Shown here piece by piece: positions 1-64,000 of a DNA stretch of 64,000 nucleotides. The notes under the pieces were generated by a model, which made no database searches, was not told the origin of the DNA, and saw nothing but the letters and a program-made list of their open reading frames with translations. Location: contig JAGOAZ010000002.1 in NCBI GenBank assembly GCA_017983675.1, positions 124,001 to 188,000 on the forward strand, given 5' to 3'. The position numbers were made by a program, and so were the translations under genes. Position 1 is the first letter of the stretch. Each line of letters opens with the position of its first letter. Source of the DNA: Fluviicola sp. (GTDB taxonomy: Bacteria; Bacteroidota; Bacteroidia; Flavobacteriales_D; Crocinitomicaceae).

Positions 1-83
1 TGAACAGCGGAGACAGCTCTGTTGAATTATTGACAAAACAAGCGAAAGAAGCCGCTTCGACAATTAGTCTTGAGTACAAATAA
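1..83 (+). CDS. 3' end of an unidentified gene (partial)
   Basis: An open frame runs from the window edge (first full codon at 3) to a TAA at 81-83. The visible 26-residue tail ends in ASTISLEYK. It overlaps the next gene by 14 bp, which suggests translational coupling. The tail is too short to assign a family. Confidence 0.55.
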   Translation, partial: NSGDSSVELLTKQAKEAASTISLEYK

Positions 84-1257
84 AAAACACGTCATCATCG
101 TTGGTGGTGGTCCAGCAGGATTAATAGCTGCGGCACAATTGAAAGATAGTGACTGCACTGTCACAATAATTGATCAAAAACCAACGGTTGGTAGAAAGTT
201 TCTTGTTGCTGGTGAAGGCGGTTTTAATGTAACACATTCGGAGCCAGTTCTTGATTTTATTGAGAAATACGATAATGACTGGATAAAAAAATGTGTCCGT
301 ACATATCCAAGTAAACAATTTCGTAAATATTTAAAACAAATAGGTATTCCAACCATTGTTGGTAGTTCTGGCAAAGTGTTTCCGGAAGAAATAATAAAAC
401 CTGCGCAAGTTTTGTCGGCGATAAAAACAGACATTGCGCAACACGTTTCCTATGAATTAGGCGCAACGGTGGTTGATTTTGATGCGGCAACCGTAACAAT
501 CGAAAAGGAAAGTGTTCGTTCTACGTTGCATTTCGATTTTTTGATTTTTGCACTTGGCGGAGCTTCTTGGCAAAAAACAGGATCCGACGGTCTTTGGGTT
601 TCGCTTTTCGCACAAAAAGAAATAGCTGTCTCCCCCTTTACTGCAAGTAACTCTGGTTTGATCTTGTACGACAATTGGATGTCGGAAGCCAAAGATGGAA
701 TGTTGTTGAAAAATGTAGTAGTTTCCGTTGGGAAAACAGCTTGTTCAGGCGATGTTTTATTGACAAGTTATGGATTAGAGGGGAAGCCGATTTATGCTGT
801 GAATAGAGCTTTGAAGTCGCTGGAAAAGCCTGTTATTTCAATCGATTTAAAACCGCAAATGGCAATCGAAAAAATTCAACAAACGCTCAAAAAAGCAAAA
901 AACCCAACGCAAGGATTAAAAGAATTAAAATTGGGAGAATTAGCATTGATTTGGTTGCGTCAGTTTGTTTCAAAAGAAAACTACAATTCACCAGAACAGT
1001 TAGCAAAGCAAATAAAGGCATTCAAAATAGGAGTTCAATCTTTTCGGCCAATAGACGAGGTGATTTCTTCTGCTGGAGGAGTTGCTATTGCTGAAATTAA
1101 CGAGCATGGTCAATTACACAAGTATCCTTCCGTTTTTTGCTGTGGAGAAATGGTCGATTGGGATGCACCAACCGGAGGTTACCTAATTCAAGGCTGTGTA
1201 AGTTCAGGATATGTTGCTGGTCAAGCTATTCGTTCGTTATTGATCGATGCGGGGTAA
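70..1257 (+). CDS. HI0933/TIGR03862-like FAD-dependent flavoprotein
   Basis: This is a 395-residue soluble flavoprotein of the HI0933/BaiN-like oxidoreductase superfamily. An N-terminal dinucleotide-binding loop GGGPAG lies at residues 12-17 after a hydrophobic beta strand. The family segment GRKFLVAGEGGFNVTHS is at 41-57. A C-terminal FAD-contacting region contains CCGEMVDWDAPTGGYLIQG. The physiological substrate of this family is mostly unknown, so only an oxidoreductase role is claimed. The start is TTG at 70, chosen because the Rossmann strand begins seven residues later and no ATG lies upstream in frame. Its last 27 bases form the first copy of a 33-bp direct repeat that recurs at the 3' end of the SPOR-like gene at 3689. 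Confidence 0.85.
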   Translation: MSTNKKHVIIVGGGPAGLIAAAQLKDSDCTVTIIDQKPTVGRKFLVAGEGGFNVTHSEPVLDFIEKYDNDWIKKCVRTYPSKQFRKYLKQIGIPTIVGSSGKVFPEEIIKPAQVLSAIKTDIAQHVSYELGATVVDFDAATVTIEKESVRSTLHFDFLIFALGGASWQKTGSDGLWVSLFAQKEIAVSPFTASNSGLILYDNWMSEAKDGMLLKNVVVSVGKTACSGDVLLTSYGLEGKPIYAVNRALKSLEKPVISIDLKPQMAIEKIQQTLKKAKNPTQGLKELKLGELALIWLRQFVSKENYNSPEQLAKQIKAFKIGVQSFRPIDEVISSAGGVAIAEINEHGQLHKYPSVFCCGEMVDWDAPTGGYLIQGCVSSGYVAGQAIRSLLIDAG

Positions 1258-1263
1258 ATTAAT
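1231..1263. repeat. 33-bp direct repeat, left copy
   Basis: The copy begins CGTTCGTTATTGATCGATGC and overlaps the final codons and stop of the flavoprotein gene. It matches 3683-3715 at 31 of 33 positions; the differences are G/C at position 22 and A/G at position 31. Similarity stops abruptly on both sides. Both copies are in the same orientation and bound a 2.4-kb segment. Confidence 0.9.
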
Positions 1264-1371
1264 CATGTATTTTTATTAGAAGTCAACTTTTTTATTTAAG
1301 ATCATTAATCTCTATTATTATTGAAATTTAATCCTTATTCGCGGTTTAACTCTTATTGAGTATAACTACAT

Positions 1372-1731
1372 TTAACTGTTTAAATTGAGAAGTTTTTTTA
1401 GTAGCTGAATTTGATCGTCTTTTGATTGCAGCAGTTTTTCGTAAACCTCCTTGTTTTCTTGATAAAAAGTATCTATTTTTTGTAAGTACCCTGTTGCTTG
1501 TCCGTTATTTGTTTGTAAAAGCTGATATTTGGATTCGATTTCTAATATAATAGAAACATCAACCTTTAATATTTCTGCAATTCTATATAATCTTTCAACA
1601 GTTAATTTTGTATTTCCATTTTCTATCTTTGTGTATGCCACTTGACTTAATTCCATTTGAATAGCCATGTAATCATGCGAGAATCCTTTTTCAGTGCGAA
1701 TACTTTTTATTTTTTCTAAAACTTTTTCCAT
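1372..1731 (-). CDS. XRE-family HTH transcriptional regulator
   Basis: A 119-residue protein with a helix-turn-helix of the XRE/Cro type at about residues 5-60 (recognition region ELSQVAYTKIENGNTKLT). It is followed by a charged, probably coiled-coil tail with KLLQSKDDQIQLLKKLLNL, likely for dimerisation. This size and layout are common among small Bacteroidota regulators. It is divergent from the lipoprotein gene at 1947 across a 215-bp AT-rich region containing two 16-bp direct repeats and a GACAGA-AAA-TCTGTC palindrome, which are candidate operators. It lies inside the repeat-bounded segment. The target and signal are unknown. Confidence 0.8.
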   Translation of the reverse strand: MEKVLEKIKSIRTEKGFSHDYMAIQMELSQVAYTKIENGNTKLTVERLYRIAEILKVDVSIILEIESKYQLLQTNNGQATGYLQKIDTFYQENKEVYEKLLQSKDDQIQLLKKLLNLNS

Positions 1732-1734
1732 AAC

Positions 1735-1750
1735 AAATAGTTATTATATT
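1735..1750. repeat. 16-bp direct repeat, copy 1 (candidate operator)
   Basis: AAATAGTTATTATATT lies directly upstream of the XRE gene start and matches 1776-1791 at 15 of 16 positions. The copies are 41 bp apart, about four helical turns, which would suit a regulator binding one face. Binding is not shown. Confidence 0.4.
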
Positions 1751-1775
1751 TATTTCTAATGTAATCAATTTGTTT

Positions 1776-1791
1776 AAATAGTTATTAGATT
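1776..1791. repeat. 16-bp direct repeat, copy 2 (candidate operator)
   Basis: AAATAGTTATTAGATT is the partner of 1735-1750 in the divergent region between the XRE gene and the lipoprotein gene. It differs by one base. AT richness makes some chance similarity possible. Confidence 0.4.
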
Positions 1792-1904
1792 GATCGAAAA
1801 TTCAAATACATTTGTTATTATAATCCTACTACTACTATTTGAATACTACTATTTTGAGTGCACGCAAAATAAATTTCTCAAAGTTTTATTGTAAGATTCA
1901 TTTT

Positions 1905-1919
1905 GACAGAAAATCTGTC
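1905..1919. promoter_or_regulatory. Inverted repeat upstream of lipoprotein gene
   Basis: GACAGA-AAA-TCTGTC is a perfect 6-3-6 palindrome 27 bp upstream of the ATG at 1947. It could bind the adjacent XRE regulator or form a small 5' hairpin. It resembles neither the promoter boxes nor the TGTCA-N3-TGACA sites found later in the window. Confidence 0.4.
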
Positions 1920-1946
1920 CAAAATTTAATTTAATAGCTAAAAAAG

Positions 1947-2951
1947 ATGAAAAAATTATCTTTCATGCTTTTGCTTTCCGTTGGTTTTACGATGGTAGCA
2001 TGTGAAAAAGCAGAAAACAAAAAATCAGAAGTTAGTTTTAGAAAAGAAATTGCAAATTTCGAAACTTCAGATGATCTATTTAATGAGATCAAAAAATTAA
2101 GAGAAATGTCGTTGGAAGACTTGAAGAAGTATGAAGAATCCAAGGGATATCTTTCTTTCGGAAGACATTGTGACGAATTGTATGCATCAATTGATTTTGA
2201 AAACATCAAAACTGAAGATGAATATTATGATTTAGCAAATAAAAACTCTGATTATCTTGAAATTATTGAAAAAGATGGAGAAAAGTATTTTGAAGCAAAA
2301 TTAGCAACAAATCCTTATCGTTATGTAATTAATAAAGATAATTTGTTTCAATGTGGTGTTCGAATTTACAAAGTTTTTGAAGATGGTGTTGTTTCAACGC
2401 ATGTGTCAAATAAAAGTAAGTTGATGAATTTTAATCCTAAAAGTTTGATAAACGAAGCTTCAGATGCTATATTCCAAATTTCATATTTTGAAAATAGTGA
2501 AATATCTAAAGACACGCAAAATAATTGTGGTGCTTCTTTAAGTGCTAGCCAAACCAATGGAAGTGACCGTACAAATATGGGGACTTCACTTAGTTTGTTT
2601 CATGGTGAAAGTCCTTCATATGCATTTGGTAGATTTACACAGTTAATGAGTGATACTTATATACGACCGTATAAAAAAACTTTGGGTATTTGGTTTTATT
2701 GCAGTAGAACGATAAGTTGTGATATAAAATTAGCTGTCGATTATCTTCCTTCAACCAATGTTTGGGCAAGAGTTACTACGAGTTATTCAAATTCAGGAAC
2801 GCATCAATCTGTTTTATGGCATACAATTGCAGAGTTGGTTTGCACTGGTGGCTATTGTTCACCTCCTCGACATTATGGTGGTACAAAATCTTGGGGTGAC
2901 ACACCTTCAACCAATCATGTGTACTTAAATTGCAATCAGCATTTGTTTTAA
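1947..2951 (+). CDS. Lipoprotein of unknown function (DUF4848-like N-terminal half)
   Basis: 334 residues. A signal peptide with lipobox TMVAC gives a lipidated Cys19. Residues about 35-170, with the segments FGRHCDELYASIDFEN, NPYRYVINKDNLFQCG and YKVFEDGVVSTH, resemble the small Bacteroidota lipoproteins grouped as DUF4848. I recall this likeness and have not tested it. The C-terminal half (about 185-334) is rich in Ser, Thr, Tyr and Cys and looks like a beta-rich secreted domain without a motif I recognise. The gene is AT-rich compared with neighbours, has its own terminator-like hairpin, and sits inside the repeat-bounded segment. Function unknown. Confidence 0.7.
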   Translation: MKKLSFMLLLSVGFTMVACEKAENKKSEVSFRKEIANFETSDDLFNEIKKLREMSLEDLKKYEESKGYLSFGRHCDELYASIDFENIKTEDEYYDLANKNSDYLEIIEKDGEKYFEAKLATNPYRYVINKDNLFQCGVRIYKVFEDGVVSTHVSNKSKLMNFNPKSLINEASDAIFQISYFENSEISKDTQNNCGASLSASQTNGSDRTNMGTSLSLFHGESPSYAFGRFTQLMSDTYIRPYKKTLGIWFYCSRTISCDIKLAVDYLPSTNVWARVTTSYSNSGTHQSVLWHTIAELVCTGGYCSPPRHYGGTKSWGDTPSTNHVYLNCNQHLF

Positions 2952-2962
2952 TAAACATTTTT

Positions 2963-2994
2963 TCAGTCCCTGTGTGAATGGGGGCTGATTTTTA
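2963..2994 (+). terminator. Rho-independent terminator after the lipoprotein gene
   Basis: TCAGTCCC (2963-2970) pairs with GGGGCTGA (2981-2988) with one G-U pair and is followed by a T-rich tract. Confidence 0.6.
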
Positions 2995-3040
2995 ATTAAT
3001 TTTAATTGAATTTATTCTTTACTACTTAATTAGTACAATT

Positions 3041-3640
3041 ATGAACAACAAAATTGCATTGCTTTTTTTCTTTTTATTACTTCAAGGAAGTTTTTTTGCT
3101 CAAACAGATAGTTCCATTCATGGCAGATGGACAGTAAAGGCAAGTGCTGCACTTACTCAAACTGGAAGATATAAGCTAATAGGAGATTCTGGATTAGATC
3201 CTGTTTATACTCCCAATTACCGTTTAGAAGCAAGTTATGGCTTCAAAAAAAACATGGAGCTGGGTTTGTACATTGGCTCGAATAAACACGAGGGAGTGAT
3301 AGTAACATATTATAAAGAGTATACCAAGCAAATAGGTATAACTTTCAATTATCACATTTTGCCATTGATTTACAAAAACAAGTCCCTTCCAATTGATTTT
3401 TATTTAACTGCGCGTTATGGCGGTGTTATTTTAACAAAGCAGAAAGAATCAAAATATTATGGGTTTAATTCTGAATATGGAGCTGGTATAGGGGTAAATT
3501 ATTTTTTCCTCAAAAAATTTGGAATCTATGCTGATTATCTAATTGGTGACTTTAATTTTAGAACAGCTAGTTTTCCCGAAGAAGATGAATTACTTAGAGA
3601 TTTTAATAAAATTCGAGTAGGATTTGTCGTTAAATTTTAA
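3041..3640 (+). CDS. Secreted outer-membrane beta-barrel-type protein, unknown function
   Basis: 199 residues with a clear signal peptide (hydrophobic residues 5-18, ending FFAQ). The remainder is a series of short alternating beta strands rich in Tyr, Phe and Gly (YRLEASYGFKKNMELGLYIG, LTARYGGVIL, GAGIGVNYFF) and ends in the aromatic-terminated strand KIRVGFVVKF. This pattern suits a small outer-membrane barrel of the OmpA/OMP_b-brl type. It is the last gene of the repeat-bounded segment and is preceded by the terminator after the lipoprotein gene, so it is probably transcribed separately. No specific role can be assigned. Confidence 0.65.
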   Translation: MNNKIALLFFFLLLQGSFFAQTDSSIHGRWTVKASAALTQTGRYKLIGDSGLDPVYTPNYRLEASYGFKKNMELGLYIGSNKHEGVIVTYYKEYTKQIGITFNYHILPLIYKNKSLPIDFYLTARYGGVILTKQKESKYYGFNSEYGAGIGVNYFFLKKFGIYADYLIGDFNFRTASFPEEDELLRDFNKIRVGFVVKF

Positions 3641-3645
3641 AATTG

Positions 3646-3678
3646 AAAACGGTTGGCAACTTAAGTCAACCGTTTTTT
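3646..3678. terminator. Terminator hairpin between convergent genes
   Basis: AAAACGGTTG (3646-3655) pairs with CAACCGTTTT (3667-3676) across an 11-nt loop, with T's following on the plus strand and A's preceding. It could serve both convergent genes. It ends five bases before the right copy of the 33-bp repeat. Confidence 0.7.
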
Positions 3679-3682
3679 CTGA

Positions 3683-3715
3683 CGTTCGTTATTGATCGAT
3701 GCGCGGTAAATTGAT
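3683..3715. repeat. 33-bp direct repeat, right copy
   Basis: Right copy of the repeat at 1231-1263, matching at 31 of 33 positions. Here it encodes, on the minus strand, the stop and last residues (NLPRIDQ) of the SPOR-like protein. The left copy encodes the C-terminus of an unrelated protein on the plus strand, so shared coding cannot explain the similarity. Confidence 0.9.
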
Positions 3716-4078
3716 TTTCTCTTTTACCACAAAGCTTAGAGGAAACTGCGCTTGAATTTGCGCTTTTACACCTTCCGCTTCAAATTGCGTTCGGAAGTCG
3801 CCAACTTTTAAAAAGTAATGCGGAGCAACAAATTCTACATACGTATCAACTTTCGGGAAAAGTGCATTGAATTTCGTGCGCGCTTCATCAACAGCAGCTT
3901 TATCAGAATCAAAAGTTATTTGTAAACGGTATCCTTGCAATTGAGGTGCTGATGCGTTTCCTGCATTTTGCCCCTGACCTTTGACCAATTGATCGATGCG
4001 TTCATCTTTCACAATCGTCATTTGTGCCATCAATGAATGAAACGAAAAACACACCCCAAAAAATACAATCCATTTCAT
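3689..4078 (-). CDS. Secreted SPOR-like domain protein
   Basis: 129 residues. A signal peptide (about 1-18) is followed by a linker and, at about 47-125, an SPOR-like domain. The telling features are YRLQITFDSDKAAVDEA, the central YVEFVAPHYFLKVGDFRT and the final helix FEAEGVKAQIQAQF. SPOR domains bind denuded septal peptidoglycan, so a periplasmic cell-wall-associated role is likely, although this short protein has no second domain. Its 3' end lies in the right copy of the 33-bp repeat. The peptide RIDQ occurs both near the N-terminus and at the extreme C-terminus. Confidence 0.75.
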   Translation of the reverse strand: MKWIVFFGVCFSFHSLMAQMTIVKDERIDQLVKGQGQNAGNASAPQLQGYRLQITFDSDKAAVDEARTKFNALFPKVDTYVEFVAPHYFLKVGDFRTQFEAEGVKAQIQAQFPLSFVVKEKINLPRIDQ

Positions 4079-4396
4079 AACTTAAGTTTTTACAAAAATA
4101 GTCAAATAACTTTGGTTGAATTCACTCCAAATGTTAACTTTTTTTGATGGAAAATTGCTCAGATTTGGCTAATCGCGTATTTCAATTTATATCATAATTA
4201 CAAGTGTATTAGCAAATTGTGAAGTTGTTATGAAAACAGTCCTTATTTAGAATCGTTTTAAATTAAAAAATACTTCAAAGAAATTGTCATAAAAGTGTCA
4301 TTAAATGGGACTAATCTTCTAAATTTGCCACCGTCATAAAGTGTGTTTTCACTAGTTTGACGTCATTTTATAGGAACAAAAATATCTAATAGTCAG
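4079..4396. promoter_or_regulatory. 318-bp intergenic region with promoter of the act-cox operon
   Basis: This region separates the divergent SPOR-like gene and actA. It contains TAAATTTG at 4320-4327, an exact match to the Bacteroidota -7 consensus TAnnTTTG, 70 bp before actA. I see no clear -33 TTTG at the usual distance. TGTCA occurs twice in direct orientation near 4286-4300, but not as the palindrome found in the carbohydrate region. The rest is AT-rich, with no RNA gene or strong hairpin. Confidence 0.45.
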
Positions 4397-5734
4397 ATGT
4401 TTAGAAGTATAAAACAATGGTTTATCGGTGCGCTTTCAATGTATATTGGATTGAGCGCATTTGATGTGTATGCCCAAGATGGCGAGGGGCTTTTTAAGCA
4501 AAAGTGTGCTACCTGTCACCAACCTCACAAAGATGGAACAGGTCCGAAATTATTCAAAGTACGCGATAAGTGGGCTTCTGAAGGTGCAAAAGATGGTTCG
4601 ATTTACCAATGGGTAGCGAACTGGACTGCTGCAGCAGCTTCAGATCCATACGCTGCGAAAATTTCTCAAGTCAAAGCAACTGCAATGAGTCAGTTCCCTG
4701 AATTGGCTGGTAAGCAAAAGGACATTGATGCAATCTTTGATTACATTGATGCACAACCAGATCCTGCTGCGGCTCCTGCTGCTGGTGCGACTGGTGCTGC
4801 TGGAATGACAGATGCTGGTGCTGAGATGGAAGAAGAGGGTAGCTTTTCTTGGATTTGGATAATTCTAGGAGTTGTTTTCGTTGTAATCATCATGGCTGTA
4901 GGCGGTGTAAGAAGACAATTGAACATTGCAACAAGAGTTTCTGAAGGAAAACCTGCAAATGAACATTTGTCTTTCACGGAAGAATTCAAAGCGTGGGCTT
5001 GGAAATACAAAAGATATGTGGGAATTGCTGGATTAGTGATTGTAATTTCATTGATCGTTTCTTTGTTCTTGTCATTGTATTCAATTGGAACTGTAGAGGA
5101 ATACCAACCTTCACAACCAATCGCTTTCCCTCATGATATTCATGCAGGTAAAAATGGAATTGACTGTAAATACTGTCACAATTCAGTTGGAAAATCAAAA
5201 TCTGCAAGTTTACCAACAGTGAATGTGTGTATGAACTGTCACAAACAAATTAGTGGAAATACACCAGCACAACAAGAGCAAATCAAGAAGATTTATGATG
5301 CTGCAGGTTGGGATGGTTCTGCTTACACTGGTAAGACAAAAGAAATCGTTTGGAACAAAGTTCACGTTTTACCTGATCACGTTTATTTCAATCACTCACA
5401 ACACGTAACAGTTGGTGGTGTAGATTGTAAACAATGTCACGGTGACATGACAAAACAAAACGAAACTGCACGTGTAGTTCCTGTTAAAGAGTTGAATGAA
5501 ATTGAAGGAAATATTCCTTTAACAAAAACAACTTTTACAATGGGTTGGTGTATCGAGTGTCACGCTGAGAAAGAAATTTCATCAGGGTCATTAGACACAA
5601 AAGGTGATGGATATTACAATGAAATCCATAACCGTTTATTGAAAGATAAAAAATTGTACAATTCGTACCTAGAAGATAAAAAAGTATCAGTTAAAGAGTT
5701 AGGTGGTTGGGAATGTGCTAAATGTCACTATTAA
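4397..5734 (+). CDS. actA: Alternative complex III subunit A, multiheme cytochrome c
   Basis: 445 residues. ActA is the multiheme c-type cytochrome of alternative complex III, the quinol:cytochrome c oxidoreductase that replaces the bc1 complex. Six CxxCH haem sites are visible: CATCH 37-41, CKYCH 257-261, CMNCH 278-282, CKQCH 344-348, CIECH 385-389 and CAKCH 440-444. The first is in a separate N-terminal monohaem cytochrome c domain (about 27-120) joined by an Ala/Gly-rich linker. Two transmembrane helices follow (about 151-170 and 207-230), then the pentahaem domain. A signal peptide precedes the first domain. First gene of the operon; actB follows after 25 bp. Confidence 0.93.
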   Translation: MFRSIKQWFIGALSMYIGLSAFDVYAQDGEGLFKQKCATCHQPHKDGTGPKLFKVRDKWASEGAKDGSIYQWVANWTAAAASDPYAAKISQVKATAMSQFPELAGKQKDIDAIFDYIDAQPDPAAAPAAGATGAAGMTDAGAEMEEEGSFSWIWIILGVVFVVIIMAVGGVRRQLNIATRVSEGKPANEHLSFTEEFKAWAWKYKRYVGIAGLVIVISLIVSLFLSLYSIGTVEEYQPSQPIAFPHDIHAGKNGIDCKYCHNSVGKSKSASLPTVNVCMNCHKQISGNTPAQQEQIKKIYDAAGWDGSAYTGKTKEIVWNKVHVLPDHVYFNHSQHVTVGGVDCKQCHGDMTKQNETARVVPVKELNEIEGNIPLTKTTFTMGWCIECHAEKEISSGSLDTKGDGYYNEIHNRLLKDKKLYNSYLEDKKVSVKELGGWECAKCHY

Positions 5735-5759
5735 TCAATCCTGAACAGTAGATAAAAAA

Positions 5760-8700
5760 ATGGCTATGTCAAAAAAATATTGGAAAGGTCTTGATGAATT
5801 ACAGGAAACGCCTGCATTCATTGAGTCGAGAGATCGTGAGTTTTCACCATCCGTTACAGTTGACGAATTCTTAGGTGATGATCAATTAGCTGAAACGTCA
5901 ACAGCTCGTCGTGACTTTTTAAAGTTCTTAGGTTTTAGCGTTGCTGCTGCAACCGTAGCGGCTTGTGAAGCGCCAGTTACAAAAGCAATTCCTTATGTGA
6001 ACAAACCGGAAAACGTTACTCCAGGTATGCCAACATGGTACGCTTCGACTTTTTATGATGGTAATTCGTATGCGAGTATTCTTGTAAAAACAAGAGAAGG
6101 TCGTCCGATTTACATCAAAGGAAACCGTGATTTTGGTTTTACAGGAGGTGCAACAAATCCACAAATCATTGCTTCGGTACTTGGTTTGTATGATGGTTCG
6201 CGTTTAACTGATGCGCAAGAAAATGGTAAAAATGTTTCTTGGGATAAATTAGATAGCGCTGTTGTTTCTCAATTAAAAGCAATTGGAAAAAAAGGTGGTA
6301 AAGTTGCGGTTGTTTCAAACACAATCATTTCTCCATCTATGAAATTGGCACTTGGTGAATTAGCAACATCTATTTATGGTACTGCTGAAGGAGCAACAGC
6401 TAATTTCAATCTTGTTCAATACGATACTGTTTCTTACAACGGAATGCGTCAAGCTAACTTAGCTACGTTTGGTAAAAACAGTATTCCTGATTATGATTTC
6501 TCAAAAGCAAAAACAATAGTTTCTTTAGGTGCAGACTTCTTAGGTACTTGGTTGCTTTCAAATCAATATGCTGCTCAATACGGTGAAACAAGAAACCCAG
6601 ATGCAGATTGGATGTCTAAACACTTCCAATTTGAATCGGTACTTTCTTTGTCTGGAACAAATGCAGATTACAGAGCAATGATTAAGCCGAGTGAGCAAGC
6701 AGCAGTTTTAGCATACATCTTGAAAGCATTCAATGTGAGTTCAGGTGTAACATCAACTTTAGATAAATCAATTGCAGCTATCGCTGATGAGGCAATCAAA
6801 GCGTTAAAAGCTTCAAAAGGTGCTTCACTCGTAGTTGCTGGTTCAAATAATATTGCTGTTCAAACTTTGACGAATAAATTGAATCAAGTTTTAGGAGCAT
6901 ACGGAACTACAATTAAATTCGAAAACGAATTGAACATGTTCCAATCTGAGGATGCAAAAATGCACCAATTGGTTGCTGATGTTATTTCAGGTAAAGGTCC
7001 GGACGCACTTGTATTCATGGGATCAAATCCAGTTTATTCGTTGCCTAATGGAAAAGAATTTGCTGCAGCATTATCAAAAATAAAATTAACTGTTTCATTG
7101 GCATCACATGCAGATGAGACTGCTTCAAAATGTACGTTCATTGCTCCTGATCACCATGCCTTAGAGTCATGGGCTGATTATTCAGCAAAAGCAGGACACT
7201 TAGCAATCGCACAACCAACTATTCGTCCATTATTCAATACAGCGTCTGCATTAGAAACTGTTTTAGTTTGGGCTGGTAAGAATGTTCGTGGTGGTAAAGA
7301 TTCACGTGTAGCTTACGAATACATTGCGAAAACTTGGGAAACAGCATTGTTCCCATTACAATCAACTTATGCAGATTTCCAAACATATTGGGGAATGGCC
7401 ATTCACAACAGTACAATCGAGTTAGCTCAATTACCTGTTGCTTTGACGTTCAATGAAGCTGCATTAAGTGGCGTTGCTTCTAAATTGCCTAAATCAGGTG
7501 ATGTAGAAGTTGTATTGTATCAAAAAATGGCAATTGGAACTGGAGCTCATGCTGCAAATCCATGGTTACAAGAGATGCCAGATCCAATTACAAAAGCAAC
7601 TTGGGACAATTACATTACTATGAATCCTTCAGAAATGAAGGGGAAATATGCTACAACATTCGATCAAGAAAACGGATTGAATATGGCAACGGTAACTGTA
7701 AACGGTCAATCAATAACATTACCTGTTTATCCAAGTCCAGGACAAGCGCCTAAAACAATTGGTATTGCTGTTGGATACGGACGTGGAGAAGGAAACGAAG
7801 AGATTGGAAAATCGGCATACCAAACAAAACAATACGGTGGTTTCGAATTAGATGAAAAAGGTAACCGTTTACCAATTGGTAAAAATGCTTTCCGTTTCAT
7901 GAATTGGAATAATGGTTCATATGCTTATGATGTTGTTGGTTCGGTAGCGAAAGTTGACGGAATTTATCCAATTGCTGCAACACAAATTCACCACACGGTG
8001 ATGGGGCGTAACTCAATTGTAAAAGAGACGACATTAGATATTTACAATAAATTCGAATCAGAAGTTTATAACGAACCACACATGCTTCATACGCATGAAG
8101 GTGCCGTTCCGATTAAAGAATTTGATTTGTGGGATGCACATCCAGTAGAAAATATTGGTCACAGATGGGGTATGACAATTGATTTGTCAAACTGTATCGG
8201 ATGTGGTTCATGTTTGATTGCATGTCAATCTGAAAACAACGTTCCTGTAGTAGGAAAAGACGAAGTAAGAAGAGGTCGTGAAATGCACTGGTTGCGTATC
8301 GACCGTTATTTTGCTTCAGACGAAGAAGCTGCTGTTGGAACACGCAAAGGAGAATTGAATTACAGCAAAGCAGAAATTGCTGCTGTAAATCCAAAAGTAA
8401 TCCACATGCCGATGTTGTGTCACCACTGTAACCATGCTCCATGTGAGACGGTTTGTCCAGTTGCTGCAACAACGCATTCAAATGAAGGTTTAAACCAAAT
8501 GACATACAACCGTTGTATTGGTACACGTTACTGTGCGAACAACTGTCCTTACAAAGTACGTCGTTTCAACTGGTTTAATTATCCTTCTTACAAGAAATTT
8601 ACAGAAGTTAATCCTGCACAAGACGATTTAGGTCGTATGGTATTGAATCCAGATGTAACAGTTCGTACACGTGGTGTCATGGAAAAATGTTCATTGTGTG

Positions 8701-9047
8701 TTCAACGTATTCAAGCAGGTAAACTAGTTGCTAAAAAAGAAGCTCGCCCAGTTGTAGACGGAGACGTTGTAACAGCTTGTCAAGATGCTTGTCCAACAAA
8801 CGCAATTATAGTAGGAGACTGGAATGATGTTAATTCAATCATTCGTAAGTCTGCAGACGATAAAAAACGTTCATACCAAGCGTTAGAAGAAGTAGGTGTA
8901 AAACCAAATATTTGGTACAAAGTGAAAGTTCGTAATGAAAATAATCCTGAATTATTGAAAATTGCGAAAGAAACTGCGACTGAATTAGCGGCTGCACATC
9001 ATGCGCATGCTTCACATGAAGGTCATGGAAATAATAAGAATCATTAA
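5760..9047 (+). CDS. actB: Alternative complex III subunit B, molybdopterin-oxidoreductase-like iron-sulfur protein
   Basis: 1095 residues. The N-terminal two thirds resemble a molybdopterin oxidoreductase fold; in ActB proteins this part is known to lack the cofactor. The C-terminal third (from about residue 800) is a ferredoxin-like electron-transfer unit with cysteine clusters CIGCGSCLIAC, CHHCNHAPCETVCP, CIGTRYCANNCP, CSLC and CQDACP. These fit the three 4Fe-4S plus one 3Fe-4S centres described for the family. A twin-arginine motif RRDFLKF sits at 50-56, preceded by a long N-terminal extension and followed by a hydrophobic stretch ending AAC, so Tat export is likely. It lies in the act operon with 19 bp to actC. 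Confidence 0.93.
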   Translation: MAMSKKYWKGLDELQETPAFIESRDREFSPSVTVDEFLGDDQLAETSTARRDFLKFLGFSVAAATVAACEAPVTKAIPYVNKPENVTPGMPTWYASTFYDGNSYASILVKTREGRPIYIKGNRDFGFTGGATNPQIIASVLGLYDGSRLTDAQENGKNVSWDKLDSAVVSQLKAIGKKGGKVAVVSNTIISPSMKLALGELATSIYGTAEGATANFNLVQYDTVSYNGMRQANLATFGKNSIPDYDFSKAKTIVSLGADFLGTWLLSNQYAAQYGETRNPDADWMSKHFQFESVLSLSGTNADYRAMIKPSEQAAVLAYILKAFNVSSGVTSTLDKSIAAIADEAIKALKASKGASLVVAGSNNIAVQTLTNKLNQVLGAYGTTIKFENELNMFQSEDAKMHQLVADVISGKGPDALVFMGSNPVYSLPNGKEFAAALSKIKLTVSLASHADETASKCTFIAPDHHALESWADYSAKAGHLAIAQPTIRPLFNTASALETVLVWAGKNVRGGKDSRVAYEYIAKTWETALFPLQSTYADFQTYWGMAIHNSTIELAQLPVALTFNEAALSGVASKLPKSGDVEVVLYQKMAIGTGAHAANPWLQEMPDPITKATWDNYITMNPSEMKGKYATTFDQENGLNMATVTVNGQSITLPVYPSPGQAPKTIGIAVGYGRGEGNEEIGKSAYQTKQYGGFELDEKGNRLPIGKNAFRFMNWNNGSYAYDVVGSVAKVDGIYPIAATQIHHTVMGRNSIVKETTLDIYNKFESEVYNEPHMLHTHEGAVPIKEFDLWDAHPVENIGHRWGMTIDLSNCIGCGSCLIACQSENNVPVVGKDEVRRGREMHWLRIDRYFASDEEAAVGTRKGELNYSKAEIAAVNPKVIHMPMLCHHCNHAPCETVCPVAATTHSNEGLNQMTYNRCIGTRYCANNCPYKVRRFNWFNYPSYKKFTEVNPAQDDLGRMVLNPDVTVRTRGVMEKCSLCVQRIQAGKLVAKKEARPVVDGDVVTACQDACPTNAIIVGDWNDVNSIIRKSADDKKRSYQALEEVGVKPNIWYKVKVRNENNPELLKIAKETATELAAAHHAHASHEGHGNNKNH

Positions 9048-9066
9048 TTGCTAAAAACAGAATCTA

Positions 9067-10506
9067 ATGCATAAGGAAGCTGCAATTCGTGAACCCCTCA
9101 TCTTAGGTCACAAAACGTACCATGAGATTACAGAGGATGTTTGTAAGCCGATAGAAGACAAAGCACCACGCATGTGGTATATATTGTTCGCTATTGCGCT
9201 CGTTATTGGACTATATGGAGTAGGATCAATTTTCTACTTATTAGGAACCGGTATCGGTGTATGGGGATTGAATAAGACCATTGGATGGGCTTGGGATATC
9301 ACTAACTTCGTTTGGTGGGTTGGTATCGGTCACGCAGGAACGTTAATTTCTGCTGTATTGTTATTGTTCCGTCAAAAATGGAGAATGGCGATTAACCGTT
9401 CTGCTGAAGCGATGACAATCTTTGCTGTATTTATGGCAGGTTTATTCCCATTGATTCACATGGGTCGTTTGTGGGTTGGTTATTGGACATTACCATTACC
9501 AAATCACTTTGGATCGTTGTGGGTGAACTTTAACTCTCCATTGTTATGGGACGTTTTCGCGATTTCAACGTATTTATCGGTTTCATTAGTATTCTGGTAT
9601 ATTGGGTTAATTCCTGACTTTGCAACGATTCGTGATCGCGTTAAAAAACCAATTCCAAAGAAAATGTACTCTATTCTATCTTTTGGATGGTCTGGTCGTG
9701 CTAAAAACTGGAATCGTTTTGAATTAGTATCGTTAGTACTTGCAGGTGTTGCTACACCATTAGTATTCTCGGTTCACTCGATTGTATCATTTGACTTTGC
9801 TACTTCAGTAATTCCAGGATGGCATACAACAATCTTCCCTCCGTATTTCGTAGCGGGAGCTGTATTCTCTGGATTTGCCATGGTACAAACATTGATGTTG
9901 GTGATGCGTAAAGCAATGCGTCTTGAGGCATACATCCATACACGTCACGTTGAATACATGAACATCGTTATCATGGTAACTGGTTCAATTGTTGGAACGG
10001 CATATATTACAGAGTTATTTATCTCTTGGTACTCAGGAGTAGAATACGAAGCATATGCTTTTATCAATAGAGCAACTGGACCATACTGGTGGGCTTATTG
10101 GTCAATGATGACATGTAACGTTATTTCTCCTCAGTTGATGTGGTTTAGAAAATTGAGAAGAAGTTTATATTTCACTTTCTTTATTTCAATTGTGGTAAAC
10201 ATTGGTATGTGGTTTGAGCGTTATGTAATTATCGTTACATCCATTCACCGTGATTATTTACCATCAGCTTGGAGTATGCATTACCCTAGTCATATAGATT
10301 TAGGTGTATATGTAGGGACAATTGGATTGTTCTTTGTTTTCTTCTTATTGTTTGCTCGTTTCTTCCCAGTATTGGCGTTGAATGAGTTGAAAACAATTTT
10401 GAAATCATCAGGTGAATCGTACAAAAATGATACGGCTCCAGTTCACCCTTATTTTGCAAAAAATGGTCATGCTGGACATGATCATGATAATACAAACAAT
10501 CATTAA
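9067..10506 (+). CDS. actC: Alternative complex III subunit C, NrfD-like membrane protein
   Basis: 479 residues with about ten hydrophobic helices and conserved features of the NrfD/PsrC family (for example WWVGIGHAGTLISA and WHTTIFPPYFVAGA). In alternative complex III this subunit forms a quinol-binding site in the cytoplasmic membrane and passes electrons to ActB. The C-terminus is a short His-rich tail (GHAGHDHDNTNNH) like the tails of ActB and CoxA. It is 10 bp upstream of actD. Confidence 0.93.
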   Translation: MHKEAAIREPLILGHKTYHEITEDVCKPIEDKAPRMWYILFAIALVIGLYGVGSIFYLLGTGIGVWGLNKTIGWAWDITNFVWWVGIGHAGTLISAVLLLFRQKWRMAINRSAEAMTIFAVFMAGLFPLIHMGRLWVGYWTLPLPNHFGSLWVNFNSPLLWDVFAISTYLSVSLVFWYIGLIPDFATIRDRVKKPIPKKMYSILSFGWSGRAKNWNRFELVSLVLAGVATPLVFSVHSIVSFDFATSVIPGWHTTIFPPYFVAGAVFSGFAMVQTLMLVMRKAMRLEAYIHTRHVEYMNIVIMVTGSIVGTAYITELFISWYSGVEYEAYAFINRATGPYWWAYWSMMTCNVISPQLMWFRKLRRSLYFTFFISIVVNIGMWFERYVIIVTSIHRDYLPSAWSMHYPSHIDLGVYVGTIGLFFVFFLLFARFFPVLALNELKTILKSSGESYKNDTAPVHPYFAKNGHAGHDHDNTNNH

Positions 10507-10516
10507 TTGAGACGAC

Positions 10517-11053
10517 ATGGCAGAGAAAGTAATTTATGCAATGTATGACGACGACGATGTGTTAAAAGATGGCGCAAAGAAGTTAGTCGCAAAAGGTGTT
10601 AAAGTAGCCGAAGTGTTCTCACCATTTCCGATTCACGGAATTGATCCAATCATAGGTGTTCGTCAGACACGTTTGGGAATCATGGCCTTCTTATACGGTT
10701 TAACAGGTTTAACCTTAGCAACTGTTGGGATGCGTTATTTCATGATTCACGATTGGCCAATGAATATTGGTGGAAAACCAAACGAGACATATTTGGATAA
10801 TGTATTAGCTTTTATTCCGATTACATTTGAGTTTACTGTATTATGTGCAGCTCACGGAATGGCAATTACTTATTTATTGTTGAATAAAACATTACCAGGT
10901 ATGCCGGCTTCAAATCCAGATCCGCGTACAACAGATGATAAGTTTGTAATGGAATTTCGATTATCCGAAAACAGTCAGTATTCAGAAACAGAGCTTTTAG
11001 CAATGTTAAACGAAACTGGAGTAATTGAAATCGATCAAAAAGAAATTAATTAA
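10517..11053 (+). CDS. actD: Alternative complex III subunit D (DUF3341)
   Basis: 178 residues. A soluble N-terminal domain (about 1-50, with IHGIDPIIGVRQTRLG) is followed by two transmembrane helices at about 53-75 and 91-117 and a short cytoplasmic tail. This is the usual architecture of ActD/DUF3341, a structural membrane subunit without redox centres. Position between actC and actE supports the call. Confidence 0.92.
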   Translation: MAEKVIYAMYDDDDVLKDGAKKLVAKGVKVAEVFSPFPIHGIDPIIGVRQTRLGIMAFLYGLTGLTLATVGMRYFMIHDWPMNIGGKPNETYLDNVLAFIPITFEFTVLCAAHGMAITYLLLNKTLPGMPASNPDPRTTDDKFVMEFRLSENSQYSETELLAMLNETGVIEIDQKEIN

Positions 11054-11098
11054 TTGGCTGTAGATCAGTTGATTTACAGAATATAAAGACCAATTCAG

Positions 11099-11848
11099 AT
11101 GAAAGTAAAATTCAAGGCATTTGCACAGATTTCCATGGTAGCTTTATTACTAGCTGCTTGTACGGCAAATCCAGATAGCTCAGGATTAGAATATATGCCA
11201 GACATGTATCGTTCTCCTGCAATTGAACCATATGTTGATTACGGTGAAGTTCGTGGTCAAATTAATGAAGATTTGAAAATGCAACGTTCGGCAATGGTTC
11301 CGCCAAAATACACAGTTCCATATTGGGGTACTGATTCAGCTACAGTTCATACCATGTTGCCTTACATGCGTCAACCAGGTAGCGCATTTGGTCAAACACA
11401 TGGTTTGTTTTTCTTGGATTTGTCAAAAAATGCTGATGTAGATTATGAATACAAAGCAGCAGCAGCGGACAAAAATCCAATTAAGTTAGTAAATGCTGAA
11501 CAATCAGACAAATTGTTTGAAGAAGCAAAAAAATTATACCAAACGAACTGTAATCACTGTCACGGTGAAAAAGGAGACGGACAAGGTCCAATGGTAGCTT
11601 CAGGTGCTTATGTAGGTGTTCCTGCTTACAGTAACTTGACAATTGCTGAAGGTCAAATGTTCTATTCAATTTACTATGGTAAAGGGATGATGGGGTCGCA
11701 TGCTTCACTTGTGAATAAAAGAGAAATTTGGACGCTTATTCATTATATCAAACGTTTTCAAGATCCAAATTACGGGAAATTTGATGACAAAGGAATGTTG
11801 ATGGTTGCAGGAACAAAACCTGCTAGCGATACAACAGTAATGAAGTAA
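11099..11848 (+). CDS. actE: Alternative complex III subunit E, monohaem cytochrome c lipoprotein
   Basis: 249 residues. The signal peptide ends in lipobox LLAAC (Cys21), so the protein should be membrane-anchored by lipid. A class I cytochrome c domain occupies about 135-235 with the haem motif CNHCH at 151-155 and a Met-rich axial-ligand region (GKGMMGSH). ActE passes electrons toward the terminal oxidase encoded just downstream. Separated from actD by 45 bp and from actF by 29 bp. Confidence 0.92.
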   Translation: MKVKFKAFAQISMVALLLAACTANPDSSGLEYMPDMYRSPAIEPYVDYGEVRGQINEDLKMQRSAMVPPKYTVPYWGTDSATVHTMLPYMRQPGSAFGQTHGLFFLDLSKNADVDYEYKAAAADKNPIKLVNAEQSDKLFEEAKKLYQTNCNHCHGEKGDGQGPMVASGAYVGVPAYSNLTIAEGQMFYSIYYGKGMMGSHASLVNKREIWTLIHYIKRFQDPNYGKFDDKGMLMVAGTKPASDTTVMK

Positions 11849-11877
11849 GCAATTAGTTAGATAATAAAAGTACAGAA

Positions 11878-13080
11878 ATGGAATTTAAAGTTTCTTCAAA
11901 AGCAAAATCACTTACACTTATTCTAATGATCTTAGGATTGGCTGGAATAGCAATTGGTGTAATGATCGAATTATCCGCTAGCCACGATAGTGGTGCGCGT
12001 TTAACACAACGTTTCCTAGGTAATTTATTAATTGATAGCTTTTTCTTTTTTGCTATTGGATTAGGAGCTTTGTTTTTCTTGGCATTACAATATGCTACGG
12101 AAACAGGCTGGTATGCATCTGTAAAAAGAATTATTGAAGGTGTAGCTGGATTTTTACCTTACGGTATTGGTATGATGTTGATTACTCTTTTAACAATATC
12201 TTTGTTTAAAGGTGCAGATATTTATACTTGGATGGATGCAGACAAATTGAAATACGATGCTTTGGGTCAATCTAAAACAGCTTATTTGAATCCAGTATTT
12301 TTCTGGATAAGAACGTTAGTTTATTTTGCAGTGTATATAATTTTCTGGTTAGGCTTCAAAAAACGTTCGTTATTGGAAGACCAAGTAGGAGGTACTGATT
12401 TACACTTTGCAAACTATAAAAAATCTGCTTTATTTTTAGTGTTCTTTGCAGTTTTCTCTTCAACATCAGCATGGGACTGGATCATGTCAGTAGATTTACA
12501 TTGGTATTCAACATTGTTTGGATGGTATGTATTTGCTGGTATGTGGTGTTCAACTATGATTGTATTAGTAACGTTAACATTGTACTTAAAGAAACAAGGT
12601 TATTTACCGAAAGTAAATGAAAATCACATTCACGACTTAGGAAAATGGACATTTGCAACATCTTTCTTGTGGTCATACTTGTGGTTCTCACAATATATGT
12701 TGATTTGGTATGCTAATATTCCAGAGGAGGTTACTTACTACATGACACGAATTGAAACGTTCAAAGGTTTATACTTCGGAATGTTCTTCATTAATTTCGC
12801 TTTCCCTATGTTGTTATTAATGTCGCGTGATGCAAAACGTCATGCTGGTATTTTGACAACAGTTGGAGTCATTGTATTAGCAGGACACTGGGTTGATGTA
12901 TATCTAATGTTGATGGGTGGCTCAATGGGTCATCATGCATACATTGGAGCATTAGAAATTGGAATGGCGCTATTGTTCTTAGGATTCTTTATCCGTAGAA
13001 TTTTGGTAAACTTGACAAAAGCACCATTAACACCAGTTAACCATCCATTTTTGGATGAAAGTATTCACCACGAAATTTAA
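11878..13080 (+). CDS. actF: Alternative complex III subunit F, NrfD-like membrane protein
   Basis: 400 residues with about ten transmembrane helices, including STSAWDWIMSVDLHWYSTLF and the C-terminal GALEIGMALLFLGFFIRRIL. It is homologous to ActC and forms the second large membrane subunit of alternative complex III. The C-terminal HPFLDESIHHEI is typical of Bacteroidota ActF. It is followed after 33 bp by coxB in the same operon. Confidence 0.92.
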   Translation: MEFKVSSKAKSLTLILMILGLAGIAIGVMIELSASHDSGARLTQRFLGNLLIDSFFFFAIGLGALFFLALQYATETGWYASVKRIIEGVAGFLPYGIGMMLITLLTISLFKGADIYTWMDADKLKYDALGQSKTAYLNPVFFWIRTLVYFAVYIIFWLGFKKRSLLEDQVGGTDLHFANYKKSALFLVFFAVFSSTSAWDWIMSVDLHWYSTLFGWYVFAGMWCSTMIVLVTLTLYLKKQGYLPKVNENHIHDLGKWTFATSFLWSYLWFSQYMLIWYANIPEEVTYYMTRIETFKGLYFGMFFINFAFPMLLLMSRDAKRHAGILTTVGVIVLAGHWVDVYLMLMGGSMGHHAYIGALEIGMALLFLGFFIRRILVNLTKAPLTPVNHPFLDESIHHEI

Positions 13081-13113
13081 TAGGGCAGTTTTAGCTTCAA
13101 TAAATTAGAAAAA

Positions 13114-14373
13114 ATGACAAAGTTAATCGTATTACTAGTTATTGTTTTAGGAGTGTTAGCTATCGCGCAGTTGGTGCGTTTGTATGAGCTTTCTTCTAAA
13201 TTAAGAGATCGCCGTGAGGAAGATATTCCAAACCGTGATAACCGTTTGAACGCAACGTTATTGTTGGTGTTTGTTTTTGCACTTTTTGCAGGTGTAATTT
13301 GGATGATGTCTAACTTTGGTTGGACAGGTAGAGGAGAAGCGGCTTCTAAACATGGTGTTGGTACAGATGCATTACTTAATTTGAATTTTGTAATCATTTT
13401 TGCAGTCTTTTTCTTAACCAACTTTTTATTGTTCTTCTTTGCCTATAAATACGTACGCAAACCAGGAGTGAAAGCTTATTACTTTCCTCATGATAATCGT
13501 TTGGAGTTAATTTGGACTGTTATTCCTGCTATCGTTTTAGCAGTGATTATCATCTTAGGGTTGAAATCTTGGAATGAGCAAACAAGCGATGCTTCAAAAG
13601 AAGCTGTTCGTATTGAATTATTCTCAAAACAATTTGACTGGACAGTTCGCATGGCTGGTGCGGATAACCAATTAGGGTTCTTTGATTACAAATTAACAAA
13701 TGAAAATAATCCATTAGCGTTGATGACAACTGCAACTATCCAAGATGCAATTGATTCAATGGAAAATGGAGTTTCTGGTATTCATGCGCTTGAGAAAAAA
13801 TTGAACAATCCGAAATTGATGTTTATACCTGAAGAACGCACCAAAATGGTTGTGAACTTAGGTAGAAAAGAACGTTTGATCCGTTTGTTGCAACAAATGA
13901 AAGCACGTCACAATAAGTCATTAGATGCTCGTGCAAAAGATGACATTGTATTTGGTGCAAATGACACGTTATATTTGGCAAAAAATCAAGAGTATGAATT
14001 TAACTTCCGAGCAAAAGATGTGATTCACTCTGCATTTTTCCCACATTTCAGAGCACAGATGAATACTGTACCTGGTATGACAACACGTTTTAAATTTACA
14101 CCAACGATTTCAACAGATGAGATGCGTGTAAAAATGAATAATCCTAATTTCAATTATGTATTGATGTGTAACAAAATTTGTGGCTCATCTCACTACAAAA
14201 TGAAGTTAATGGTTGTTGTTTTGGACAAAGCTGCTTACAAAGCTTGGTACAAAAATGTTTCAGCAACGAAAAAATTCAAAGATGTTTATCCAGTAGGGAA
14301 ACCAAAACCAGTAGAACCTGCTGCAGGAGCAGATGCTACAGGTATGGATACAACAGCAGTTACAGTTAAATAA
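13114..14373 (+). CDS. coxB: Cytochrome c oxidase subunit II
   Basis: 419 residues. Four hydrophobic segments are visible: about 3-22, 47-67, 88-113 and 130-151. The CuA cupredoxin domain follows, with ligands seen as His305, Cys352, Cys356, His360 and Met363 (CNKICGSSHYKM). A charged insertion of about 100 residues (about 183-285) splits the cupredoxin domain, and the total length exceeds the usual 250-350. No cytochrome c domain is fused. It accepts electrons from alternative complex III and passes them to subunit I. The longer N-terminus with two extra hydrophobic segments is also unusual. Confidence 0.93.
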   Translation: MTKLIVLLVIVLGVLAIAQLVRLYELSSKLRDRREEDIPNRDNRLNATLLLVFVFALFAGVIWMMSNFGWTGRGEAASKHGVGTDALLNLNFVIIFAVFFLTNFLLFFFAYKYVRKPGVKAYYFPHDNRLELIWTVIPAIVLAVIIILGLKSWNEQTSDASKEAVRIELFSKQFDWTVRMAGADNQLGFFDYKLTNENNPLALMTTATIQDAIDSMENGVSGIHALEKKLNNPKLMFIPEERTKMVVNLGRKERLIRLLQQMKARHNKSLDARAKDDIVFGANDTLYLAKNQEYEFNFRAKDVIHSAFFPHFRAQMNTVPGMTTRFKFTPTISTDEMRVKMNNPNFNYVLMCNKICGSSHYKMKLMVVVLDKAAYKAWYKNVSATKKFKDVYPVGKPKPVEPAAGADATGMDTTAVTVK

Positions 14374-14401
14374 ATTAATAAACACTATAATAAATAAAAT
14401 C

Positions 14402-16204
14402 ATGGCAGCTCACGAAGCACACGCACATCACGACGCTCATGGACATCACAACCATGAAGAAGGTTTTATTTCAAAATATATCTTCTCGCAAGATCACAAG
14501 ATGATTGGAAAGCAGTTCTTAATGACTGCAGTATTTATGGGATTAATCGCAATGATGTTGTCGATTTTATTCCGTATTCAATTAGCTTGGCCTGGTGAAG
14601 AGTCAAATTTCTTATCTTTTTTCTTAGGTGAATGGGCTCCAAAAGGAGTGATGACAGAAAGTATGTATTTGGGATTGGTAACAATTCATGGTACAATCAT
14701 GGTATTCTTCTTGTTAACAGGAGGTTTGTCTGGAACATTCTCAAACTTGCTAATTCCGTTGCAAATTGGTGCACGTGATATGGCATCAGGTTTATTAAAC
14801 ATGTTGTCTTACTGGATGTTCTTGATTTCATCAATCATCATGGTAGTTTCTTTGTTTATTGAAACAGGACCAGCTTCTTCAGGTTGGACGGTTTATCCAC
14901 CACTATCTGCTTTGCCAGATGCTATTGAAGGTTCTGGAAAAGGAATGACGTTGTGGTTGATTTCGATGACAATCTTTATTGCATCTTCATTGTTAGGTTC
15001 ATTGAACTACATCGTAACTATTTTGAACTTACGTACACGTGGAATGAAAATGACAAGATTGCCATTAACAATTTGGGCGTTTTTCGTTACAGCAATTCTT
15101 GGTGTATTATCGTTCCCTGTTTTATTATCTGCTGCGTTGTTGTTGACAATGGATAGATTAGCTGGAACATCGTTCTATTTATCAGACATCATTGTTGGTT
15201 CTGAAATGTTAGAAAATCATGGTGGTTCTCCAGTTTTATACCAACACTTATTCTGGTTCTTAGGTCATCCTGAAGTATACATTGTATTATTACCAGCTTT
15301 AGGTTTGTCGTCTGAAATTATCGCAACAAATTCACGCAAGCCGATTTTTGGTTATCGTGCAATGATTGGTTCGATTTTAGCAATTGGTTTCCTTTCGTTC
15401 ATCGTTTGGGGTCACCACATGTTCGTAACGGGAATGAATCCATTTATTGGTTCAGTATTCGTATTCACGACTTTGTTGATTGCAATTCCTTCAGCTGTAA
15501 AAGTATTTAACTACATCACAACAATTTGGAGAGGTTCAAATATCTACACGCCAGCAATGTTGTTTTCTATTGGATTAGTATCAACATTTATTACAGGTGG
15601 TGTAACAGGAATTATCTTAGCTGACTCAGCATTGGATATCGCAGTACACGATACGTATTTCGTTGTCGCTCACTTCCACATTGTAATGGGTATGTCAGCT
15701 GTTTTTGGAATGTTCGCTGGTGTTTACCATTGGTTCCCTAAAATGTATGGTCGTATGATGAATACACGTTTGGGATATGCTCACTTCTGGATTACAATCG
15801 TTGGAGCTTACGGTGTTTTCTTCCCAATGCACTTTGTTGGATTAGCTGGAGCACCAAGAAGATATTATGATTATTCAGTATATGGTGAGTTCAACCAAGA
15901 TTCATACGAAATGATCATGGACTTGAACGAAATCATCACGATCTTTGCTATTATTGCTGCAATTGGTCAAGTTTTCTTCTTGTTCAATTTCTTCTACAGT
16001 ATTTACAGAGGACCGAAAGCGGTTCAAAATCCATGGAAATCTAATACATTGGAGTGGACAACACCTGTTGAAGCAACGCATGGAAACTGGCCTGGTGCTT
16101 TACCAGAAGTACACAGATGGCCTTATGATTATTCTAAACCAGGAATGGAAGAGGATTTTATCCCTCAAACTACTCCATTAATGGAAGGTGAAGAAGAACA
16201 TTAA
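14402..16204 (+). CDS. coxA: Cytochrome c oxidase subunit I (haem-copper oxidase)
   Basis: 600 residues. The catalytic subunit of an aa3-type oxidase, reducing O2 to water while pumping protons. About 12 helices are present. Haem and copper ligands are visible in TIHGTIMVFF, GHPEVYIVLLP (CuB His plus cross-linked Tyr), WGHHMFVTGM (two CuB His) and VVAHFHIVMG. The HPEVY glutamate marks the A1 type. The start is ATG at 14402, just after coxB; an in-frame ATG at 14333 lies inside coxB and would add 23 unlikely residues. The N-terminus is His-rich (HEAHAHHDAHGHH). Subunit III is not in the window. A terminator follows. Confidence 0.94.
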   Translation: MAAHEAHAHHDAHGHHNHEEGFISKYIFSQDHKMIGKQFLMTAVFMGLIAMMLSILFRIQLAWPGEESNFLSFFLGEWAPKGVMTESMYLGLVTIHGTIMVFFLLTGGLSGTFSNLLIPLQIGARDMASGLLNMLSYWMFLISSIIMVVSLFIETGPASSGWTVYPPLSALPDAIEGSGKGMTLWLISMTIFIASSLLGSLNYIVTILNLRTRGMKMTRLPLTIWAFFVTAILGVLSFPVLLSAALLLTMDRLAGTSFYLSDIIVGSEMLENHGGSPVLYQHLFWFLGHPEVYIVLLPALGLSSEIIATNSRKPIFGYRAMIGSILAIGFLSFIVWGHHMFVTGMNPFIGSVFVFTTLLIAIPSAVKVFNYITTIWRGSNIYTPAMLFSIGLVSTFITGGVTGIILADSALDIAVHDTYFVVAHFHIVMGMSAVFGMFAGVYHWFPKMYGRMMNTRLGYAHFWITIVGAYGVFFPMHFVGLAGAPRRYYDYSVYGEFNQDSYEMIMDLNEIITIFAIIAAIGQVFFLFNFFYSIYRGPKAVQNPWKSNTLEWTTPVEATHGNWPGALPEVHRWPYDYSKPGMEEDFIPQTTPLMEGEEEH

Positions 16205-16220
16205 TTTCACACATTATAAG

Positions 16221-16251
16221 AAAAGCCCTTCTCAATACAGAAGGGCTTTTT
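16221..16251 (+). terminator. Rho-independent terminator of the act-cox operon
   Basis: AAAAGCCCTTCT (16221-16232) and AGAAGGGCTTTT (16239-16250) form a 12-bp perfect stem with a 6-nt loop, followed by T. It closes the respiratory operon. Confidence 0.9.
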
Positions 16252-16311
16252 GTTGATTAAAACTTTTTAATCTACACACAATTTCAGTTATCTTTACACA
16301 AATTCAATACC

Positions 16312-17334
16312 TTGGAAGAAGAATCGTTTGATTATCGAAGTGAAGCTGGAACTCCTGAAAAAGAGTACGACAAAGTCTTGCGCCCTAAACGTTTGACTGA
16401 TTTTTCGGGGCAACCTCAAGTGGTTGAAAATTTAGAAATATTTGTTCAAGCTGCTGTAAAACGAGGTGAACCTTTGGATCACGTTTTGTTACACGGTCCT
16501 CCTGGATTGGGAAAAACAACTTTAGCAAATATCATTGCGAACGAATTGAATGTTGGGTTTAAAGTTACAAGCGGTCCTGTTTTGGATAAACCAGGCGATT
16601 TAGCTGGGCTTTTAACCAACCTTGAAAAAGGAGACGTGTTATTTATCGATGAGATTCACCGCTTAAGTCCCGTTGTGGAAGAATACTTGTATTCAGCAAT
16701 GGAAGATTTTAGTATTGATATATTAATTGACAGCGGTGCCAATGCACGTACTGTTCAAATTGCTTTGAATCCTTTCACTTTAATTGGTGCTACAACACGC
16801 TCAGGATTGCTTACAGCACCTTTACGTGCTCGTTTTGGTATTAATTCCCGCTTGGAGTATTACGATGTAAAAACATTATCTATGATTGTTGAACGTTCCT
16901 CTGATTTATTGGATATTCCAATTGATGAACGAGCTGCATTCGAAATTGCAGGTAGAAGCCGTGGAACACCGCGTATTGCAAATGCCATTCTTCGTCGGGT
17001 GCGTGACTTTGCTCAAATCAAAGGTGATGGAACGATTAATCTTCCGATTACGCAACATGCGATGGACGCATTGAATGTGGACAAGTATGGTCTCGATGAA
17101 ATGGATAACCGTATTCTCAAAGCAATTATTGATAAATTCAAAGGTGGACCGGTTGGTTTGACAACCATTGCAACTGCTATTGGCGAGAATGCAGGAACGT
17201 TGGAAGAAGTATATGAACCATTTTTAATCCAAGAAGGTTTCTTAATGCGAACACCTCGCGGTCGTAAAGCAACCGAAAAAGCATTCAAACACTTGGGATT
17301 TGAAATTGGCTGGTCGCAAGGCGGATTTTTCTAA
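16312..17334 (+). CDS. ruvB: Holliday junction branch migration ATPase RuvB
   Basis: 340 residues. RuvB is the hexameric AAA+ motor of the RuvABC resolvasome. Walker A GPPGLGKT is at 62-69, Walker B FIDEIH starts at 111, and sensor [17 protein letters not shown] and the C-terminal winged helix ([17 protein letters not shown]) are present. The start is TTG at 16312, giving the family-typical N-terminus of about 340 residues; no in-frame ATG is better placed. A weak -7-like TATCTTTA lies at 16289-16296. The stop overlaps the queG start by one base. Confidence 0.96.
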
Positions 17335-18263
17335 TGGACGCAAGTCGCATAAAAGCATTAATTATTTCAAAAGCAGCTGAATTAGGTTGCTTGCACGTCG
17401 GCTTTTCTAAAGCTGAATTTTTAGCAGAAGAAGCTCCACGTTTGACCAATTGGTTGAAAAGCGACATGCATGGAAACATGTCTTACATGGAGAATCATTT
17501 TGACATGCGTTTGGATCCTACAATTTTGGTACCTGGAGCTAAAACGGTCATTTCCTTTCTATTTAATTACTTTCCCGAGCAGACAATGGATGAAAGTGGT
17601 TTACAGCTTTCTAAATATGCTTATGGAGAAGATTATCATTTTGTCATTAAAGACAAATTAAAAGCTTTAACAACGTCATTATCCGAAACGATTGGTGCGA
17701 TTGAAGGTCGGATATTTGTCGACAGCGCACCTGTTTTAGAAAAAGCGTGGGCTTCAAAAGGAGGTTTGGGTTGGATTGGAAAACACACCAACTTAATCAA
17801 TCCGAAAGCAGGGTCTTTTTATTTTTTGGCTGAATGGATTTGTGATTTAGCCATTGAACCAGACGGGCCAATGAAAGATTATTGCGGAACATGTACCAAA
17901 TGCATCGATGCTTGCCCAACAGATGCCATTGTAGCGCCTTATGTTGTCGATGGCTCAAAGTGTATCTCCTACGCAACAATTGAGCTCAGAGACGCTAATT
18001 TACCCGACTACTTCAAAGGAAAAATGAATAATTGGATGTACGGTTGCGACATCTGTCAAGATGTTTGTCCGTGGAACCGATTTGCAACTGCTCACAACGA
18101 ACCACGTTTTTCACCAACTACCAAACTATATTCGTTGACAACCAATGATTGGGAAGACCTCAGTCATGACCTGTTTCAAGAATTATTCAAACGAAGTGCG
18201 GTCAAACGCACAAAATTCGAAGGATTAAAACGTAATATTCGTTTTCTACAACAAGAAAAGTAG
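17334..18263 (+). CDS. queG: Epoxyqueuosine reductase
   Basis: 309 residues. QueG catalyses the last step of queuosine tRNA modification, reducing epoxyqueuosine with cobalamin and two 4Fe-4S clusters. Cluster cysteines are visible at 184, 187, 190, 194 ([12 protein letters not shown]) and 238, 241, 245 (CDICQDVCP). The catalytic Asp is likely D130 in VDSAPVLEK. The length is somewhat short because the C-terminal HEAT-repeat extension found in some homologues is absent. It is translationally coupled to ruvB by a one-base overlap. Confidence 0.95.
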
Positions 18264-18289
18264 GCTGTTTATTTTTTAAACAACCCTAC
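18260..18289. terminator. Putative bidirectional hairpin between queG and rseP
   Basis: GTAGG-c-TGTTT and AAACA-ac-CCTAC form an interrupted 10-bp stem around a T-rich loop. It overlaps the 3' end of rseP. Termination is plausible but the stem is imperfect. Confidence 0.4.
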
Positions 18290-19603
18290 GATATCGTTTC
18301 CATTTGCGTAAAGCAACAAGCCCATTAACAAGAAAAAGCCAATGTATTGTGCTGTTTCCATGAATTTATCCGATGGAGCTTTTCCGCGAATAATCTCATA
18401 AATCAAGAACATGACATGACCGCCGTCTAAAGCCGGAATAGGTAACATGTTCATGACAGCTAACATCATCGAGATAAAAGCAGTAAGTGTCCAAAATGCG
18501 CGCCAGTTCCAAGTTGGCGGGAACATTTTTCCAATCGATCCAAAACCACCAACGGATGATGCTCCTTTTGAAGTGAATACGTATTTGAATTGCGCAACAT
18601 TGCTGTACATTGTTTTCAAACCTTTTCCGATTCCCAATGCGAATGCTTCTCCTACACTGTAATCACGCGTGAAATAGGCTGCTGTATCGGTTGTGATTTT
18701 ATTTTCGATGAACACACCAAGCGGCCCTTCTTTTGCTAATTGAACAGTTTTCGTCAAGGTATCTGTGCCTCTTTCATAAACAAGCTCAATTTTCTTTCCT
18801 TTGTTTTGGTAGATTCCAGACAAAAATTCGTCGTGGTATTCAATTGCTTGCTCATTGATTTGAAGGATGCGATCACCTTTTTTCAAACCAGCTTTAGCAG
18901 CAGTACTTTTCGGCTCTACTTTAGCGATGATACTCATGTGACTTCTGAAATCAAAAGCGCCAGCTTCTGCATTGTTTTCCCACATTTTCGTTCCAATATC
19001 AGCGGGCAATTTAATTTTTTGAATGGATCCATCTTTGTGTTGAACAGTAAAGTTTCGGTGATCAAAAATGAGAATTTCCATGCCAATACGTTGTAAATCT
19101 TCCACTTTTTCGCCGTCCATCGTAAGGAATTTATCCCCCGATTGAAAACCGAATTGTTGCATGTAAGGATGAACTGCAACCCCATGGTGCAATTCTTGTT
19201 GGTTGACTTTGTCTTCGCCCCAAACAGCAAGTACCATGATGAATATTAAAAATCCGACAATGACATTCATAATCACACCACCCATCATAATGATTAGTCG
19301 TTGCCAAGCTGGTTTCGAACGGAACTCCCAAGGTTGTGCTGGTTGCGCCATCTGCTCTTTGTCCATCGATTCATCAATCATTCCTGCGATTTTCACATAG
19401 CCACCCAAGGGCAACCAGCCGATTCCCCATTCTGTATCGCCAACTTTTTTCTTGAACAACGAAAAGTACGGATTGAAAAACAAATAAAATTTTTCTACGC
19501 GTGTTTTAAATAAACGAGCGGGAATAAAATGCCCGAATTCGTGTAAAACGATTAAAATTGAAAGAGATAATACTACTTGTGCTGCGCGAATCCAAAAATC
19601 CAT
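18269..19603 (-). CDS. rseP: Site-2 intramembrane metalloprotease RseP
   Basis: 444 residues. An M50 zinc metalloprotease that cleaves membrane-embedded regulators. The zinc motif HEFGH is at 21-25 in the first helix. A PDZ region lies at about 225-290 (KAGLKKGDRILQINEQAI), and the third zinc ligand motif NMLPIPALDGGH is near the C-terminus. The length matches the family. A TATATTTG -7 box on the minus strand (19626-19633) lies 22 bp upstream of the ATG, so it probably has its own promoter after the small gene at 19638. Confidence 0.94.
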   Translation of the reverse strand: MDFWIRAAQVVLSLSILIVLHEFGHFIPARLFKTRVEKFYLFFNPYFSLFKKKVGDTEWGIGWLPLGGYVKIAGMIDESMDKEQMAQPAQPWEFRSKPAWQRLIIMMGGVIMNVIVGFLIFIMVLAVWGEDKVNQQELHHGVAVHPYMQQFGFQSGDKFLTMDGEKVEDLQRIGMEILIFDHRNFTVQHKDGSIQKIKLPADIGTKMWENNAEAGAFDFRSHMSIIAKVEPKSTAAKAGLKKGDRILQINEQAIEYHDEFLSGIYQNKGKKIELVYERGTDTLTKTVQLAKEGPLGVFIENKITTDTAAYFTRDYSVGEAFALGIGKGLKTMYSNVAQFKYVFTSKGASSVGGFGSIGKMFPPTWNWRAFWTLTAFISMMLAVMNMLPIPALDGGHVMFLIYEIIRGKAPSDKFMETAQYIGFFLLMGLLLYANGNDIVGLFKK

Positions 19604-19625
19604 AACTTTTTATAAAATTTGATAA

Positions 19626-19633
19626 CAAATATA
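19626..19633 (-). promoter_or_regulatory. rseP promoter -7 box
   Basis: Read on the minus strand, TATATTTG matches TAnnTTTG exactly and lies 22 bp before the rseP ATG. Confidence 0.5.
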
Positions 19634-19637
19634 ACGA

Positions 19638-19997
19638 TTAAGGTTGGATATCTTTTGTTGAATATCCATGATGTTCGAAGTATTCAACAATCGCTTCTTT
19701 CATCAAAGCCTGTTGTTCTTTTTCGTCCAAGGGTGGTAGTTCTTTTATCAATTTAAAATGAGGCCATTCATCGGGATCTTTCCCTTCAAACTCGTAATAA
19801 CCGTAAGGTTCTAATACCGTGCAAATTGCAACATGCATTAAATCGGTTTTTTCGTGTTTTTTGAAGTTTTTATACCCTTTTCCTAGTTCCTCAACGCCAA
19901 TTAAAAAAAGTAATATTTGTAAATCGATATCGGGACCGAAGTCTTTTTCTAAACTTTTGATCAGGTGTTGATACCGTAATTCGAGTGCAAAATCCAT
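19638..19997 (-). CDS. Conserved hypothetical cytoplasmic protein
   Basis: 119 residues with no signal peptide or membrane helix. The sequence is largely helical and acidic, with YQHLIKSLEKDFGPDIDLQ, an aromatic patch YGYYEFEGKDPDEWPHF and PPLDEKEQQALMKEAIVEYF. I do not recognise a characterised domain. It is 34 bp upstream of rseP and has a TACTTTTG -7 box at 20003-20010 on the minus strand, just before its ATG. Function unknown. Confidence 0.7.
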   Translation of the reverse strand: MDFALELRYQHLIKSLEKDFGPDIDLQILLFLIGVEELGKGYKNFKKHEKTDLMHVAICTVLEPYGYYEFEGKDPDEWPHFKLIKELPPLDEKEQQALMKEAIVEYFEHHGYSTKDIQP

Positions 19998-20002
19998 AAG
20001 TG

Positions 20003-20010
20003 CAAAAGTA
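20003..20010 (-). promoter_or_regulatory. -7 box of the 119-residue hypothetical gene
   Basis: The minus strand reads TACTTTTG, an exact TAnnTTTG match, only 5 bp upstream of the ATG. If used, the mRNA would be nearly leaderless. Confidence 0.4.
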
Positions 20011-20053
20011 CAAGCAAAATAACGAACTCACGACTTTTTCCGAGAATAATTCA

Positions 20054-21448
20054 TTAAAACGTGCGGAAAATATATCCAGGTGATTTCGGAGGAATGCTGT
20101 CGAAAATCCAATCGAAACTATAAATCATGTGCCCGTCGATGATGTCTTTTTTGGGCCAATTGGCAGGAGTGAAAATTCGTCCGTATCGCAATGGATTCAG
20201 CGTTTCTATCCCTTTTACTGGTGCCTGTGGTGCAATGCCATCTTGCAAATAAAACGGATCAGGATTTGCTTGGTCTAAATTAGCGCCGTATTGCCAAACT
20301 TCTTGAAAAAGTGACCAGTCTGCTTGCGCAATGCTGCTGTTTTCAGGTGCGATAATATACATCTTGCCGAAAACGACGCAATTTTTCACCGTTTCAATAA
20401 AACCCAACGCGTACGCATAGCCCATACTGTGGCAGACAATGTCAATCGTGTCTTTTGTTGTCGTAAAATCTTGTGTTGCTAAGAATGCGGTTCCTGCTAT
20501 TTTACCTGCAGCAAAGCGTTCTTGAAATCCTTTGTAATTTGGGCGCTTATTAATTCGTTTCAAATGCCGAATGCCACCTTTTCCTCTTGGAAACAAGTAT
20601 TCATGCAGTAGCATCCATCCAAAACGAATTTTTGTTCGGTAATTCGATGTTTTTAAAGACAAACTCCCATCCAAATAGTACGTTTCTGTTGGGTTCAGTC
20701 GTTCAATAAATCGGTTGTCGGTTTGAAACCAATAGGTGTGGCGGTCAACATTGACAACTAAATTATCACTTGGATTTTTTTCTTTTTTTGGTCCACGGTA
20801 ACCATTGGCGAAGATCAAGTAACGTTTGCTTTTTCTGGTTTCAGCAAACAACACTTTGTTGTTGTAGTCAAGAATTGTTTCGTTGGACAGGTCATTAGCT
20901 GCGCCAATACTTTTGTATACACGGTAATGATTTTGCACCCGAAAAGCGCAATGTAATGATGTTGAAACAAGGGAGTCAGACGAATGATCAAACAAGGTAT
21001 CGTTCTTTTCGTTGATGGTAAAATAGAGCACTTGTTTTTCGGTGTAGGATTTCCAACCGCTTGCTGACTTGATGAACAGCACTGAATGCGCAGTCGTTTC
21101 CATCTTCCCCACTAATTCAAACGCTGTTTTTTTTGGTGTTGGGTACCAAAACTTCAAGTTGTTTTTTTGCGGAAGTTGTGTTAAAAAAGCGCGAACATCC
21201 GCAATGAGTTCATTTTGTTCAATGAGCGTTGTTGTGTGTTGTTTTTTAGCCTGAAACGACGTGAGGTAATTGTGTTTAAACGGTCGATGCGTGCTATTTG
21301 GAGCGATAGATCCATTTGCTTGTTCTTCCCAGAAATAATAAGTAACATTCCCTAAAATAATACGCGCAGGATGTGTTGGACTGTTTTGGGCAACAGCCAA
21401 ACAATGCGAGTTGACAAGTGCAATCAGTATGAAAAAACGGATAAGCAT
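20054..21448 (-). CDS. Secreted alpha/beta-hydrolase-like protein
   Basis: 464 residues with an N-terminal signal peptide (about 1-21). The C-terminal half carries a nucleophile elbow CHSMGYAYALG (Ser341) preceded by the hydrophobic strand TIDIVC, and a candidate catalytic His420 in DGHMIYSFDW. This pattern suits a lipase or esterase of the alpha/beta-hydrolase fold. The N-terminal 200 residues do not match a fold I know. The substrate is unknown. Divergent from yebC; a minus-strand TATCTTTA at 21453-21460 may be its -7 box. Confidence 0.6.
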   Translation of the reverse strand: MLIRFFILIALVNSHCLAVAQNSPTHPARIILGNVTYYFWEEQANGSIAPNSTHRPFKHNYLTSFQAKKQHTTTLIEQNELIADVRAFLTQLPQKNNLKFWYPTPKKTAFELVGKMETTAHSVLFIKSASGWKSYTEKQVLYFTINEKNDTLFDHSSDSLVSTSLHCAFRVQNHYRVYKSIGAANDLSNETILDYNNKVLFAETRKSKRYLIFANGYRGPKKEKNPSDNLVVNVDRHTYWFQTDNRFIERLNPTETYYLDGSLSLKTSNYRTKIRFGWMLLHEYLFPRGKGGIRHLKRINKRPNYKGFQERFAAGKIAGTAFLATQDFTTTKDTIDIVCHSMGYAYALGFIETVKNCVVFGKMYIIAPENSSIAQADWSLFQEVWQYGANLDQANPDPFYLQDGIAPQAPVKGIETLNPLRYGRIFTPANWPKKDIIDGHMIYSFDWIFDSIPPKSPGYIFRTF

Positions 21449-21524
21449 AGGATAAAGATACGTTGTTTTTGAAAAAAATCTCCTTCAGTTTCACTCAAAT
21501 ACCAACTGTTTTTAAAGAATCTAT

Positions 21525-21532
21525 TACATTTG
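21525..21532 (+). promoter_or_regulatory. yebC promoter -7 box
   Basis: TACATTTG exactly matches TAnnTTTG and lies 17 bp upstream of the ATG at 21550. It supports that start over the longer in-frame ORF beginning at 21463. Confidence 0.6.
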
Positions 21533-21549
21533 CTAAAAAAACAACAGAA

Positions 21550-22260
21550 ATGGGAAGAGCGTTTGAATACCGAAGAGCAGCGAAAGAAAAACGTTGGGAT
21601 AAAATGTCCAAGTTATTTCCGAAATTAGGAAAAGCGATTACAATGGCAGCAAAAGAAGGAGGACAAGATCCTGCGACCAATGCGAAATTGCGTACAGCTA
21701 TTCAGAATGCGAAAGCGGAGAATATGCCCAAAGACAATATCGAAGCTGCGGTAAAACGTGCCAATCAAAAAGATATCGCATCTTTCACGCAAGTTGATTA
21801 CGAAGGAAAAGGACCTCACGGCGTTTTGGTGTACGTAGAATGTGCTACCGATAATCCAACGCGTACGGTTGCGAATGTGAAATCGTATTTTAACAAAGCA
21901 GGTGGAGGCGTTGTTCCGAATGGTTCGTTGGAATTCATGTTCAACAGAAAATCTGTATTTGAATTGGAAAAAACGGATGCTGTTGATCCCGAAGAATTGG
22001 AATTGGAATTGATCGATGCAGGTTGTGAAGAGATTGATGTAACCGAAGATCGTATTTTCATCTATGGCGATTATACGTCATTTGGTTCAATTGCGAAAGC
22101 ATTGGAAGATATGAATTTAGCTGTGTTGAAATCAAATTTGCAACGCATTCCATCTACGCCAGTTGATTTTACAGAAGAGCAATTAGTCGACATTGAAAAA
22201 ATGTTGGATAAAATTGAAGACGACGACGATATTCAGCAAGTTTTCACCAACATTGCATAA
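21550..22260 (+). CDS. yebC: YebC/PmpR family regulator or translation factor
   Basis: 236 residues, the usual family length of about 240. The N-terminus [20 protein letters not shown] and the segments [12 protein letters not shown] and [19 protein letters not shown] are diagnostic. The family has been described as a transcription regulator and more recently as a factor relieving ribosome stalling. An in-frame TTG at 21463 would add 29 unconserved residues and lies upstream of the -7 box at 21525-21532, so ATG 21550 is preferred. Confidence 0.92.
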
Positions 22261-22281
22261 GAATAATCTACAATATTCAGG

Positions 22282-22310
22282 AAAGGGGACAAGCGATTGT
22301 TCCCTTTTTT
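22282..22310 (+). terminator. Terminator after yebC
   Basis: AAAGGGGACAA (22282-22292) pairs with TTGTTCCCTTT (22297-22307) across a GCGA loop, with one G-U pair, and is followed by T's. Confidence 0.85.
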
Positions 22311-23136
22311 AATGCGCAACGGTTACATGCTCTGTTAACGCTTTGCAAGCGACACATGCACACTTTTTTGGGCGAATTTTTCTTTTACGGTTCAATCGAT
22401 TGTTGATTTTCCGTTGTTGTTTTGGGGTGAATTGGCTCGCCCAATTTTGAATAGCTTTTTTGATAAATGCTTCCAATGTTTCTTGTTGGATGGTTTTGTC
22501 TTGATTTTGAAACAGTCGTTTGAAATCTAACGGTTTCCCTAAGTAGATAGGCGTTGTTTTGGTATAATTTTCTAATCCTTTTTTTACTGCTAACATGTAC
22601 GAACAAGAATCGTTGAAAAGCGCATGATTTTCTAAAATGAATTGTACATTACCCGCTGAATACTGTAAGCTGTCGCACAAATTGAAAACTGCAGCACTGA
22701 TAATATCGTCTTTGCTAGAAAATCGTGTTGGAGCAAGATGAAAGGCATGAATTTCCCCCAGTTTTTTTAGGTCTTTTAAAACGTTTTTCAATTCTTTTTC
22801 AGTCGGTTCAATCAAACAAGGGACCGAAATGAAAGCTGTTTTAGCAAGTTGAACATTTTTTTTAATTGTAAAAACGGGAGAATGTGTTGAAATAATAAGC
22901 TGCTTCAACGTTCTGTCAAAAGAAATTGTTGTTACAAAAGGTGCGAATATAATTGAGGCAGTTTGAGTCTCATTTTCAAGTATCGTCCAATTTCCTGTTA
23001 AGGTATCAAACGGTAGGGGCGTGACGTTATTCGTGCTAAGGTATTTGAAAGCAAAGTTTTGCACCGAATCCCACTCGTGTTGACCAAAGGAAAACAAACG
23101 AAAAGAAAGCATGAGTAAAAAAAGTCTGAAACGCAC
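22309..23136 (-). CDS. Secreted hypothetical protein with cysteine-rich C-terminus
   Basis: 275 residues. A signal peptide of about 18 residues is cleaved near FSFGQ. The mature part is mixed alpha/beta without a motif I can assign. The C-terminus is basic and cysteine-rich: RKKINNRLNRKRKIRP-like charge is followed by KKCACVACKALTEH, a CxCxxC arrangement that could bind metal or form disulfides. Function unknown. The 197-bp gap to cvpA contains a GAAAGT-ACTA-ACTTTC inverted repeat. Confidence 0.6.
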   Translation of the reverse strand: MRFRLFLLMLSFRLFSFGQHEWDSVQNFAFKYLSTNNVTPLPFDTLTGNWTILENETQTASIIFAPFVTTISFDRTLKQLIISTHSPVFTIKKNVQLAKTAFISVPCLIEPTEKELKNVLKDLKKLGEIHAFHLAPTRFSSKDDIISAAVFNLCDSLQYSAGNVQFILENHALFNDSCSYMLAVKKGLENYTKTTPIYLGKPLDFKRLFQNQDKTIQQETLEAFIKKAIQNWASQFTPKQQRKINNRLNRKRKIRPKKCACVACKALTEHVTVAH

Positions 23137-23333
23137 GTAATGAAAATTATATTCGAAACGAAAGTACTAACTTTCATGCAACAATATTCCGTTGTCAGCT
23201 ATTTCTTTGTTTAAGAAAACTAGTCTGATTCAACTTGTGGACTTTCAGTTTGACCATTTCATTAACAAACCAACGTTGGCATTTATTTCAAATAACTCGT
23301 ATCATGAAGCAAAACAATCCTTAACTTTCGTTC

Positions 23334-23972
23334 ATGAATGTACTCGATATCGTTTTAATTGTTCCAATCATTTACGCTGCCTACAAAGGGTTTAAGCATG
23401 GATTAATCATTGAAGTATTTACGCTTTTAGCCTTATTAGTTGGTATCTATGTCGGCATACATTTTTCAGATGCAGTTGCTAATTGGTTGAAAAACAATTT
23501 GAAGTGGCATTCGGAATACCTACCCGTTATCGCATTTACGATTACATTTTTGGGAGTAGGAGCAATGATTTATTTTGGTGGGAAAGTGCTCGAGAAAATG
23601 ATCAAAGCTGTTCAACTTTCACTATTAAATAAAATTGCAGGTGTTGTTTTTTCGGTCTTAAAAATGATTTATATCTTGAGCGTTTCTTTGGTTATTTTTG
23701 ATTCGTACGATGAACGTGGTGACTTTTTTCCAAAAAAATCCCGGAATGAATCGTTGTTGTATCAGCCGATAAAAGATGTGTCGACAAAAACCGTTCCTGC
23801 GTTGAGCTCGAGCACGCTTTTTTTGAAGAACATGTTAAAGCCCACCACAGATAGTACAGGTTTGACAATACAAGAAGTGTTGCGCGCAAAAGAAATTGCA
23901 GACAGTTTAGGAATTGATGCGCAAGACGCCAAACAAATTAAAGCCATTCATGATGAATATGTCCTTAAGTAA
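23334..23972 (+). CDS. CvpA family membrane protein
   Basis: 212 residues. The N-terminal MNVLDIVLIVPIIYAAYKGF and three or four hydrophobic segments before residue 130 match the CvpA (colicin V production/accessory) family, followed by a cytoplasmic tail. In other bacteria CvpA is linked to envelope homeostasis; its exact role is unclear. A -7-like TAACTTTC lies at 23322-23329. The next gene starts within its 3' end. Confidence 0.8.
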   Translation: MNVLDIVLIVPIIYAAYKGFKHGLIIEVFTLLALLVGIYVGIHFSDAVANWLKNNLKWHSEYLPVIAFTITFLGVGAMIYFGGKVLEKMIKAVQLSLLNKIAGVVFSVLKMIYILSVSLVIFDSYDERGDFFPKKSRNESLLYQPIKDVSTKTVPALSSSTLFLKNMLKPTTDSTGLTIQEVLRAKEIADSLGIDAQDAKQIKAIHDEYVLK

Positions 23973-24474
23973 TAAGTTAGTTATACTAGCTTGTTCATTT
24001 TTCTTTTTACAGGTTGTTGCTCAAAAAGATGATGCCTTCAATTTGAAAATTAAAAAACGTGAAATTCAAAAGTCGGGTACTTTTTTGGGATTGGAAAAAG
24101 GAAAATACCTCACTTTGAATTTTGGTGTTGAGCGGCAATGGCAACATGTAAAGTTGGTAAAACCAACAACAAGCGCCCTCAATTTACAATTTGATTATAA
24201 CCTGATTCAAAATACAATGGGAATGCAAACGGGTGTTTGGCAAAAAGCAGGAAGAATGAATATCACATATGGTGCACGCTTGTTTTGGCGCACTGATTTT
24301 TCTGCTCATCATCAATTTGGATTTGCGCCTAATGTAGGATACAAAATTTCACAAGCCCATTTGCAATTAGGTGTAAATATTGCCCGAACCCCCAATTTCG
24401 ATTTTATCGGCAACGTCTTTTATGCGTCATTACGTTGGGTATTTATTCAATCCCGAACGATTAAAAAAAAATAA
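23950..24474 (+). CDS. Secreted hypothetical protein, probable outer-membrane barrel
   Basis: About 174 residues. A signal peptide (LVILACSFFFLQVVAQ) is followed by beta-strand-rich sequence such as KYLTLNFGVERQWQHVKL and MNITYGARLFWRTDF, consistent with a small outer-membrane protein. The start is uncertain: ATGs at 23950, 23953 and 23959 are all in frame and overlap the 3' end of the cvpA-like gene; 23914 would add a non-signal extension. Overlap suggests co-transcription with that gene. Function unknown. Confidence 0.6.
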   Translation: MMNMSLSNKLVILACSFFFLQVVAQKDDAFNLKIKKREIQKSGTFLGLEKGKYLTLNFGVERQWQHVKLVKPTTSALNLQFDYNLIQNTMGMQTGVWQKAGRMNITYGARLFWRTDFSAHHQFGFAPNVGYKISQAHLQLGVNIARTPNFDFIGNVFYASLRWVFIQSRTIKKK

Positions 24475-24644
24475 GCACAACCTATTTATTCAATAAGTAA
24501 TTGGAGTATTTCAGGTTTATTGTTTTGCTCATTCAATTGTGGTAAATGCAGGTTAAAAACTCGTTTTTGCTCATTTTATTCACTTTTATGCCAAAAAAAA
24601 ATAACAAATGTGTTTTGTAATTATTAAATATTTTATACTTTTAG

Positions 24645-24657
24645 GGTCAATATGACA
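24645..24657. promoter_or_regulatory. TGTCA-N3-TGACA operator, site 1
   Basis: The plus strand reads GGTCA-ATA-TGACA flanked by CTAAG (minus strand CTTAGTGTCATATTGACC). It lies 38 bp before the 24695 start and directly follows a -7-like TACTTTTA at 24636-24643, so binding there should block initiation. It matches four other sites in the carbohydrate region. Confidence 0.6.
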
Positions 24658-24694
24658 CTAAGTTTAATTTATTAACTACAAAAAAAAAACGATT

Positions 24695-25411
24695 ATGAAG
24701 AAAATTTTTACTTTATGCTCAGCGGTAATTTTCGGTGCAACTGTATTTGCACAGTCTAACATGCCAGGAATTACAATTTCTCCAATTCCAACTGACGGAA
24801 CAACAGACATTACAATTACTGTAGATCCTGCACAAATTTGTATGCCTGCTGGAAAAGAATTAGATGCTGCATGGCCTGCTATTGGATTCCACGGTGGAGT
24901 TATCTTAGCTGCTGGTGCATGGCAAAATGTTGTTAACTGGGATGCTGCTACAGCAATTCAATTAACAAATGATGGTTCAGGGATTTTCTCTGCAACTTAC
25001 AATCCAAGCACTTACTATTCAGTAGCTGCAGGAGAACAAATTTTAGGTATTTCATTTGTGTTTAATGCTGCAACTAACTTGGCTTCTGGTTGGGATGGTG
25101 AAGGTAAAGCATTTGATGCAGTTGGAGCTTGTTCTGACTTCTTCGTTTACTTTGCTGAATTAGGTTTAGAAAATGATGCATTTGGAAAATTAACAGTTTC
25201 TCCAAACCCTGCAACAGCTTCTACTGTATTTGCATTGGAAAACCAAGGTGAAGCTACAATTCAATTGGCTGACTTAGCTGGTAAAATTGTATCTACAACT
25301 GTAGGTAATGGTTCAATCGAAGTAAACACTTCAGATTTGAATGCTGGAACTTACATTTACACTGTAAAAGTTGGTGATTCAGTAAAAACTGGAAAAATTA
25401 CAAAAAACTAA
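24695..25411 (+). CDS. Secreted T9SS cargo with amylase-type N-terminal module
   Basis: 238 residues. A signal peptide (1-19) is followed by a beta-rich module at about 24-155. This aligns with residues 21-140 of the amylase encoded next: shared features are the start (ITISPIPT versus LSVSPAFPT), HGGVI/HTGVI, YYSVAAGEQILGISFVFNAA versus the amylase's FYGFPAGTNVNYLSFVFRNA, and similar spacing. The C-terminal 75 residues form a T9SS type A sorting domain (LTVSPNPA, LADLAGKIV, LNAGTYIYTVKVGD). No catalytic domain is present, so a carbohydrate-binding or surface-display role is inferred. It has an operator upstream and its own terminator. Confidence 0.75.
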   Translation: MKKIFTLCSAVIFGATVFAQSNMPGITISPIPTDGTTDITITVDPAQICMPAGKELDAAWPAIGFHGGVILAAGAWQNVVNWDAATAIQLTNDGSGIFSATYNPSTYYSVAAGEQILGISFVFNAATNLASGWDGEGKAFDAVGACSDFFVYFAELGLENDAFGKLTVSPNPATASTVFALENQGEATIQLADLAGKIVSTTVGNGSIEVNTSDLNAGTYIYTVKVGDSVKTGKITKN

Positions 25412-25432
25412 GAGAAATTTTTCTCTGTCAGG

Positions 25433-25461
25433 AAGCCTAGACATTGTCTAGGCTTTTTTTT
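25433..25461 (+). terminator. Terminator after the stand-alone module gene
   Basis: AAGCCTAGAC (25433-25442) pairs perfectly with GTCTAGGCTT (25446-25455) across a 3-nt loop, followed by eight T's. It probably lets only part of transcription continue into the amylase gene. Confidence 0.9.
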
Positions 25462-25505
25462 GAGTTAAACAATTGAAACGTGTCACATTCAATTAGAAAT
25501 TAAAC

Positions 25506-28268
25506 ATGAAAAACAGTATATATGCGCTTGTAATCGCGCTAATTTCAAACATTACATTTAGTCAAATACTAAGTGTTTCACCAGCTTTCCCTACTATAAA
25601 CGATGTTGTTACTATTGTTTACGATGCAACAGAAGGAAATGGCGCGTTAACTGGTGTTTCTCCTGTTTATGCACATACAGGTGTCATCACAGGAACAAAC
25701 TTGAGTGCTTGGCAATTTGTACAAGGGTCTTGGGGAACTGCAGATGCATCCGTACTAATGACAAGTCTTGGTAATAATTTGTTTCAATTTACCATCGATA
25801 TCGATCAGTTTTATGGTTTCCCAGCAGGAACAAACGTGAATTATTTATCGTTTGTTTTCCGAAATGCTACAGGTACAATCGTAGGCCGAAGTGCTACAGG
25901 TGCTGATATTTATTACCCGGTGTATCCAGCTAATTCAGGCTTATTAGCTAAAATATTTCACCCAGATGGTTTGATGGCTCTTGATGTTGCGGATCAATTA
26001 CCCGTAGTTGCCTTAGCTAATCAAAGCGCTACGTTGACCTTAAGAGATAACGGAACGACAGTCGCAACGGTCTCAAATGGCAACCAATTAAATCACACCA
26101 TTACTGCTTCGGGTGTTGGTAATCATTTGTTAGAACTTGTTGCGAATAATGGTTCAACAACGGTAATCGATTCAGCATATTATATTGTTAATCCGCCTGT
26201 GAATTACCAAAATCCACCTGCAGGAATGAAGAATGGATTGAATCACTTATCCGATACTTCTGTTTTGATTCAATTATTTGCGCCTGAAAAAGAACATGTT
26301 TACCTTATCGGTGATTTTTCTCAATGGCTCGCACAAGCAAATTACCACATGAACTGTTCGTTGGATTCAACTACTTGGTGGACAACAGTTTCAGGCTTAA
26401 CGCCGAATCAATTTTATGGTTATCAGTATTTGATCGATAATAATTTGAAATTAGCTGATCCATTAAGTACATTAATTGCTGACCCAAATAACGATAATGC
26501 AATTGATACGTTAACTTATCCCAACCGATATACCTATCCGACAAATTTAACAAGTGGTTTTGTTTCGTTATTTAAAGTAGGAGAAACACCTTTCAATTGG
26601 CAACACGATAATTTTACTAAACCTCCTAAAAAAGAGCTGATGATTTATGAATTATTGGTGCGTGATTTTGTAGCAAAACATAATTACTTAACATTGATTG
26701 ACACGCTCGATTATTTAGATAGTTTGGGAATAAATGCTATTGAATTGATGCCTGTTGGTGAATTTGAAAACAATGAAAGTTGGGGATATAATCCAAGTTT
26801 TCACATGGCATTGGATAAATATTATGGAACACCAGAACATTTCAAACAATTTATTGATGCTTGTCACAGTAGAGGAATTGCAGTAATTATGGACATAGCA
26901 TTGAATCATGCTTTTGGTCAAAGTCCGATGGTGAACATGTATTGGAATGCAGCTGCAAATACTACTGCAGCCAACAATCCATGGTTCAATGCGACTTGTC
27001 CACATGCACCTTATTGTTGGGGTTATGATTTGAATCACGAAGTGCAAGCTACCAAAGATTACATTGATCGCGTGAACTTACATTGGATGGACGAGTACCA
27101 CATAGATGGTTTCCGATTTGATTATTCGAAAGGTTTTGTCAATAGTGCAGCCGGTTTTAGTCAAACACGTATCAATATTTTAAAACGAATGGCTGATACC
27201 ATTTGGGCAAATCATCCAAGCGCTTATATTATTTTAGAACATTGGGCGGATAATAGTGAGGAAATTCAATTGTCCAATTACGGCATGATGCTATGGGGTA
27301 ATGTCACATATGACTACCGCAATGCTGTGAAAGGTTTTTCATCCAATTTTTCGAGTGGAGTTTATACGAGTCGTTCGTGGACCCAACCTAATTTGGTAAC
27401 ATACATTGAAAGTCATGATGAAGAACGTGCGATGTACGATGCAATCACTTATGGAAGTTCAGTAAATCCTTTACACAATGCAAAGTCTTCATTCATTGCG
27501 TTAGCGCGTTCAGAAGCAGCTGCAGTGATGCTATTGACAACTCCAGGTCCTAAAATGATCTGGCAATTTGGTGAAATGGGTTATGATTTCACGATTAATT
27601 ACGGTTGTCGTGTGTGTAACAAACCTATTCGTTGGAATTATTTGGAACAAAGTAACCGCAAACGCTTATTTGATGTCTATAAAGCGACGATGTATTTGCG
27701 TCAAAATTACGCAACATTCCAATCGTTAACATTTACACACGCTTTAACTGGAACAATGAAACGAATAGTTTTAACTGATCCAGCAATGGATGCTGTCGTT
27801 ATGGCTAATTTCAGTGTACAAGTGACGAATACGACAGGAAGTTTCACCTCTACAGGTTGGTGGTACGAGTATTTCTCAGGAGATAGTATCAATGTAACCA
27901 CAACGAATATGGCAATGACGTTCCAGCCAGGTGAATACCGGATTTACACACAGCAACGTATTGCAAAACCTACTATTTTACCTGTTTTAGGTCTTGCAGA
28001 TAATTCGCATGAAGTTTCATCTGTTGATGTGGCACCCAATCCGTTTATCGATGAACTTGAAATAGCATTTGAAGCACAAAACAACGAACCATGTTCTATT
28101 CAAATTGTTGATCTAACAGGGAAAGTAGTCTATTCGAATCAATTGTATAGTAATGCAAATGGACAGTACTATGATGTATTGTCTTTAGGTCATTTACAAG
28201 TTGGAACCTATTTCTTGCGTATGTCAATCGGAGATCAGACACAACAACAAAAGATCGTTAAGCTGTAA
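25506..28268 (+). CDS. Secreted GH13 alpha-amylase with T9SS sorting domain
   Basis: 920 residues. In order: signal peptide (1-19); an N-terminal beta module (21-140) like that of the preceding gene; a second beta region (about 145-230); a CBM48-like E-set domain (about 240-330, with VYLIGDFSQW); a GH13 barrel (about 375-760); a C-terminal beta domain; and a T9SS type A sorting domain (about 840-920). Conserved region I is D463-N467-H468. The catalytic triad is nucleophile Asp539 (GFRFD), acid Glu578 (IILEHW) and Asp638 (SHDE, where NHD is usual). It should hydrolyse alpha-1,4-glucans at the cell surface or outside. Only an operator half-site is seen upstream (TGTCA at 25481). Confidence 0.9.
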   Translation: MKNSIYALVIALISNITFSQILSVSPAFPTINDVVTIVYDATEGNGALTGVSPVYAHTGVITGTNLSAWQFVQGSWGTADASVLMTSLGNNLFQFTIDIDQFYGFPAGTNVNYLSFVFRNATGTIVGRSATGADIYYPVYPANSGLLAKIFHPDGLMALDVADQLPVVALANQSATLTLRDNGTTVATVSNGNQLNHTITASGVGNHLLELVANNGSTTVIDSAYYIVNPPVNYQNPPAGMKNGLNHLSDTSVLIQLFAPEKEHVYLIGDFSQWLAQANYHMNCSLDSTTWWTTVSGLTPNQFYGYQYLIDNNLKLADPLSTLIADPNNDNAIDTLTYPNRYTYPTNLTSGFVSLFKVGETPFNWQHDNFTKPPKKELMIYELLVRDFVAKHNYLTLIDTLDYLDSLGINAIELMPVGEFENNESWGYNPSFHMALDKYYGTPEHFKQFIDACHSRGIAVIMDIALNHAFGQSPMVNMYWNAAANTTAANNPWFNATCPHAPYCWGYDLNHEVQATKDYIDRVNLHWMDEYHIDGFRFDYSKGFVNSAAGFSQTRINILKRMADTIWANHPSAYIILEHWADNSEEIQLSNYGMMLWGNVTYDYRNAVKGFSSNFSSGVYTSRSWTQPNLVTYIESHDEERAMYDAITYGSSVNPLHNAKSSFIALARSEAAAVMLLTTPGPKMIWQFGEMGYDFTINYGCRVCNKPIRWNYLEQSNRKRLFDVYKATMYLRQNYATFQSLTFTHALTGTMKRIVLTDPAMDAVVMANFSVQVTNTTGSFTSTGWWYEYFSGDSINVTTTNMAMTFQPGEYRIYTQQRIAKPTILPVLGLADNSHEVSSVDVAPNPFIDELEIAFEAQNNEPCSIQIVDLTGKVVYSNQLYSNANGQYYDVLSLGHLQVGTYFLRMSIGDQTQQQKIVKL

Positions 28269-28286
28269 GATATAATGGCACAAAAA

Positions 28287-28318
28287 AAATCACTCTTGTT
28301 ACAGAGTGATTTTTTTTT
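28287..28318. terminator. Bidirectional terminator between amylase and maltose phosphorylase genes
   Basis: ATCACTCT (28289-28296) pairs with AGAGTGAT (28303-28310), with A's before and T's after, so it can stop transcription from both convergent genes. Confidence 0.85.
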
Positions 28319-28339
28319 GAGTTAACTATTTAAAAATAA

Positions 28340-30616
28340 TTATCGATTGATAATCATTTCTTTTCCATTTTCAATCGTTGATGCTTGACCATAAATTGTC
28401 GCGCTAACTGCTTGATTTCCATTATTTGTAATGTGAATTTGTTCAGCTTTACATGCGATTACTAAAGGATTTCCTTTGAAGTAAATTTTAAATGTATAGC
28501 CTGACCATTGTTTTGGTAACGTTGGATTAATTGCTAAACCGTTATCTGTTACACGAACACCAGCCATCCCTTCTACAATACTCATCCATGTTCCAGCCAT
28601 ACTTGTAATGTGAAGACCTTCGTGCACTTCTTTGTTATAATCATCTAAATCCAAACGCGACGTTCTTAAATACATTTCATATGCTTTGTCCGAATCGCCA
28701 ATTTTAGCTGCTAAAATGGAGTGAACGCACGGTGAAAGTGATGATTCGTGAACAGTTTTAGGTTCGTAATAGTAAAAATTATCTTTGATAACTTCCTCAC
28801 TAAAATGGTCTTCAAACAAATAAACGCCTTGCAATACATCCGCTTGCTTAATAAAGACAGAACGCAAGATTCTATCCCATGACCAATGTTGATTGATTGG
28901 ACGCTCTGAATCAGGTAAATCCGTCGCGTTCAGTAACTCTTTATCGGTAAAACCATCTTGTTGCAAGAAAATGTTTGTATTTTCCAAATGCGGGAAATAA
29001 ACATTTGCTGCTACTTTTTCCATGGCTTCTTTTTCGCCAGCATGTAATAAAACATTATCTAATTGAAAGCGTTCTTCCACTTCTAATGAAAATTGAATGC
29101 ACCAACGAGCAATATAATTCGTGTACCAGTTGTTGTTTACGTTGTTTTCGTATTCATTTGGTCCGGTAACACCCAACATAACATATTGTTGTTTTTCATT
29201 CGACCAATTGAAACGTTGCGTCCAAAAACGGGCAATACCTAATAAGACATGACGTCCAAATTCACGCACATATTCCCAATCGTCTGTGTGACGCACGTAA
29301 TTATATATGGCAAAAGCTATCGCACCATTTCGGTGAATTTCTTCGAAGGTAATTTCCCACTCGTTGTGACATTCTTCACCGTTCATGGTCACCATCGGAT
29401 ACAAAGCAGCACCGTTTTTAAATCCTAATTTTTGTGCGTTTTCAATCGCTTTGTCTAATTGATTGTAACGGTATTTCAATAATTGTCTTGAAATTTCTTG
29501 AGGCGCAGTTTTCAAGTAAAAAGGAATACAATAAGCTTCCGTATCCCAATACGTAGCGCCTCCATATTTTTCACCAGTAAATCCTTTCGGTCCGATGTTT
29601 AGTTTTGCACTTTTACCTGTATAAGTTTGGTACAAGTGATAAATATTGAAACGTATGGCTTGTTGCGCCGATTTATCGCCTTCAATTTTCACATCAGCAT
29701 TGACCCAAATGGCAGCCCAAGCAGCTTTGTGTTCTTCGTAAATTGCATCAAAGCCACGTTGATATGCTTCTGTAACGGTATTTATCGCTGCAGCAACCGT
29801 ATTGAATTCGGAGTGATTGATTGTTGAAGTGACAGAGACATATTTTTTCAAGGTATATTTCTTTCCTTGACTTAAAAAATGCTCAAAGTGGTTGTCAACA
29901 TATAATTCTTCTTGGCGCACATTTGGGTGAATGTCTAATAAGTTATCTTCTTCCCAGAATGAAAAGCGCATCGCTGTAGCGACCAAGAAATTTGTTTTTT
30001 TCGTACGGCAACTGATGACTCCTTTTTTAGGACCCACACGTTCTGTGTCTGGTGTCCAGAAAAACTCATCGTAATTGGCATCTGAATTCGTTACATTACC
30101 ATCCAAATAAGGTGTGAAATGAACATTTCCAGAAAAATTAAGCGGAGTAATGGAATAGGAGATAGCTGCTAATTCCTCGTTGTGCATCGAGCAAAAACGA
30201 ATCGATTCAACTTCAATTTCTTTGTTGTTTGGTAAAACGCATCGAAATCTTCGTGTCAATGTTCCAGTGAACATGTCTAATTCACGGTAGAACGATTTGA
30301 TTTGTGCAGTTGCTAAATCGAGTGGGGTATGATCTATTTCAATCGAAATTCCTATCCAGTTACTTGCATTCAATACTTTTGCAAAGTATTCTGGGTAACC
30401 ATTTTTCCACCAGCCAACTCTTGTTTTGTCGGGATAATAAACCCCTCCTACATAACTACCTTGAAGGGTTTTGCCTGAATATTTTTCTTCGAAGTTGGCA
30501 CGTTGACCAAAGCTTCCATTTCCTATTGAGAAAATACTTTCTGCTTGTTCTTGCTTGCTTGCATCAAACTTACTTTCGATGATTTTCCATTCATCAATTT
30601 CAAACAAGTTATTCAT
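28340..30616 (-). CDS. mapA: GH65 maltose phosphorylase
   Basis: 758 residues, typical for GH65 maltose phosphorylases. The enzyme splits maltose with inorganic phosphate into glucose and beta-glucose 1-phosphate in the cytoplasm. The maltose-phosphorylase-type segment GEECHNEWEITFEEIHRNG lies at 413-431. The general acid is probably Glu488 in VTGPNEYENN. The phosphate-binding elements KQADV (590-594) and HESSLS (623-628) are present. No signal peptide. Last gene of the minus-strand operon, 3 bp after pgmB, whose product uses its beta-glucose 1-phosphate. Kojibiose or trehalose phosphorylase is a less likely alternative. Confidence 0.9.
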   Translation of the reverse strand: MNNLFEIDEWKIIESKFDASKQEQAESIFSIGNGSFGQRANFEEKYSGKTLQGSYVGGVYYPDKTRVGWWKNGYPEYFAKVLNASNWIGISIEIDHTPLDLATAQIKSFYRELDMFTGTLTRRFRCVLPNNKEIEVESIRFCSMHNEELAAISYSITPLNFSGNVHFTPYLDGNVTNSDANYDEFFWTPDTERVGPKKGVISCRTKKTNFLVATAMRFSFWEEDNLLDIHPNVRQEELYVDNHFEHFLSQGKKYTLKKYVSVTSTINHSEFNTVAAAINTVTEAYQRGFDAIYEEHKAAWAAIWVNADVKIEGDKSAQQAIRFNIYHLYQTYTGKSAKLNIGPKGFTGEKYGGATYWDTEAYCIPFYLKTAPQEISRQLLKYRYNQLDKAIENAQKLGFKNGAALYPMVTMNGEECHNEWEITFEEIHRNGAIAFAIYNYVRHTDDWEYVREFGRHVLLGIARFWTQRFNWSNEKQQYVMLGVTGPNEYENNVNNNWYTNYIARWCIQFSLEVEERFQLDNVLLHAGEKEAMEKVAANVYFPHLENTNIFLQQDGFTDKELLNATDLPDSERPINQHWSWDRILRSVFIKQADVLQGVYLFEDHFSEEVIKDNFYYYEPKTVHESSLSPCVHSILAAKIGDSDKAYEMYLRTSRLDLDDYNKEVHEGLHITSMAGTWMSIVEGMAGVRVTDNGLAINPTLPKQWSGYTFKIYFKGNPLVIACKAEQIHITNNGNQAVSATIYGQASTIENGKEMIINR

Positions 30617-30619
30617 TTC

Positions 30620-31249
30620 TTAAAATTTAAATTCTGTTAAATCCGTTAAATAGGCATCACCTGCATGTTCGATTTCTTTGTTTCCTACAGCGATAGCATA
30701 AAATCCGCCAGCTTTTGCAGCCTGAATACCGCTAGCAGCATCTTCAAAAACGATACATTCTTCTGGTAAAACACCTAAAGCATCAGCGCCCTTTAAAAAC
30801 ACTTCTGGATGAGGTTTTGGAAAGTCAACCATGGTACCGTCAACGATAATTTTGAAGTATGATGTAATTCCCAATAAATCCAAAATAAACGGCGCATTTT
30901 TGCTCGATGAGCCAACTCCTAAAACGATTCCTCTTTTTGTAGCTTCTTCCAATAATGCCAATACACCTGGAAGTAAATCTGCTTTAGAAAGCGTTTGTAT
31001 TGATTGCAAATAAAATTCATTTTTTGTTTGAAGCAATGCATCAAAATAGTCTTGATCAATAGTTTTATTGGCTAATGCCAAGATAGCTCTCAATGAATCG
31101 ACACGACTTAAGCCTTTTAATTGCTCGTTTTCTTTGTGTCCAAAGTCAATTCCTAATTCATCTGCAGTGCGTTTCCAAGCTACGTAATGATTTTGTTCCG
31201 TACTGACGATAACACCGTCAAGGTCAAATAATAATCCTTTAATTGTCAT
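30620..31249 (-). CDS. pgmB: Beta-phosphoglucomutase
   Basis: 209 residues, HAD superfamily. It converts beta-glucose 1-phosphate to glucose 6-phosphate. The catalytic motif LLFDLDGVIVSTEQNH is at 6-21, with a helical cap domain (about 20-85) and the later motifs LGVGSSSKNAP and VFEDAASGIQAAKAGG. The gene overlaps the transporter gene by 4 bp and is 3 bp from the maltose phosphorylase gene, the standard pairing for phosphorolytic maltose use. Confidence 0.93.
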   Translation of the reverse strand: MTIKGLLFDLDGVIVSTEQNHYVAWKRTADELGIDFGHKENEQLKGLSRVDSLRAILALANKTIDQDYFDALLQTKNEFYLQSIQTLSKADLLPGVLALLEEATKRGIVLGVGSSSKNAPFILDLLGITSYFKIIVDGTMVDFPKPHPEVFLKGADALGVLPEECIVFEDAASGIQAAKAGGFYAIAVGNKEIEHAGDAYLTDLTEFKF

Positions 31250-32556
31250 TTTACTGTTTCATCTTTTAATCGTAGCGTAAGTATTCCTGCAAGAATCAAC
31301 AAACATCCACCGATTGTAACTGCCATGATACGTGAATCGCCTAAATAAGTGTGCATAATTTTACCAAAAAACAACGAAGCGATGATTTCTGGAATTACGA
31401 TGAAAAAATTAAATAATCCCATGTAAACCCCAATTTTATTTGACGGCAAACAATCGCTCAACATCGCGTAAGGCATTGATAAAATACTGCTCCAAGCGAT
31501 ACCAACCATTGCCATGATAACTAATAACATGAATTTATCATCAGCCCCACCAACAAAATTGATTCCGATTAAGCCAATTCCACCAATGAGTAAACTCATG
31601 AAATGTGTGTATTTTTTACCAATTTTACTAGCAATGAATGGCAAACACAATGCAAAAAGTAAGGTCACAATATTTTCTACGGAATAAGATAAACCTGCAT
31701 AATTCTGTCCTTCTGCGTAAAGTGCATCACCGGTTTTTCCCTTAAAAATTTCAGCAGCAACAGTTGGTGTGTAATAGAACCACATTAAGAATAATCCTGG
31801 CCAAGTAACAAATTGAATCAAAGCTAATTGTTTCATTCTTTTCGGCATGTTTTTAATGGCATCACCGATTTCATTAAAACCGTTTTTGAAGCTGCGCTTA
31901 TTTTCTTTTAGGTGTTGTAAGTCTTCTTCCGTAGGCGGATATTCTTTCGTAGTGAAAACGGTATACAATACTGCTATAAGAAATGCAACCGCTCCAATGT
32001 AAAAACTCCATTTCACATTATCAGCTATGGTACCTTTAGCAGCTGTAGAACTTACATGAAACCAATTAGTAAATATCCACGGAAGCGCACTTGCAACAGT
32101 TGCACCAATTCCGATGAAGAAACTTTGCATACTGAATCCAAACGTACGTTGTTTTGCAGGTAATTTGTCTGCAACAAACGCGCGAAATGGTTCCATTGAA
32201 ATATTAATCGATGAGTCCAAAATCCAAAGTACACCAGCTGCCATCCACAACGAACCGACATTCGGCATGATGAACAAACACAACGAACTTAAGATGGCGC
32301 CAATTAAGAAATAAGGTCTTCTTCTTCCTAAAATCGGATGCCATGTTCGGTCGCTTAAATAGCCAATAATTGGTTGAACAATCAATCCAGTTAAAGGTGC
32401 AGCAAGCCATAACAAAGGAATTTCATCTGGTTTGGCATCTAAGCTTTCGTAGATTGAACTCATGTTTGCCATTTGGAGTCCCCATCCGAATTGAATTCCC
32501 AAGAATCCAAAACTCATGTTCCAAATTTGCCAAAAGGATAATTGTTTTTTTTCCAT
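31246..32556 (-). CDS. SLC45-like MFS sugar transporter
   Basis: 436 residues with about 12 transmembrane helices. The N-terminal half has GWGLQMANMSSIYESL, LTGLIVQPIIGYLSDR, GRRRPYFLIG and DSSINISMEPFRAFVADKLP, characteristic of the SLC45/sucrose-maltose proton symporter group of the major facilitator superfamily. Inner-membrane uptake of maltose or maltodextrin is inferred from its position between an amylase gene and pgmB-maltose phosphorylase. It overlaps pgmB by 4 bp. Confidence 0.87.
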   Translation of the reverse strand: MEKKQLSFWQIWNMSFGFLGIQFGWGLQMANMSSIYESLDAKPDEIPLLWLAAPLTGLIVQPIIGYLSDRTWHPILGRRRPYFLIGAILSSLCLFIMPNVGSLWMAAGVLWILDSSINISMEPFRAFVADKLPAKQRTFGFSMQSFFIGIGATVASALPWIFTNWFHVSSTAAKGTIADNVKWSFYIGAVAFLIAVLYTVFTTKEYPPTEEDLQHLKENKRSFKNGFNEIGDAIKNMPKRMKQLALIQFVTWPGLFLMWFYYTPTVAAEIFKGKTGDALYAEGQNYAGLSYSVENIVTLLFALCLPFIASKIGKKYTHFMSLLIGGIGLIGINFVGGADDKFMLLVIMAMVGIAWSSILSMPYAMLSDCLPSNKIGVYMGLFNFFIVIPEIIASLFFGKIMHTYLGDSRIMAVTIGGCLLILAGILTLRLKDETVK

Positions 32557-32585
32557 AGTAGCGGGTTTAATCGTTTAAGCGCAGT

Positions 32586-33944
32586 TTACTTCGAATATAC
32601 TTGGTATCCCCAAGCAGGTAATTCCATCGTACCTTTGTTTTTTAACTTTCCTTTTTTACCAGAAAATAAATTCGTGTACTTTCCGCAAATTTTAGCTGAA
32701 TCGTACGTGAAAACTTGTCCTTTGTTGGATAAATTAATGAATACAACAACTTGATTTTTACCGTTTGTGCGCGTGTAAGCGATGAATTCTTTGTTTTCTG
32801 GAGTTGTTAAGAAAGTCAAGTCGCCACCTGCCATTCCATTCCAAAGAGCAGGATTTGTTTTGTGTAAACCAAGTAATTTTGTGTAAAAATCAACCATGTC
32901 CATTTTAGACCAATCGATGGTGTCTTTTTCAAAAAAGCGCAAACGTTTGTCCAACGATGTTTCTTGACCATTGTATACCAAAGGCATTCCATTGATTGTT
33001 CCTGCCAAAACTGCGAAAGCAAAACGACCTTCGCCCATGCGCTCCATTTCCGTTCCATTCCACGAGTTTTCATCGTGGTTGGAAGTAAATTGCATACGGT
33101 AAGCATTTGTTGGGAAGTTTTTGTTTTCTTTCTCGAAATACGTAAAAATGTCAGCAGCAGATTTTTCTCCTTTTGCAATTTTATTCATGATGCTGTGGAA
33201 TTCCCAACCATAAGACATGTTGAAACATACTTGGTGGTGTACAGGATTTTCAGCTTCAGCAAGCATGAACACATTTTTTACTTTGTCTAATTCTACGCGT
33301 GCTTCTTTCCAGAAATCAACTGGAACCCAGTCCGCAACATCACATCTGTATCCATCTATATCGAAATCTGCAACCCAATATTTCATTGCATCAATCATTG
33401 CTGAACGCATTTCTTTTGAATCGTAATTTAGGTCAGCGACATCCCACCAATCTGTTCCAATTGTTGGTTGCAAATTTCCAGTTGAATCAAGTGTGTACCA
33501 ATCTTTGTGTCCTTGATCCACCCAAACGGCATCAGGAGAAGTATGATTTGGAACCCAATCAATGATAATTTTCATACCTAATTGATGAACTGCTTCTACC
33601 AAACTTTTAAAATCGTCTTTTGTACCATATTCAGGATTGACTGCTTTGTAGTCTCTCACCGCATAATAACTTCCCAACGAACCTTTTCTATTTTTCATCC
33701 CAATTGGATGAATAGGCATTAACCAAAGAATTTCAATACCCATTGCTTTAAGTCGGGGTAATTCCTTTTGAAAAGCTGCAAACGTTCCTTCTTTCGAAAA
33801 TTGACGAATATTTACTTCGTAAATTGTTGCATCTGTCGACCATTCTGGTGTTGGAATAATTGTGACAGGTCGATCAGTCGTTAGTTGTGCAAATGCACCA
33901 AAAGTCACTGAAAGTATTGTAGCAAATAGTAAACTCTTTTTCAT
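32586..33944 (-). CDS. Exported GH13 alpha-amylase-type enzyme
   Basis: 452 residues. A signal peptide (KSLLFATILSVTFGAFAQ) without a lipobox suggests the periplasm. The GH13 barrel follows, with catalytic Asp202 (GYRCD), Glu230 (FMLAE) and Asp291 (SNHD), and a short C-terminal beta domain. It lacks a CBM and a T9SS domain, unlike the 25506 amylase. Periplasmic hydrolysis of maltodextrins is likely. The start is ATG at 33944: a longer frame from 34010 would add 22 residues before the signal peptide and overlap the kinase gene. It lies 31 bp downstream of the kinase gene and 29 bp before the transporter gene. Confidence 0.9.
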   Translation of the reverse strand: MKKSLLFATILSVTFGAFAQLTTDRPVTIIPTPEWSTDATIYEVNIRQFSKEGTFAAFQKELPRLKAMGIEILWLMPIHPIGMKNRKGSLGSYYAVRDYKAVNPEYGTKDDFKSLVEAVHQLGMKIIIDWVPNHTSPDAVWVDQGHKDWYTLDSTGNLQPTIGTDWWDVADLNYDSKEMRSAMIDAMKYWVADFDIDGYRCDVADWVPVDFWKEARVELDKVKNVFMLAEAENPVHHQVCFNMSYGWEFHSIMNKIAKGEKSAADIFTYFEKENKNFPTNAYRMQFTSNHDENSWNGTEMERMGEGRFAFAVLAGTINGMPLVYNGQETSLDKRLRFFEKDTIDWSKMDMVDFYTKLLGLHKTNPALWNGMAGGDLTFLTTPENKEFIAYTRTNGKNQVVVFINLSNKGQVFTYDSAKICGKYTNLFSGKKGKLKNKGTMELPAWGYQVYSK

Positions 33945-33975
33945 CTTTTTTGGATTTATAGTTTTTTGGTAAAGA

Positions 33976-34827
33976 TTAGTTTTTGACCAATAATTTTTGA
34001 TGGTATGCAATTAAACCATCTATCGGTTTTTGGATGATGTTTCCTAATTCAACATTATTAACACCACATGCTTTTTCTAATTGTTTTCTGAATAAGTAAG
34101 CAATTGAACCAATAAAATGCACAGGAACAACACGGTGGTTATCGTAACATTTTACGTGAATTTCAATGAAATGAACAAATCCTTTGAAAATCATTTCCTC
34201 AATAAATGGGTCGTTTGCATGTTTGATAATGAATTTCATCATTGATGCAAGATACACATTTGCATTGGGTTGTTTGTACACGTGGTCAACAATTTGATCT
34301 TTGTCCAATCCTGTTTCATTGAAAAATGATTGGTGTATGTGTTCCGGTAAACGTTTGTACAAATAATTTGCAAGTAATTGTTTTCCGAAGTATGATCCAC
34401 TTCCTTCATCGCCCAAAATATATCCCAAAGCTGGTATAACTTCACTCACTACATTTCCATCAAAATAACACGAGTTGGAACCTGTTCCGATGATACATGA
34501 AATTGCCGGTATTCCGGTATATGTTGCATAGGCACAAGCCGTTAAATCATGACCAACATGTACTTCAGCATTGGGGAATGCTCGTTGTAAACCACGCTCA
34601 ATTATGCTGTTTAAATGTGGAGCAGAGCAACCAGCACCATAAAAATATAATTCTGTGATTTTTTCTGAAAAATGAAATAATTCAGAATTTGATTGAATAG
34701 CATTGAAAACCGTATCTTCATCATGAAAATATGGATTCAAGCCCATTGTATTAAAGTTCAGGTTTTCTTGGTCTTGCACCAATACCCAATCGCTCTTTGT
34801 AGAGCCGCTGTCAACAACTAAAAGCAT
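33976..34827 (-). CDS. BadF/BcrA-type sugar kinase (N-acetylglucosamine kinase-like)
   Basis: 283 residues of the BcrAD/BadFG ATPase family with the ASKHA fold. The phosphate-1 motif VVDSGSTKSDWVLV is near the N-terminus, with later motifs IIGTGSNSCYFDG and LGDEGSGSYFGKQLL. Homologues are usually annotated as GlcNAc kinase. Here the neighbours release free glucose (maltose phosphorylase, amylases, GH31) and use glucose 6-phosphate (zwf), so glucokinase activity is the reasonable inference. It heads the minus-strand operon kinase-amylase-transporter-pgmB-maltose phosphorylase and starts 26 bp from an operator palindrome. Confidence 0.82.
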   Translation of the reverse strand: MLLVVDSGSTKSDWVLVQDQENLNFNTMGLNPYFHDEDTVFNAIQSNSELFHFSEKITELYFYGAGCSAPHLNSIIERGLQRAFPNAEVHVGHDLTACAYATYTGIPAISCIIGTGSNSCYFDGNVVSEVIPALGYILGDEGSGSYFGKQLLANYLYKRLPEHIHQSFFNETGLDKDQIVDHVYKQPNANVYLASMMKFIIKHANDPFIEEMIFKGFVHFIEIHVKCYDNHRVVPVHFIGSIAYLFRKQLEKACGVNNVELGNIIQKPIDGLIAYHQKLLVKN

Positions 34828-34853
34828 AGTAAAAAAACATCAATTTATAGCTA

Positions 34854-34870
34854 TGTGTCAAAAGTACACT
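34854..34870. promoter_or_regulatory. TGTCA-N3-TGACA operator, site 2 (divergent promoter)
   Basis: The plus strand reads TGTGTCAAAAGTACACT, with half sites TGTCA (34856-34860) and GTACA (34864-34868). It lies between the divergent kinase-led operon and the Nudix regulator gene and touches the -33 TTTG of the latter. This position would suit autoregulation plus control of the minus-strand operon. Confidence 0.6.
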
Positions 34871-34902
34871 TTGCGAATATAGGAAAATCTTTTTTATCTT
34901 TG
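34870..34902 (+). promoter_or_regulatory. Promoter of the Nudix-type regulator
   Basis: TTTG (34870-34873), a 21-bp spacer and TATCTTTG (34895-34902) match the Bacteroidota -33/-7 promoter. The ATG at 34906 follows so closely that the transcript would have almost no leader. Confidence 0.55.
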
Positions 34903-34905
34903 AAA

Positions 34906-35652
34906 ATGCAACAGAAAAATAAGCACGAGTTAAATCCACGTGTTTCTGCCGACATAGTAATTTTTGGCTTTGATTTCAACCAGTTGAAGGTCTTGTTAAT
35001 TGAACGAGAAAACCTGGATGCAACGGAGGGAATGAGCCAAGCTTTACCAGGGGATTTAATTTACGAAAACGAAGATTTGTACATGGCAGCAAGCCGAATT
35101 CTAAACGAATTAACAGGCTTGAATAATATTTATTTGGAACAAGTTGGCGCCTTTGGCGACCCTAATCGTTTAAACAAAGAGCAAGACAAATTGTGGTTGA
35201 AATCCGTCCGACAACAACCTGATGAACGCGTAATTACAGTGGCCTATTACTCATTGGTGAACTTGAATGATTACGTTCCGCAAGCTTCTTCTTTCGCAAA
35301 ATCAACTGTTTGGATTCCATTAAATGAAATTGCAGAATTAGCATTCGACCATAGCAAAATATTGAGCAAAGCTCTTCAGAAATTGAAGGATAAAATCATT
35401 ATGCAACCAATCGGATTTAATTTATTGCCAGAAAAATTCACCTTCTCTCAATTACACAAATTGTATGAATCAATTCTCGGTCGTGAGTTAGATAAACGCA
35501 ATTTCAGAAGAAAAATGTTGAAACTAAAATTGGTTGAAAGTTTAGATGAAAAGCAAGAAGGCGTTCCGCATAAACCATCTCGTTATTTTAAATTCAACGA
35601 AGAAAATTACAACCGATTAATTGAAAACGGGTACGATAATTTTGGTTTTTAA
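34906..35652 (+). CDS. Nudix-winged-helix transcriptional regulator (NrtR/AraR-like)
   Basis: 248 residues. A Nudix domain (about 10-140) is followed by a winged helix (about 155-235) with the family pattern FTFSQLHKLYESILGR and LDKRNFRRKMLKLKLV. The Nudix box is degenerate: where active enzymes have REuxEExGu, this has RILNELTGL, so hydrolase activity is probably lost and the domain likely senses a ligand, as in AraR-type sugar regulators. An upstream GTG at 34855 would add 17 residues and pass through the promoter, so ATG 34906 is chosen. It is divergent from the maltose operon and adjacent to zwf, which suggests control by a sugar or sugar phosphate. Confidence 0.85.
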   Translation: MQQKNKHELNPRVSADIVIFGFDFNQLKVLLIERENLDATEGMSQALPGDLIYENEDLYMAASRILNELTGLNNIYLEQVGAFGDPNRLNKEQDKLWLKSVRQQPDERVITVAYYSLVNLNDYVPQASSFAKSTVWIPLNEIAELAFDHSKILSKALQKLKDKIIMQPIGFNLLPEKFTFSQLHKLYESILGRELDKRNFRRKMLKLKLVESLDEKQEGVPHKPSRYFKFNEENYNRLIENGYDNFGF

Positions 35653-35694
35653 TCCTGTTTTTCAAGACTTAACATAAATTTTCTTTTTAGTTAG

Positions 35695-35707
35695 TGTAAA
35701 AATGACA
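35695..35707. promoter_or_regulatory. TGTCA-N3-TGACA operator, site 3 (zwf)
   Basis: TGTAA-AAA-TGACA, preceded by TTAG, lies 9 bp upstream of the -7 box of the zwf operon and over the expected -33 region. Confidence 0.6.
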
Positions 35708-35716
35708 TAAAGATTG

Positions 35717-35724
35717 TATATTTG
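35717..35724 (+). promoter_or_regulatory. zwf operon promoter -7 box
   Basis: TATATTTG is an exact TAnnTTTG match, 9 bp before the ATG at 35734 and 18 bp before a second in-frame ATG at 35743. The expected -33 position lies in the operator palindrome. Confidence 0.55.
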
Positions 35725-35733
35725 AATCTATAA

Positions 35734-37248
35734 ATGACTAAAATGAGTACAATCAATACAAATCAACAGCAAAAAAGCCCCTTGGCAATAACGCCATTTA
35801 ATATCATCGTTTTTGGTGGTGATGGCGATTTAGCTGTTCGAAAAATATATCCAGCTTTGTTTCACCGATTTGTGGACAATCAGTTAGATGTTCCTTTTCA
35901 GATATTTGCCATCAACCGTTCGGAGGAAAAGCGTAAGCTGTTTTTTGATAAATTAAAATCGTTTTTAGTTGAATCAATCGATTACGAATTAGACAAGAAA
36001 ATCTTGGCTTCGTTTTTAGAGAAGTTACAACTGATTACCATACCTACGCACAACATTGAGGACTATGCTGAATTGAAATCAGCATTAGATGCGCATCCAG
36101 ATTACCAGAATATTTATTATTTATCGACGCCTTCTGAAGCGTTCGGGCAAATTAGTGATGCGTTAAAGCAATGCGGTTTGATCAATGAACATTCGAAAGT
36201 TGTATTGGAAAAGCCATTGGGTAATTCATTGGAATCTTCCATTCGCATCAATTCAACGATTAGTTCGTCATTCAAAGAGAATCAAATTTACCGTATCGAC
36301 CATTATTTAGGAAAAGAAACGGTTCAAAATTTAATGGTTCTTCGTTTTGCCAATCACTTATTCGAACAAGCTTGGAGTTCAGAACACATTGAATCTGTTC
36401 AGATTACAGTTGCGGAGAGTTTAGGGGTTGAGTCGCGTGGTGATTACTACGATCAAAGTGGTGCATTATTGGACATGGTTCAAAATCACTTATTGCAATT
36501 ACTTTGTTTGATTGCAATGGAACCACCAGCTCAATTAGAAGCGGATTTTGTTCGTAATGAGAAATTAAAAGTATTGAAATCGTTGCGTTTGTTAACCAGC
36601 GAGTCTGTAATGACAGATACCGTAAAAGGTCAATACACGCGTGGAAAAATGAAAGATGTTCAAGTGAATTCCTACTTGGAAGATATTCATAAATACGAAT
36701 CACAAACGGATACTTTTGTTGCCATCAAAGCATTTATCGATAACTGGCGTTGGAAAGGAACACCATTTTACTTGAGAACTGGAAAACGAATGGCAAAACG
36801 TTATTCGGAGATTGTGATCACCTTCAAAACGGTGAAACACAACTTGTTTTCAGATGATGGCGATATTCCAGGAAATAAATTAATCATGCGCTTGCAACCA
36901 GAAGAGCGAATTGAATTGGTTCAAATGACCAAAGTTCCAGGTCCAGGTGGATATCGTTACAAGCCAATTTCATTGACTTTGGATTACATGGATTCATTCC
37001 ACGAGCGTTTCCCTGAAGCTTATGAGCGTTTAATTATTGATGTATTACGCGGTAATCAAACCTTGTTTATGCGTCAAGATGAATTAGAAGCTGCTTGGGT
37101 GTGGATTGAATCGATCTTAGATGGCTGGAAAACTGCTGACATGAAAAATATTTTATACGAAGCAGGTTCTTGGGGTCCGGGTGAACGTGTGATGGATCCA
37201 AAACACACTTGGTCAACATCTTTAAAATTCCCAGATGAAACAGTTTGA
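35734..37248 (+). CDS. zwf: Glucose-6-phosphate 1-dehydrogenase
   Basis: 504 residues, the usual length. It oxidises glucose 6-phosphate to 6-phosphogluconolactone with NAD(P)+. The dinucleotide-binding segment FGGDGDLAVRKIYPALF is near residue 30 and the substrate-binding motif RIDHYLGKETVQNLM is present. ATG at 35743 (MSTINT) is an alternative start, more plausible if transcription begins close to the -7 box at 35717-35724. First gene of the Entner-Doudoroff operon; its 3' end overlaps pgl by 14 bp. Confidence 0.96.
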   Translation: MTKMSTINTNQQQKSPLAITPFNIIVFGGDGDLAVRKIYPALFHRFVDNQLDVPFQIFAINRSEEKRKLFFDKLKSFLVESIDYELDKKILASFLEKLQLITIPTHNIEDYAELKSALDAHPDYQNIYYLSTPSEAFGQISDALKQCGLINEHSKVVLEKPLGNSLESSIRINSTISSSFKENQIYRIDHYLGKETVQNLMVLRFANHLFEQAWSSEHIESVQITVAESLGVESRGDYYDQSGALLDMVQNHLLQLLCLIAMEPPAQLEADFVRNEKLKVLKSLRLLTSESVMTDTVKGQYTRGKMKDVQVNSYLEDIHKYESQTDTFVAIKAFIDNWRWKGTPFYLRTGKRMAKRYSEIVITFKTVKHNLFSDDGDIPGNKLIMRLQPEERIELVQMTKVPGPGGYRYKPISLTLDYMDSFHERFPEAYERLIIDVLRGNQTLFMRQDELEAAWVWIESILDGWKTADMKNILYEAGSWGPGERVMDPKHTWSTSLKFPDETV

Positions 37249-37897
37249 TTCAAAACAAGCGTTAGAAAAGGAATTGGCTAATGCGATTGCTTATGAATTG
37301 AAAAAAGCAATCAAAGAATTTGGAAATGCGCGCTTGTTACTTTCTGGAGGTTCAACTCCAGCTCAATTATACACGCTACTTTCAGGTGTTCAATTGGATT
37401 GGTCCAATGTCTTGGTTGGATTAGTTGATGAACGTTTTGTGCCAATTTCGCATCCCGCAAGTAATGAAGCGTTGTTGATTCAAACCATGCAACAAAACGA
37501 AGCACGCGATGTGCGCATTGTCAGTATGGTAGCAGATGCATCTGATGAAGCAATGAATCTCGTTTACGTTAACAAAACATATCAACCATTTATGGAACGA
37601 ACGGATGTTGTTTTACTTGGAATGGGAGAAGATGGTCATACGGCATCGTTGTTTCCAGGTGATAAACGTTCCGAAGTTTTGTTACAGTCAACAGCAATTG
37701 GAATATTCTCCACAACAGCTCCAGTAGCTCCTGAAAATCGAGTAACTTGTTCTGCTGAAATGCTCTTGAAAGCAAGGTCATTATTTTTAATGATTGTTGG
37801 AGCTTCCAAGCTAAGTGTTTTTCAAGCAGCGGATGAAAACGCATATCCTATCGCACATTTTAAAGATAAATTAACTACATATTACGCAATAAAATAA
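37235..37897 (+). CDS. pgl: 6-phosphogluconolactonase (DevB type)
   Basis: 220 residues. It hydrolyses 6-phosphogluconolactone to 6-phosphogluconate. Family motifs LLSGGSTPAQLY, GLVDERFVP and LGMGEDGHTASLFPG are visible. It overlaps zwf by 14 bp and is 1 bp from edd, indicating a tightly coupled operon. Confidence 0.95.
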   Translation: MKQFDSKQALEKELANAIAYELKKAIKEFGNARLLLSGGSTPAQLYTLLSGVQLDWSNVLVGLVDERFVPISHPASNEALLIQTMQQNEARDVRIVSMVADASDEAMNLVYVNKTYQPFMERTDVVLLGMGEDGHTASLFPGDKRSEVLLQSTAIGIFSTTAPVAPENRVTCSAEMLLKARSLFLMIVGASKLSVFQAADENAYPIAHFKDKLTTYYAIK

Positions 37898-37898
37898 A

Positions 37899-39698
37899 AT
37901 GGTACATTCACAAATTCAAGTCGTTACAGATCGAATAGTAGAAAGAAGCAAAACAACACGTGCTAGCTATTTGGAACAAATGACTGCTCAATTTCAAACG
38001 GTTGCAGTTCGCAGTGGCTTGCATTGTGGAAATTTAGCACATGCGTTTGCAGGTTGTGGTTCTCATGATAAATCAGTTTTAGCGGGCGATGCACAACCGA
38101 ATTTAGGAATTGTTACAGCGTATAACGACATGCTATCGGCGCACAAACCCTACGAAAATTATCCACAAGCAATTCGTGTGTATGCAAATAAGTACAACGC
38201 AGTTGCGCAAGTAGCTGGAGGAGTTCCTGCGATGTGTGATGGCGTAACACAAGGTCAAACGGGCATGGAGTTGTCTTTGTTTAGTCGTGATGTAATTGCG
38301 CTTTCATCGGCAATTGCGCTTTCACACAATATGTTTGATGGGGTACTTAATTTAGGAATTTGTGATAAAATTGTTCCAGGATTAATGATTGGTTCTCTTC
38401 GTTTCGGTCACTTACCAACAGTTTTTATGCCAGGTGGACCAATGGAAACGGGGATTAGCAATGAAGAGAAAGCAAAAATACGTCAAGATTACGCAGAAGG
38501 TAAAATTGATCGTGCAGCGTTGTTAAAAGGAGAATCTGACTCGTATCATTCACCAGGAACTTGTACGTTTTACGGAACTGCAAATAGCAATCAAATGCTC
38601 ATGGAAATCATGGGCTTGCAATTACCAGGATCAAGTTTTGTGAATCCAGGAACACCGTTACGCGAGGCATTGAATGAAGCAGCTGTAAAAACAGTTGTAG
38701 ATTTGATTCATACAAAATCATTTGAAAGTTCAATGGCAAGTATTGTTTCTGAGAAAACAATCGTCAATGCAATTATCGGATTATTAGCTACTGGTGGTTC
38801 AACAAATCATACCATACATATTATAGCGATAGCTCGCGCTGCAGGAATCATTATTAATTGGGAAGATTTTTCTGATTTATCGAAAGTCATTCCTTCGTTG
38901 ACAAAAGTATATCCAAATGGTGCTGCAGATGTGAATCATTTCCATGCATCTGGAGGAATGGGCTTTATCATTCGTACCTTGTTAGAAAATGGTTTGTTAC
39001 ACCAAGATGTTTATACCATTCTAGGTTTTGGTCTTGAGAAATACAAACAAGAACCAAAATTAATAGCTGGTCAATTGACGTGGGTTGAAGGTGCAACAGC
39101 ATCCTTAAACGAGTCAATTATTCGTAGTGTGTCAAATCCATTTAGTCCGGAAGGAGGAATTAAAATGATGCGCGGAAATATTGGTCGTTCAGTGATCAAA
39201 ACATCTGCAGTAGCACCTGAACATTTAGTTGTAGAAGCACCCGCTATTGTTTTTGACGAACAAGAAGATTTGATTAAGGCGTTTAAAAATGGCGAATTAG
39301 ACAAAGATTTTATTGCCGTTATTCCTTTCCAAGGTCCCAAACAAAATGGGATGCCTGAATTACATCAATTAACGCCAACATTGACAATTTTGCAAAAAAG
39401 AGGTTTTAAGGTTGCTTTAATTACCGATGGACGTATGTCGGGCGCATCAGGAAAAGTACCTGCTGCAATTCACATGGTTCCCGAAGCAAGAGATGGTGGA
39501 TTAATTGGAAAAATTCAAACGGGTGATCTTATTCGTTTTGATGCAGCAAATGGAACACTAGATTGTATAACAGCTGATGTTGCAGAACGTTCACCTCGAA
39601 CACAAGATAATCACGCTTTGGGAATGGGCAGGGAATTATTCGCTAACATGCGTACAACTGTTTCATCTAGTGAAGAAGGAGCAAGTTTTTTAAACTAA
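37899..39698 (+). CDS. edd: Phosphogluconate dehydratase
   Basis: 599 residues, IlvD/Edd family. It dehydrates 6-phosphogluconate to 2-keto-3-deoxy-6-phosphogluconate, the committed Entner-Doudoroff step. Cluster-ligand cysteines are seen in FAGCGSHDKS, PAMCDGVTQGQTGMELS and LGICDKIVPG, and the C-terminal VALITDGRMSGASGKVPAA is characteristic. The presence of zwf and eda on either side distinguishes it from IlvD. Followed by eda after 12 bp. Confidence 0.95.
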   Translation: MVHSQIQVVTDRIVERSKTTRASYLEQMTAQFQTVAVRSGLHCGNLAHAFAGCGSHDKSVLAGDAQPNLGIVTAYNDMLSAHKPYENYPQAIRVYANKYNAVAQVAGGVPAMCDGVTQGQTGMELSLFSRDVIALSSAIALSHNMFDGVLNLGICDKIVPGLMIGSLRFGHLPTVFMPGGPMETGISNEEKAKIRQDYAEGKIDRAALLKGESDSYHSPGTCTFYGTANSNQMLMEIMGLQLPGSSFVNPGTPLREALNEAAVKTVVDLIHTKSFESSMASIVSEKTIVNAIIGLLATGGSTNHTIHIIAIARAAGIIINWEDFSDLSKVIPSLTKVYPNGAADVNHFHASGGMGFIIRTLLENGLLHQDVYTILGFGLEKYKQEPKLIAGQLTWVEGATASLNESIIRSVSNPFSPEGGIKMMRGNIGRSVIKTSAVAPEHLVVEAPAIVFDEQEDLIKAFKNGELDKDFIAVIPFQGPKQNGMPELHQLTPTLTILQKRGFKVALITDGRMSGASGKVPAAIHMVPEARDGGLIGKIQTGDLIRFDAANGTLDCITADVAERSPRTQDNHALGMGRELFANMRTTVSSSEEGASFLN

Positions 39699-39710
39699 AG
39701 AAGACACAAC

Positions 39711-40274
39711 ATGAATCAAAATAACATTGCAGAAGTATTGAGTAACCATCCGGTTATTCCAGTTGTTACGATCAACAATGAAGCTGAAATTCCGGCGATT
39801 GTAGCAACGTTAAAAGCAAACAACATATTCTGCATAGAAATTACGTTGCGTACAGCTTATGCCTTAGATGCGATTGCTTATTTTAAAGCGCATTACGCAG
39901 ACGAATTTACAGTTGGAGTAGGAACTGTTGTTCAACCCGATCAAGTACGTGCAGTCGCAAAATTAGGTGTTGATTTTATTGTTAGTCCTGGTATCAATAA
40001 TGATCTTGGAATTATTTTAGAAGAATCTGGAATTGCTTTTATTCCAGGAGTAGCTACACCAAGTGATATATTAGTAGGTTTGCAACGCGGTTGGGATGTG
40101 TTTAAATTCTTCCCGGCTAATTTATTTGGCGGTTTACCTGCATTAAAAGCGTACGGACAAGTTTTTCCGCATGTTCGTTTTTGTCCAACTGGTGGAATAA
40201 CTGCTACGACGAAAGCTGATTATTTAGCATTGAATAATGTGATTTCAGTTGGTGGATCTTGGATGATGCAATAA
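39711..40274 (+). CDS. eda: KDPG/KHG aldolase, short C-terminus
   Basis: 187 residues. It cleaves 2-keto-3-deoxy-6-phosphogluconate to pyruvate and glyceraldehyde 3-phosphate. The Schiff-base lysine is Lys132 (VFKFFPANLFGG), the catalytic Glu is Glu43 (CIEITLRT), and the phosphate loops VSPGIN and PTGGI are present. The protein stops right after GGSWMMQ, whereas typical members (E. coli about 213 residues) continue with a terminal helix of about 25 residues. No frame downstream restores it. Catalytic residues are complete, so activity is plausible. A strong terminator follows. Confidence 0.92.
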   Translation: MNQNNIAEVLSNHPVIPVVTINNEAEIPAIVATLKANNIFCIEITLRTAYALDAIAYFKAHYADEFTVGVGTVVQPDQVRAVAKLGVDFIVSPGINNDLGIILEESGIAFIPGVATPSDILVGLQRGWDVFKFFPANLFGGLPALKAYGQVFPHVRFCPTGGITATTKADYLALNNVISVGGSWMMQ

Positions 40275-40300
40275 GCAAATAAAAAAATAGTGATATAAAA

Positions 40301-40334
40301 AAATGGGCTTCTAATTTTTAGAAGCCCATTTTTT
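40301..40334. terminator. Bidirectional terminator between eda and susD-like gene
   Basis: AAATGGGCTTCTAA (40301-40314) and TTAGAAGCCCATTT (40318-40331) form a perfect 14-bp stem with a 3-nt loop, with A and T runs on the two sides. Confidence 0.9.
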
Positions 40335-40350
40335 ATGAGTTAACTATAGA

Positions 40351-41943
40351 TTAATTGTAACCAAAGTTTTGACTTAAATTTGTGTTTAATGCTAAATCAG
40401 CATTGGGAATAGGGTATAAGTTTAAGTAATCAGCGACACCAACTCCAGCAACATCATCACCACCTTTGAATGCCCACAGGTAAGATCCTGATGTAAACAA
40501 ACCAAAGCGAATTAAATCCGTTCTTCTTGTACATTCCCAATGTAATTCACGTGAACGTTCATCTAAAATAATTGGTAATGTTAATACACCAAAGTTATGA
40601 GAGGCATTTCCATAAGCACGTTTTCTCAAGTCATTAACTAAATCCAAAGCTTTTCCATCAGAACCATTACCACCTCTTAGTGTTGCTTCGGCATACATCA
40701 AGTACACATCTGCTAAACGGAACATTGGGAAATCAGTATCAGTATACGGTGTAAGTGCATTGTTTGATGCTAAACTTCCATCTGTATTGATATTTCTAAA
40801 TTTAGGTAAAGCATAACCTTCTGTAAATTCATTCCAAGTCACTATTTCTTTCGTTTGACCATCAGTATAAAATTGGTAACGAGAATCAGCAATAGAATCT
40901 GTAAATTTATTCACTAATTCAGGACGAGCTCTTAAGCCTCCCCAACCACCGTTGACTCCGTAATCTTCTTTCACCATTGATCCCCCAATAGAAGCACAAA
41001 CCAAGAAAGTTGTTCCGCCCCATGATTGGATAAATTGACCATCATTGACAACAGGGAAAATAATTTCAGATGATGTGTGGTTATCAGCACGGAAGTTTTT
41101 CACGTAGTTATTTTCTAATTGGAAACCATTAGTAGGGTTCATGATTTTGTCACAATAAGTAACACACTCATCGTATTTGTTTGCTCCTATATAAACTTCA
41201 GCGTTTAAGTACATTTTTGCTAACACAAATTGCGCAGCAGCTTTGCTAGCTCTTCCGTAAGGAACAACTGTTGGATCTAACAATTTGTTTTCGACATCCT
41301 TCAATTCAGATTCGATGTAAGCAAACAAATCTGCACGTGCAATGCGGTCTGGCATGTATGCACCTGGTTTGTCATCTTCGTCAACAAAAGGAACATTTCC
41401 AAATAAATCCATAGCATGGTAATAGCTCAACGCGCGCAAGTAACGTATTTCAGCTTGGAACGTTCTAATTTTTGTTTTGTCTGCTTCTGAGAAACCACGA
41501 GTAGTCATTTTTTCTTCTGATGTTTCACGAACAAATTCGTTACACAAAGCAATTTGGAAATAAATTCGGTTGTACATCATTTTGATAAATGTATTATCAG
41601 CCGACCATTTCATTTTGTCTAAATCTTCAACACCTACATCTGCCCAACCACAGATGACTTCATCTGTAGGAAACTCTTGCATGTAAAACAATGCTCGAAT
41701 GTATTGAGCAAAGCCTTCATCGGGTGTGATAATATCAGCACTTCCTGCGGGCCCATTTTGTCCTGTAACAGACAATCCACCATACATTTTAGCAATGATG
41801 TTTTCGTAATTGTTGATGTCTCCGTAAACTGCTTCAGTTGTAAGACCGTATTTTGGTTGTAAATTCAATTGCTTTTTACATGAAACAGCTGTCATCATTG
41901 TAAAAGCGAAGAATAATAAACCTGTAATTTTTATCGTTTTCAT
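40351..41943 (-). CDS. SusD/RagB-family glycan-binding lipoprotein
   Basis: 530 residues. Lipobox VSC (Cys22) anchors it to the outer membrane, where SusD proteins cap the SusC transporter and bind glycan. Typical features are the Trp- and Tyr-rich helical TPR-like core, FRLADVYLMYAEATLRGG and the C-terminal RSRELHWECTRRTDLIRFG. It lies 11 bp downstream of the susC-like gene. Neighbouring amylases and the GH31 gene suggest starch or maltodextrin as ligand. Confidence 0.93.
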   Translation of the reverse strand: MKTIKITGLLFFAFTMMTAVSCKKQLNLQPKYGLTTEAVYGDINNYENIIAKMYGGLSVTGQNGPAGSADIITPDEGFAQYIRALFYMQEFPTDEVICGWADVGVEDLDKMKWSADNTFIKMMYNRIYFQIALCNEFVRETSEEKMTTRGFSEADKTKIRTFQAEIRYLRALSYYHAMDLFGNVPFVDEDDKPGAYMPDRIARADLFAYIESELKDVENKLLDPTVVPYGRASKAAAQFVLAKMYLNAEVYIGANKYDECVTYCDKIMNPTNGFQLENNYVKNFRADNHTSSEIIFPVVNDGQFIQSWGGTTFLVCASIGGSMVKEDYGVNGGWGGLRARPELVNKFTDSIADSRYQFYTDGQTKEIVTWNEFTEGYALPKFRNINTDGSLASNNALTPYTDTDFPMFRLADVYLMYAEATLRGGNGSDGKALDLVNDLRKRAYGNASHNFGVLTLPIILDERSRELHWECTRRTDLIRFGLFTSGSYLWAFKGGDDVAGVGVADYLNLYPIPNADLALNTNLSQNFGYN

Positions 41944-41954
41944 AGTTCTAATGA

Positions 41955-44900
41955 TTAAAAGTTAAATGTAAAGTTCAATGAATACATGCGTGGACGTGGG
42001 TAAGAATTGTTGTCAATACCACCTCCAATTTCCGGATCTAAACCTTTGTATTTTGTTACTACAAATACGTTTGATACAGTTAACGCAACACTCATTTTGT
42101 CAAATTTACGACCTACGTTTAAGTAATCCATTCGCAAGAAATTTGCTTTCTCTAAATAATGATCACTTAACAATTGACGTTCGTTATTTTTCTGAACTTG
42201 GTCAATTTCATATAAGTTTGAAATATTGTTCAAGAAACCTAAGGTACCATTAACTGCTTGGAAAGTTGCATTGTTTGAGTGAATATTGTTGTAGATAGTA
42301 CCACCCAATTCGCTTCTCATTGATAAACCAGCGAACCAGTTTTTGTATGTTAAATTGAATGACAATCCAAGGAATACTTTTGGAGCAGCTTGTCTTGTAA
42401 TGTAACGGTCATCGATATTGATTTTACCATCATTGTTTCTGTCAACAAATGCATGGATATCTTTCCATTTATCAGCAGTAGTTACTTGACCATCACCGTT
42501 GACATCATAAGTTGCTTGTTGTCCTTCTTGAATCATGTCCCCATTACCATCATATTGTTGTTCGTAAACAAAATATGAGAATGTAGGCATTCCAATTTGG
42601 TGGATTTGAATCGTGTTTGCAATACCGCTAATTCCACCAACTAAAATACCTGGTGATTTAGGGTCATTGATTTGTGCCAATTTTGTTACTTCATTTTTGT
42701 TGAAAGTAGCATTTGCCATCATATCCAAACGCAAGTCTTTTTTAGCAATCAATCCAAAGTTTGTCATGACCTCAATCCCCGTGTTTTTCATTCCACCAAC
42801 GTTTGTCAAAATAGCATTGGTAAAGTTTGTTCCAGCTGGTACATTAACTGTCGCTAACAAATCAGATGTATTTTTTTGGTAAACATCAATTGATCCACTG
42901 ATACGGTCATTTTTCAATCCGAAATCTAAACCGATGTTAATCGATGAAGTAGTTTCCCATTTCAAGTTAGCGTCGTATCCATTTGGACGGAAAGTTGTGT
43001 AGTATTGACCACCAAAAGCATATTGTGCTGTTGTTTGTCCAGGGAAGTAATTTCCAATGTACGAATAATCACCAATTCCGTCTTGTTGACCAGTTACACC
43101 CCAACCAGCTCTCAATTTCAATAAGTTAATCCATTTTACGTTTTTCATGAATTTCTCTTGAGAAATCACGTAAGCTGCAGAAGCAGAAGGGAATAATCCC
43201 CAACGTGTCTCTGGACTAAAACGAGATGAACCATCGTAACGTAATGATGTATTGAATACATATTTATCATTGAACGTATAAATTCCACGACCATAGAACG
43301 ATAACAATGCGTTTTCAGTGTAGAATGGATTAGGATTTGCAGGACTAATGATTGAGTCACGTGCCTCGTTATAAGTCGGGTTGTTTGGACTTGATGTATT
43401 CCAGTTTTGGAACGAGTAACCTCCTGTTAAGTCCAAGATATGTTTGTTGTTTTTACTTGTTTTGTTGTAATTCAAGTACGCTTCAATCAATTGATTGTTT
43501 TTTTCTTGACGATACTCAGAGTAACTTCCACGCGAATAATAACCTGATGCAGAAGATGCTAATGTATTAACTGTTCCAGCACCTGTAGCTTGGTCAACAC
43601 CAACATTGACAACCGCTTTCAAACCATTTACAAAAGGTAATTTGTATGATAATTTTGCATTTGCAATTAAACGGTGTACATTACTTACATCTTCGCGTTG
43701 TTTGATTAATCCTAATGGATTTCTTGGAGCCAATACATTTGGTTTCCCGTTTTTCACCCATTCGTAATATCCTCCAAATGTTTCGTTGCCAGAGTATACT
43801 GGTTTTGTAGGGTCAAAATAAGCAGCTCCTAAAGCAGCTCTGTTTGCAAAGTTGTTTTTCGTTTCAACATAACGCACATTGACTTCTGATGACAATGTGT
43901 TTTTGAAGAATGAAGGTGTTAAGTTCATGGCAAAAGATGTTCTATTGAAATAATCATCCAATAAAATCCCATTTTCATTTCTGCTACCAATAGAAATACG
44001 GTAAGGTAATTTTTTCAATCCACCTGAAACAGAAACATTGTTATCCATTGTATAAGCAGTTCTGAAAACCTCACGTTGCCAATCGGTATTTGCAGTACCA
44101 AGTAAACCTTTTTGAGTTGTTGTTCCATTTGCATTTACCAACGCTCTTAAATCGTCTCCAGTTAAAACATCAGCATATTTAGCAATAGTTGAAACAGAAT
44201 GTTTTGATTCAAAACTTACTTTGAATTTGTTTGCATCTCCTCTTTTTGTAGTAATTAAAATGACACCATTTGCTGCACGTGAACCATAAATGGCAGTTGC
44301 AGATGCATCTTTTAAAATCACAAAAGATGCGATATCATTTGGATTAATTAATGCTAATGGGTTCGAAGCTCCAGAAATTCCGCCATTGTCTAATGGCACA
44401 CCATCTACAACAATTAACGGATCGTTACTTGCATTGATTGAGGTACCTCCACGCATACGAATCGTACTACCAGATCCTGGCGCTCCATCGTTTGAAGTAA
44501 TTTTCACACCTGCTGATTTACCCATGATCAATTGTTCTGGAGTAGATACAGACCCTTGAACAAAGTTTTTGTCTGTAATAATTGTTGCAGCTCCAGTTAA
44601 GTCTTTTGTACGTGTTGTACCATATCCAATGACAACAACTTCATCAATTCCTGCTGACGCGTCTTTTAATGAAACATTTACTACTAAATCTTGTCCTGCA
44701 GCTAAGGTTACTTCACGCGTTTCTGTTTTGTAACCATCGTTAACAAAACTCATCGCATATTTTCCTTCTGCTAAACCGGTGATTTCATAAGCACCTTTTT
44801 CATTCGTTGTTGCGCCCTTGGACTTTCCAACTAATGTGACAGTTGCTTGAAATAATCCTACTCCTTCAGCATCTGTTACTGTACCTCTAATTTTGCCAGT

Positions 44901-44975
44901 TTGTGCAAAAGCAAGGGGTGCTAGTAAGAACATACCAAAAAGAGCTAGAAAAATTGATCTTCTGTTCGTTTTCAT
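41955..44975 (-). CDS. SusC/RagA-family TonB-dependent transporter
   Basis: 1006 residues. A signal peptide (to LAFAQ) is followed by a carboxypeptidase-regulatory-like domain (about 26-105), the TonB-box-like region EVVVIGYGTTRTKDLTGA, the plug (with ANGVILITTKRGDANKF) and a beta barrel ending in FTFNF. It imports oligosaccharides across the outer membrane with the SusD partner. ATG at 44975 is chosen over a TTG at 44987 because the signal peptide begins there. A TATATTTG -7 box and an operator lie upstream, and the 3' neighbour is susD-like. Confidence 0.94.
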   Translation of the reverse strand: MKTNRRSIFLALFGMFLLAPLAFAQTGKIRGTVTDAEGVGLFQATVTLVGKSKGATTNEKGAYEITGLAEGKYAMSFVNDGYKTETREVTLAAGQDLVVNVSLKDASAGIDEVVVIGYGTTRTKDLTGAATIITDKNFVQGSVSTPEQLIMGKSAGVKITSNDGAPGSGSTIRMRGGTSINASNDPLIVVDGVPLDNGGISGASNPLALINPNDIASFVILKDASATAIYGSRAANGVILITTKRGDANKFKVSFESKHSVSTIAKYADVLTGDDLRALVNANGTTTQKGLLGTANTDWQREVFRTAYTMDNNVSVSGGLKKLPYRISIGSRNENGILLDDYFNRTSFAMNLTPSFFKNTLSSEVNVRYVETKNNFANRAALGAAYFDPTKPVYSGNETFGGYYEWVKNGKPNVLAPRNPLGLIKQREDVSNVHRLIANAKLSYKLPFVNGLKAVVNVGVDQATGAGTVNTLASSASGYYSRGSYSEYRQEKNNQLIEAYLNYNKTSKNNKHILDLTGGYSFQNWNTSSPNNPTYNEARDSIISPANPNPFYTENALLSFYGRGIYTFNDKYVFNTSLRYDGSSRFSPETRWGLFPSASAAYVISQEKFMKNVKWINLLKLRAGWGVTGQQDGIGDYSYIGNYFPGQTTAQYAFGGQYYTTFRPNGYDANLKWETTSSINIGLDFGLKNDRISGSIDVYQKNTSDLLATVNVPAGTNFTNAILTNVGGMKNTGIEVMTNFGLIAKKDLRLDMMANATFNKNEVTKLAQINDPKSPGILVGGISGIANTIQIHQIGMPTFSYFVYEQQYDGNGDMIQEGQQATYDVNGDGQVTTADKWKDIHAFVDRNNDGKINIDDRYITRQAAPKVFLGLSFNLTYKNWFAGLSMRSELGGTIYNNIHSNNATFQAVNGTLGFLNNISNLYEIDQVQKNNERQLLSDHYLEKANFLRMDYLNVGRKFDKMSVALTVSNVFVVTKYKGLDPEIGGGIDNNSYPRPRMYSLNFTFNF

Positions 44976-45010
44976 AAGTAATCTCAATTTAATTTAACTT
45001 TTCTATTGTT

Positions 45011-45042
45011 CAAATATATTTAACTTTTTTTAAATGTCAAAT
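45011..45042 (-). promoter_or_regulatory. susC-like gene promoter
   Basis: On the minus strand, TATATTTG (45011-45018) is preceded by about 19 bp and then TTTG inside the operator palindrome, giving a near-ideal Bacteroidota promoter. Confidence 0.6.
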
Positions 45043-45049
45043 TGACACT
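45033..45049. promoter_or_regulatory. TGTCA-N3-TGACA operator, site 4 (susC-like gene)
   Basis: AATGTCAAATTGACACT contains two perfect half sites, TGTCA (45035-45039) and TGACA (45043-45047). It covers the -33 element of the susC-like promoter, so bound protein would be expected to repress. Confidence 0.65.
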
Positions 45050-45058
45050 AAGAAATTG

Positions 45059-47443
45059 TTACCATTTCATTTGAATATTTTCAATTTTATTTGTCGTTTT
45101 TATCGTGATTTGCATTGTTTGAAGGGATGAATCATGCTGTCTATCGATAATTTGCGTATTTTGTTGTTTACATTTTTTAGGCGATTTTTTCACACCATGA
45201 ACAACTAAGGTAACAGTTTTTCCTTCAAAAGCAGCATGCTGTCCGTTTTCAGTAGTTAGTGTTATCGTTAATTTGTTTCGTTTTGTGCGTTGTGATAAAT
45301 GGAGCAAACTGTAGTTGCCTTTATTGAATGCGTCCGTTAGTTTACCATCATCTTCGTATACATCAAACGAACTACAACAAACTGAAGAATCATAGTAATA
45401 ATGTATGATTAGTTCATCCGATCGCAATGATTCGGTGCATTGAATTTTTTCTGTCATCGGAATGAAAGCACCACCTTTCACAAATGTTGGAATGTTTTCT
45501 GAAGTTAACTGAACGACTGCTGAATCACCTCCCTGATAAGTTGTCGTCGAATAGAAGTCAAACCAAAGTGTGTTTCCTGGAAAGTAAATGTTTTGTGTTG
45601 GTTGACCTTTTTCAAGAACTGGTGAAACCAAAAGCGATGGTCCCCAAAAATAGCTGCTACTTTCACTTAGCAATGTTTCTTTGTTGTCTTCAAAAAACAA
45701 AGGGCGCATCAGTGGCATTCCAGTTTGTTGGTTTTCAAAAGCAATCGAATAATTGTAGGGAAGCAATTGGTAGCGTAATTCAATTGCATTTTTAATAATT
45801 CTTTTTGTTTCTGCTGTTTTGAAAATAGCTTCCGAAGCAACTTGTTCTTGGGAGTGCGGTCGGAAAATTGGTTGAAAAACGCCGTATTGCAGCCAACGAA
45901 TGTATAATTCTTCGTCGTTGTAATCGCCAGCAAAACCTCCTAGGTCAGAGTGCATGTATGCCATTCCTTGCATTCCCATTTGCAAAGCAATCTCAGGTTG
46001 CGCAGCTAATCCTCCCCAAGAACGGTTGACATCGCCCGACCAAGGAATCATTCCAAAACGCTGTGAACCAGAATAACCGGCACGCATCAAGATAAATGGT
46101 CGTTCTGTTGGGTATTCCTTGCTGTAACCTGTTTGAATCATGCGTGCCCAATCGTGACCATAAATATTATGGACTTTGTTCGCTTTTCCAACAGCATGAA
46201 TGAGATTTTCTGGATGAACTTCTGGCTCGCCCAAGTCACCCCAAATTCCACTCATTCCTTGTTTTTTCAAATCCTTGTAAATTCCCCAAAACCAATCACG
46301 ACTTGCAGGATTATAGACATCGATCAATCCTGTATTACCGAAGTAAAAATCGTACGCAAACGGATTCCCCAATGCATCTTTTGCTAAAAATGATTTTGCT
46401 TCGTTCCAACGTTTGGATGTCGTAAGTATAAATGGTTCGGTAATCAATACAGTTTTTACTCCAACATTCAGGAAATCACGCATCATTTTTTCAGGTTCTG
46501 GAAATGAATCATTGTAAAAACCTAGATTTCCCAACGTTCCTTGTATTTCTTTTCCAAACCAATATAAATCTAAAATTACGGCATCTAATGGAATACTATC
46601 TTTTTTAAATCCAGCAACTATGTGCTCTGTTTCTGCTTGCGAGTGATACCCAAAACGACTAGCAAAATTTCCAAATGCCCAGCGTGGTGGAAGCGGTTGT
46701 GTACCTGTTAATGCTGTATACGAAGCAAGTAATTGCCCCCAATCTTCCCCCATCACCAACTGAAAACGCAACGGTCCGCCAGTTGGCTCAAAGGAAACGG
46801 TATTGCTTTTTGACGCAGCTAAATCGATTGAACCCGTGTAGGAATTATCAAAATGGAGGATGTATTTTTTGGAACTCAAAACAAGCGGCATACAAAAATT
46901 CATCTGCTCTGAGCGGTATTCGTATCCATAATGCGCTTTGTTATACAAGGCCAATTTATTTCCACGACGATTCATTCCCAATGCGCGCGCTCCACCACCA
47001 TATAATTTTTCAGTAGGTTCAATGGTTATGTTCAATGAGCGAGAAGACTCGTTCTTAATTGCCTGTACATCACTGATTATCAATTTACCTTCGTAATAAT
47101 AATCTATTTTCAATGGAGATTTTTGAACGAATATTTGCGCATTGTGATGCGATAACTGAATCGAATTAGCGTTTTCTTTGATAGAAAATGGCTGATTGTT
47201 TCTAGATAGAATAACCGCATGACTTGCACTGTCAATCGTCTCATCAGTAGGCACAAAAACAGTTTCAATGATGTTGTCTTTGAACGATGCAAAATGGTAG
47301 ACACCTTGTAATGTTGTGACTGAAAAAGACTGAGAAGTTGTTGCAGTTGATACAACTTTGTTTTGACTCGTTTGAGCAAAGCTAGTTAGTCCAACTAGAA
47401 TAAAAACAACCGTAAGTTTCAAAGCTTGCATATAGATATTCAT
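45059..47443 (-). CDS. GH31 alpha-glucosidase-type hydrolase
   Basis: 794 residues with a signal peptide. The N-terminal beta-sandwich (about 40-240) precedes the GH31 barrel (about 250-590). The nucleophile is Asp403 (WGDLGEPE) and the acid/base Asp471 (WSGDVNRSW). It should release glucose from non-reducing ends of maltodextrins in the periplasm or on the surface; alpha-1,6 or alpha-1,3 specificity cannot be excluded. The start codon overlaps the stop of the upstream GH13 gene by one base. A second in-frame ATG at 47431 would also give a signal peptide. Confidence 0.9.
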   Translation of the reverse strand: MNIYMQALKLTVVFILVGLTSFAQTSQNKVVSTATTSQSFSVTTLQGVYHFASFKDNIIETVFVPTDETIDSASHAVILSRNNQPFSIKENANSIQLSHHNAQIFVQKSPLKIDYYYEGKLIISDVQAIKNESSRSLNITIEPTEKLYGGGARALGMNRRGNKLALYNKAHYGYEYRSEQMNFCMPLVLSSKKYILHFDNSYTGSIDLAASKSNTVSFEPTGGPLRFQLVMGEDWGQLLASYTALTGTQPLPPRWAFGNFASRFGYHSQAETEHIVAGFKKDSIPLDAVILDLYWFGKEIQGTLGNLGFYNDSFPEPEKMMRDFLNVGVKTVLITEPFILTTSKRWNEAKSFLAKDALGNPFAYDFYFGNTGLIDVYNPASRDWFWGIYKDLKKQGMSGIWGDLGEPEVHPENLIHAVGKANKVHNIYGHDWARMIQTGYSKEYPTERPFILMRAGYSGSQRFGMIPWSGDVNRSWGGLAAQPEIALQMGMQGMAYMHSDLGGFAGDYNDEELYIRWLQYGVFQPIFRPHSQEQVASEAIFKTAETKRIIKNAIELRYQLLPYNYSIAFENQQTGMPLMRPLFFEDNKETLLSESSSYFWGPSLLVSPVLEKGQPTQNIYFPGNTLWFDFYSTTTYQGGDSAVVQLTSENIPTFVKGGAFIPMTEKIQCTESLRSDELIIHYYYDSSVCCSSFDVYEDDGKLTDAFNKGNYSLLHLSQRTKRNKLTITLTTENGQHAAFEGKTVTLVVHGVKKSPKKCKQQNTQIIDRQHDSSLQTMQITIKTTNKIENIQMKW

Positions 47444-49284
47444 TATTTTAATTCAAAAATGAAGGCGGTTTTTGGCGCTATTTTTAGAGATTTTTCCGTG
47501 AAATTCAAACCGGCATTAGTAAATATTTCAGCTCCTGAATGATAGTTCGTTAAAACCTCATTAAAACGATTCAAATCTAACGTTTGTTCTTGCTTTGAAT
47601 TATTCATCACGACCATTACCGTTTGTTTTTCGTGAATTCTGAAATAGACATACACATTGTTTTCCGGAACAAATTGTACCGTTTTTCCCTTATGAATTGC
47701 AACAGCATTTTTACGCCAATTGAATAGTTTTTTTGTAAAATCAAGGTAGTATTTTTCTTCGTTGTTGATTGCTTGACCTGTAAAAGCATTTTTTGTATCA
47801 CCTTCCCAGCCACCAGGAAAATCGCGACGAATATCAGCATCTCCTTTGTTTTTTTCACCTTTCATGCCAATTTCACTTCCATAATAGATTTGTGGAATTC
47901 CTCTAACAGTTGCAATTAAAGTTAATCCCAATCGATAATCATTAATGGAAGGATAAATTTGGTTGAAGCGTTGCGTATCGTGATTTTCCATAAAAACCAA
48001 CATGTTTGAGGCATCGGCATACAAGAAATCATTGACGAAATTATTATACACTTTGATCATTCCTTGATCCCATGAAGGATTTGTTTCGTTAAAAACGGAT
48101 TGGAACGCATCGTGTAACGTGAAGTCCATCACACCAGGCAAATAAGTGTTGTATGATTGAATTGCACTGATTGGACTGTTTTTTTGCCAATAGGAAATTT
48201 GTGCTTGATCTTGCAACCACACTTCTCCCACCATGTTAAATTTCGGATATTCATCTGTAATTGCTTTTGTCCATTTAGCAATTCCTTCTTTATCGTTATA
48301 ACTGTACGTATCAATTCGGAAACCATCCAAATTGGCTTCTTCTATCCACCAAATCGCATTTTGGATCAAGTAATTTAAGAGCAATGGATTGCTTTGATTC
48401 AAATCGGGCATCGATGGAACAAACCAACCATCTGCACAATATTTTAAATCCCTTTTGGAATGGTTTTGATCCATTTGAGTCGCCATTCTGTAATTGGACT
48501 GCGCATAGCCTGGGAATTGGTGAATCCAATTGTATGTTGGTAAATCTTTCATCATCCAGTGCATGTATCCAATGTGATTTGGAACCATATCTTGTATGAT
48601 TTTCAAGTCTTTTGCATGTGCTTCAGCAACAAGTTTTTTATATAATTCAATGGTTCCGTAGCGCGGATCTACTTTGTACAAATCACTTTGACCGTAGGTG
48701 TGGTAAGAATACGTTGAATCATTGTCTTCCATCATAGGCGTTGGCCAAATGGTTGTAGCGCCAATACTTTTAATATAATCGAGGTGATTAATCATTCCTT
48801 GAATATCACCGCCATGGCGTCCGCCTGGTTTTGAACGGTCTCCTTTTTCTACGACTGCAGGATGAGAATCATTTGTTTGGTCTCCATTTGCAAAGCGATC
48901 GGGCATCAATAAATAAACCACGTCTTCTGGACCAAAACTTTTTCTGTTTTTGGAATTTTCAGCCCTATTTTTCAATTCATAAGGAATTGTTGCAACTACT
49001 TTTTTTCCTTTTTTTAATTCAAAATTATACGTTCCTGCAACTTGATTTGCCGTTTCAATAGTGAAAAATAAATAATTCGGATTTTCTGTTTTTGTAATTC
49101 CACTGATTTTTAATTGTGCGGAAGTCAATTCGTAATTGGCAATTCCTTTTCCATGAAGCAGCACTTCGACTTGTGCATGTTCCATACCAACCCACCAATG
49201 TGGAGGTTCAACATGGTCAATAGTAACTTGTGCTGTTAAACGAAGCACAGAAATAAAAAGAAAAAAAGTAACTAATTGTTTCAT
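47443..49284 (-). CDS. SusA-like GH13 neopullulanase/cyclomaltodextrinase
   Basis: 613 residues. Signal peptide (1-18), N-terminal E-set domain of the cyclomaltodextrinase type (about 20-110), GH13 barrel (about 118-500) and a C-terminal beta domain. The triad is Asp325 (GFRID), Glu354 (MVGEVW) and Asp436 (MENHD). The segment GGRHGGDIQGMINHLDYI is typical of periplasmic neopullulanases such as SusA. It degrades maltodextrins brought in by the SusC-like transporter. It is 10 bp downstream of the CotH-like gene and coupled to the GH31 gene. Confidence 0.9.
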   Translation of the reverse strand: MKQLVTFFLFISVLRLTAQVTIDHVEPPHWWVGMEHAQVEVLLHGKGIANYELTSAQLKISGITKTENPNYLFFTIETANQVAGTYNFELKKGKKVVATIPYELKNRAENSKNRKSFGPEDVVYLLMPDRFANGDQTNDSHPAVVEKGDRSKPGGRHGGDIQGMINHLDYIKSIGATTIWPTPMMEDNDSTYSYHTYGQSDLYKVDPRYGTIELYKKLVAEAHAKDLKIIQDMVPNHIGYMHWMMKDLPTYNWIHQFPGYAQSNYRMATQMDQNHSKRDLKYCADGWFVPSMPDLNQSNPLLLNYLIQNAIWWIEEANLDGFRIDTYSYNDKEGIAKWTKAITDEYPKFNMVGEVWLQDQAQISYWQKNSPISAIQSYNTYLPGVMDFTLHDAFQSVFNETNPSWDQGMIKVYNNFVNDFLYADASNMLVFMENHDTQRFNQIYPSINDYRLGLTLIATVRGIPQIYYGSEIGMKGEKNKGDADIRRDFPGGWEGDTKNAFTGQAINNEEKYYLDFTKKLFNWRKNAVAIHKGKTVQFVPENNVYVYFRIHEKQTVMVVMNNSKQEQTLDLNRFNEVLTNYHSGAEIFTNAGLNFTEKSLKIAPKTAFIFELK

Positions 49285-49294
49285 GGTTTTTTAT

Positions 49295-50719
49295 TTAATC
49301 TAATTGAATTGTTTTTTTGCGGTTACCATTTTGATCTTCGATAATAATCAATTGACCTTTTGTCGCGATTGAAATAGGCTGACCCAATAAATTATACGCC
49401 TTTGTTGGAATTCCAAAAATCGTATTTTCTTCGATACCCAAAGAACAAGGTATTGCAGGATTGGTAAATACTGTTTGACTTAATGCACTAATAGCACGGG
49501 TGTCAATATAATCAGCAATCGAAGAAGTAATGTGACTGCCATATGCTTGAAATATTGCTTCTTGGAAGTCGTTGTTACTAAATCCATAATCCAAACCTTT
49601 GTAGTTGTCTGCAAATGCAGCTGGCGTAATCATTGTTTGAATTTGTTCTAGTTGCGGAACAAGATTATTATAGTTGAACGAATTCGTAACTATTGAATCG
49701 ACATAGTGCGAAAAACGTTCTTTGTAGTAAGGAACAGCCATTATTTTTGTGTATAATGGACGAGTTCCAGTTGTCCAAGTATAAATATTTTTGTTTGCCC
49801 AATTGATTGAAAACCAGTCTACACCAAACGTATTGTCCATATCGTATTCAATAAAAACAAATTTCCCATCAGATGGTCGTTGATACAAGTAGTAATTGTT
49901 TTGATTATACGCATAACCATCCCAATGACCGATGAGTATTTCACAAGCCAAGGTTTTTAAATACAATTCTACATCAAAAACATCATTAATCGCACAGGCA
50001 AAATTTGCCGATGAGGTATTGTTAAGTACATCAACAAAGTGAATTAAACCAGAATAATCATCAGCTGTTTTATTCGTTTTAAGTTCATATGTGTTTTTGT
50101 AGCTGTTTTCATTTGTGCCTAAATAACTCAAATTCGAACCCCAAGCACATTTGTATAAATTACCTGTATCATCATTGGTGAAACGACGTTGTAAAAACTC
50201 TTCATCGATGTGTTCAACATTCAAATACAAGCCTCGGTATTGATTGTTGATGAATAACTTCACATAACTAGTTCGTGCACTTGGCACACCTGCTTCACGC
50301 AATACCATGTTTGACAATTGAGAACGCAAAATCGAAACATCGTTGTGCTCACCGTTCAAATTCATTTTCTCTAAGTTTTTCCATTTTCTACCAGAAACAT
50401 AAGTGTTGAATGAAACTTTGAACGATTTTTTTGCAGCATTGAGTGAAGTGTTCCCACGTAGTCGAAATCCAATATTTTCGATGGTGTCACTGCCGTTTGT
50501 CGATTCGTATATAAATTGTGCAGCAAATTCATATTCCGAATTATTCGATGGGTTAAGTAAAATGGATAAGCTATCTGCGGGTATTGTAATCCGTATTGTC
50601 GCCACTTCATTCTGAAGGAAAGCCTGGTTGTTTTGTGGGTGAACTAATTGAGAATAAGCACTTTCAATCATTGAAATACTTACTAAAATCAGTAAAAAAG
50701 GAAAAGTAATTCCGCGCAT
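49295..50719 (-). CDS. Secreted CotH-kinase-family protein
   Basis: 474 residues. A signal peptide (1-23) is followed by a CotH domain (about 35-400) with GFRLRGNTSLNAAKKSFKVS, LRSQLSNMVLREAGVP, YRGLYLNVEHIDEEFLQRR and FIEYDMDNTFGVDW. CotH proteins are atypical protein kinases known from spore coats. The C-terminal 45 residues (AYNLLGQPISI and GNRKKTIQLD) resemble a shortened T9SS sorting domain. It is the first gene of an operon with two maltodextrin hydrolases and has an operator palindrome upstream. A surface or periplasmic role in glycan use is inferred only from location. Confidence 0.85.
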   Translation of the reverse strand: MRGITFPFLLILVSISMIESAYSQLVHPQNNQAFLQNEVATIRITIPADSLSILLNPSNNSEYEFAAQFIYESTNGSDTIENIGFRLRGNTSLNAAKKSFKVSFNTYVSGRKWKNLEKMNLNGEHNDVSILRSQLSNMVLREAGVPSARTSYVKLFINNQYRGLYLNVEHIDEEFLQRRFTNDDTGNLYKCAWGSNLSYLGTNENSYKNTYELKTNKTADDYSGLIHFVDVLNNTSSANFACAINDVFDVELYLKTLACEILIGHWDGYAYNQNNYYLYQRPSDGKFVFIEYDMDNTFGVDWFSINWANKNIYTWTTGTRPLYTKIMAVPYYKERFSHYVDSIVTNSFNYNNLVPQLEQIQTMITPAAFADNYKGLDYGFSNNDFQEAIFQAYGSHITSSIADYIDTRAISALSQTVFTNPAIPCSLGIEENTIFGIPTKAYNLLGQPISIATKGQLIIIEDQNGNRKKTIQLD

Positions 50720-50766
50720 AAAGTATTAGTTATTGTACGAATTTACAAAAATCAATCAAAGGTTAG

Positions 50767-50779
50767 TGTAATTTTGACA
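50767..50779. promoter_or_regulatory. TGTCA-N3-TGACA operator, site 5 (CotH-like operon)
   Basis: TGTAA-TTT-TGACA, preceded by TTAG, lies 47 bp upstream of the CotH-like ATG. A minus-strand AACCTTTG (50757-50764), one mismatch from TAnnTTTG, is next to it. Confidence 0.55.
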
Positions 50780-50891
50780 GTTATTCTTTTTTCGGCTAAC
50801 CAATGTGCAGACATCTCTTTTAGTGGTTTGATTCTTTGATACAGAAAAAGATTCTTTCAGCTAGAACAATAAAAATCTCGTTAACAAACAA

Positions 50892-50899
50892 TATATTTG
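50892..50899 (+). promoter_or_regulatory. porW promoter -7 box
   Basis: TATATTTG exactly matches TAnnTTTG, 46 bp before the porW ATG. No clear -33 element is seen. Confidence 0.5.
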
Positions 50900-50945
50900 C
50901 GGATTAAGAGTTATTTTAACATCACAAGAACACGTTCTTATTTGC

Positions 50946-53609
50946 ATGAAAAACTGGTTTTTATTTATTGCTATATCCACAATTTCACTTGTTTTTTCAA
51001 GTTGTTCAACGGAACGCAACACCTTTATTAGTCGCACTTACCATAGTACAACGGCTCATTACAATGGTTATTTTAACGCCAATGATTTGTTGCGCGCTTC
51101 CTTGGTGCAATACCAAAATGGATTGAAGGAAAATTATTATAACGTTTTACCAATTCGTCCCTTGCCTAACGAAGAGGAGGTAAAAGCATTATACACACCT
51201 ATCGATACTGCAATTTCAAAATGCACGAGAGTTATTCAACGACATGCGATGCCTTCTATGGATAAGCCTTCGTTAAAGAAAGACGAACACAATACATGGA
51301 TAGATGAAAATTGGCTAACTATTGGAATTGCTAATTATTATAGAAGAAATTACGATGTTGCGCTTAAAAATTTCGAATACGCAAAAAAGTTTTTCGCAAC
51401 AGATAAAACAGCATATTTTGCCGAAATGTGGATTGCTCGCGTACACATTGAAGAAGGTCGTTACACGGAAGCAATTCTATGTTTGAACAATTTAGATTTA
51501 TCAGCAGAAGCATTCAAACAGTCAGAAGAAGCGCAAAAATCCTCCAAAACCACTAAAAAGAAATTACCCCTTAAAAAAGGAAAAAAATCGGCCAAAGACG
51601 AGAAAACTGTAGCTCCATTCCCGAAATCGTTATTATTTGATTTTGCTTTAACAAAAGCGATGTTTGCTGAAAAAAAGAACGATCAAGCAGGAATGATCAA
51701 AGCGTTAACCGAAGCAATTCCTTATGCTAAAAAATCAACTGATAAAGCGCGACTGCATTTTGTTTTAGCTCAATTACAAGAACAAACAGGCGATCGAGAA
51801 GCAGCAGCTCAGAATTATTCAAAAGTATTGAAGTACAATGCTTCATTTGAAATGAATTTCAATGCGCGTTTGAAAAAAGCATTGAATGCGGGTGGTGAAA
51901 AAGTTGTAAAAGATTTAAACAAGTTATTACGCGACACAAAAAATGCTGAATTCAAGGACCAAGTATATTATACCTTGGCGCAACTATCTTACAATGATGG
52001 CGATATCGAAAAAGCAATTGAACATTACACAAGCTCTGCCTTTTATTCGAATACCAACAAATACCAAAAAGGGCTTTCATACGAGAAATTAGGCGACATC
52101 TTTTTTAGTAAAAAATTATATGTTCCAGCCCAAAAATATTACGATAGCTGCGCGAAAGTCATCCCGGAAAATTACCCAAATTTTGAAGGAGTTAAAAACA
52201 AAGCAGATAAATTGCAAGCATTAGTAAAAGCAATTGAAACAGCAACTTACGAAGATAGTGTGCAGCGAATTGCCGCATTATCTCCAGAAGATCAATTGAG
52301 TTTTGCTAAAGATTTGGTAAAGAAAATCAAAGAAGACGAAGCGCGTAGAAAAAAACAAGAAGCCGAAAAGTTAGCTTTATTACAAGCAGAACGTTCGAAT
52401 GCTCCCGCAACAGGCAATGGTTCAAAATTCTATTGGAACAATGAAAAAGCAAAGACTGAAGGATTCGAAGAATTCAAACGTCAATGGGGGCAGCGGGTGA
52501 ATGAAGATGATTGGCGCCGATCGGAAAAAATGGCTTTTGCAAGTTTTAATGAAGTTGAAAAAGATACATCAACTATTGAAAAAGAAACAGTTAAGGAGGT
52601 GGAAGACACTTTGTCGGCTGAAAGTTTGTTGGCCAAATTACCAAGCTCTGATTCTGCTTTGCAAGCATCGCGCGAACGCATGATGGAGGCATATTTCAAC
52701 GCAGGTCAAATTTACCAAGAACAATTAAATGAACGTGATTTAGCTGAAAAGCAATACGACAAAATATTGGATCAAACTTTTGAAGACAAGCACAAATTGT
52801 TAGCAGCTTTTCAATTGTACAAAATGTATGACCCTTCTGATGCCAAAGCAGTAGCTCAACGCGATTATATTTTATTGTACTATCCGACATCCGATTATGC
52901 AGGCTTCTTGAGAGACCCCGATTATTTCATTAAAAAGAAAGAACGTCAAAAAGAAACGGAAAACGATTATTTGAAAGACTTAGATCGTTACGAAAGAGGA
53001 TTGTATTCCATTGTAATCTCGAAAGCAAATTCAATCATTAACAACGATAAAGATAATCCGTTTCGACCAAAATATTTCTTATTAAAAGCGAAATCACAAG
53101 CAAAGATTTACGAAGACAAGAAAATGGTTTTACCGACCTTAAACGATCTAATTGCTGCTTATCCAGATTCAGATGAAGCGAAAAGCGCGCAAAAGATGAA
53201 AGATATTATTGAAAAAGGGTATTCGACCAATACGCCAGTAGATTTCACAAAAAAAGGGCTATTTACCTACAAAGAAAACGAACCAATGTCGGTCTTGATT
53301 TTCCTAGATGAAAAAGTTAATGGAGGTGTTGCGAAAACAAGGGTTATTGATTTCAACAAAGAATTTTTCAGTAGAGGGAAATTGAATACAAGTTCAAAAT
53401 TGTTCGGCGAGAAGAGTGTTATTTTAGTTAGAGATTTTGAAGATGAAACTGATGCTGCAGAATACCTGCGTGTCTACAAAAAGACAAAGAAACACTTAAT
53501 GGACATGCAGAAGTTCAAAATAATTTACATCTCACAAGAAAACATGAAGTTGCTTTTTGAAACACAAAAGTTAGCTGAATACGAATTGTTTTTTGATGAG
53601 TTTTATTAG
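50946..53609 (+). CDS. porW: PorW/SprE-like TPR lipoprotein of type IX secretion
   Basis: 887 residues. Lipobox FSSC (Cys20) anchors it to the membrane. The N-terminus RTYHSTTAHYNGYFNANDLL and the many helical TPR repeats over about 100-800 match PorW/SprE proteins, required for T9SS function and gliding in relatives. A Lys/Ala-rich charged segment lies at about 195-225. The window also encodes T9SS cargo (the proteins from 24695 and 25506). The atpZ gene follows after 6 bp; linkage of this gene to ATP synthase genes recurs in the phylum. Confidence 0.85.
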   Translation: MKNWFLFIAISTISLVFSSCSTERNTFISRTYHSTTAHYNGYFNANDLLRASLVQYQNGLKENYYNVLPIRPLPNEEEVKALYTPIDTAISKCTRVIQRHAMPSMDKPSLKKDEHNTWIDENWLTIGIANYYRRNYDVALKNFEYAKKFFATDKTAYFAEMWIARVHIEEGRYTEAILCLNNLDLSAEAFKQSEEAQKSSKTTKKKLPLKKGKKSAKDEKTVAPFPKSLLFDFALTKAMFAEKKNDQAGMIKALTEAIPYAKKSTDKARLHFVLAQLQEQTGDREAAAQNYSKVLKYNASFEMNFNARLKKALNAGGEKVVKDLNKLLRDTKNAEFKDQVYYTLAQLSYNDGDIEKAIEHYTSSAFYSNTNKYQKGLSYEKLGDIFFSKKLYVPAQKYYDSCAKVIPENYPNFEGVKNKADKLQALVKAIETATYEDSVQRIAALSPEDQLSFAKDLVKKIKEDEARRKKQEAEKLALLQAERSNAPATGNGSKFYWNNEKAKTEGFEEFKRQWGQRVNEDDWRRSEKMAFASFNEVEKDTSTIEKETVKEVEDTLSAESLLAKLPSSDSALQASRERMMEAYFNAGQIYQEQLNERDLAEKQYDKILDQTFEDKHKLLAAFQLYKMYDPSDAKAVAQRDYILLYYPTSDYAGFLRDPDYFIKKKERQKETENDYLKDLDRYERGLYSIVISKANSIINNDKDNPFRPKYFLLKAKSQAKIYEDKKMVLPTLNDLIAAYPDSDEAKSAQKMKDIIEKGYSTNTPVDFTKKGLFTYKENEPMSVLIFLDEKVNGGVAKTRVIDFNKEFFSRGKLNTSSKLFGEKSVILVRDFEDETDAAEYLRVYKKTKKHLMDMQKFKIIYISQENMKLLFETQKLAEYELFFDEFY

Positions 53610-53615
53610 CAAATA

Positions 53616-53831
53616 ATGGACAATCCCAAAAAACAAGTCGCGAGTTATTTGCGGTTCAGTGCCGTTGCTTTCCAAATGGGAGCAATCATCGGACTCATGA
53701 CTTGGCTGGGCGTTTGGCTCGACGGTCAATATAATCCATCAGGTGCTGCTTATACTGTTGTTTGTGCTTTAACAGGTGTTGCAGCGGGACTATATTTAAT
53801 AATCAAAGAAGTAATAAAAAATTCACAATGA
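53616..53831 (+). CDS. atpZ: AtpZ/AtpI-family small membrane protein
   Basis: 71 residues with two transmembrane helices (about 15-35 and 45-63) and the family pattern GLMTWLGVWLDGQY. AtpZ proteins assist ATP synthase assembly or ion handling at the head of atp operons. The stop overlaps the next ATG by 4 bp. Confidence 0.85.
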   Translation: MDNPKKQVASYLRFSAVAFQMGAIIGLMTWLGVWLDGQYNPSGAAYTVVCALTGVAAGLYLIIKEVIKNSQ

Positions 53832-54205
53832 AAGCCTGGACCATTCAATTATTAAGCATTTTAGCTGTTATAGCAGCATATCAATTGATCATTTTTTCGT
53901 TTGTACCTGCTATATTTCAACATCAAGTTCAAATTGCAGTTGGGATAATCGGTTTAGTTTTTTTAGCAGCTTCATTGGTGATGTCAATGGGAAAAAATGT
54001 CACTTCCGAAGCACGTGTTCAACGATTCATGATTGGCACAACGTTACAATTATTAATTGCACTTTTCACCATATTACTTGCAAATTATATTTCTCCAAAG
54101 AGTTTTCGCCAAGTTGCGGTACATTTCCTGATTGCTTTTGGTGTTTTATTGGCATTACAAGCTATTTTTTTGGTTTTACAAGCAAAGGGAAAACTCAAAA
54201 ACTAG
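53828..54205 (+). CDS. AtpI-like four-helix membrane protein
   Basis: 125 residues with four hydrophobic helices. The start ATG at 53828 overlaps the atpZ stop (ATGA); a longer frame from 53762 would read through atpZ. Size, topology and place between atpZ and atpB suggest an AtpI-like assembly factor, but sequence motifs are weak. Confidence 0.7.
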   Translation: MKAWTIQLLSILAVIAAYQLIIFSFVPAIFQHQVQIAVGIIGLVFLAASLVMSMGKNVTSEARVQRFMIGTTLQLLIALFTILLANYISPKSFRQVAVHFLIAFGVLLALQAIFLVLQAKGKLKN

Positions 54206-54261
54206 TTGAATAATTGAAGCTATTTGACGATCAATCAAATAATTCAAAATTCATTACATTT

Positions 54262-54295
54262 TTTGTTTGTGTTTATGAAAGATTCACTACCTTTG
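54262..54295 (+). promoter_or_regulatory. Promoter of the atpB-led operon
   Basis: TTTG (54266-54269, also 54262-54265) and TACCTTTG (54288-54295) are 18 bp apart and match the Bacteroidota consensus. They lie 38 bp before atpB, so atpB and later genes can be transcribed apart from porW-atpZ. Confidence 0.7.
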
Positions 54296-54333
54296 CGCCA
54301 AATTTTCGATAAGAATTTAAAGTACAATAAGCA

Positions 54334-55452
54334 ATGTCTCTAATTTACAGTGCGAAACGTTTTTTCTCTCTCCTTGTAGGAGTACTCCTTTTTTCTACTG
54401 CTTTTGCTAGTGGTCATTCAACGAATGAAAAAGAAGAGTTTAACGTAGGTGAAATGATTATGCATCACATCAAGGATGCACACGAATGGCATTTGTGGGG
54501 TCCAGCGCATGGAGAAGGTTCTCAATCGATTTATTTGCCAATCATCTTGTTAGATGGCGGGTTAAAAGTTTTTTCTTCTGCACATTTTTATCACGGTGAA
54601 GTAAAATCAACCGAAGATCACAAGACGAACGAATCTGTAGAATATGTAGTTGGAAATGGTCCTGCTGCAGGCTATGCAATGTACCACGAAGAAATTTACA
54701 AATTACACAACGGAGAGTTGTCGTTTGAAGATGGTCATGTACATGGTGCGCAATCGCCTTTAGACTTTTCGATCACTAAAAACGTACTTTCATTGTTTAT
54801 GGGTGCAATCTTGATTTTAGTAATCATGGGAAGCGTTGCTCGTTTTTACAAGAAAAACGGTCCTGTTGCTCCAAGAGGATTAGCGAAATATTTAGAAGTA
54901 TTGATTGTTATGGTGCGTGACGATGTAGCAAAAGCGAACATTGGAGAACACAAGTACAAAAAATACGTTCCTTATTTATTGACAATCTTTTTCTTTATCT
55001 TCATCAATAACTTGTTGGGGTTAATTCCGTTCTTACCAGGTGGTGCGAATTTAACAGGAAACATTTCAGTAACTTTATTTTTAGCAGTTGCAACATTGGT
55101 TGTAACGCTAGCTTCTGCAAATAAAAACTATTGGTCGCACATTTTCGCAACGCCTGGAGTTCCATGGCCAGTATTGATTATCTTAATTCCAATTGAATTA
55201 GTAGGGATTTTCACAAAACCTTTTGCATTGATGGTTCGTTTGTTTGCAAACATGACAGCGGGACACATTATCGTTTTAGCGTTAATTTCTATTATTTTTA
55301 TCAATCAAAATGTAGCATGGGGAGGATTGTCAGTGCCAATGGCATTGTTTATCTCTGTGTTGGAGTTGTTGGTAGCTTTCTTACAAGGTTTCTTGTTTGC
55401 AATGTTATCAGCGTTGTTTATCGGTGCGGCTGTTGAAGAAGCACACCATTAA
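54334..55452 (+). CDS. atpB: ATP synthase F0 subunit a
   Basis: 372 residues. Subunit a forms the ion half-channels next to the c-ring. The essential arginine is Arg302 in LMVRLFANMTAGH. The protein has an N-terminal signal-like helix followed by a soluble, His- and Glu-rich domain of about 110 residues before the first F0 helix, so it is longer than the roughly 270-residue E. coli protein. Long N-termini of this kind occur in Bacteroidota. Confidence 0.94.
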   Translation: MSLIYSAKRFFSLLVGVLLFSTAFASGHSTNEKEEFNVGEMIMHHIKDAHEWHLWGPAHGEGSQSIYLPIILLDGGLKVFSSAHFYHGEVKSTEDHKTNESVEYVVGNGPAAGYAMYHEEIYKLHNGELSFEDGHVHGAQSPLDFSITKNVLSLFMGAILILVIMGSVARFYKKNGPVAPRGLAKYLEVLIVMVRDDVAKANIGEHKYKKYVPYLLTIFFFIFINNLLGLIPFLPGGANLTGNISVTLFLAVATLVVTLASANKNYWSHIFATPGVPWPVLIILIPIELVGIFTKPFALMVRLFANMTAGHIIVLALISIIFINQNVAWGGLSVPMALFISVLELLVAFLQGFLFAMLSALFIGAAVEEAHH

Positions 55453-55466
55453 TTAGTAAATTTTAA

Positions 55467-55691
<225 letters not shown>

Positions 55692-55767
55692 TTAAAGTAA
55701 TCCTGTTGCAACGGTTGGTTGCGACAGGATCTTTACATTGATTAAAAAACAGTAAACAAGAAATAAA

Positions 55768-56262
55768 ATGGATTTAATTACACCAGACTTAGGTCTTTTA
55801 TTCTGGACAGGATTAGTTTTCTGCATCCTACTTTTCATTTTAACGAAATTCATTTGGAAACCAATACTTTCATCTGTTAATGCACGTGAGCAAAAAATTT
55901 CTGATGCGTTAGCATTGGCTGAGCAAACGAAAGCTGAAATGAAAGCCTTGCAAGCTTCTAATGAGAACTTATTAAAAGAAGCGCGTATCGAACGTGATGC
56001 AATTGTAAAAGATGCAAAAGAAACAGCAACGAAAATGATTGATGATGCAAAAAACGCATCAAAAATTGAAGCTGAAAAAATTATTTCGACGGCGTTAGCA
56101 TCTATTAATGCTGAAAAAACAGCAGCTATTGCGGAATTGAAAACACAAGTTGCTTCCATTTCGATTGAAATCGCTGAAAAAATCATTAAAGCTGAATTGG
56201 CTACTAATGAGAAACAAAAAGCGTTGGCTGAGCAATTAGCTGGTGATATTAATTTGAATTAA
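55768..56262 (+). CDS. atpF: ATP synthase F0 subunit b
   Basis: 164 residues. One N-terminal transmembrane helix (about 8-28) is followed by a long charged amphipathic helix rich in Ala, Lys and Glu, the peripheral stalk. It has the conserved KFIWKPI after the membrane helix. In the operon between atpE and atpH. Confidence 0.95.
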   Translation: MDLITPDLGLLFWTGLVFCILLFILTKFIWKPILSSVNAREQKISDALALAEQTKAEMKALQASNENLLKEARIERDAIVKDAKETATKMIDDAKNASKIEAEKIISTALASINAEKTAAIAELKTQVASISIEIAEKIIKAELATNEKQKALAEQLAGDINLN

Positions 56263-56269
56263 TTCGAAC

Positions 56270-56803
56270 ATGAAAGGTTCTAAAACTGCAAACCGTTACG
56301 CACAAGCATTACTCGATCTAGCGATTGAGCGCAATGTGTTGGAGGTCGTTGCTGGTGACATGAAGTTTTTAAGCATTGTTTGCGCTGAAAATCACGATTT
56401 TGAGTTAATGCTTGCAAGCCCAATTGTTCGTGCAGACAAAAAAATAGCTGTTCTAAAAGCAGTTTTCACACATTTCGATGCGTTGTCAACTCAATTTATT
56501 GAATTGATAGCTAAAAATGGTCGTGAAGCAATTCTACCAGAAATAGCTATCGCTTTTGAAGCACAATTGAATGCTCATAAAGGTATTTTACCTGTGACAA
56601 TCACGAGTGCAACGAAGCTAGATGATTCAGTAAGAAAAAGTATTTTAGAAAAAATTCAACAACATTTCTCAGGAACATTTGATGTGACTGAAGAAGTGGA
56701 TGAGACTTTAATAGGTGGTTTTATCGTAAAGATGGACGATCAAATGATTGATGCTTCAGTAGCATCTCAATTAACACAATTGAAACAACGTTTAACAAAA
56801 TAA
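56270..56803 (+). CDS. atpH: ATP synthase F1 subunit delta
   Basis: 177 residues. The OSCP/delta family start [16 protein letters not shown] and the C-terminal [21 protein letters not shown] are clear. It links the peripheral stalk to the alpha/beta head. It starts 7 bp after atpF. Confidence 0.95.
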
Positions 56804-56891
56804 GAGAAAGAAAGCTGAGCTTTCGAAATCAACAGTTGACAACTCAACAAGCCAACTGAAAATTTCAAATTCTCAATTAAAAAAAAAGAAC

Positions 56892-58466
56892 ATGGCAGAT
56901 GTTAAACCAGCAGAAGTTTCTGCGATTTTAAGAGAGCAATTATCAGGTTTCAGAACTGAAGCTGAATTGCAAGAAGTTGGTACCGTTTTACAAATTGGTG
57001 ATGGTATCGCTCGTGTTTACGGATTGAAAGGTGTTCAATACGGTGAATTGATTGAGTTCGAAGGTGGTTTGCAAGGAATCGCATTGAACTTAGAAGAAGA
57101 TAACGTTGGAGCTGTATTGCTTGGTCGTTCTTCTGCTGTAAAAGAAGGAGATACTGTAAAACGATTAGGTCGCATTGCTTCTGTAAACGTTGGGGAAGGT
57201 TTAGTTGGTCGTGTTATCGACACACTAGGTAACCCAATCGATGGTAAAGGTCCAATTGCTGGTCAATTGTACGAAATGCCAATCGAGCGTAAAGCTCCAG
57301 GAGTTATTTTCCGTCAACCAGTAACTGAGCCTCTTCAAACAGGTATCAAGGCGGTTGATGCGATGATTCCAATTGGACGTGGACAACGTGAGTTAATCAT
57401 TGGTGACCGTCAAACTGGTAAAACAACTGTTGCAATCGATGCAATTATTAATCAAAAAGAATTTTACGATAGAGGGGAACCTGTTTTCTGTATTTATGTT
57501 GCAATTGGACAAAAAGGTTCAACTGTTGCAGGAATCGTTAAGAAATTAGAGGATGCTGGTGCGATGGCTTACACAGTTATCGTTGCTGCAAATGCATCTG
57601 ATCCTGCTCCAATGCAATTTTACGCGCCAATGACAGGTGCTGCAGTAGGTGAGTTTTTCCGTGATTCAGGACGTCCTGCTTTGATCGTATTTGATGATTT
57701 ATCGAAACAAGCGGTAGCTTACCGTGAAGTATCATTGTTGTTACGTCGTCCTCCAGGTCGTGAGGCTTACCCAGGTGACGTTTTCTACTTACACTCTCGT
57801 TTATTGGAGCGTGCTGCAAAAATCATCGCTGATGATACAATTGCATCGCAAATGAACGATTTACCAGAATCGTTAAAAGGAATTGTAAAAGGAGGTGGTT
57901 CATTAACTGCTTTGCCAATTATTGAAACACAAGCGGGTGACGTTTCTGCGTATATCCCAACAAATGTGATTTCAATTACTGATGGTCAAATTTTCTTGGA
58001 AGGTGATTTATTTAACGCAGGTATTCGTCCAGCAATTAACGTAGGTATCTCTGTATCACGTGTTGGAGGAAATGCACAAATTAAATCAATGAAAAAAGTT
58101 GCTGGTACATTGAAATTGGATCAAGCACAATACCGCGAATTGGAAGCATTTGCTAAATTTGGTTCTGACTTAGATGCTGCAACAAAATCAGTATTGGATA
58201 AAGGAGCTCGTAACGTTGAGATTTTGAAACAACGTGAAGGCGATCCATACCCAGTTGAAAAACAAATTGCAATTATCTATGTTGGTACAAAAGGATTAAT
58301 GCAAAATGTACCAGTTGATAAAGTAAAAGCATTCGAAAAAGAATACTTGGATTTCTTAGAAGCTAAACATGCAGATGTATTGGTTCGTTTGAAAGCAGGT
58401 AAATACGAAGATGCAGATACTGATCTTTTAGGAAAAGTAGCGAAAGAAATCGCATCGAAATATTAA
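56892..58466 (+). CDS. atpA: ATP synthase F1 subunit alpha
   Basis: 524 residues. Walker A GDRQTGKT is at 171-178, with the alpha signature [19 protein letters not shown] and the regulatory-site features of the non-catalytic nucleotide-binding subunit. It follows an 88-bp spacer that contains the perfect short hairpin GAAAGCT-G-AGCTTTC. Confidence 0.97.
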
Positions 58467-58474
58467 TTGATTAC

Positions 58475-58502
58475 GAATTTAGAATAACGAATTGAGAATG
58501 AA
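58475..58502. repeat. GAATNNN heptad array, upstream
   Basis: GAAT recurs at exactly 7-bp steps on the plus strand (58475, 58482, 58489, 58496), directly after atpA. Two more units at 58518 and 58525 extend into the four-helix-bundle gene. An inverted array lies on the other side of that gene. Confidence 0.7.
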
Positions 58503-58505
58503 GAG

Positions 58506-58859
58506 ATGATACAGTCTGAATTGAGAATAAATTCTGTAGTTCAAGATAAATCATTTCTTTTCGCAAAATTGATCATACGCTTCTGTTTGAATTTAAAAGA
58601 ACAGAAGCATTATGAGATTAGCGGACAATTAATTCGAAGTGGTACAAGTGTCGGAGCGAACATTCGGGAAGCCCAACGAGCAGAAAGCAAGAAAGATTTT
58701 AAGCACAAACTTAGAATTGCATTGAAGGAAGCAGATGAGACAAAGTACTGGTTAGAGTTAGTTCATTCAGAAATCACTTCAGTAGACAATAATATAGTTG
58801 AATTGAATGAAGAAATTATTAAGCTGTTAGTCGCGATAATTAAAAATACACACGAATAA
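58506..58859 (+). CDS. Four-helix-bundle protein (23S rRNA intervening-sequence/Avd-like family)
   Basis: 117 residues. The family pattern is visible in the N-terminal LIIRFCLNLKEQKHYEISGQL, LIRSGTSVGANIREAQRA and the C-terminal ADETKYWLELVH. Members form pentameric helical bundles; those within rRNA intervening sequences have no established biochemical role, and Avd assists diversity-generating retroelements. No reverse transcriptase is nearby. It sits between atpA and atpG, is not part of ATP synthase, and is flanked by inverted GAATNNN heptad arrays, suggesting later insertion. Confidence 0.85.
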   Translation: MIQSELRINSVVQDKSFLFAKLIIRFCLNLKEQKHYEISGQLIRSGTSVGANIREAQRAESKKDFKHKLRIALKEADETKYWLELVHSEITSVDNNIVELNEEIIKLLVAIIKNTHE

Positions 58860-58868
58860 TAACTCAAT

Positions 58869-58886
58869 ATTCAACATTCTACATTC
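58869..58886. repeat. GAATNNN heptad array, downstream (inverted)
   Basis: ATTC recurs at exactly 7-bp steps (58869, 58876, 58883), which is GAATNNN on the minus strand, between the four-helix-bundle gene and atpG. It mirrors the array at 58475-58502; both end in GAG when read toward the gene's outer side. Confidence 0.65.
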
Positions 58887-58898
58887 AAAATTTGAATT

Positions 58899-59771
58899 AT
58901 GGCTAATTTAAAAGAAATACGCAATCGAATAACTTCAGTGGGATCAACCATGCAGATTACGTCTGCAATGAAAATGGTTTCTGCTGCTAAGTTAAAACGA
59001 GCTCAAGATGCAATTACACAAATGCGTCCTTACGCTGAGAAATTGCAAGAAATTCTTGGTAATTTGAGTGCATCTTTGGATATTTCTGAAAATGCGCTAG
59101 CAGCTGAACGTCCTGCAAACAATGTGTTGGTTATTGCAATTACTTCGAACAGAGGTTTGTGTGGTGGATTCAACAACAACATCATCAAACGAGTAAATCA
59201 ATTGGTGCTGGAAGAATACGCAGGAAGTAATGTTAGCATTTTATGTTTGGGTAAAAAAGCGAAAGATGCTTTCAAACGTTCTGAGATGTATTTCGATATT
59301 GAAGGAACAGGAATTACGGAAGATATTTTTGCTGATTTATCATTTGATAACACTGCATACATTGCAAACCATGCGATGAACCTTTTCTTAAACAAATCGG
59401 TTGATCGTGTAGTAGTAGTTTATAATAGTTTCATAAATGCTGCATCACAAAACGTGAAAGCAGAACAACTATTGCCATTAATTCCAACTGTTCAAGAAGG
59501 AGCTGCTATTGGTGATTATATTTTTGAACCTTCTCAAGAAGAAATCGTAGAAGATTTAATTCCAAAATCATTAAAAATCCAATTATTCAAAGCATTATTG
59601 GATTCGAATGCATCTGAACACGGAGCACGTATGACTGCTATGCACAAAGCAACGGATAACGCAACTGAGTTACAACGTAATTTGAAATTAAGTTATAACA
59701 AAGCGCGTCAAGCAGCAATTACTAATGAAATCTTAGAAATCGTTGGTGGTGCAGAAGCATTGAAAAATTAA
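58899..59771 (+). CDS. atpG: ATP synthase F1 subunit gamma
   Basis: 290 residues. The start LKEIRNRITSVGSTMQITSAMKM (abridged here) with SNRGLCGGFN and the C-terminal RQAAITNEILEIVGGAEAL are diagnostic of the central stalk subunit. Last ATP synthase gene in this operon; atpD (beta) and atpC (epsilon) are not in the window and must lie elsewhere. A terminator follows. Confidence 0.96.
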   Translation: MANLKEIRNRITSVGSTMQITSAMKMVSAAKLKRAQDAITQMRPYAEKLQEILGNLSASLDISENALAAERPANNVLVIAITSNRGLCGGFNNNIIKRVNQLVLEEYAGSNVSILCLGKKAKDAFKRSEMYFDIEGTGITEDIFADLSFDNTAYIANHAMNLFLNKSVDRVVVVYNSFINAASQNVKAEQLLPLIPTVQEGAAIGDYIFEPSQEEIVEDLIPKSLKIQLFKALLDSNASEHGARMTAMHKATDNATELQRNLKLSYNKARQAAITNEILEIVGGAEALKN

Positions 59772-59792
59772 CAAGTACAACTTTTAATAGTG

Positions 59793-59826
59793 AAAATCCC
59801 GATACAACTTTGTCGGGATTTTTTTT
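59793..59826 (+). terminator. Terminator of the ATP synthase operon
   Basis: AAAATCCCGA (59793-59802) pairs with TCGGGATTTT (59813-59822) across a 10-nt loop, followed by T's. Confidence 0.9.
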
Positions 59827-59892
59827 CATCTTTTACCGATAGCTCAATTACAATTTCTACTTTTAAAGTAATCTTAAAGAAAGTTACTGCCA

Positions 59893-60702
59893 ATGGTTGC
59901 ACAACGATTGATACAACGTTTAAAGTCCTACGAACAAGCAATCATTTCAAGTTTGCCCGTTTTCTTTGATGCACATCAATTAATCGTCAAATACCGATTT
60001 AAACAATTTCTGCTTATTTCTGGCTTCACGTTCTTATTGTTGTTTTCTTTTGTGATTAGCGTATTACTCAATGGAGTCGATGAAATTGCAGCACCAATTA
60101 CAGCATTTTCGTTGCCCTATTTAGATCAATTTCTTACAATTGATAGTGAAACGATTACCAAAGGAATAGCTTCTTTTTTTTGGTTGGTTAAATTGGCAAT
60201 TGACTCAAATAAAGACGCATTGTTTGCTTCTGTTTTTATGGTGATTGGCACACCTTATTTTTCCTACATTAGTTCACGAACAGAAGAAGCTGTAACAGGA
60301 AAAAAATATCCCTTTCATTTTTGGACTTTTTTAAAAGAAATAAAACGTGGTATTGTTTTGTCCGTTCGTAATTCTTTCAAGCAATTAGGATGGTTACTAT
60401 TGATTTCCCTTGTGGCATTTATTCCAATCATCGGGTTAATTGCACCCTTACTTACTTTTATCGTTCAAGCTTATTATTATGGTTTATTAATGACCGATTA
60501 TACCTTAGAACGACAAGGTTTTTCCGTGAAAGAAAGTCAAGTATATTACCGCCAACACAAACCTGAATTATTTGCAATAGGATTAGGGTTGATGTTCTTA
60601 CTATTAATTCCAGTTATCGGTTGGTTTCTAGCGCCAACTTATGCATTAGTTGCAGCTTATCTCAGTTATGAGAAAACAAGTGCAAAAGAAAATGCGTTTT
60701 AA
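59893..60702 (+). CDS. EI24/CysZ-like membrane protein
   Basis: 269 residues with about five hydrophobic segments. Features such as FSYISSRTEEAVTGKKYPF, KQLGWLLLISLVAFIPIIG and YGLLMTDYTLERQGF match the EI24 domain family, which includes the sulfate permease CysZ. The transported substrate is unknown here. It is convergent with the MFS gene; the 3' ends overlap by 4 bp. Confidence 0.75.
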   Translation: MVAQRLIQRLKSYEQAIISSLPVFFDAHQLIVKYRFKQFLLISGFTFLLLFSFVISVLLNGVDEIAAPITAFSLPYLDQFLTIDSETITKGIASFFWLVKLAIDSNKDALFASVFMVIGTPYFSYISSRTEEAVTGKKYPFHFWTFLKEIKRGIVLSVRNSFKQLGWLLLISLVAFIPIIGLIAPLLTFIVQAYYYGLLMTDYTLERQGFSVKESQVYYRQHKPELFAIGLGLMFLLLIPVIGWFLAPTYALVAAYLSYEKTSAKENAF

Positions 60703-61913
60703 TCTTTGTTCAATAGTTTATGTAAGCGGCGCATCATAAGAAATGCGATAATCATTGAACATGTCACAACGATTCCTAGTATCGGATAATTCCCTATTTC
60801 GCCATTTGCGTGCTTATAGACAATCGTTCCTGCAATAAATGAAGCAATTCCACCAGACAATTGCTGAACGGCTGAATTGATGCTCATAAACGCTCCTCTG
60901 TCCTCTGGTTTCGGAACGGATGTCATCATTGCTTGTGCTGGAACGATGCGCGCTGTGATTCCGATAAATAATATGACATTCAATAAAATGACTATTGACA
61001 ATGGTGTTGGTCCAAGTTGTGTGTAAATCAAAACGATTGCAATAGAAATGATTGTTCCAAATGCAAACAAATTCATCCGTCCAAAGCGGTCACTGATAAG
61101 TCCCGCTAATGGCCCTGCTGCAAAGGTGAAAACACCAGTTACAATGTACATGTAAGGCAATTCATCTGTTGTTAATTTTAAATTCTGTACCGCAAAATCA
61201 CTTCCAAAAGGCATCAACATAAAACCTCCAGTTGCCAATAAAGTTGTTGCTAAAAATCCAGTAATGTAGCGTTTGTTTTTGATAGTGCTTACTAAATGAG
61301 CAAATGCGTTTTTCTCTTTTGTTAACGCTAAATGAGCTGTAATTGGTCGCATGAAGATAACGGTTCCAACCAAAATCACAGCAGCAAAACCAACGATTAC
61401 ATAAAAAGGTAAATGCCAATTTGCCCAATTTGTTAAAAATAATCCGAGTGGAATCCCAACAATTTGACTAACACCAAATCCCATTTGAATGAATCCCATT
61501 ACACGACCACGTTGGTTTACAACGTACAAATCGGTAATAATAGCATAACTAATCGAACTCATTACACCGCCAAACAAACCTGTAAATACACGTGCAGCTA
61601 GTAAGGTTTCGTACGAATTTGATAATGCGCAAAACAATGTTCCCACAATGAATCCACTAAAGAAAAAGACTAATAATCGTTTTCGGTCAAATTTATCTGC
61701 AAATCCTGCGGTAAGTAAAGCCGATAAAAATGCACTAAACGCATAAGCCGAAACGACCACCGCAAACTGATTTGGTTGCAAGGATAAATCTTTCATGACG
61801 AATGTCCCCAAAGGAGACAAGACCATAAAATCTAAGACGACACAAAATTGAATCAAGGCTAACAAAGCAGTCATAAAGACTTGGTAGCGTGAAAAGGATA
61901 CTTTTTCTTTCAT
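60699..61913 (-). CDS. MFS transporter, DHA1-like
   Basis: 404 residues with about 12 transmembrane helices. The motif A region GFADKFDRKRLLVFF after helix 2 and ARVFTGLFGGVMSS in helix 4 match drug:proton antiporter-1 type transporters, including arabinose-efflux-like members. The substrate cannot be read from the sequence. It is 21 bp downstream of the Alr-MurF gene and probably co-transcribed with it. Confidence 0.8.
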   Translation of the reverse strand: MKEKVSFSRYQVFMTALLALIQFCVVLDFMVLSPLGTFVMKDLSLQPNQFAVVVSAYAFSAFLSALLTAGFADKFDRKRLLVFFFSGFIVGTLFCALSNSYETLLAARVFTGLFGGVMSSISYAIITDLYVVNQRGRVMGFIQMGFGVSQIVGIPLGLFLTNWANWHLPFYVIVGFAAVILVGTVIFMRPITAHLALTKEKNAFAHLVSTIKNKRYITGFLATTLLATGGFMLMPFGSDFAVQNLKLTTDELPYMYIVTGVFTFAAGPLAGLISDRFGRMNLFAFGTIISIAIVLIYTQLGPTPLSIVILLNVILFIGITARIVPAQAMMTSVPKPEDRGAFMSINSAVQQLSGGIASFIAGTIVYKHANGEIGNYPILGIVVTCSMIIAFLMMRRLHKLLNKD

Positions 61914-61934
61914 ATAAAATTATTGTAATTGAAG

Positions 61935-64000
61935 TTAATCTTCAACATAGATACGTTGCATTCTGTTTGAAAGCCCCGTCATTACTTCGTAAGGAATTGT
62001 TTGCATGGCTGCTGCAAATTCGTCCATTGATTGTCGTGAACCAATTAGTTCAACGGCATCGTTTTCGTGAACTGGAAGATTGGTTACATCGACCATGATC
62101 ATGTCCATGCAGACACGACCAACAACAGGACACAACTGACCATTGATCACCACTTTTCCAACACCATTACTGAGACTTCTTCTGAAACCATCGGCATAAC
62201 CAACAGGAATAATTGCAATGGTCATGTCGTTTACTGCTTGATAGCTACAGCCATAACCAATGAAATCACCAGATTGTATCGTTTTCACCTGAGAAACAGC
62301 GCTCGACCATGTAATTGCTGGTATCAATTCGTTTTTTAATTGCTGGTTTTCTGTAAATCCATACAACGAAATGCCAATGCGCACCATGTCAAACGCCTGA
62401 TTCGGATACCTAAGGGCACCTTCCGAATTCAATAGATGTGCAGAAAATTCATTGCTGATGTGCTTACGAAAATAAGAAATCACCGATGCGAAAACAGTAA
62501 TTTGTTGTTGGGTAAAATCTGATGTTTTCCCATTATCTGCATCTGCTAAGTGCGAGTATATTCCTTGAATTTTCACTTCAGGTTGCGCGTTGATAATAGC
62601 CAATAATTGTTCTTTTTCAGCTGGAGAAAATCCTAAACGGTGCATACCTGTATCGAATTTCAAATGAATTGGATAGGCAGTTTTCCCTTGTTGTATCAAC
62701 ACGCGAATAAATTCATCCAACTGTGCAAACGAATAAATTGCAGGTTCTAACTCATGCGCAATGATCAATTCAGCATGTTCTGGATCAGGATTCATCACAA
62801 TTATCGGCTTTTCAATCCCCAATTGTTTTAATTGAACTCCTTCATCAGCAAACGCAACGCCAAAATTATCGACACCAAGTTGCTCAAGATATGGTGAAAC
62901 AACACCAGTACCAGCCCCATAGGCATCAGCTTTTACCATGCAAAGCACTTTCACATGTTGCGGCAAATGTTTTCTGTAATAAGCAACATTATGTTTGATA
63001 GCGCTTAAGTTGACAGTAACCTTGGTGCGGTGTTTGATTGCTTTTCCTCTTGCTATTTCATGTTCAAACGCGCGATTTCGATGTGCTTTAACAAGAATCG
63101 TTGCATCTGAAAATCGTTCCCAAGGAATATGTTCGTTTTCTTTGATAAATAACGTTTCATTTGGTTGAAAAGGCGCAATGATAGCAGTTAATTCTTGCAT
63201 CAATGACTCATTGCTTTCCGCAAGTCCAATCACAACAATGCGTTTTTTTGTTCCTGCAATTTGTGATTGGTAATGTAAAGCTTCTTGTAATGCATCCTTA
63301 TCCAAATTGTACGTATCGTTGATGATGGTATTGTTGTTCACCCCATCAATAATTTCCATGCGCAAAGCTAATTTTGGCAAACGCGCAAACAGTTCAGAAT
63401 GTCTATTTTTTGGAATATTAAAATGAGTTAAAAGCGCTGATAAAACGCCAAGCAACTCGTTAAATCCAGTTGAAAATTGTTGTTCATTTGTTGCTGTACA
63501 ACTTGTGAAATTATTCGGTAGTGAATAACCCAAAGAGGAAATCTGTTGGCTAACAAATACAGTAGCACAATTGGTAAACAATTTTATTTTTTCCGAGAAA
63601 TGATGCTCTTTGGTACCAAAATTTTGTTCGTGTGCCTTACCAAATGCTGTAAAAACGCCAATAGTTGGTTGGATCATTTTTTCCAAACACGCCATTTCTC
63701 TAGGGTCAGAAATCCCAGCTTCGATTAACGCAATATCAGCATCTTCGTGTAATTCCAACAACGATAATGCGACACCCAATTGCGAGTTAAAACTTTTGGG
63801 ACTACGAACGACATTCATATAGGGAGACAAGCAATGAAAAGCCCATTCCTTCAAGGTAGTTTTACCGACACTACCTGTTATTCCAACTACAGGATACGTA
63901 AATTGTTTGCGGTGAAATGCTGCAAGTTGTTGCAATGCTTTCAGTGGATTTTCAACTTTCCAAAAAATACAATCGGAATAACTTGTTGTATCAAAAGCTT
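61935..64000 (-). CDS. Bifunctional MurF ligase / alanine racemase, 5' end cut by window
   Basis: About 688 residues are visible, and the frame continues past 64000. The N-terminal part is a Mur ligase (MurF) with the P-loop GITGSVGKTT; it adds D-Ala-D-Ala to the UDP-MurNAc-tripeptide. The C-terminal part, from VNLSAIKHNVAYYRKH onward (about residue 330 of the visible portion), is a PLP-dependent alanine racemase with the PLP lysine in MVKADAYGAG, VRIGISLYGF, and the second catalytic Tyr in IGYGCSYQA. Such fusions are characteristic of Bacteroidota. An internal ATG at 63935 is not the start, because coding similarity (SDCIFWKVENPLKALQQL) continues upstream. Confidence 0.93.
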   Translation of the reverse strand, partial: AFDTTSYSDCIFWKVENPLKALQQLAAFHRKQFTYPVVGITGSVGKTTLKEWAFHCLSPYMNVVRSPKSFNSQLGVALSLLELHEDADIALIEAGISDPREMACLEKMIQPTIGVFTAFGKAHEQNFGTKEHHFSEKIKLFTNCATVFVSQQISSLGYSLPNNFTSCTATNEQQFSTGFNELLGVLSALLTHFNIPKNRHSELFARLPKLALRMEIIDGVNNNTIINDTYNLDKDALQEALHYQSQIAGTKKRIVVIGLAESNESLMQELTAIIAPFQPNETLFIKENEHIPWERFSDATILVKAHRNRAFEHEIARGKAIKHRTKVTVNLSAIKHNVAYYRKHLPQHVKVLCMVKADAYGAGTGVVSPYLEQLGVDNFGVAFADEGVQLKQLGIEKPIIVMNPDPEHAELIIAHELEPAIYSFAQLDEFIRVLIQQGKTAYPIHLKFDTGMHRLGFSPAEKEQLLAIINAQPEVKIQGIYSHLADADNGKTSDFTQQQITVFASVISYFRKHISNEFSAHLLNSEGALRYPNQAFDMVRIGISLYGFTENQQLKNELIPAITWSSAVSQVKTIQSGDFIGYGCSYQAVNDMTIAIIPVGYADGFRRSLSNGVGKVVINGQLCPVVGRVCMDMIMVDVTNLPVHENDAVELIGSRQSMDEFAAAMQTIPYEVMTGLSNRMQRIYVED

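Follow-up and report, generated by a model that had tools for sequence, protein, structure and literature searches.

A 2.4-kb AT-rich cassette between direct repeats where two genes of Fluviicola sp. meet tail to tail

Islands inserted by tyrosine recombinases are bounded by repeats of 8-60 bp and lie at the 3′ ends of housekeeping genes, which are left whole, and islands that have lost their integration and transfer genes but retained the repeats are known as CIMEs (PMC5704250). Among the Flavobacteriia, the Riemerella 10K island, a tyrosine recombinase element, is located at a tRNA-Arg gene between 53-bp direct repeats and is precisely excised (PMC6764341). In this study, we analysed a 64-kb stretch of the Fluviicola sp. 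genome (the window), in which three genes are placed between two copies of a 33-bp repeat. The locus resembles a CIME in that the cargo lies between short direct repeats at an intact housekeeping-gene 3′ end and includes no integrase or transfer gene (PMC5704250). However, this cassette and a second one described below are only 2.4 and 1.4 kb, with no ICE or IME residue and no integrase-bearing relative found at the site, and the att role of their repeats is putative. The Riemerella island also has direct repeats at a gene end, but it carries an integrase and is found at a tRNA gene, whereas the cassette described here is integrase-less and is found at a protein-gene pair.

The cassette and its host gene pair

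The features of the locus are as follows.

70-1257, plus strand: flavoprotein, the left neighbour (TIGR03862 / HI0933-like), with its last 8 codons and stop inside the left repeat copy
1231-1263, unstranded: left repeat copy (SPOR-distal, att-like), direct repeat of 33 bp
1264-3682, unstranded: inserted cassette of 2.4 kb, missing here in 12 congeners
1372-1731, minus strand: XRE-family regulator of 119 aa (HTH_3), divergent from the lipoprotein gene
1947-2951, plus strand: lipoprotein of 334 aa, with lipobox cysteine C19 and a conserved C-terminal RPYKKTLGIW motif
3041-3640, plus strand: outer-membrane beta-barrel of 199 aa with 8 predicted strands (OMP_b-brl), which partners the lipoprotein in relatives
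3645-3677, plus strand: intrinsic terminator with a 13-bp stem and with A and T tracts on opposite sides
3683-3715, unstranded: right repeat copy (SPOR-proximal), direct repeat of 33 bp
3689-4078, minus strand: SPOR-domain protein, the right neighbour (PF05036), with an INLPRIDQ C-terminus conserved in congeners

The original prediction described a direct repeat at these positions, and the two copies are indeed identical at 31 of 33 bases. According to an ungapped +1/-2 extension, this is the strongest direct repeat of the 64-kb window, with a score of 27 compared with 16 for the runner-up, and 100 first-order Markov shuffles of positions 1-8000 reached at most 18. A weak similarity extends to 43 bp at 86%, and 33 bp is the sensible repeat length. 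When up to 3 mismatches are allowed, a search of all 35 contigs of the genome (2.85 Mb) returns exactly these 2 copies of the 33-mer, which rules out the dispersed repeat that the original prediction had named as evidence against itself.

On the plus strand, the flavoprotein ends within the left copy as RSLLIDAG (stop); on the minus strand, the SPOR protein ends within the right copy as INLPRIDQ (stop). Because INLPRIDQ (stop) is read from both copies in the SPOR frame, the two mismatches are silent for SPOR. Joining the flanks leaves both genes complete and overlapping, as had been proposed; the computed overlap is 21 nt, and the repeat consists of this overlap plus 6 nt on either side. Judging from the conserved INLPRID end of SPOR and from congener flavoprotein tails (GQAIREEL and GKTIRNRLL) that resemble the repeat-encoded AIRSLL, the repeat seems to belong natively to both genes. 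The exact correspondence of repeat and overlap, which is near the minimum that selection would keep, might also be expected if the flavoprotein-SPOR region had been duplicated in tandem with the cargo and then eroded to the overlap that both genes need. However, no other remnant of a duplicated flank is present, and we consider such an origin extremely improbable.

Of 79 relatives, 76 have a SPOR homologue. In 12 congeners and in 3 genomes of two other genera, the flavoprotein and SPOR genes lie tail to tail without cargo, at spacings from a 4-nt overlap to 175 bp, and the 12 congeners have a single SPOR end. This distribution shows that the cargo-free pair is ancestral and that the XRE, lipoprotein and barrel genes are an insertion in the Fluviicola sp. 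lineage that broke neither host gene, as originally predicted. Retention of the three genes in all relatives would have pointed the other way, but only 2 of 240 family genomes have the lipoprotein. The exact 21-nt overlap is found in no relative examined, congeners included; therefore, we only infer the immediate ancestor, in which one 33-bp copy would have served both genes.

The GC content of the cassette is 29.7%, compared with 39% in both neighbours. The XRE protein would control the divergent promoter region (1731-1947); at the cell surface, the lipoprotein would cooperate with the 8-strand outer-membrane barrel. The terminator is possibly bidirectional because A and T tracts flank it. 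PADLOC returned generic HTH matches only. In agreement with the original prediction, the interval contains no recombinase gene or fragment, and it contains no transposase ORF. A DDE or other transposon was rejected because terminal inverted repeats and conserved ends are lacking and no transposase ORF lies in the interval, and an integron gene cassette was rejected because the repeat has no significant fold (z -0.13) and no integrase lies in the interval. The best explanation of positions 1264-3682 is a horizontally acquired mini-island, AT-rich and with sporadic cargo.

A second case in a sister genome

A locus with the same anatomy, L083 (G006 contig 53), surfaced when loci with XRE paralogues were scanned. 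Its host gene is as follows.

6899-8260 of L083, plus strand: gene with PD40 repeats

The 3′ end of this gene recurs at 9688-9717, identical at 28 of 30 positions and ending at the stop codon, and the 1.4-kb interval harbors an XRE gene on the minus strand and a lipoprotein gene of 136 aa on the plus strand. The cassette has a GC content of 34.5%, compared with 42-43% in its neighbours. The PD40 site is empty in 11 congeners, including G003 (88% protein identity), in which a terminator and then the next gene come immediately after a single copy; in the source genome of the window, the PD40 gene has a different neighbour at that position. No relatives of the 136-aa lipoprotein were found in 240 family genomes. 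L083 is an independent insertion: its cargo is unrelated and its anatomy is the same, but its target is the 3′ end of a different conserved gene. The original prediction had named the same cargo at other 3′-end overlaps as a finding that would support insertion; the same cargo was not found, but an independent XRE and lipoprotein cassette with a 30-bp gene-end duplication was. Because the loci that yielded this case were picked by XRE similarity, any link between XRE cargo and the anatomy is at most tentative.

Neither cassette contains a recombinase or a fragment of one. The two repeats have no common core, the inserts share neither ends nor target sequence, and no convincing motif or inverted repeat was found at the cassette ends, where a comparison with shuffles gave only an 11-bp near match, at tie level and with differing offsets. 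Therefore, no single recombinase is implied. The distal repeat copy of L083 has been kept though no conserved gene needs it, which also argues against tandem duplication followed by erosion.

Possible routes of entry

A mechanism of a known general type is the best fit to both cases, with about an even chance of being correct. Because the repeat length of 30-33 bp and the conserved-gene 3′ end kept whole match the islands of tyrosine recombinases, we give slightly better than an even chance to entry of the mini-island by att-type site-specific integration at a gene 3′ end, with the recombinase no longer carried. Several of the features that characterize CIMEs recur here, namely direct repeats within 8-60 bp (33 bp at 31/33 and, in the second case, 30 bp at 28/30), a gene end kept whole by the repeat in both cases, and an empty site in relatives (12 and 11 congeners, respectively). 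A circular form would integrate into the overlapping 3′ ends of the convergent flavoprotein/SPOR pair, a gene-end attB, through conservative site-specific recombination; the tyrosine recombinase responsible would have acted in trans or would have been lost afterwards. The repeats would then be candidate attL and attR of a CIME-like, integrase-less islet.

The search of the genome for a tyrosine recombinase that the original prediction had called for returned five PF00589 matches, none of which is linked to the insertion site. The presence in the same genome of mobile-type recombinases at a duplicated tRNA-Asp end was counted in favour of the att-type route, and the absence of the repeat cores from IMG/VR contigs and the finding of just two clean cases were counted against it. 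In 36 related genomes, 20 of which were followed for 4.6-18 kb beyond the gene, the downstream sequence has no second copy of the SPOR 3′ end; therefore, no integrase-bearing element was found there, and the SPOR 3′ end was rejected as a general att site. At the PD40 end, which is empty in 11 congeners, no integrase-bearing relative was found either.

Both copies of the 33-bp repeat have in common a CGC codon and the CGTTCG beside it, which are absent from congeners. The copies differ from each other at 2 of 27 positions, compared with 3-9 from any congener, a closeness that was also counted in favour of the att-type route. Such lineage-specific states would be expected if a resident target had been copied, for example if the gene end had been cut with a stagger of about 30 nt and then repaired around a captured DNA fragment, by end joining or by some trans-acting transposase, and the different targets and the lack of common ends in the two cases are consistent with such an event. 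However, the usual target duplications of transposons are far shorter than 30-33 bp, no terminal inverted repeats are present, no agent is known, and the striking of a gene 3′ end in both cases requires extra selection. Moreover, bacterial end joining needs Ku, which is absent from the source genome (G000) and from G006, though half of the genus (7 of 14 genomes) encodes it, and Ku-dependent end joining was therefore rejected. We regard a long target duplication of this kind as unlikely, although it is the main rival to the att-type route.

The two differences between the copies are synonymous in the first case and conservative in the second, like alleles of a functional gene end, and this pattern would fit a Campbell-type event, in which circular or transforming DNA already bearing the host gene 3′ end recombined through RecA over about 30 bp and an older insertion spread between strains. 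About 30 bp is close to the shortest length over which homologous recombination works. However, the CGC codon and CGTTCG states, shared by the two copies and unseen in congeners, count against this route, and the first joining of the cassette to the gene end is left unexplained, so that this route could spread insertions and not start them. Its probability appears low.

No third clean case was found in the sampled stretches of the source genome, G006 and relatives (~2.2 Mb, an approximate figure because the stretches overlap slightly), which indicates that the anatomy is rare and is not a background of gene-end repeats. A 33-bp repeat (28/33) around an HTH gene beside tRNA-Met in G006 (L082) is a possible third case, but it was left out of the count because it sits among repeated tRNA 3′ ends. 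A broader conjecture is that Fluviicola-type bacteria share trans-acting machinery that inserts mobility-gene-free cassettes of an XRE gene and a divergent surface lipoprotein gene at unrelated protein-gene 3′ ends, with about 30 bp copied each time and the host gene surviving. Although this would amount to an integron-like supply of envelope genes that requires neither attC nor a fixed site, we consider it distinctly improbable.

Overall, the original interpretation is largely supported. The locus illustrates clearly that a compact genome can take up a small envelope module without harm, even where two genes overlap, and the G006 case suggests that this route for moving XRE-controlled surface genes recurs among freshwater Bacteroidota. 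Cassettes this small would escape island finders that seek integrases if a trans-acting recombinase is indeed responsible.

Cargo relatives and other repeat-bearing loci

The lipoprotein has no Pfam sequence match. Its N-terminal domain resembles DUF4848 in fold (BT3222, PDB 4lb8), with a match probability of 0.99 and an E-value of only 0.028, and the model of the C-terminal domain is of low confidence. A DUF4848 operon of Bacteroides thetaiotaomicron responds to iron supply (PMC10434189), which may offer only a hint of the cargo function. The full-length lipoprotein was found in 3 of 399 genomes sampled from the order, without a further match among 395 genomes sampled from the phylum; GTDB contigs have relatives of it with 27-41% identity at 5 loci. 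A small barrel gene lies downstream of or near the lipoprotein gene at most of these loci, and the pair of lipoprotein and 8-strand barrel has a patchy distribution in Bacteroidota. No XRE gene was seen beside the lipoprotein gene in relatives whose upstream side was readable, and the cargo was not found on plasmids, phages or IMG/VR contigs.

At 4 of 7 loci (L037, L038, L039 and L104), the lipoprotein gene begins less than 600 bp from a contig end (within the first 217-576 bases), a hint that the upstream region is repeated or variable. Contig 24 of G041 (L036) carries tandem lipoprotein-barrel units of 2.1-2.3 kb each, with a nearly identical terminator-promoter-signal-peptide stretch of ~330 bp at 4718-5045, 6833-7158 and 9089-9414. 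Although this leader is nearly the same in all units, the first two encode unrelated mature proteins, and the locus is a cassette array with a common leader.

Other repeat-flanked loci were explained by a Y1/REP-type transposase (L095), terminators (L088 and L091), CRISPR arrays (L187 and L255), promoter-like repeats (L103) or tandem paralogues. A duplication of the Cas1-Cas2 type was set aside, since Cas1-Cas2 inserts DNA of spacer size. The source genome contains a full-length Cas12a gene (TIGR04330, 1528 bits) with an array (L255, 1847-5701 and 5928-6976) as well as another CRISPR locus, in which Cas9 was matched (L187, 13864-19944). It also contains tandem tRNA-Asp islands (L094), in which a 64-bp copy of the 3′ part of tRNA-Asp lies 7.7 kb away (5075-5151 and 12800-12863) and two tyrosine recombinases of ~400 aa are encoded. 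In the congeners (L218, L220, L221, L222, L225 and L227), partial tRNA 3′-end copies are located downstream of tRNA-Met, and the T-arm of most of these copies contains an inset palindrome (such as CCCGATAGCTATCGGG).

G006 has 16 XRE matches, approximately half of which are at contig ends. At several of its XRE loci, among them L076, L078 and L086, the XRE gene is divergent from a copy of one secreted protein (KLLFFAACGLSFGL...), and the XRE genes facing this protein differ from each other; these loci represent a multicopy family of XRE and surface protein genes. A T9SS-type (CHU_C) gene on contig 7 adjoins a 96%-identical copy of the 3′ end and terminator of another gene from contig 19 (L088 6140-10607 and L097), a dispersed gene duplication that carried along the end of a neighbour. 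Finally, L266 (11725-19380) contains tandem units with repeated upstream stretches ~1.65 kb apart, and one unit has a short peptide gene together with an apparent ATP-grasp peptide-modifying gene, judged by eye.

Follow-up and report, generated by a model that had tools for sequence, protein, structure and literature searches.

The gene that lies between atpA and atpG in the stretch of Fluviicola sp. DNA analysed here (64,000 nucleotides, hereafter the window) appears to be the core of a small insertion unit some 430 bp long, a reading to which we assign a probability of roughly 0.55. The unit would consist of a four-helix-bundle gene with about five units of 7-8 bp at each end, the second array being inverted relative to the first. 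Our results suggest that the gene and its borders form one inherited, probably mobile, unit, mobility being what we infer. The presence or absence of the block as a whole, the tracking of the protein by the arrays, the core-spacer structure of the repeats and the matching dispersal of gene-less arrays fit a unit whose protein recognises the arrays at its ends. Such recognition of the arrays by the unit's own protein is likewise what we infer from sequence comparisons, in which the arrays seem to track the protein weakly.

The gene (58506..58859, plus strand; 354 bp, 117 aa) encodes a four-helix-bundle/S23-type protein (PF05635, E=8.1e-23; TIGR02436, E=2.5e-27; PDB 2rld, E=5.1e-25) that scores above the curated family cut-offs (81.1 bits against 33.8 for PF05635 and 95.2 against 24 for TIGR02436). 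The upstream host gene is atpA, encoding the ATP synthase alpha subunit (56892..58466, plus strand; PF00006, PF00306, PF02874), and the downstream one is atpG, encoding the gamma subunit (58899..59771, plus strand; PF00231, E=9e-100). The first-pass annotation had claimed that a gene unrelated to ATP synthase splits atpA from atpG, and the profile matches bear this out, with PF05635/TIGR02436 placed between PF00006/PF00306 and PF00231. The upstream array (58473..58505, plus strand; TRF row 58473-58499) is formed by GAATNNN units at 58475, 58482, 58489 and 58496; it reaches the start codon of the gene and overlaps its presumed ribosome-binding region. The downstream array (58864..58898, minus strand; TRF row 58864-58892, period 7) carries the same GAAT core inverted, with ATTC at 58869, 58876 and 58883, and abuts the start codon of atpG. 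Both arrays were obtained by reading the sequence and by exact pattern matches, and every coordinate previously given for the 7-bp steps of GAAT on the plus strand and, read as ATTC, on the minus strand was exact. As measured by the gap from the atpA stop to the atpG start, the proposed whole unit, array-gene-array, spans 432 bp (58467..58898, plus strand).

The two window arrays have only the four-base core in common, and their three spacer bases differ. Within the window, the sole zero-mismatch matches of GAATNNNGAATNNNGAAT are those at 58475 and 58482 on the plus strand and at 58869 on the minus strand. Three successive GAATNNN units occur three times in the genome of 2,850,789 bases, always at the borders of this gene, and the reversed control gave 0 matches. 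Since about 1.8 such triples are expected genome-wide from base frequencies, their number is unsurprising, but their position is not: all three lie no more than 40 bp from the ends of a single 354-bp gene. Over 264 kb of the contig that carries the window, no intergenic run of period 7 other than the downstream array reached the threshold used. The window genome has two further copies of the family (three in all), one between the genes of an enoyl-CoA hydratase and a 3-hydroxyacyl-CoA dehydrogenase, and another between those of the succinate dehydrogenase flavoprotein and iron-sulfur subunits; by eye, both are bordered by mirrored repeats of other units (GAGTCAA-like, TTAGT-like). Three copies of the family, compared with the PADLOC anti-phage defence models, gave no match, Rfam gave by E-value only one chance-level miRNA match, below its gathering score, and the sister copy L002 had no match among 50,697 phage records.

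Border arrays of 7 or 8 bp are a general property of the four-helix-bundle/S23 family. Profile matches identified 221 copies in 54 of 60 genomes of the window's family, 112 of which were analysed (the higher-scoring listed places, contig ends avoided), 110 of them with full flanks. Flanks of 150 bp were compared with 100 Markov shuffles, and a period-7 or -8 array was scored as positive if no shuffle reached its score. Such arrays were found in 102 of 221 flanks (the coincidence with the number of copies is fortuitous), and the control periods 5/6, 9/10, 10/11 and 12/13 gave 1, 6, 2 and 8 positives in the same flanks. Similar results were obtained elsewhere in the phylum (26/56 flanks; control periods, 0-2), in named Bacteroidota records that partially overlap the family set (24/44; controls, 0-1), in other phyla (20/41; control periods, 0-2) and in mostly cyanobacterial plasmids (25/30; controls, 2, 0, 0 and 0). 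The plasmid set comprised 15 of 22 records, from Nostoc, Calothrix, Anabaena, Pseudanabaena, Geminocystis, Picosynechococcus, Stanieria, Aulosira, Azospirillum and Gemmatirosa, with four Riemerella records, a second Calothrix brevissima record and two partial matches omitted. About half of the flanks have no significant array, which counts against an insertion unit.

The borders are also mirrored in pairs: the upstream flank matched its own reverse-complemented downstream flank, with a score of at least 26, in 65/109, 11/28, 12/22 and 8/20 cases in four sets, against 3.5, 1.7, 7.4 and 0.5% of cross-pairs. The expectation that other copies would have GAATNNN borders held for the mirrored arrays and failed for the motif, because GAAT is not a family motif and each copy has its own unit, of 7 or sometimes 8 bp. 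Period-7 arrays were present in 56/171 spacers beside the gene and in 1/24 other spacers of the same family loci, and in 10/24 against 10/98 at the atp and sdh loci. This enrichment was absent from the small phylum set (8/42 beside the gene, 4/16 elsewhere), where period-8 arrays were weakly enriched (8/42 against 2/16). The arrays are thus enriched at the gene, yet also present away from it. Heptad runs in ordinary spacers, which the first-pass annotation had taken as a sign against its reading, do exist in gene-less spacers of related genomes, but they resemble derivatives of the same units, so that this objection holds only by half.

The median length of an arm is 4.9 units (IQR 4.3-7). On the strand that reads inward, G exceeds C at both ends (33 against 7 and 38 against 5 arms, among those that differ). 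Conserved and free positions can be distinguished within the units, column heterogeneity exceeding the 95% null in 35 of the 103 arrays, out of 113, that had enough mismatches for this analysis. The gene is co-oriented with its neighbour in 153/171, 24/24 and 40/42 spacers of the family, atp plus sdh, and phylum loci, respectively. A few copies have long direct repeats in place of arrays, which speaks against an insertion unit; for example, in the MFDFEKL-type clade, L100 (G047) and L106 (G038) are devoid of heptads, and direct hairpin copies of 65 bp (exact) and 59 bp flank the gene. The flanking hairpin of L106 resembles an intrinsic terminator.

Two junctions within the genus show array-gene-array as a single block that is there in some genomes and missing from others. 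The block fills the thiolase junction in G030; in its place G010 has only 12 bp of spacer, G046 a different repeat and G059 a mirrored array of the AGAC type with no gene. The thiC junction of G010 carries a gene with octad arrays, and arrays of this kind are missing there from G030, G046 and G059. The G010 gene at the thiC junction is 70% identical to the G030 gene at the thiolase junction, and their arrays are alike. An empty site in a relative, one mark of a mobile element, is therefore found for these sister copies, and true short spacers (0-18 bp) also occur at the sdhA-sdhB junction. The mirrored borders of other copies and the block presence or absence at the thiolase and thiC junctions lend good support to the proposal that the borders of the window gene mark the two ends of an insertion. 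Three observations count against it or give it no help: no target-site duplication was seen by eye at these two junctions, no exact unit boundary was found, and the unit encodes no recombinase.

At the atpA-atpG junction itself, relatives have 404-435 bp with the gene and 22-94 bp without it. The clean empty site for which this junction was to be searched was not found within the genus, where three of five genomes hold a gene-less mirrored array at that place. Gene-less atp spacers, tried as true empty sites, failed as such, 13 of them holding arrays; these arrays are nearer to the arms of gene-bearing atp copies than to those of other junctions (0.326 against 0.162; 12 of 13). Gene presence changes five times on the atpG tree (23 of 30 rows extracted), with no greater clustering than in shuffles, and thus the tree does not separate gene loss that leaves an array from repeated gain. 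Other junctions offered further configurations. Between sdhA and sdhB, L157 (G017) shows a shortened gene remnant between arrays, an apparent intermediate from a gene-bearing to a gene-less unit, and L155 (G014) has a different two-gene insert that resembles a toxin-antitoxin pair of the nucleotidyltransferase and HEPN type. In G046, L282 and L291 carry a G/C-rich repeat (cttcccccttcaaagggggac and similar) at junctions that are empty or filled by the four-helix unit in sister genomes.

As a rule the unit is inherited vertically at fixed junctions, and hence movement is rare, which weighs against an insertion unit. Like genes are mostly found at like junctions (20 copies at the thiolase junction, 11 at sdhA-sdhB and 9 at a third one), and the eight proteins from the atpA-atpG junction form one clade (support 100/98). 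A genome-wide repeat dialect was rejected, since arrays of different copies from the same genome resembled one another no more than random ones did (0.167 against 0.159). Array sequence partly follows the protein, with a modest effect whose overall weakness counts against an insertion unit. Leaving aside copies with shared neighbours, array similarity was 0.15 below 40% protein identity and 0.271 at 60% or more (n=45), with a Mantel p of 0.033 and a permutation p of 0.001 at 55% identity or more. When flanks were compared by alignment the arrays seemed not to follow the protein, whereas the 4-mer comparison of the arrays alone gave this weak but significant signal.

Gene-less arrays are dispersed in some of the genomes that carry the gene. 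In 148 Bacteroidota genomes, the number of genes correlates with the number of matches to four successive GANTNNN units (forward, reverse and reversed-pattern counts summed), with rho 0.63, a partial value of 0.57 on genome size and a within-family permutation p of 0.0005. The median is 1 match in genomes without the gene (n=32; three exceptions with 78, 98 and 188) and 73 in those with at least nine genes, some of these matches lying in the borders of the genes themselves. Dispersed arrays are similar to the borders of copies from their own genome (p 0.0022), as compared in 13 of 15 genomes (G016, with no gene, and G036, with no usable arms, were omitted) after excluding by eye the arrays that plainly border a copy; one G027 array may border an unread copy. 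In 5 of these 13 genomes the dispersed arrays are unlike any sampled gene border of their own, which counts against an insertion unit.

The octad TTGAACWT provides the plainest case of dispersal, with 131 matches in G010, 108 in G046, 2 in G030, 1 in G056 and 0 in the other 56 genomes. G010 has an intact copy whose downstream arm is this octad, and G046 a copy with a stop, at what seems to be the same junction. G030 has a related octad-gene junction and almost no dispersal, which counts against an insertion unit. Dispersal was seen for this octad copy in G010 and G046, and the GAATNNN unit of the window has no dispersed copies in the G000 genome. The gene-less octad sites share structure beyond the array, as indicated by the enrichment of inverted cores (at least two within 110 bases upstream in 20/28 sites, and in 1.2% of random stretches) and of GTTTAA (within 30 bases in 16/28 sites, and in 1.0% of random stretches). 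In the 28 gene-less sites of G010 and G046 the perfect right arm has a period of 8, and in the left arm most inverted cores stand 9 or 18 apart. None of the 28 lies inside an ORF. The array is on the C-rich strand, as judged by GC skew, at 25 of them (p 2.7e-5), and gene orientation does not explain this bias (17/28 and 14/28). The gene-bearing octad site of G010 is oriented the other way round from the gene-less ones, which counts against an insertion unit.

Several other explanations can be considered. That the arrays arose by chance in AT-rich spacers has almost no probability in our estimate: the expected number of GAAT triples would allow it for the motif, but not the arrays at both ends of the gene or their recurrence in other copies, in other phyla and in GC-rich plasmids, and the period controls of the flank and spacer tests led us to reject it. 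Neutral replication slippage with fold-back copying in spacers, the gene being a passive passenger or lying at hot spots, is rather unlikely. It would account for the gene-less arrays that are common in array-rich genomes, 7-bp units have been tied to polymerase slippage in an earlier suggestion (PMC4692102), and the replication-strand orientation could reflect strand-biased growth. Slippage leaves unexplained, however, why the family has repeat borders across phyla, with units of only 7 or 8 bp, why cores are more conserved than spacers and the arrays track the protein, and why one octad is nearly restricted to genomes with the matching gene.

Instead, the two arrays might base-pair in RNA to form a stem around a loop containing the gene, to be excised from the operon transcript by RNase III as an mRNA counterpart of 23S rRNA intervening sequences. 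We consider this unlikely, despite the shared protein family and the Coxiella intervening sequence, in which GACAGAT heptamers immediately precede the S23 ORF and the terminal stem is cut by RNase III (PMC4990558). At two junctions, arms from one genome match each other better than they match those from other genomes (rank about 0.85), and gene-less spacers show register-specific pairing (rank 0.763, se 0.067, n=11; hairpins split at the middle). At gene-bearing loci, on the contrary, permuting the downstream units leaves the arm match unlowered (rank 0.533, se 0.042, n=46): the two arms have the unit in common and not its order, which is irrelevant to pairing. In addition, the window arms match in their GAAT cores only, with mismatched three-base spacers between them, and some copies have direct repeats. 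An RNA stem was dropped as a constraint on the arms after the unit-order test and is retained here as a rival. Still more improbable is a set of regulatory sites, in which a ring protein would wrap a purine-rich RNA array, as the ring-shaped TRAP does, and so tune the translation of its own or the next gene. The upstream array overlapping the start region, the downstream array adjoining the next start codon, the roughly five units per arm and the excess of G over C on the inward strand (33/40 and 38/43 differing arms) would suit such sites, and regulatory roles have been proposed for TAACTGA heptads (PMC4679880). Nevertheless, inversion of the downstream array means that its RNA is the complement, and gene-less arrays are also found between divergent or convergent genes.

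The insertion unit resembles two known systems and fails membership in both. With the 23S rRNA intervening sequences that contain an S23 ORF (Coxiella, Leptospira) it shares the protein family and the arrangement of one small ORF between inverted terminal repeats, and forms without an ORF exist among those of Salmonella. The window unit differs in lying between the protein genes atpA and atpG, not within 23S rRNA, and its ends are tandem arrays whose order, at gene-bearing loci, is not register-complementary as that of a terminal stem would be. RAYT-REPIN systems also have a gene with inverted short-repeat flanks and, as seen here for the octad copy, dispersed gene-less mirrored copies with a replication-strand bias. 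Here, in contrast, the protein is a four-helix bundle, the ends are 7-8 bp tandem arrays and the units vary by copy; PF05635 is the only family match of the window gene, and no HUH/Y1 tyrosine transposase was found. Two sister copies (L001 and L002) match the PHROG family of Avd from diversity-generating retroelements (phrog_3206; 1.8e-9 and 6.2e-4), and a resemblance between PF05635 and Avd has been stated (PMC10053308). The window copy, unlike these, has no phrog_3206 match, and no reverse transcriptase lies beside it, its neighbours being atpA and atpG. In cyanobacterial plasmids, the four-helix gene and its arrays lie between cas6 and cas4 (L382, L384) and between cas10 and a cmr3-type gene (L387), and the listing of the four-helix gene as CRISPR-associated may reflect insertion into cas operons.

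The STRRs of cyanobacteria are heptameric simple repeats and, like those of Xanthomonas, Nostoc and Beggiatoaceae, they share with the present arrays the 7-bp period and the intergenic location. Published units include GGGAATC in Xanthomonas, with 70 and 75 convergent pairs in two species, GGGGATT in Nostoc (PMC4692102) and TAACTGA in Beggiatoaceae (PMC4679880). The difference is that the arrays described here border S23/four-helix genes, in several cyanobacterial genera and beyond. The available portions of those two articles, from which the term 'four helix' is absent, make no link between these genes and the heptads, and no paper joining four-helix/S23 genes with heptad arrays was found in the open-access literature.

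If the gene and its borders are an insertion unit, a pentameric protein would bind the arrays at the two ends of its gene, each subunit taking up roughly one repeat. The solved relatives (2rld, 2gsc) have five chains each, and a Xanthomonas protein of the family has been described as a toroidal homopentamer (PMC4990558), so five 7-base units could be arranged around a five-membered ring. With a median net charge of +2, the proteins of the family are no more than mildly basic, which counts against this reading. Binding would take place on single-stranded DNA exposed at replication forks, to which the replication-strand bias of the octad points, although strand-biased growth of the arrays after insertion would give the same bias. 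IS200/IS605 and REP elements are known to use single-stranded DNA at replication forks. Cutting and joining would be performed by a host or trans-acting enzyme, as we assume; the gene would owe its expression to the host operons, with which it is co-oriented, and gene-less arrays would be non-autonomous derivatives of the units. A wider and distinctly more doubtful possibility is that the S23/four-helix genes found throughout the bacteria form the nucleus of a mobile class that has no transposase, with ends of 7-8 bp arrays, one unit per subunit of the pentamer, that spreads through lagging-strand single-stranded DNA. Part of the intergenic heptads of cyanobacteria, Xanthomonas, Beggiatoaceae and Bacteroidota might then be its gene-less offspring, and the rRNA intervening sequences one of its branches.

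We know of no role for the four-helix-bundle/S23 genes, which are common, as illustrated by the 221 copies in 60 genomes of a single family. Intergenic heptameric repeats have been noted in several phyla with no agreed explanation (PMC4692102; PMC4679880). Through the link between gene and array, the repeats acquire a possible origin and the protein a possible target, and, if mobility is true, these units would represent a class of elements without a recognisable recombinase.
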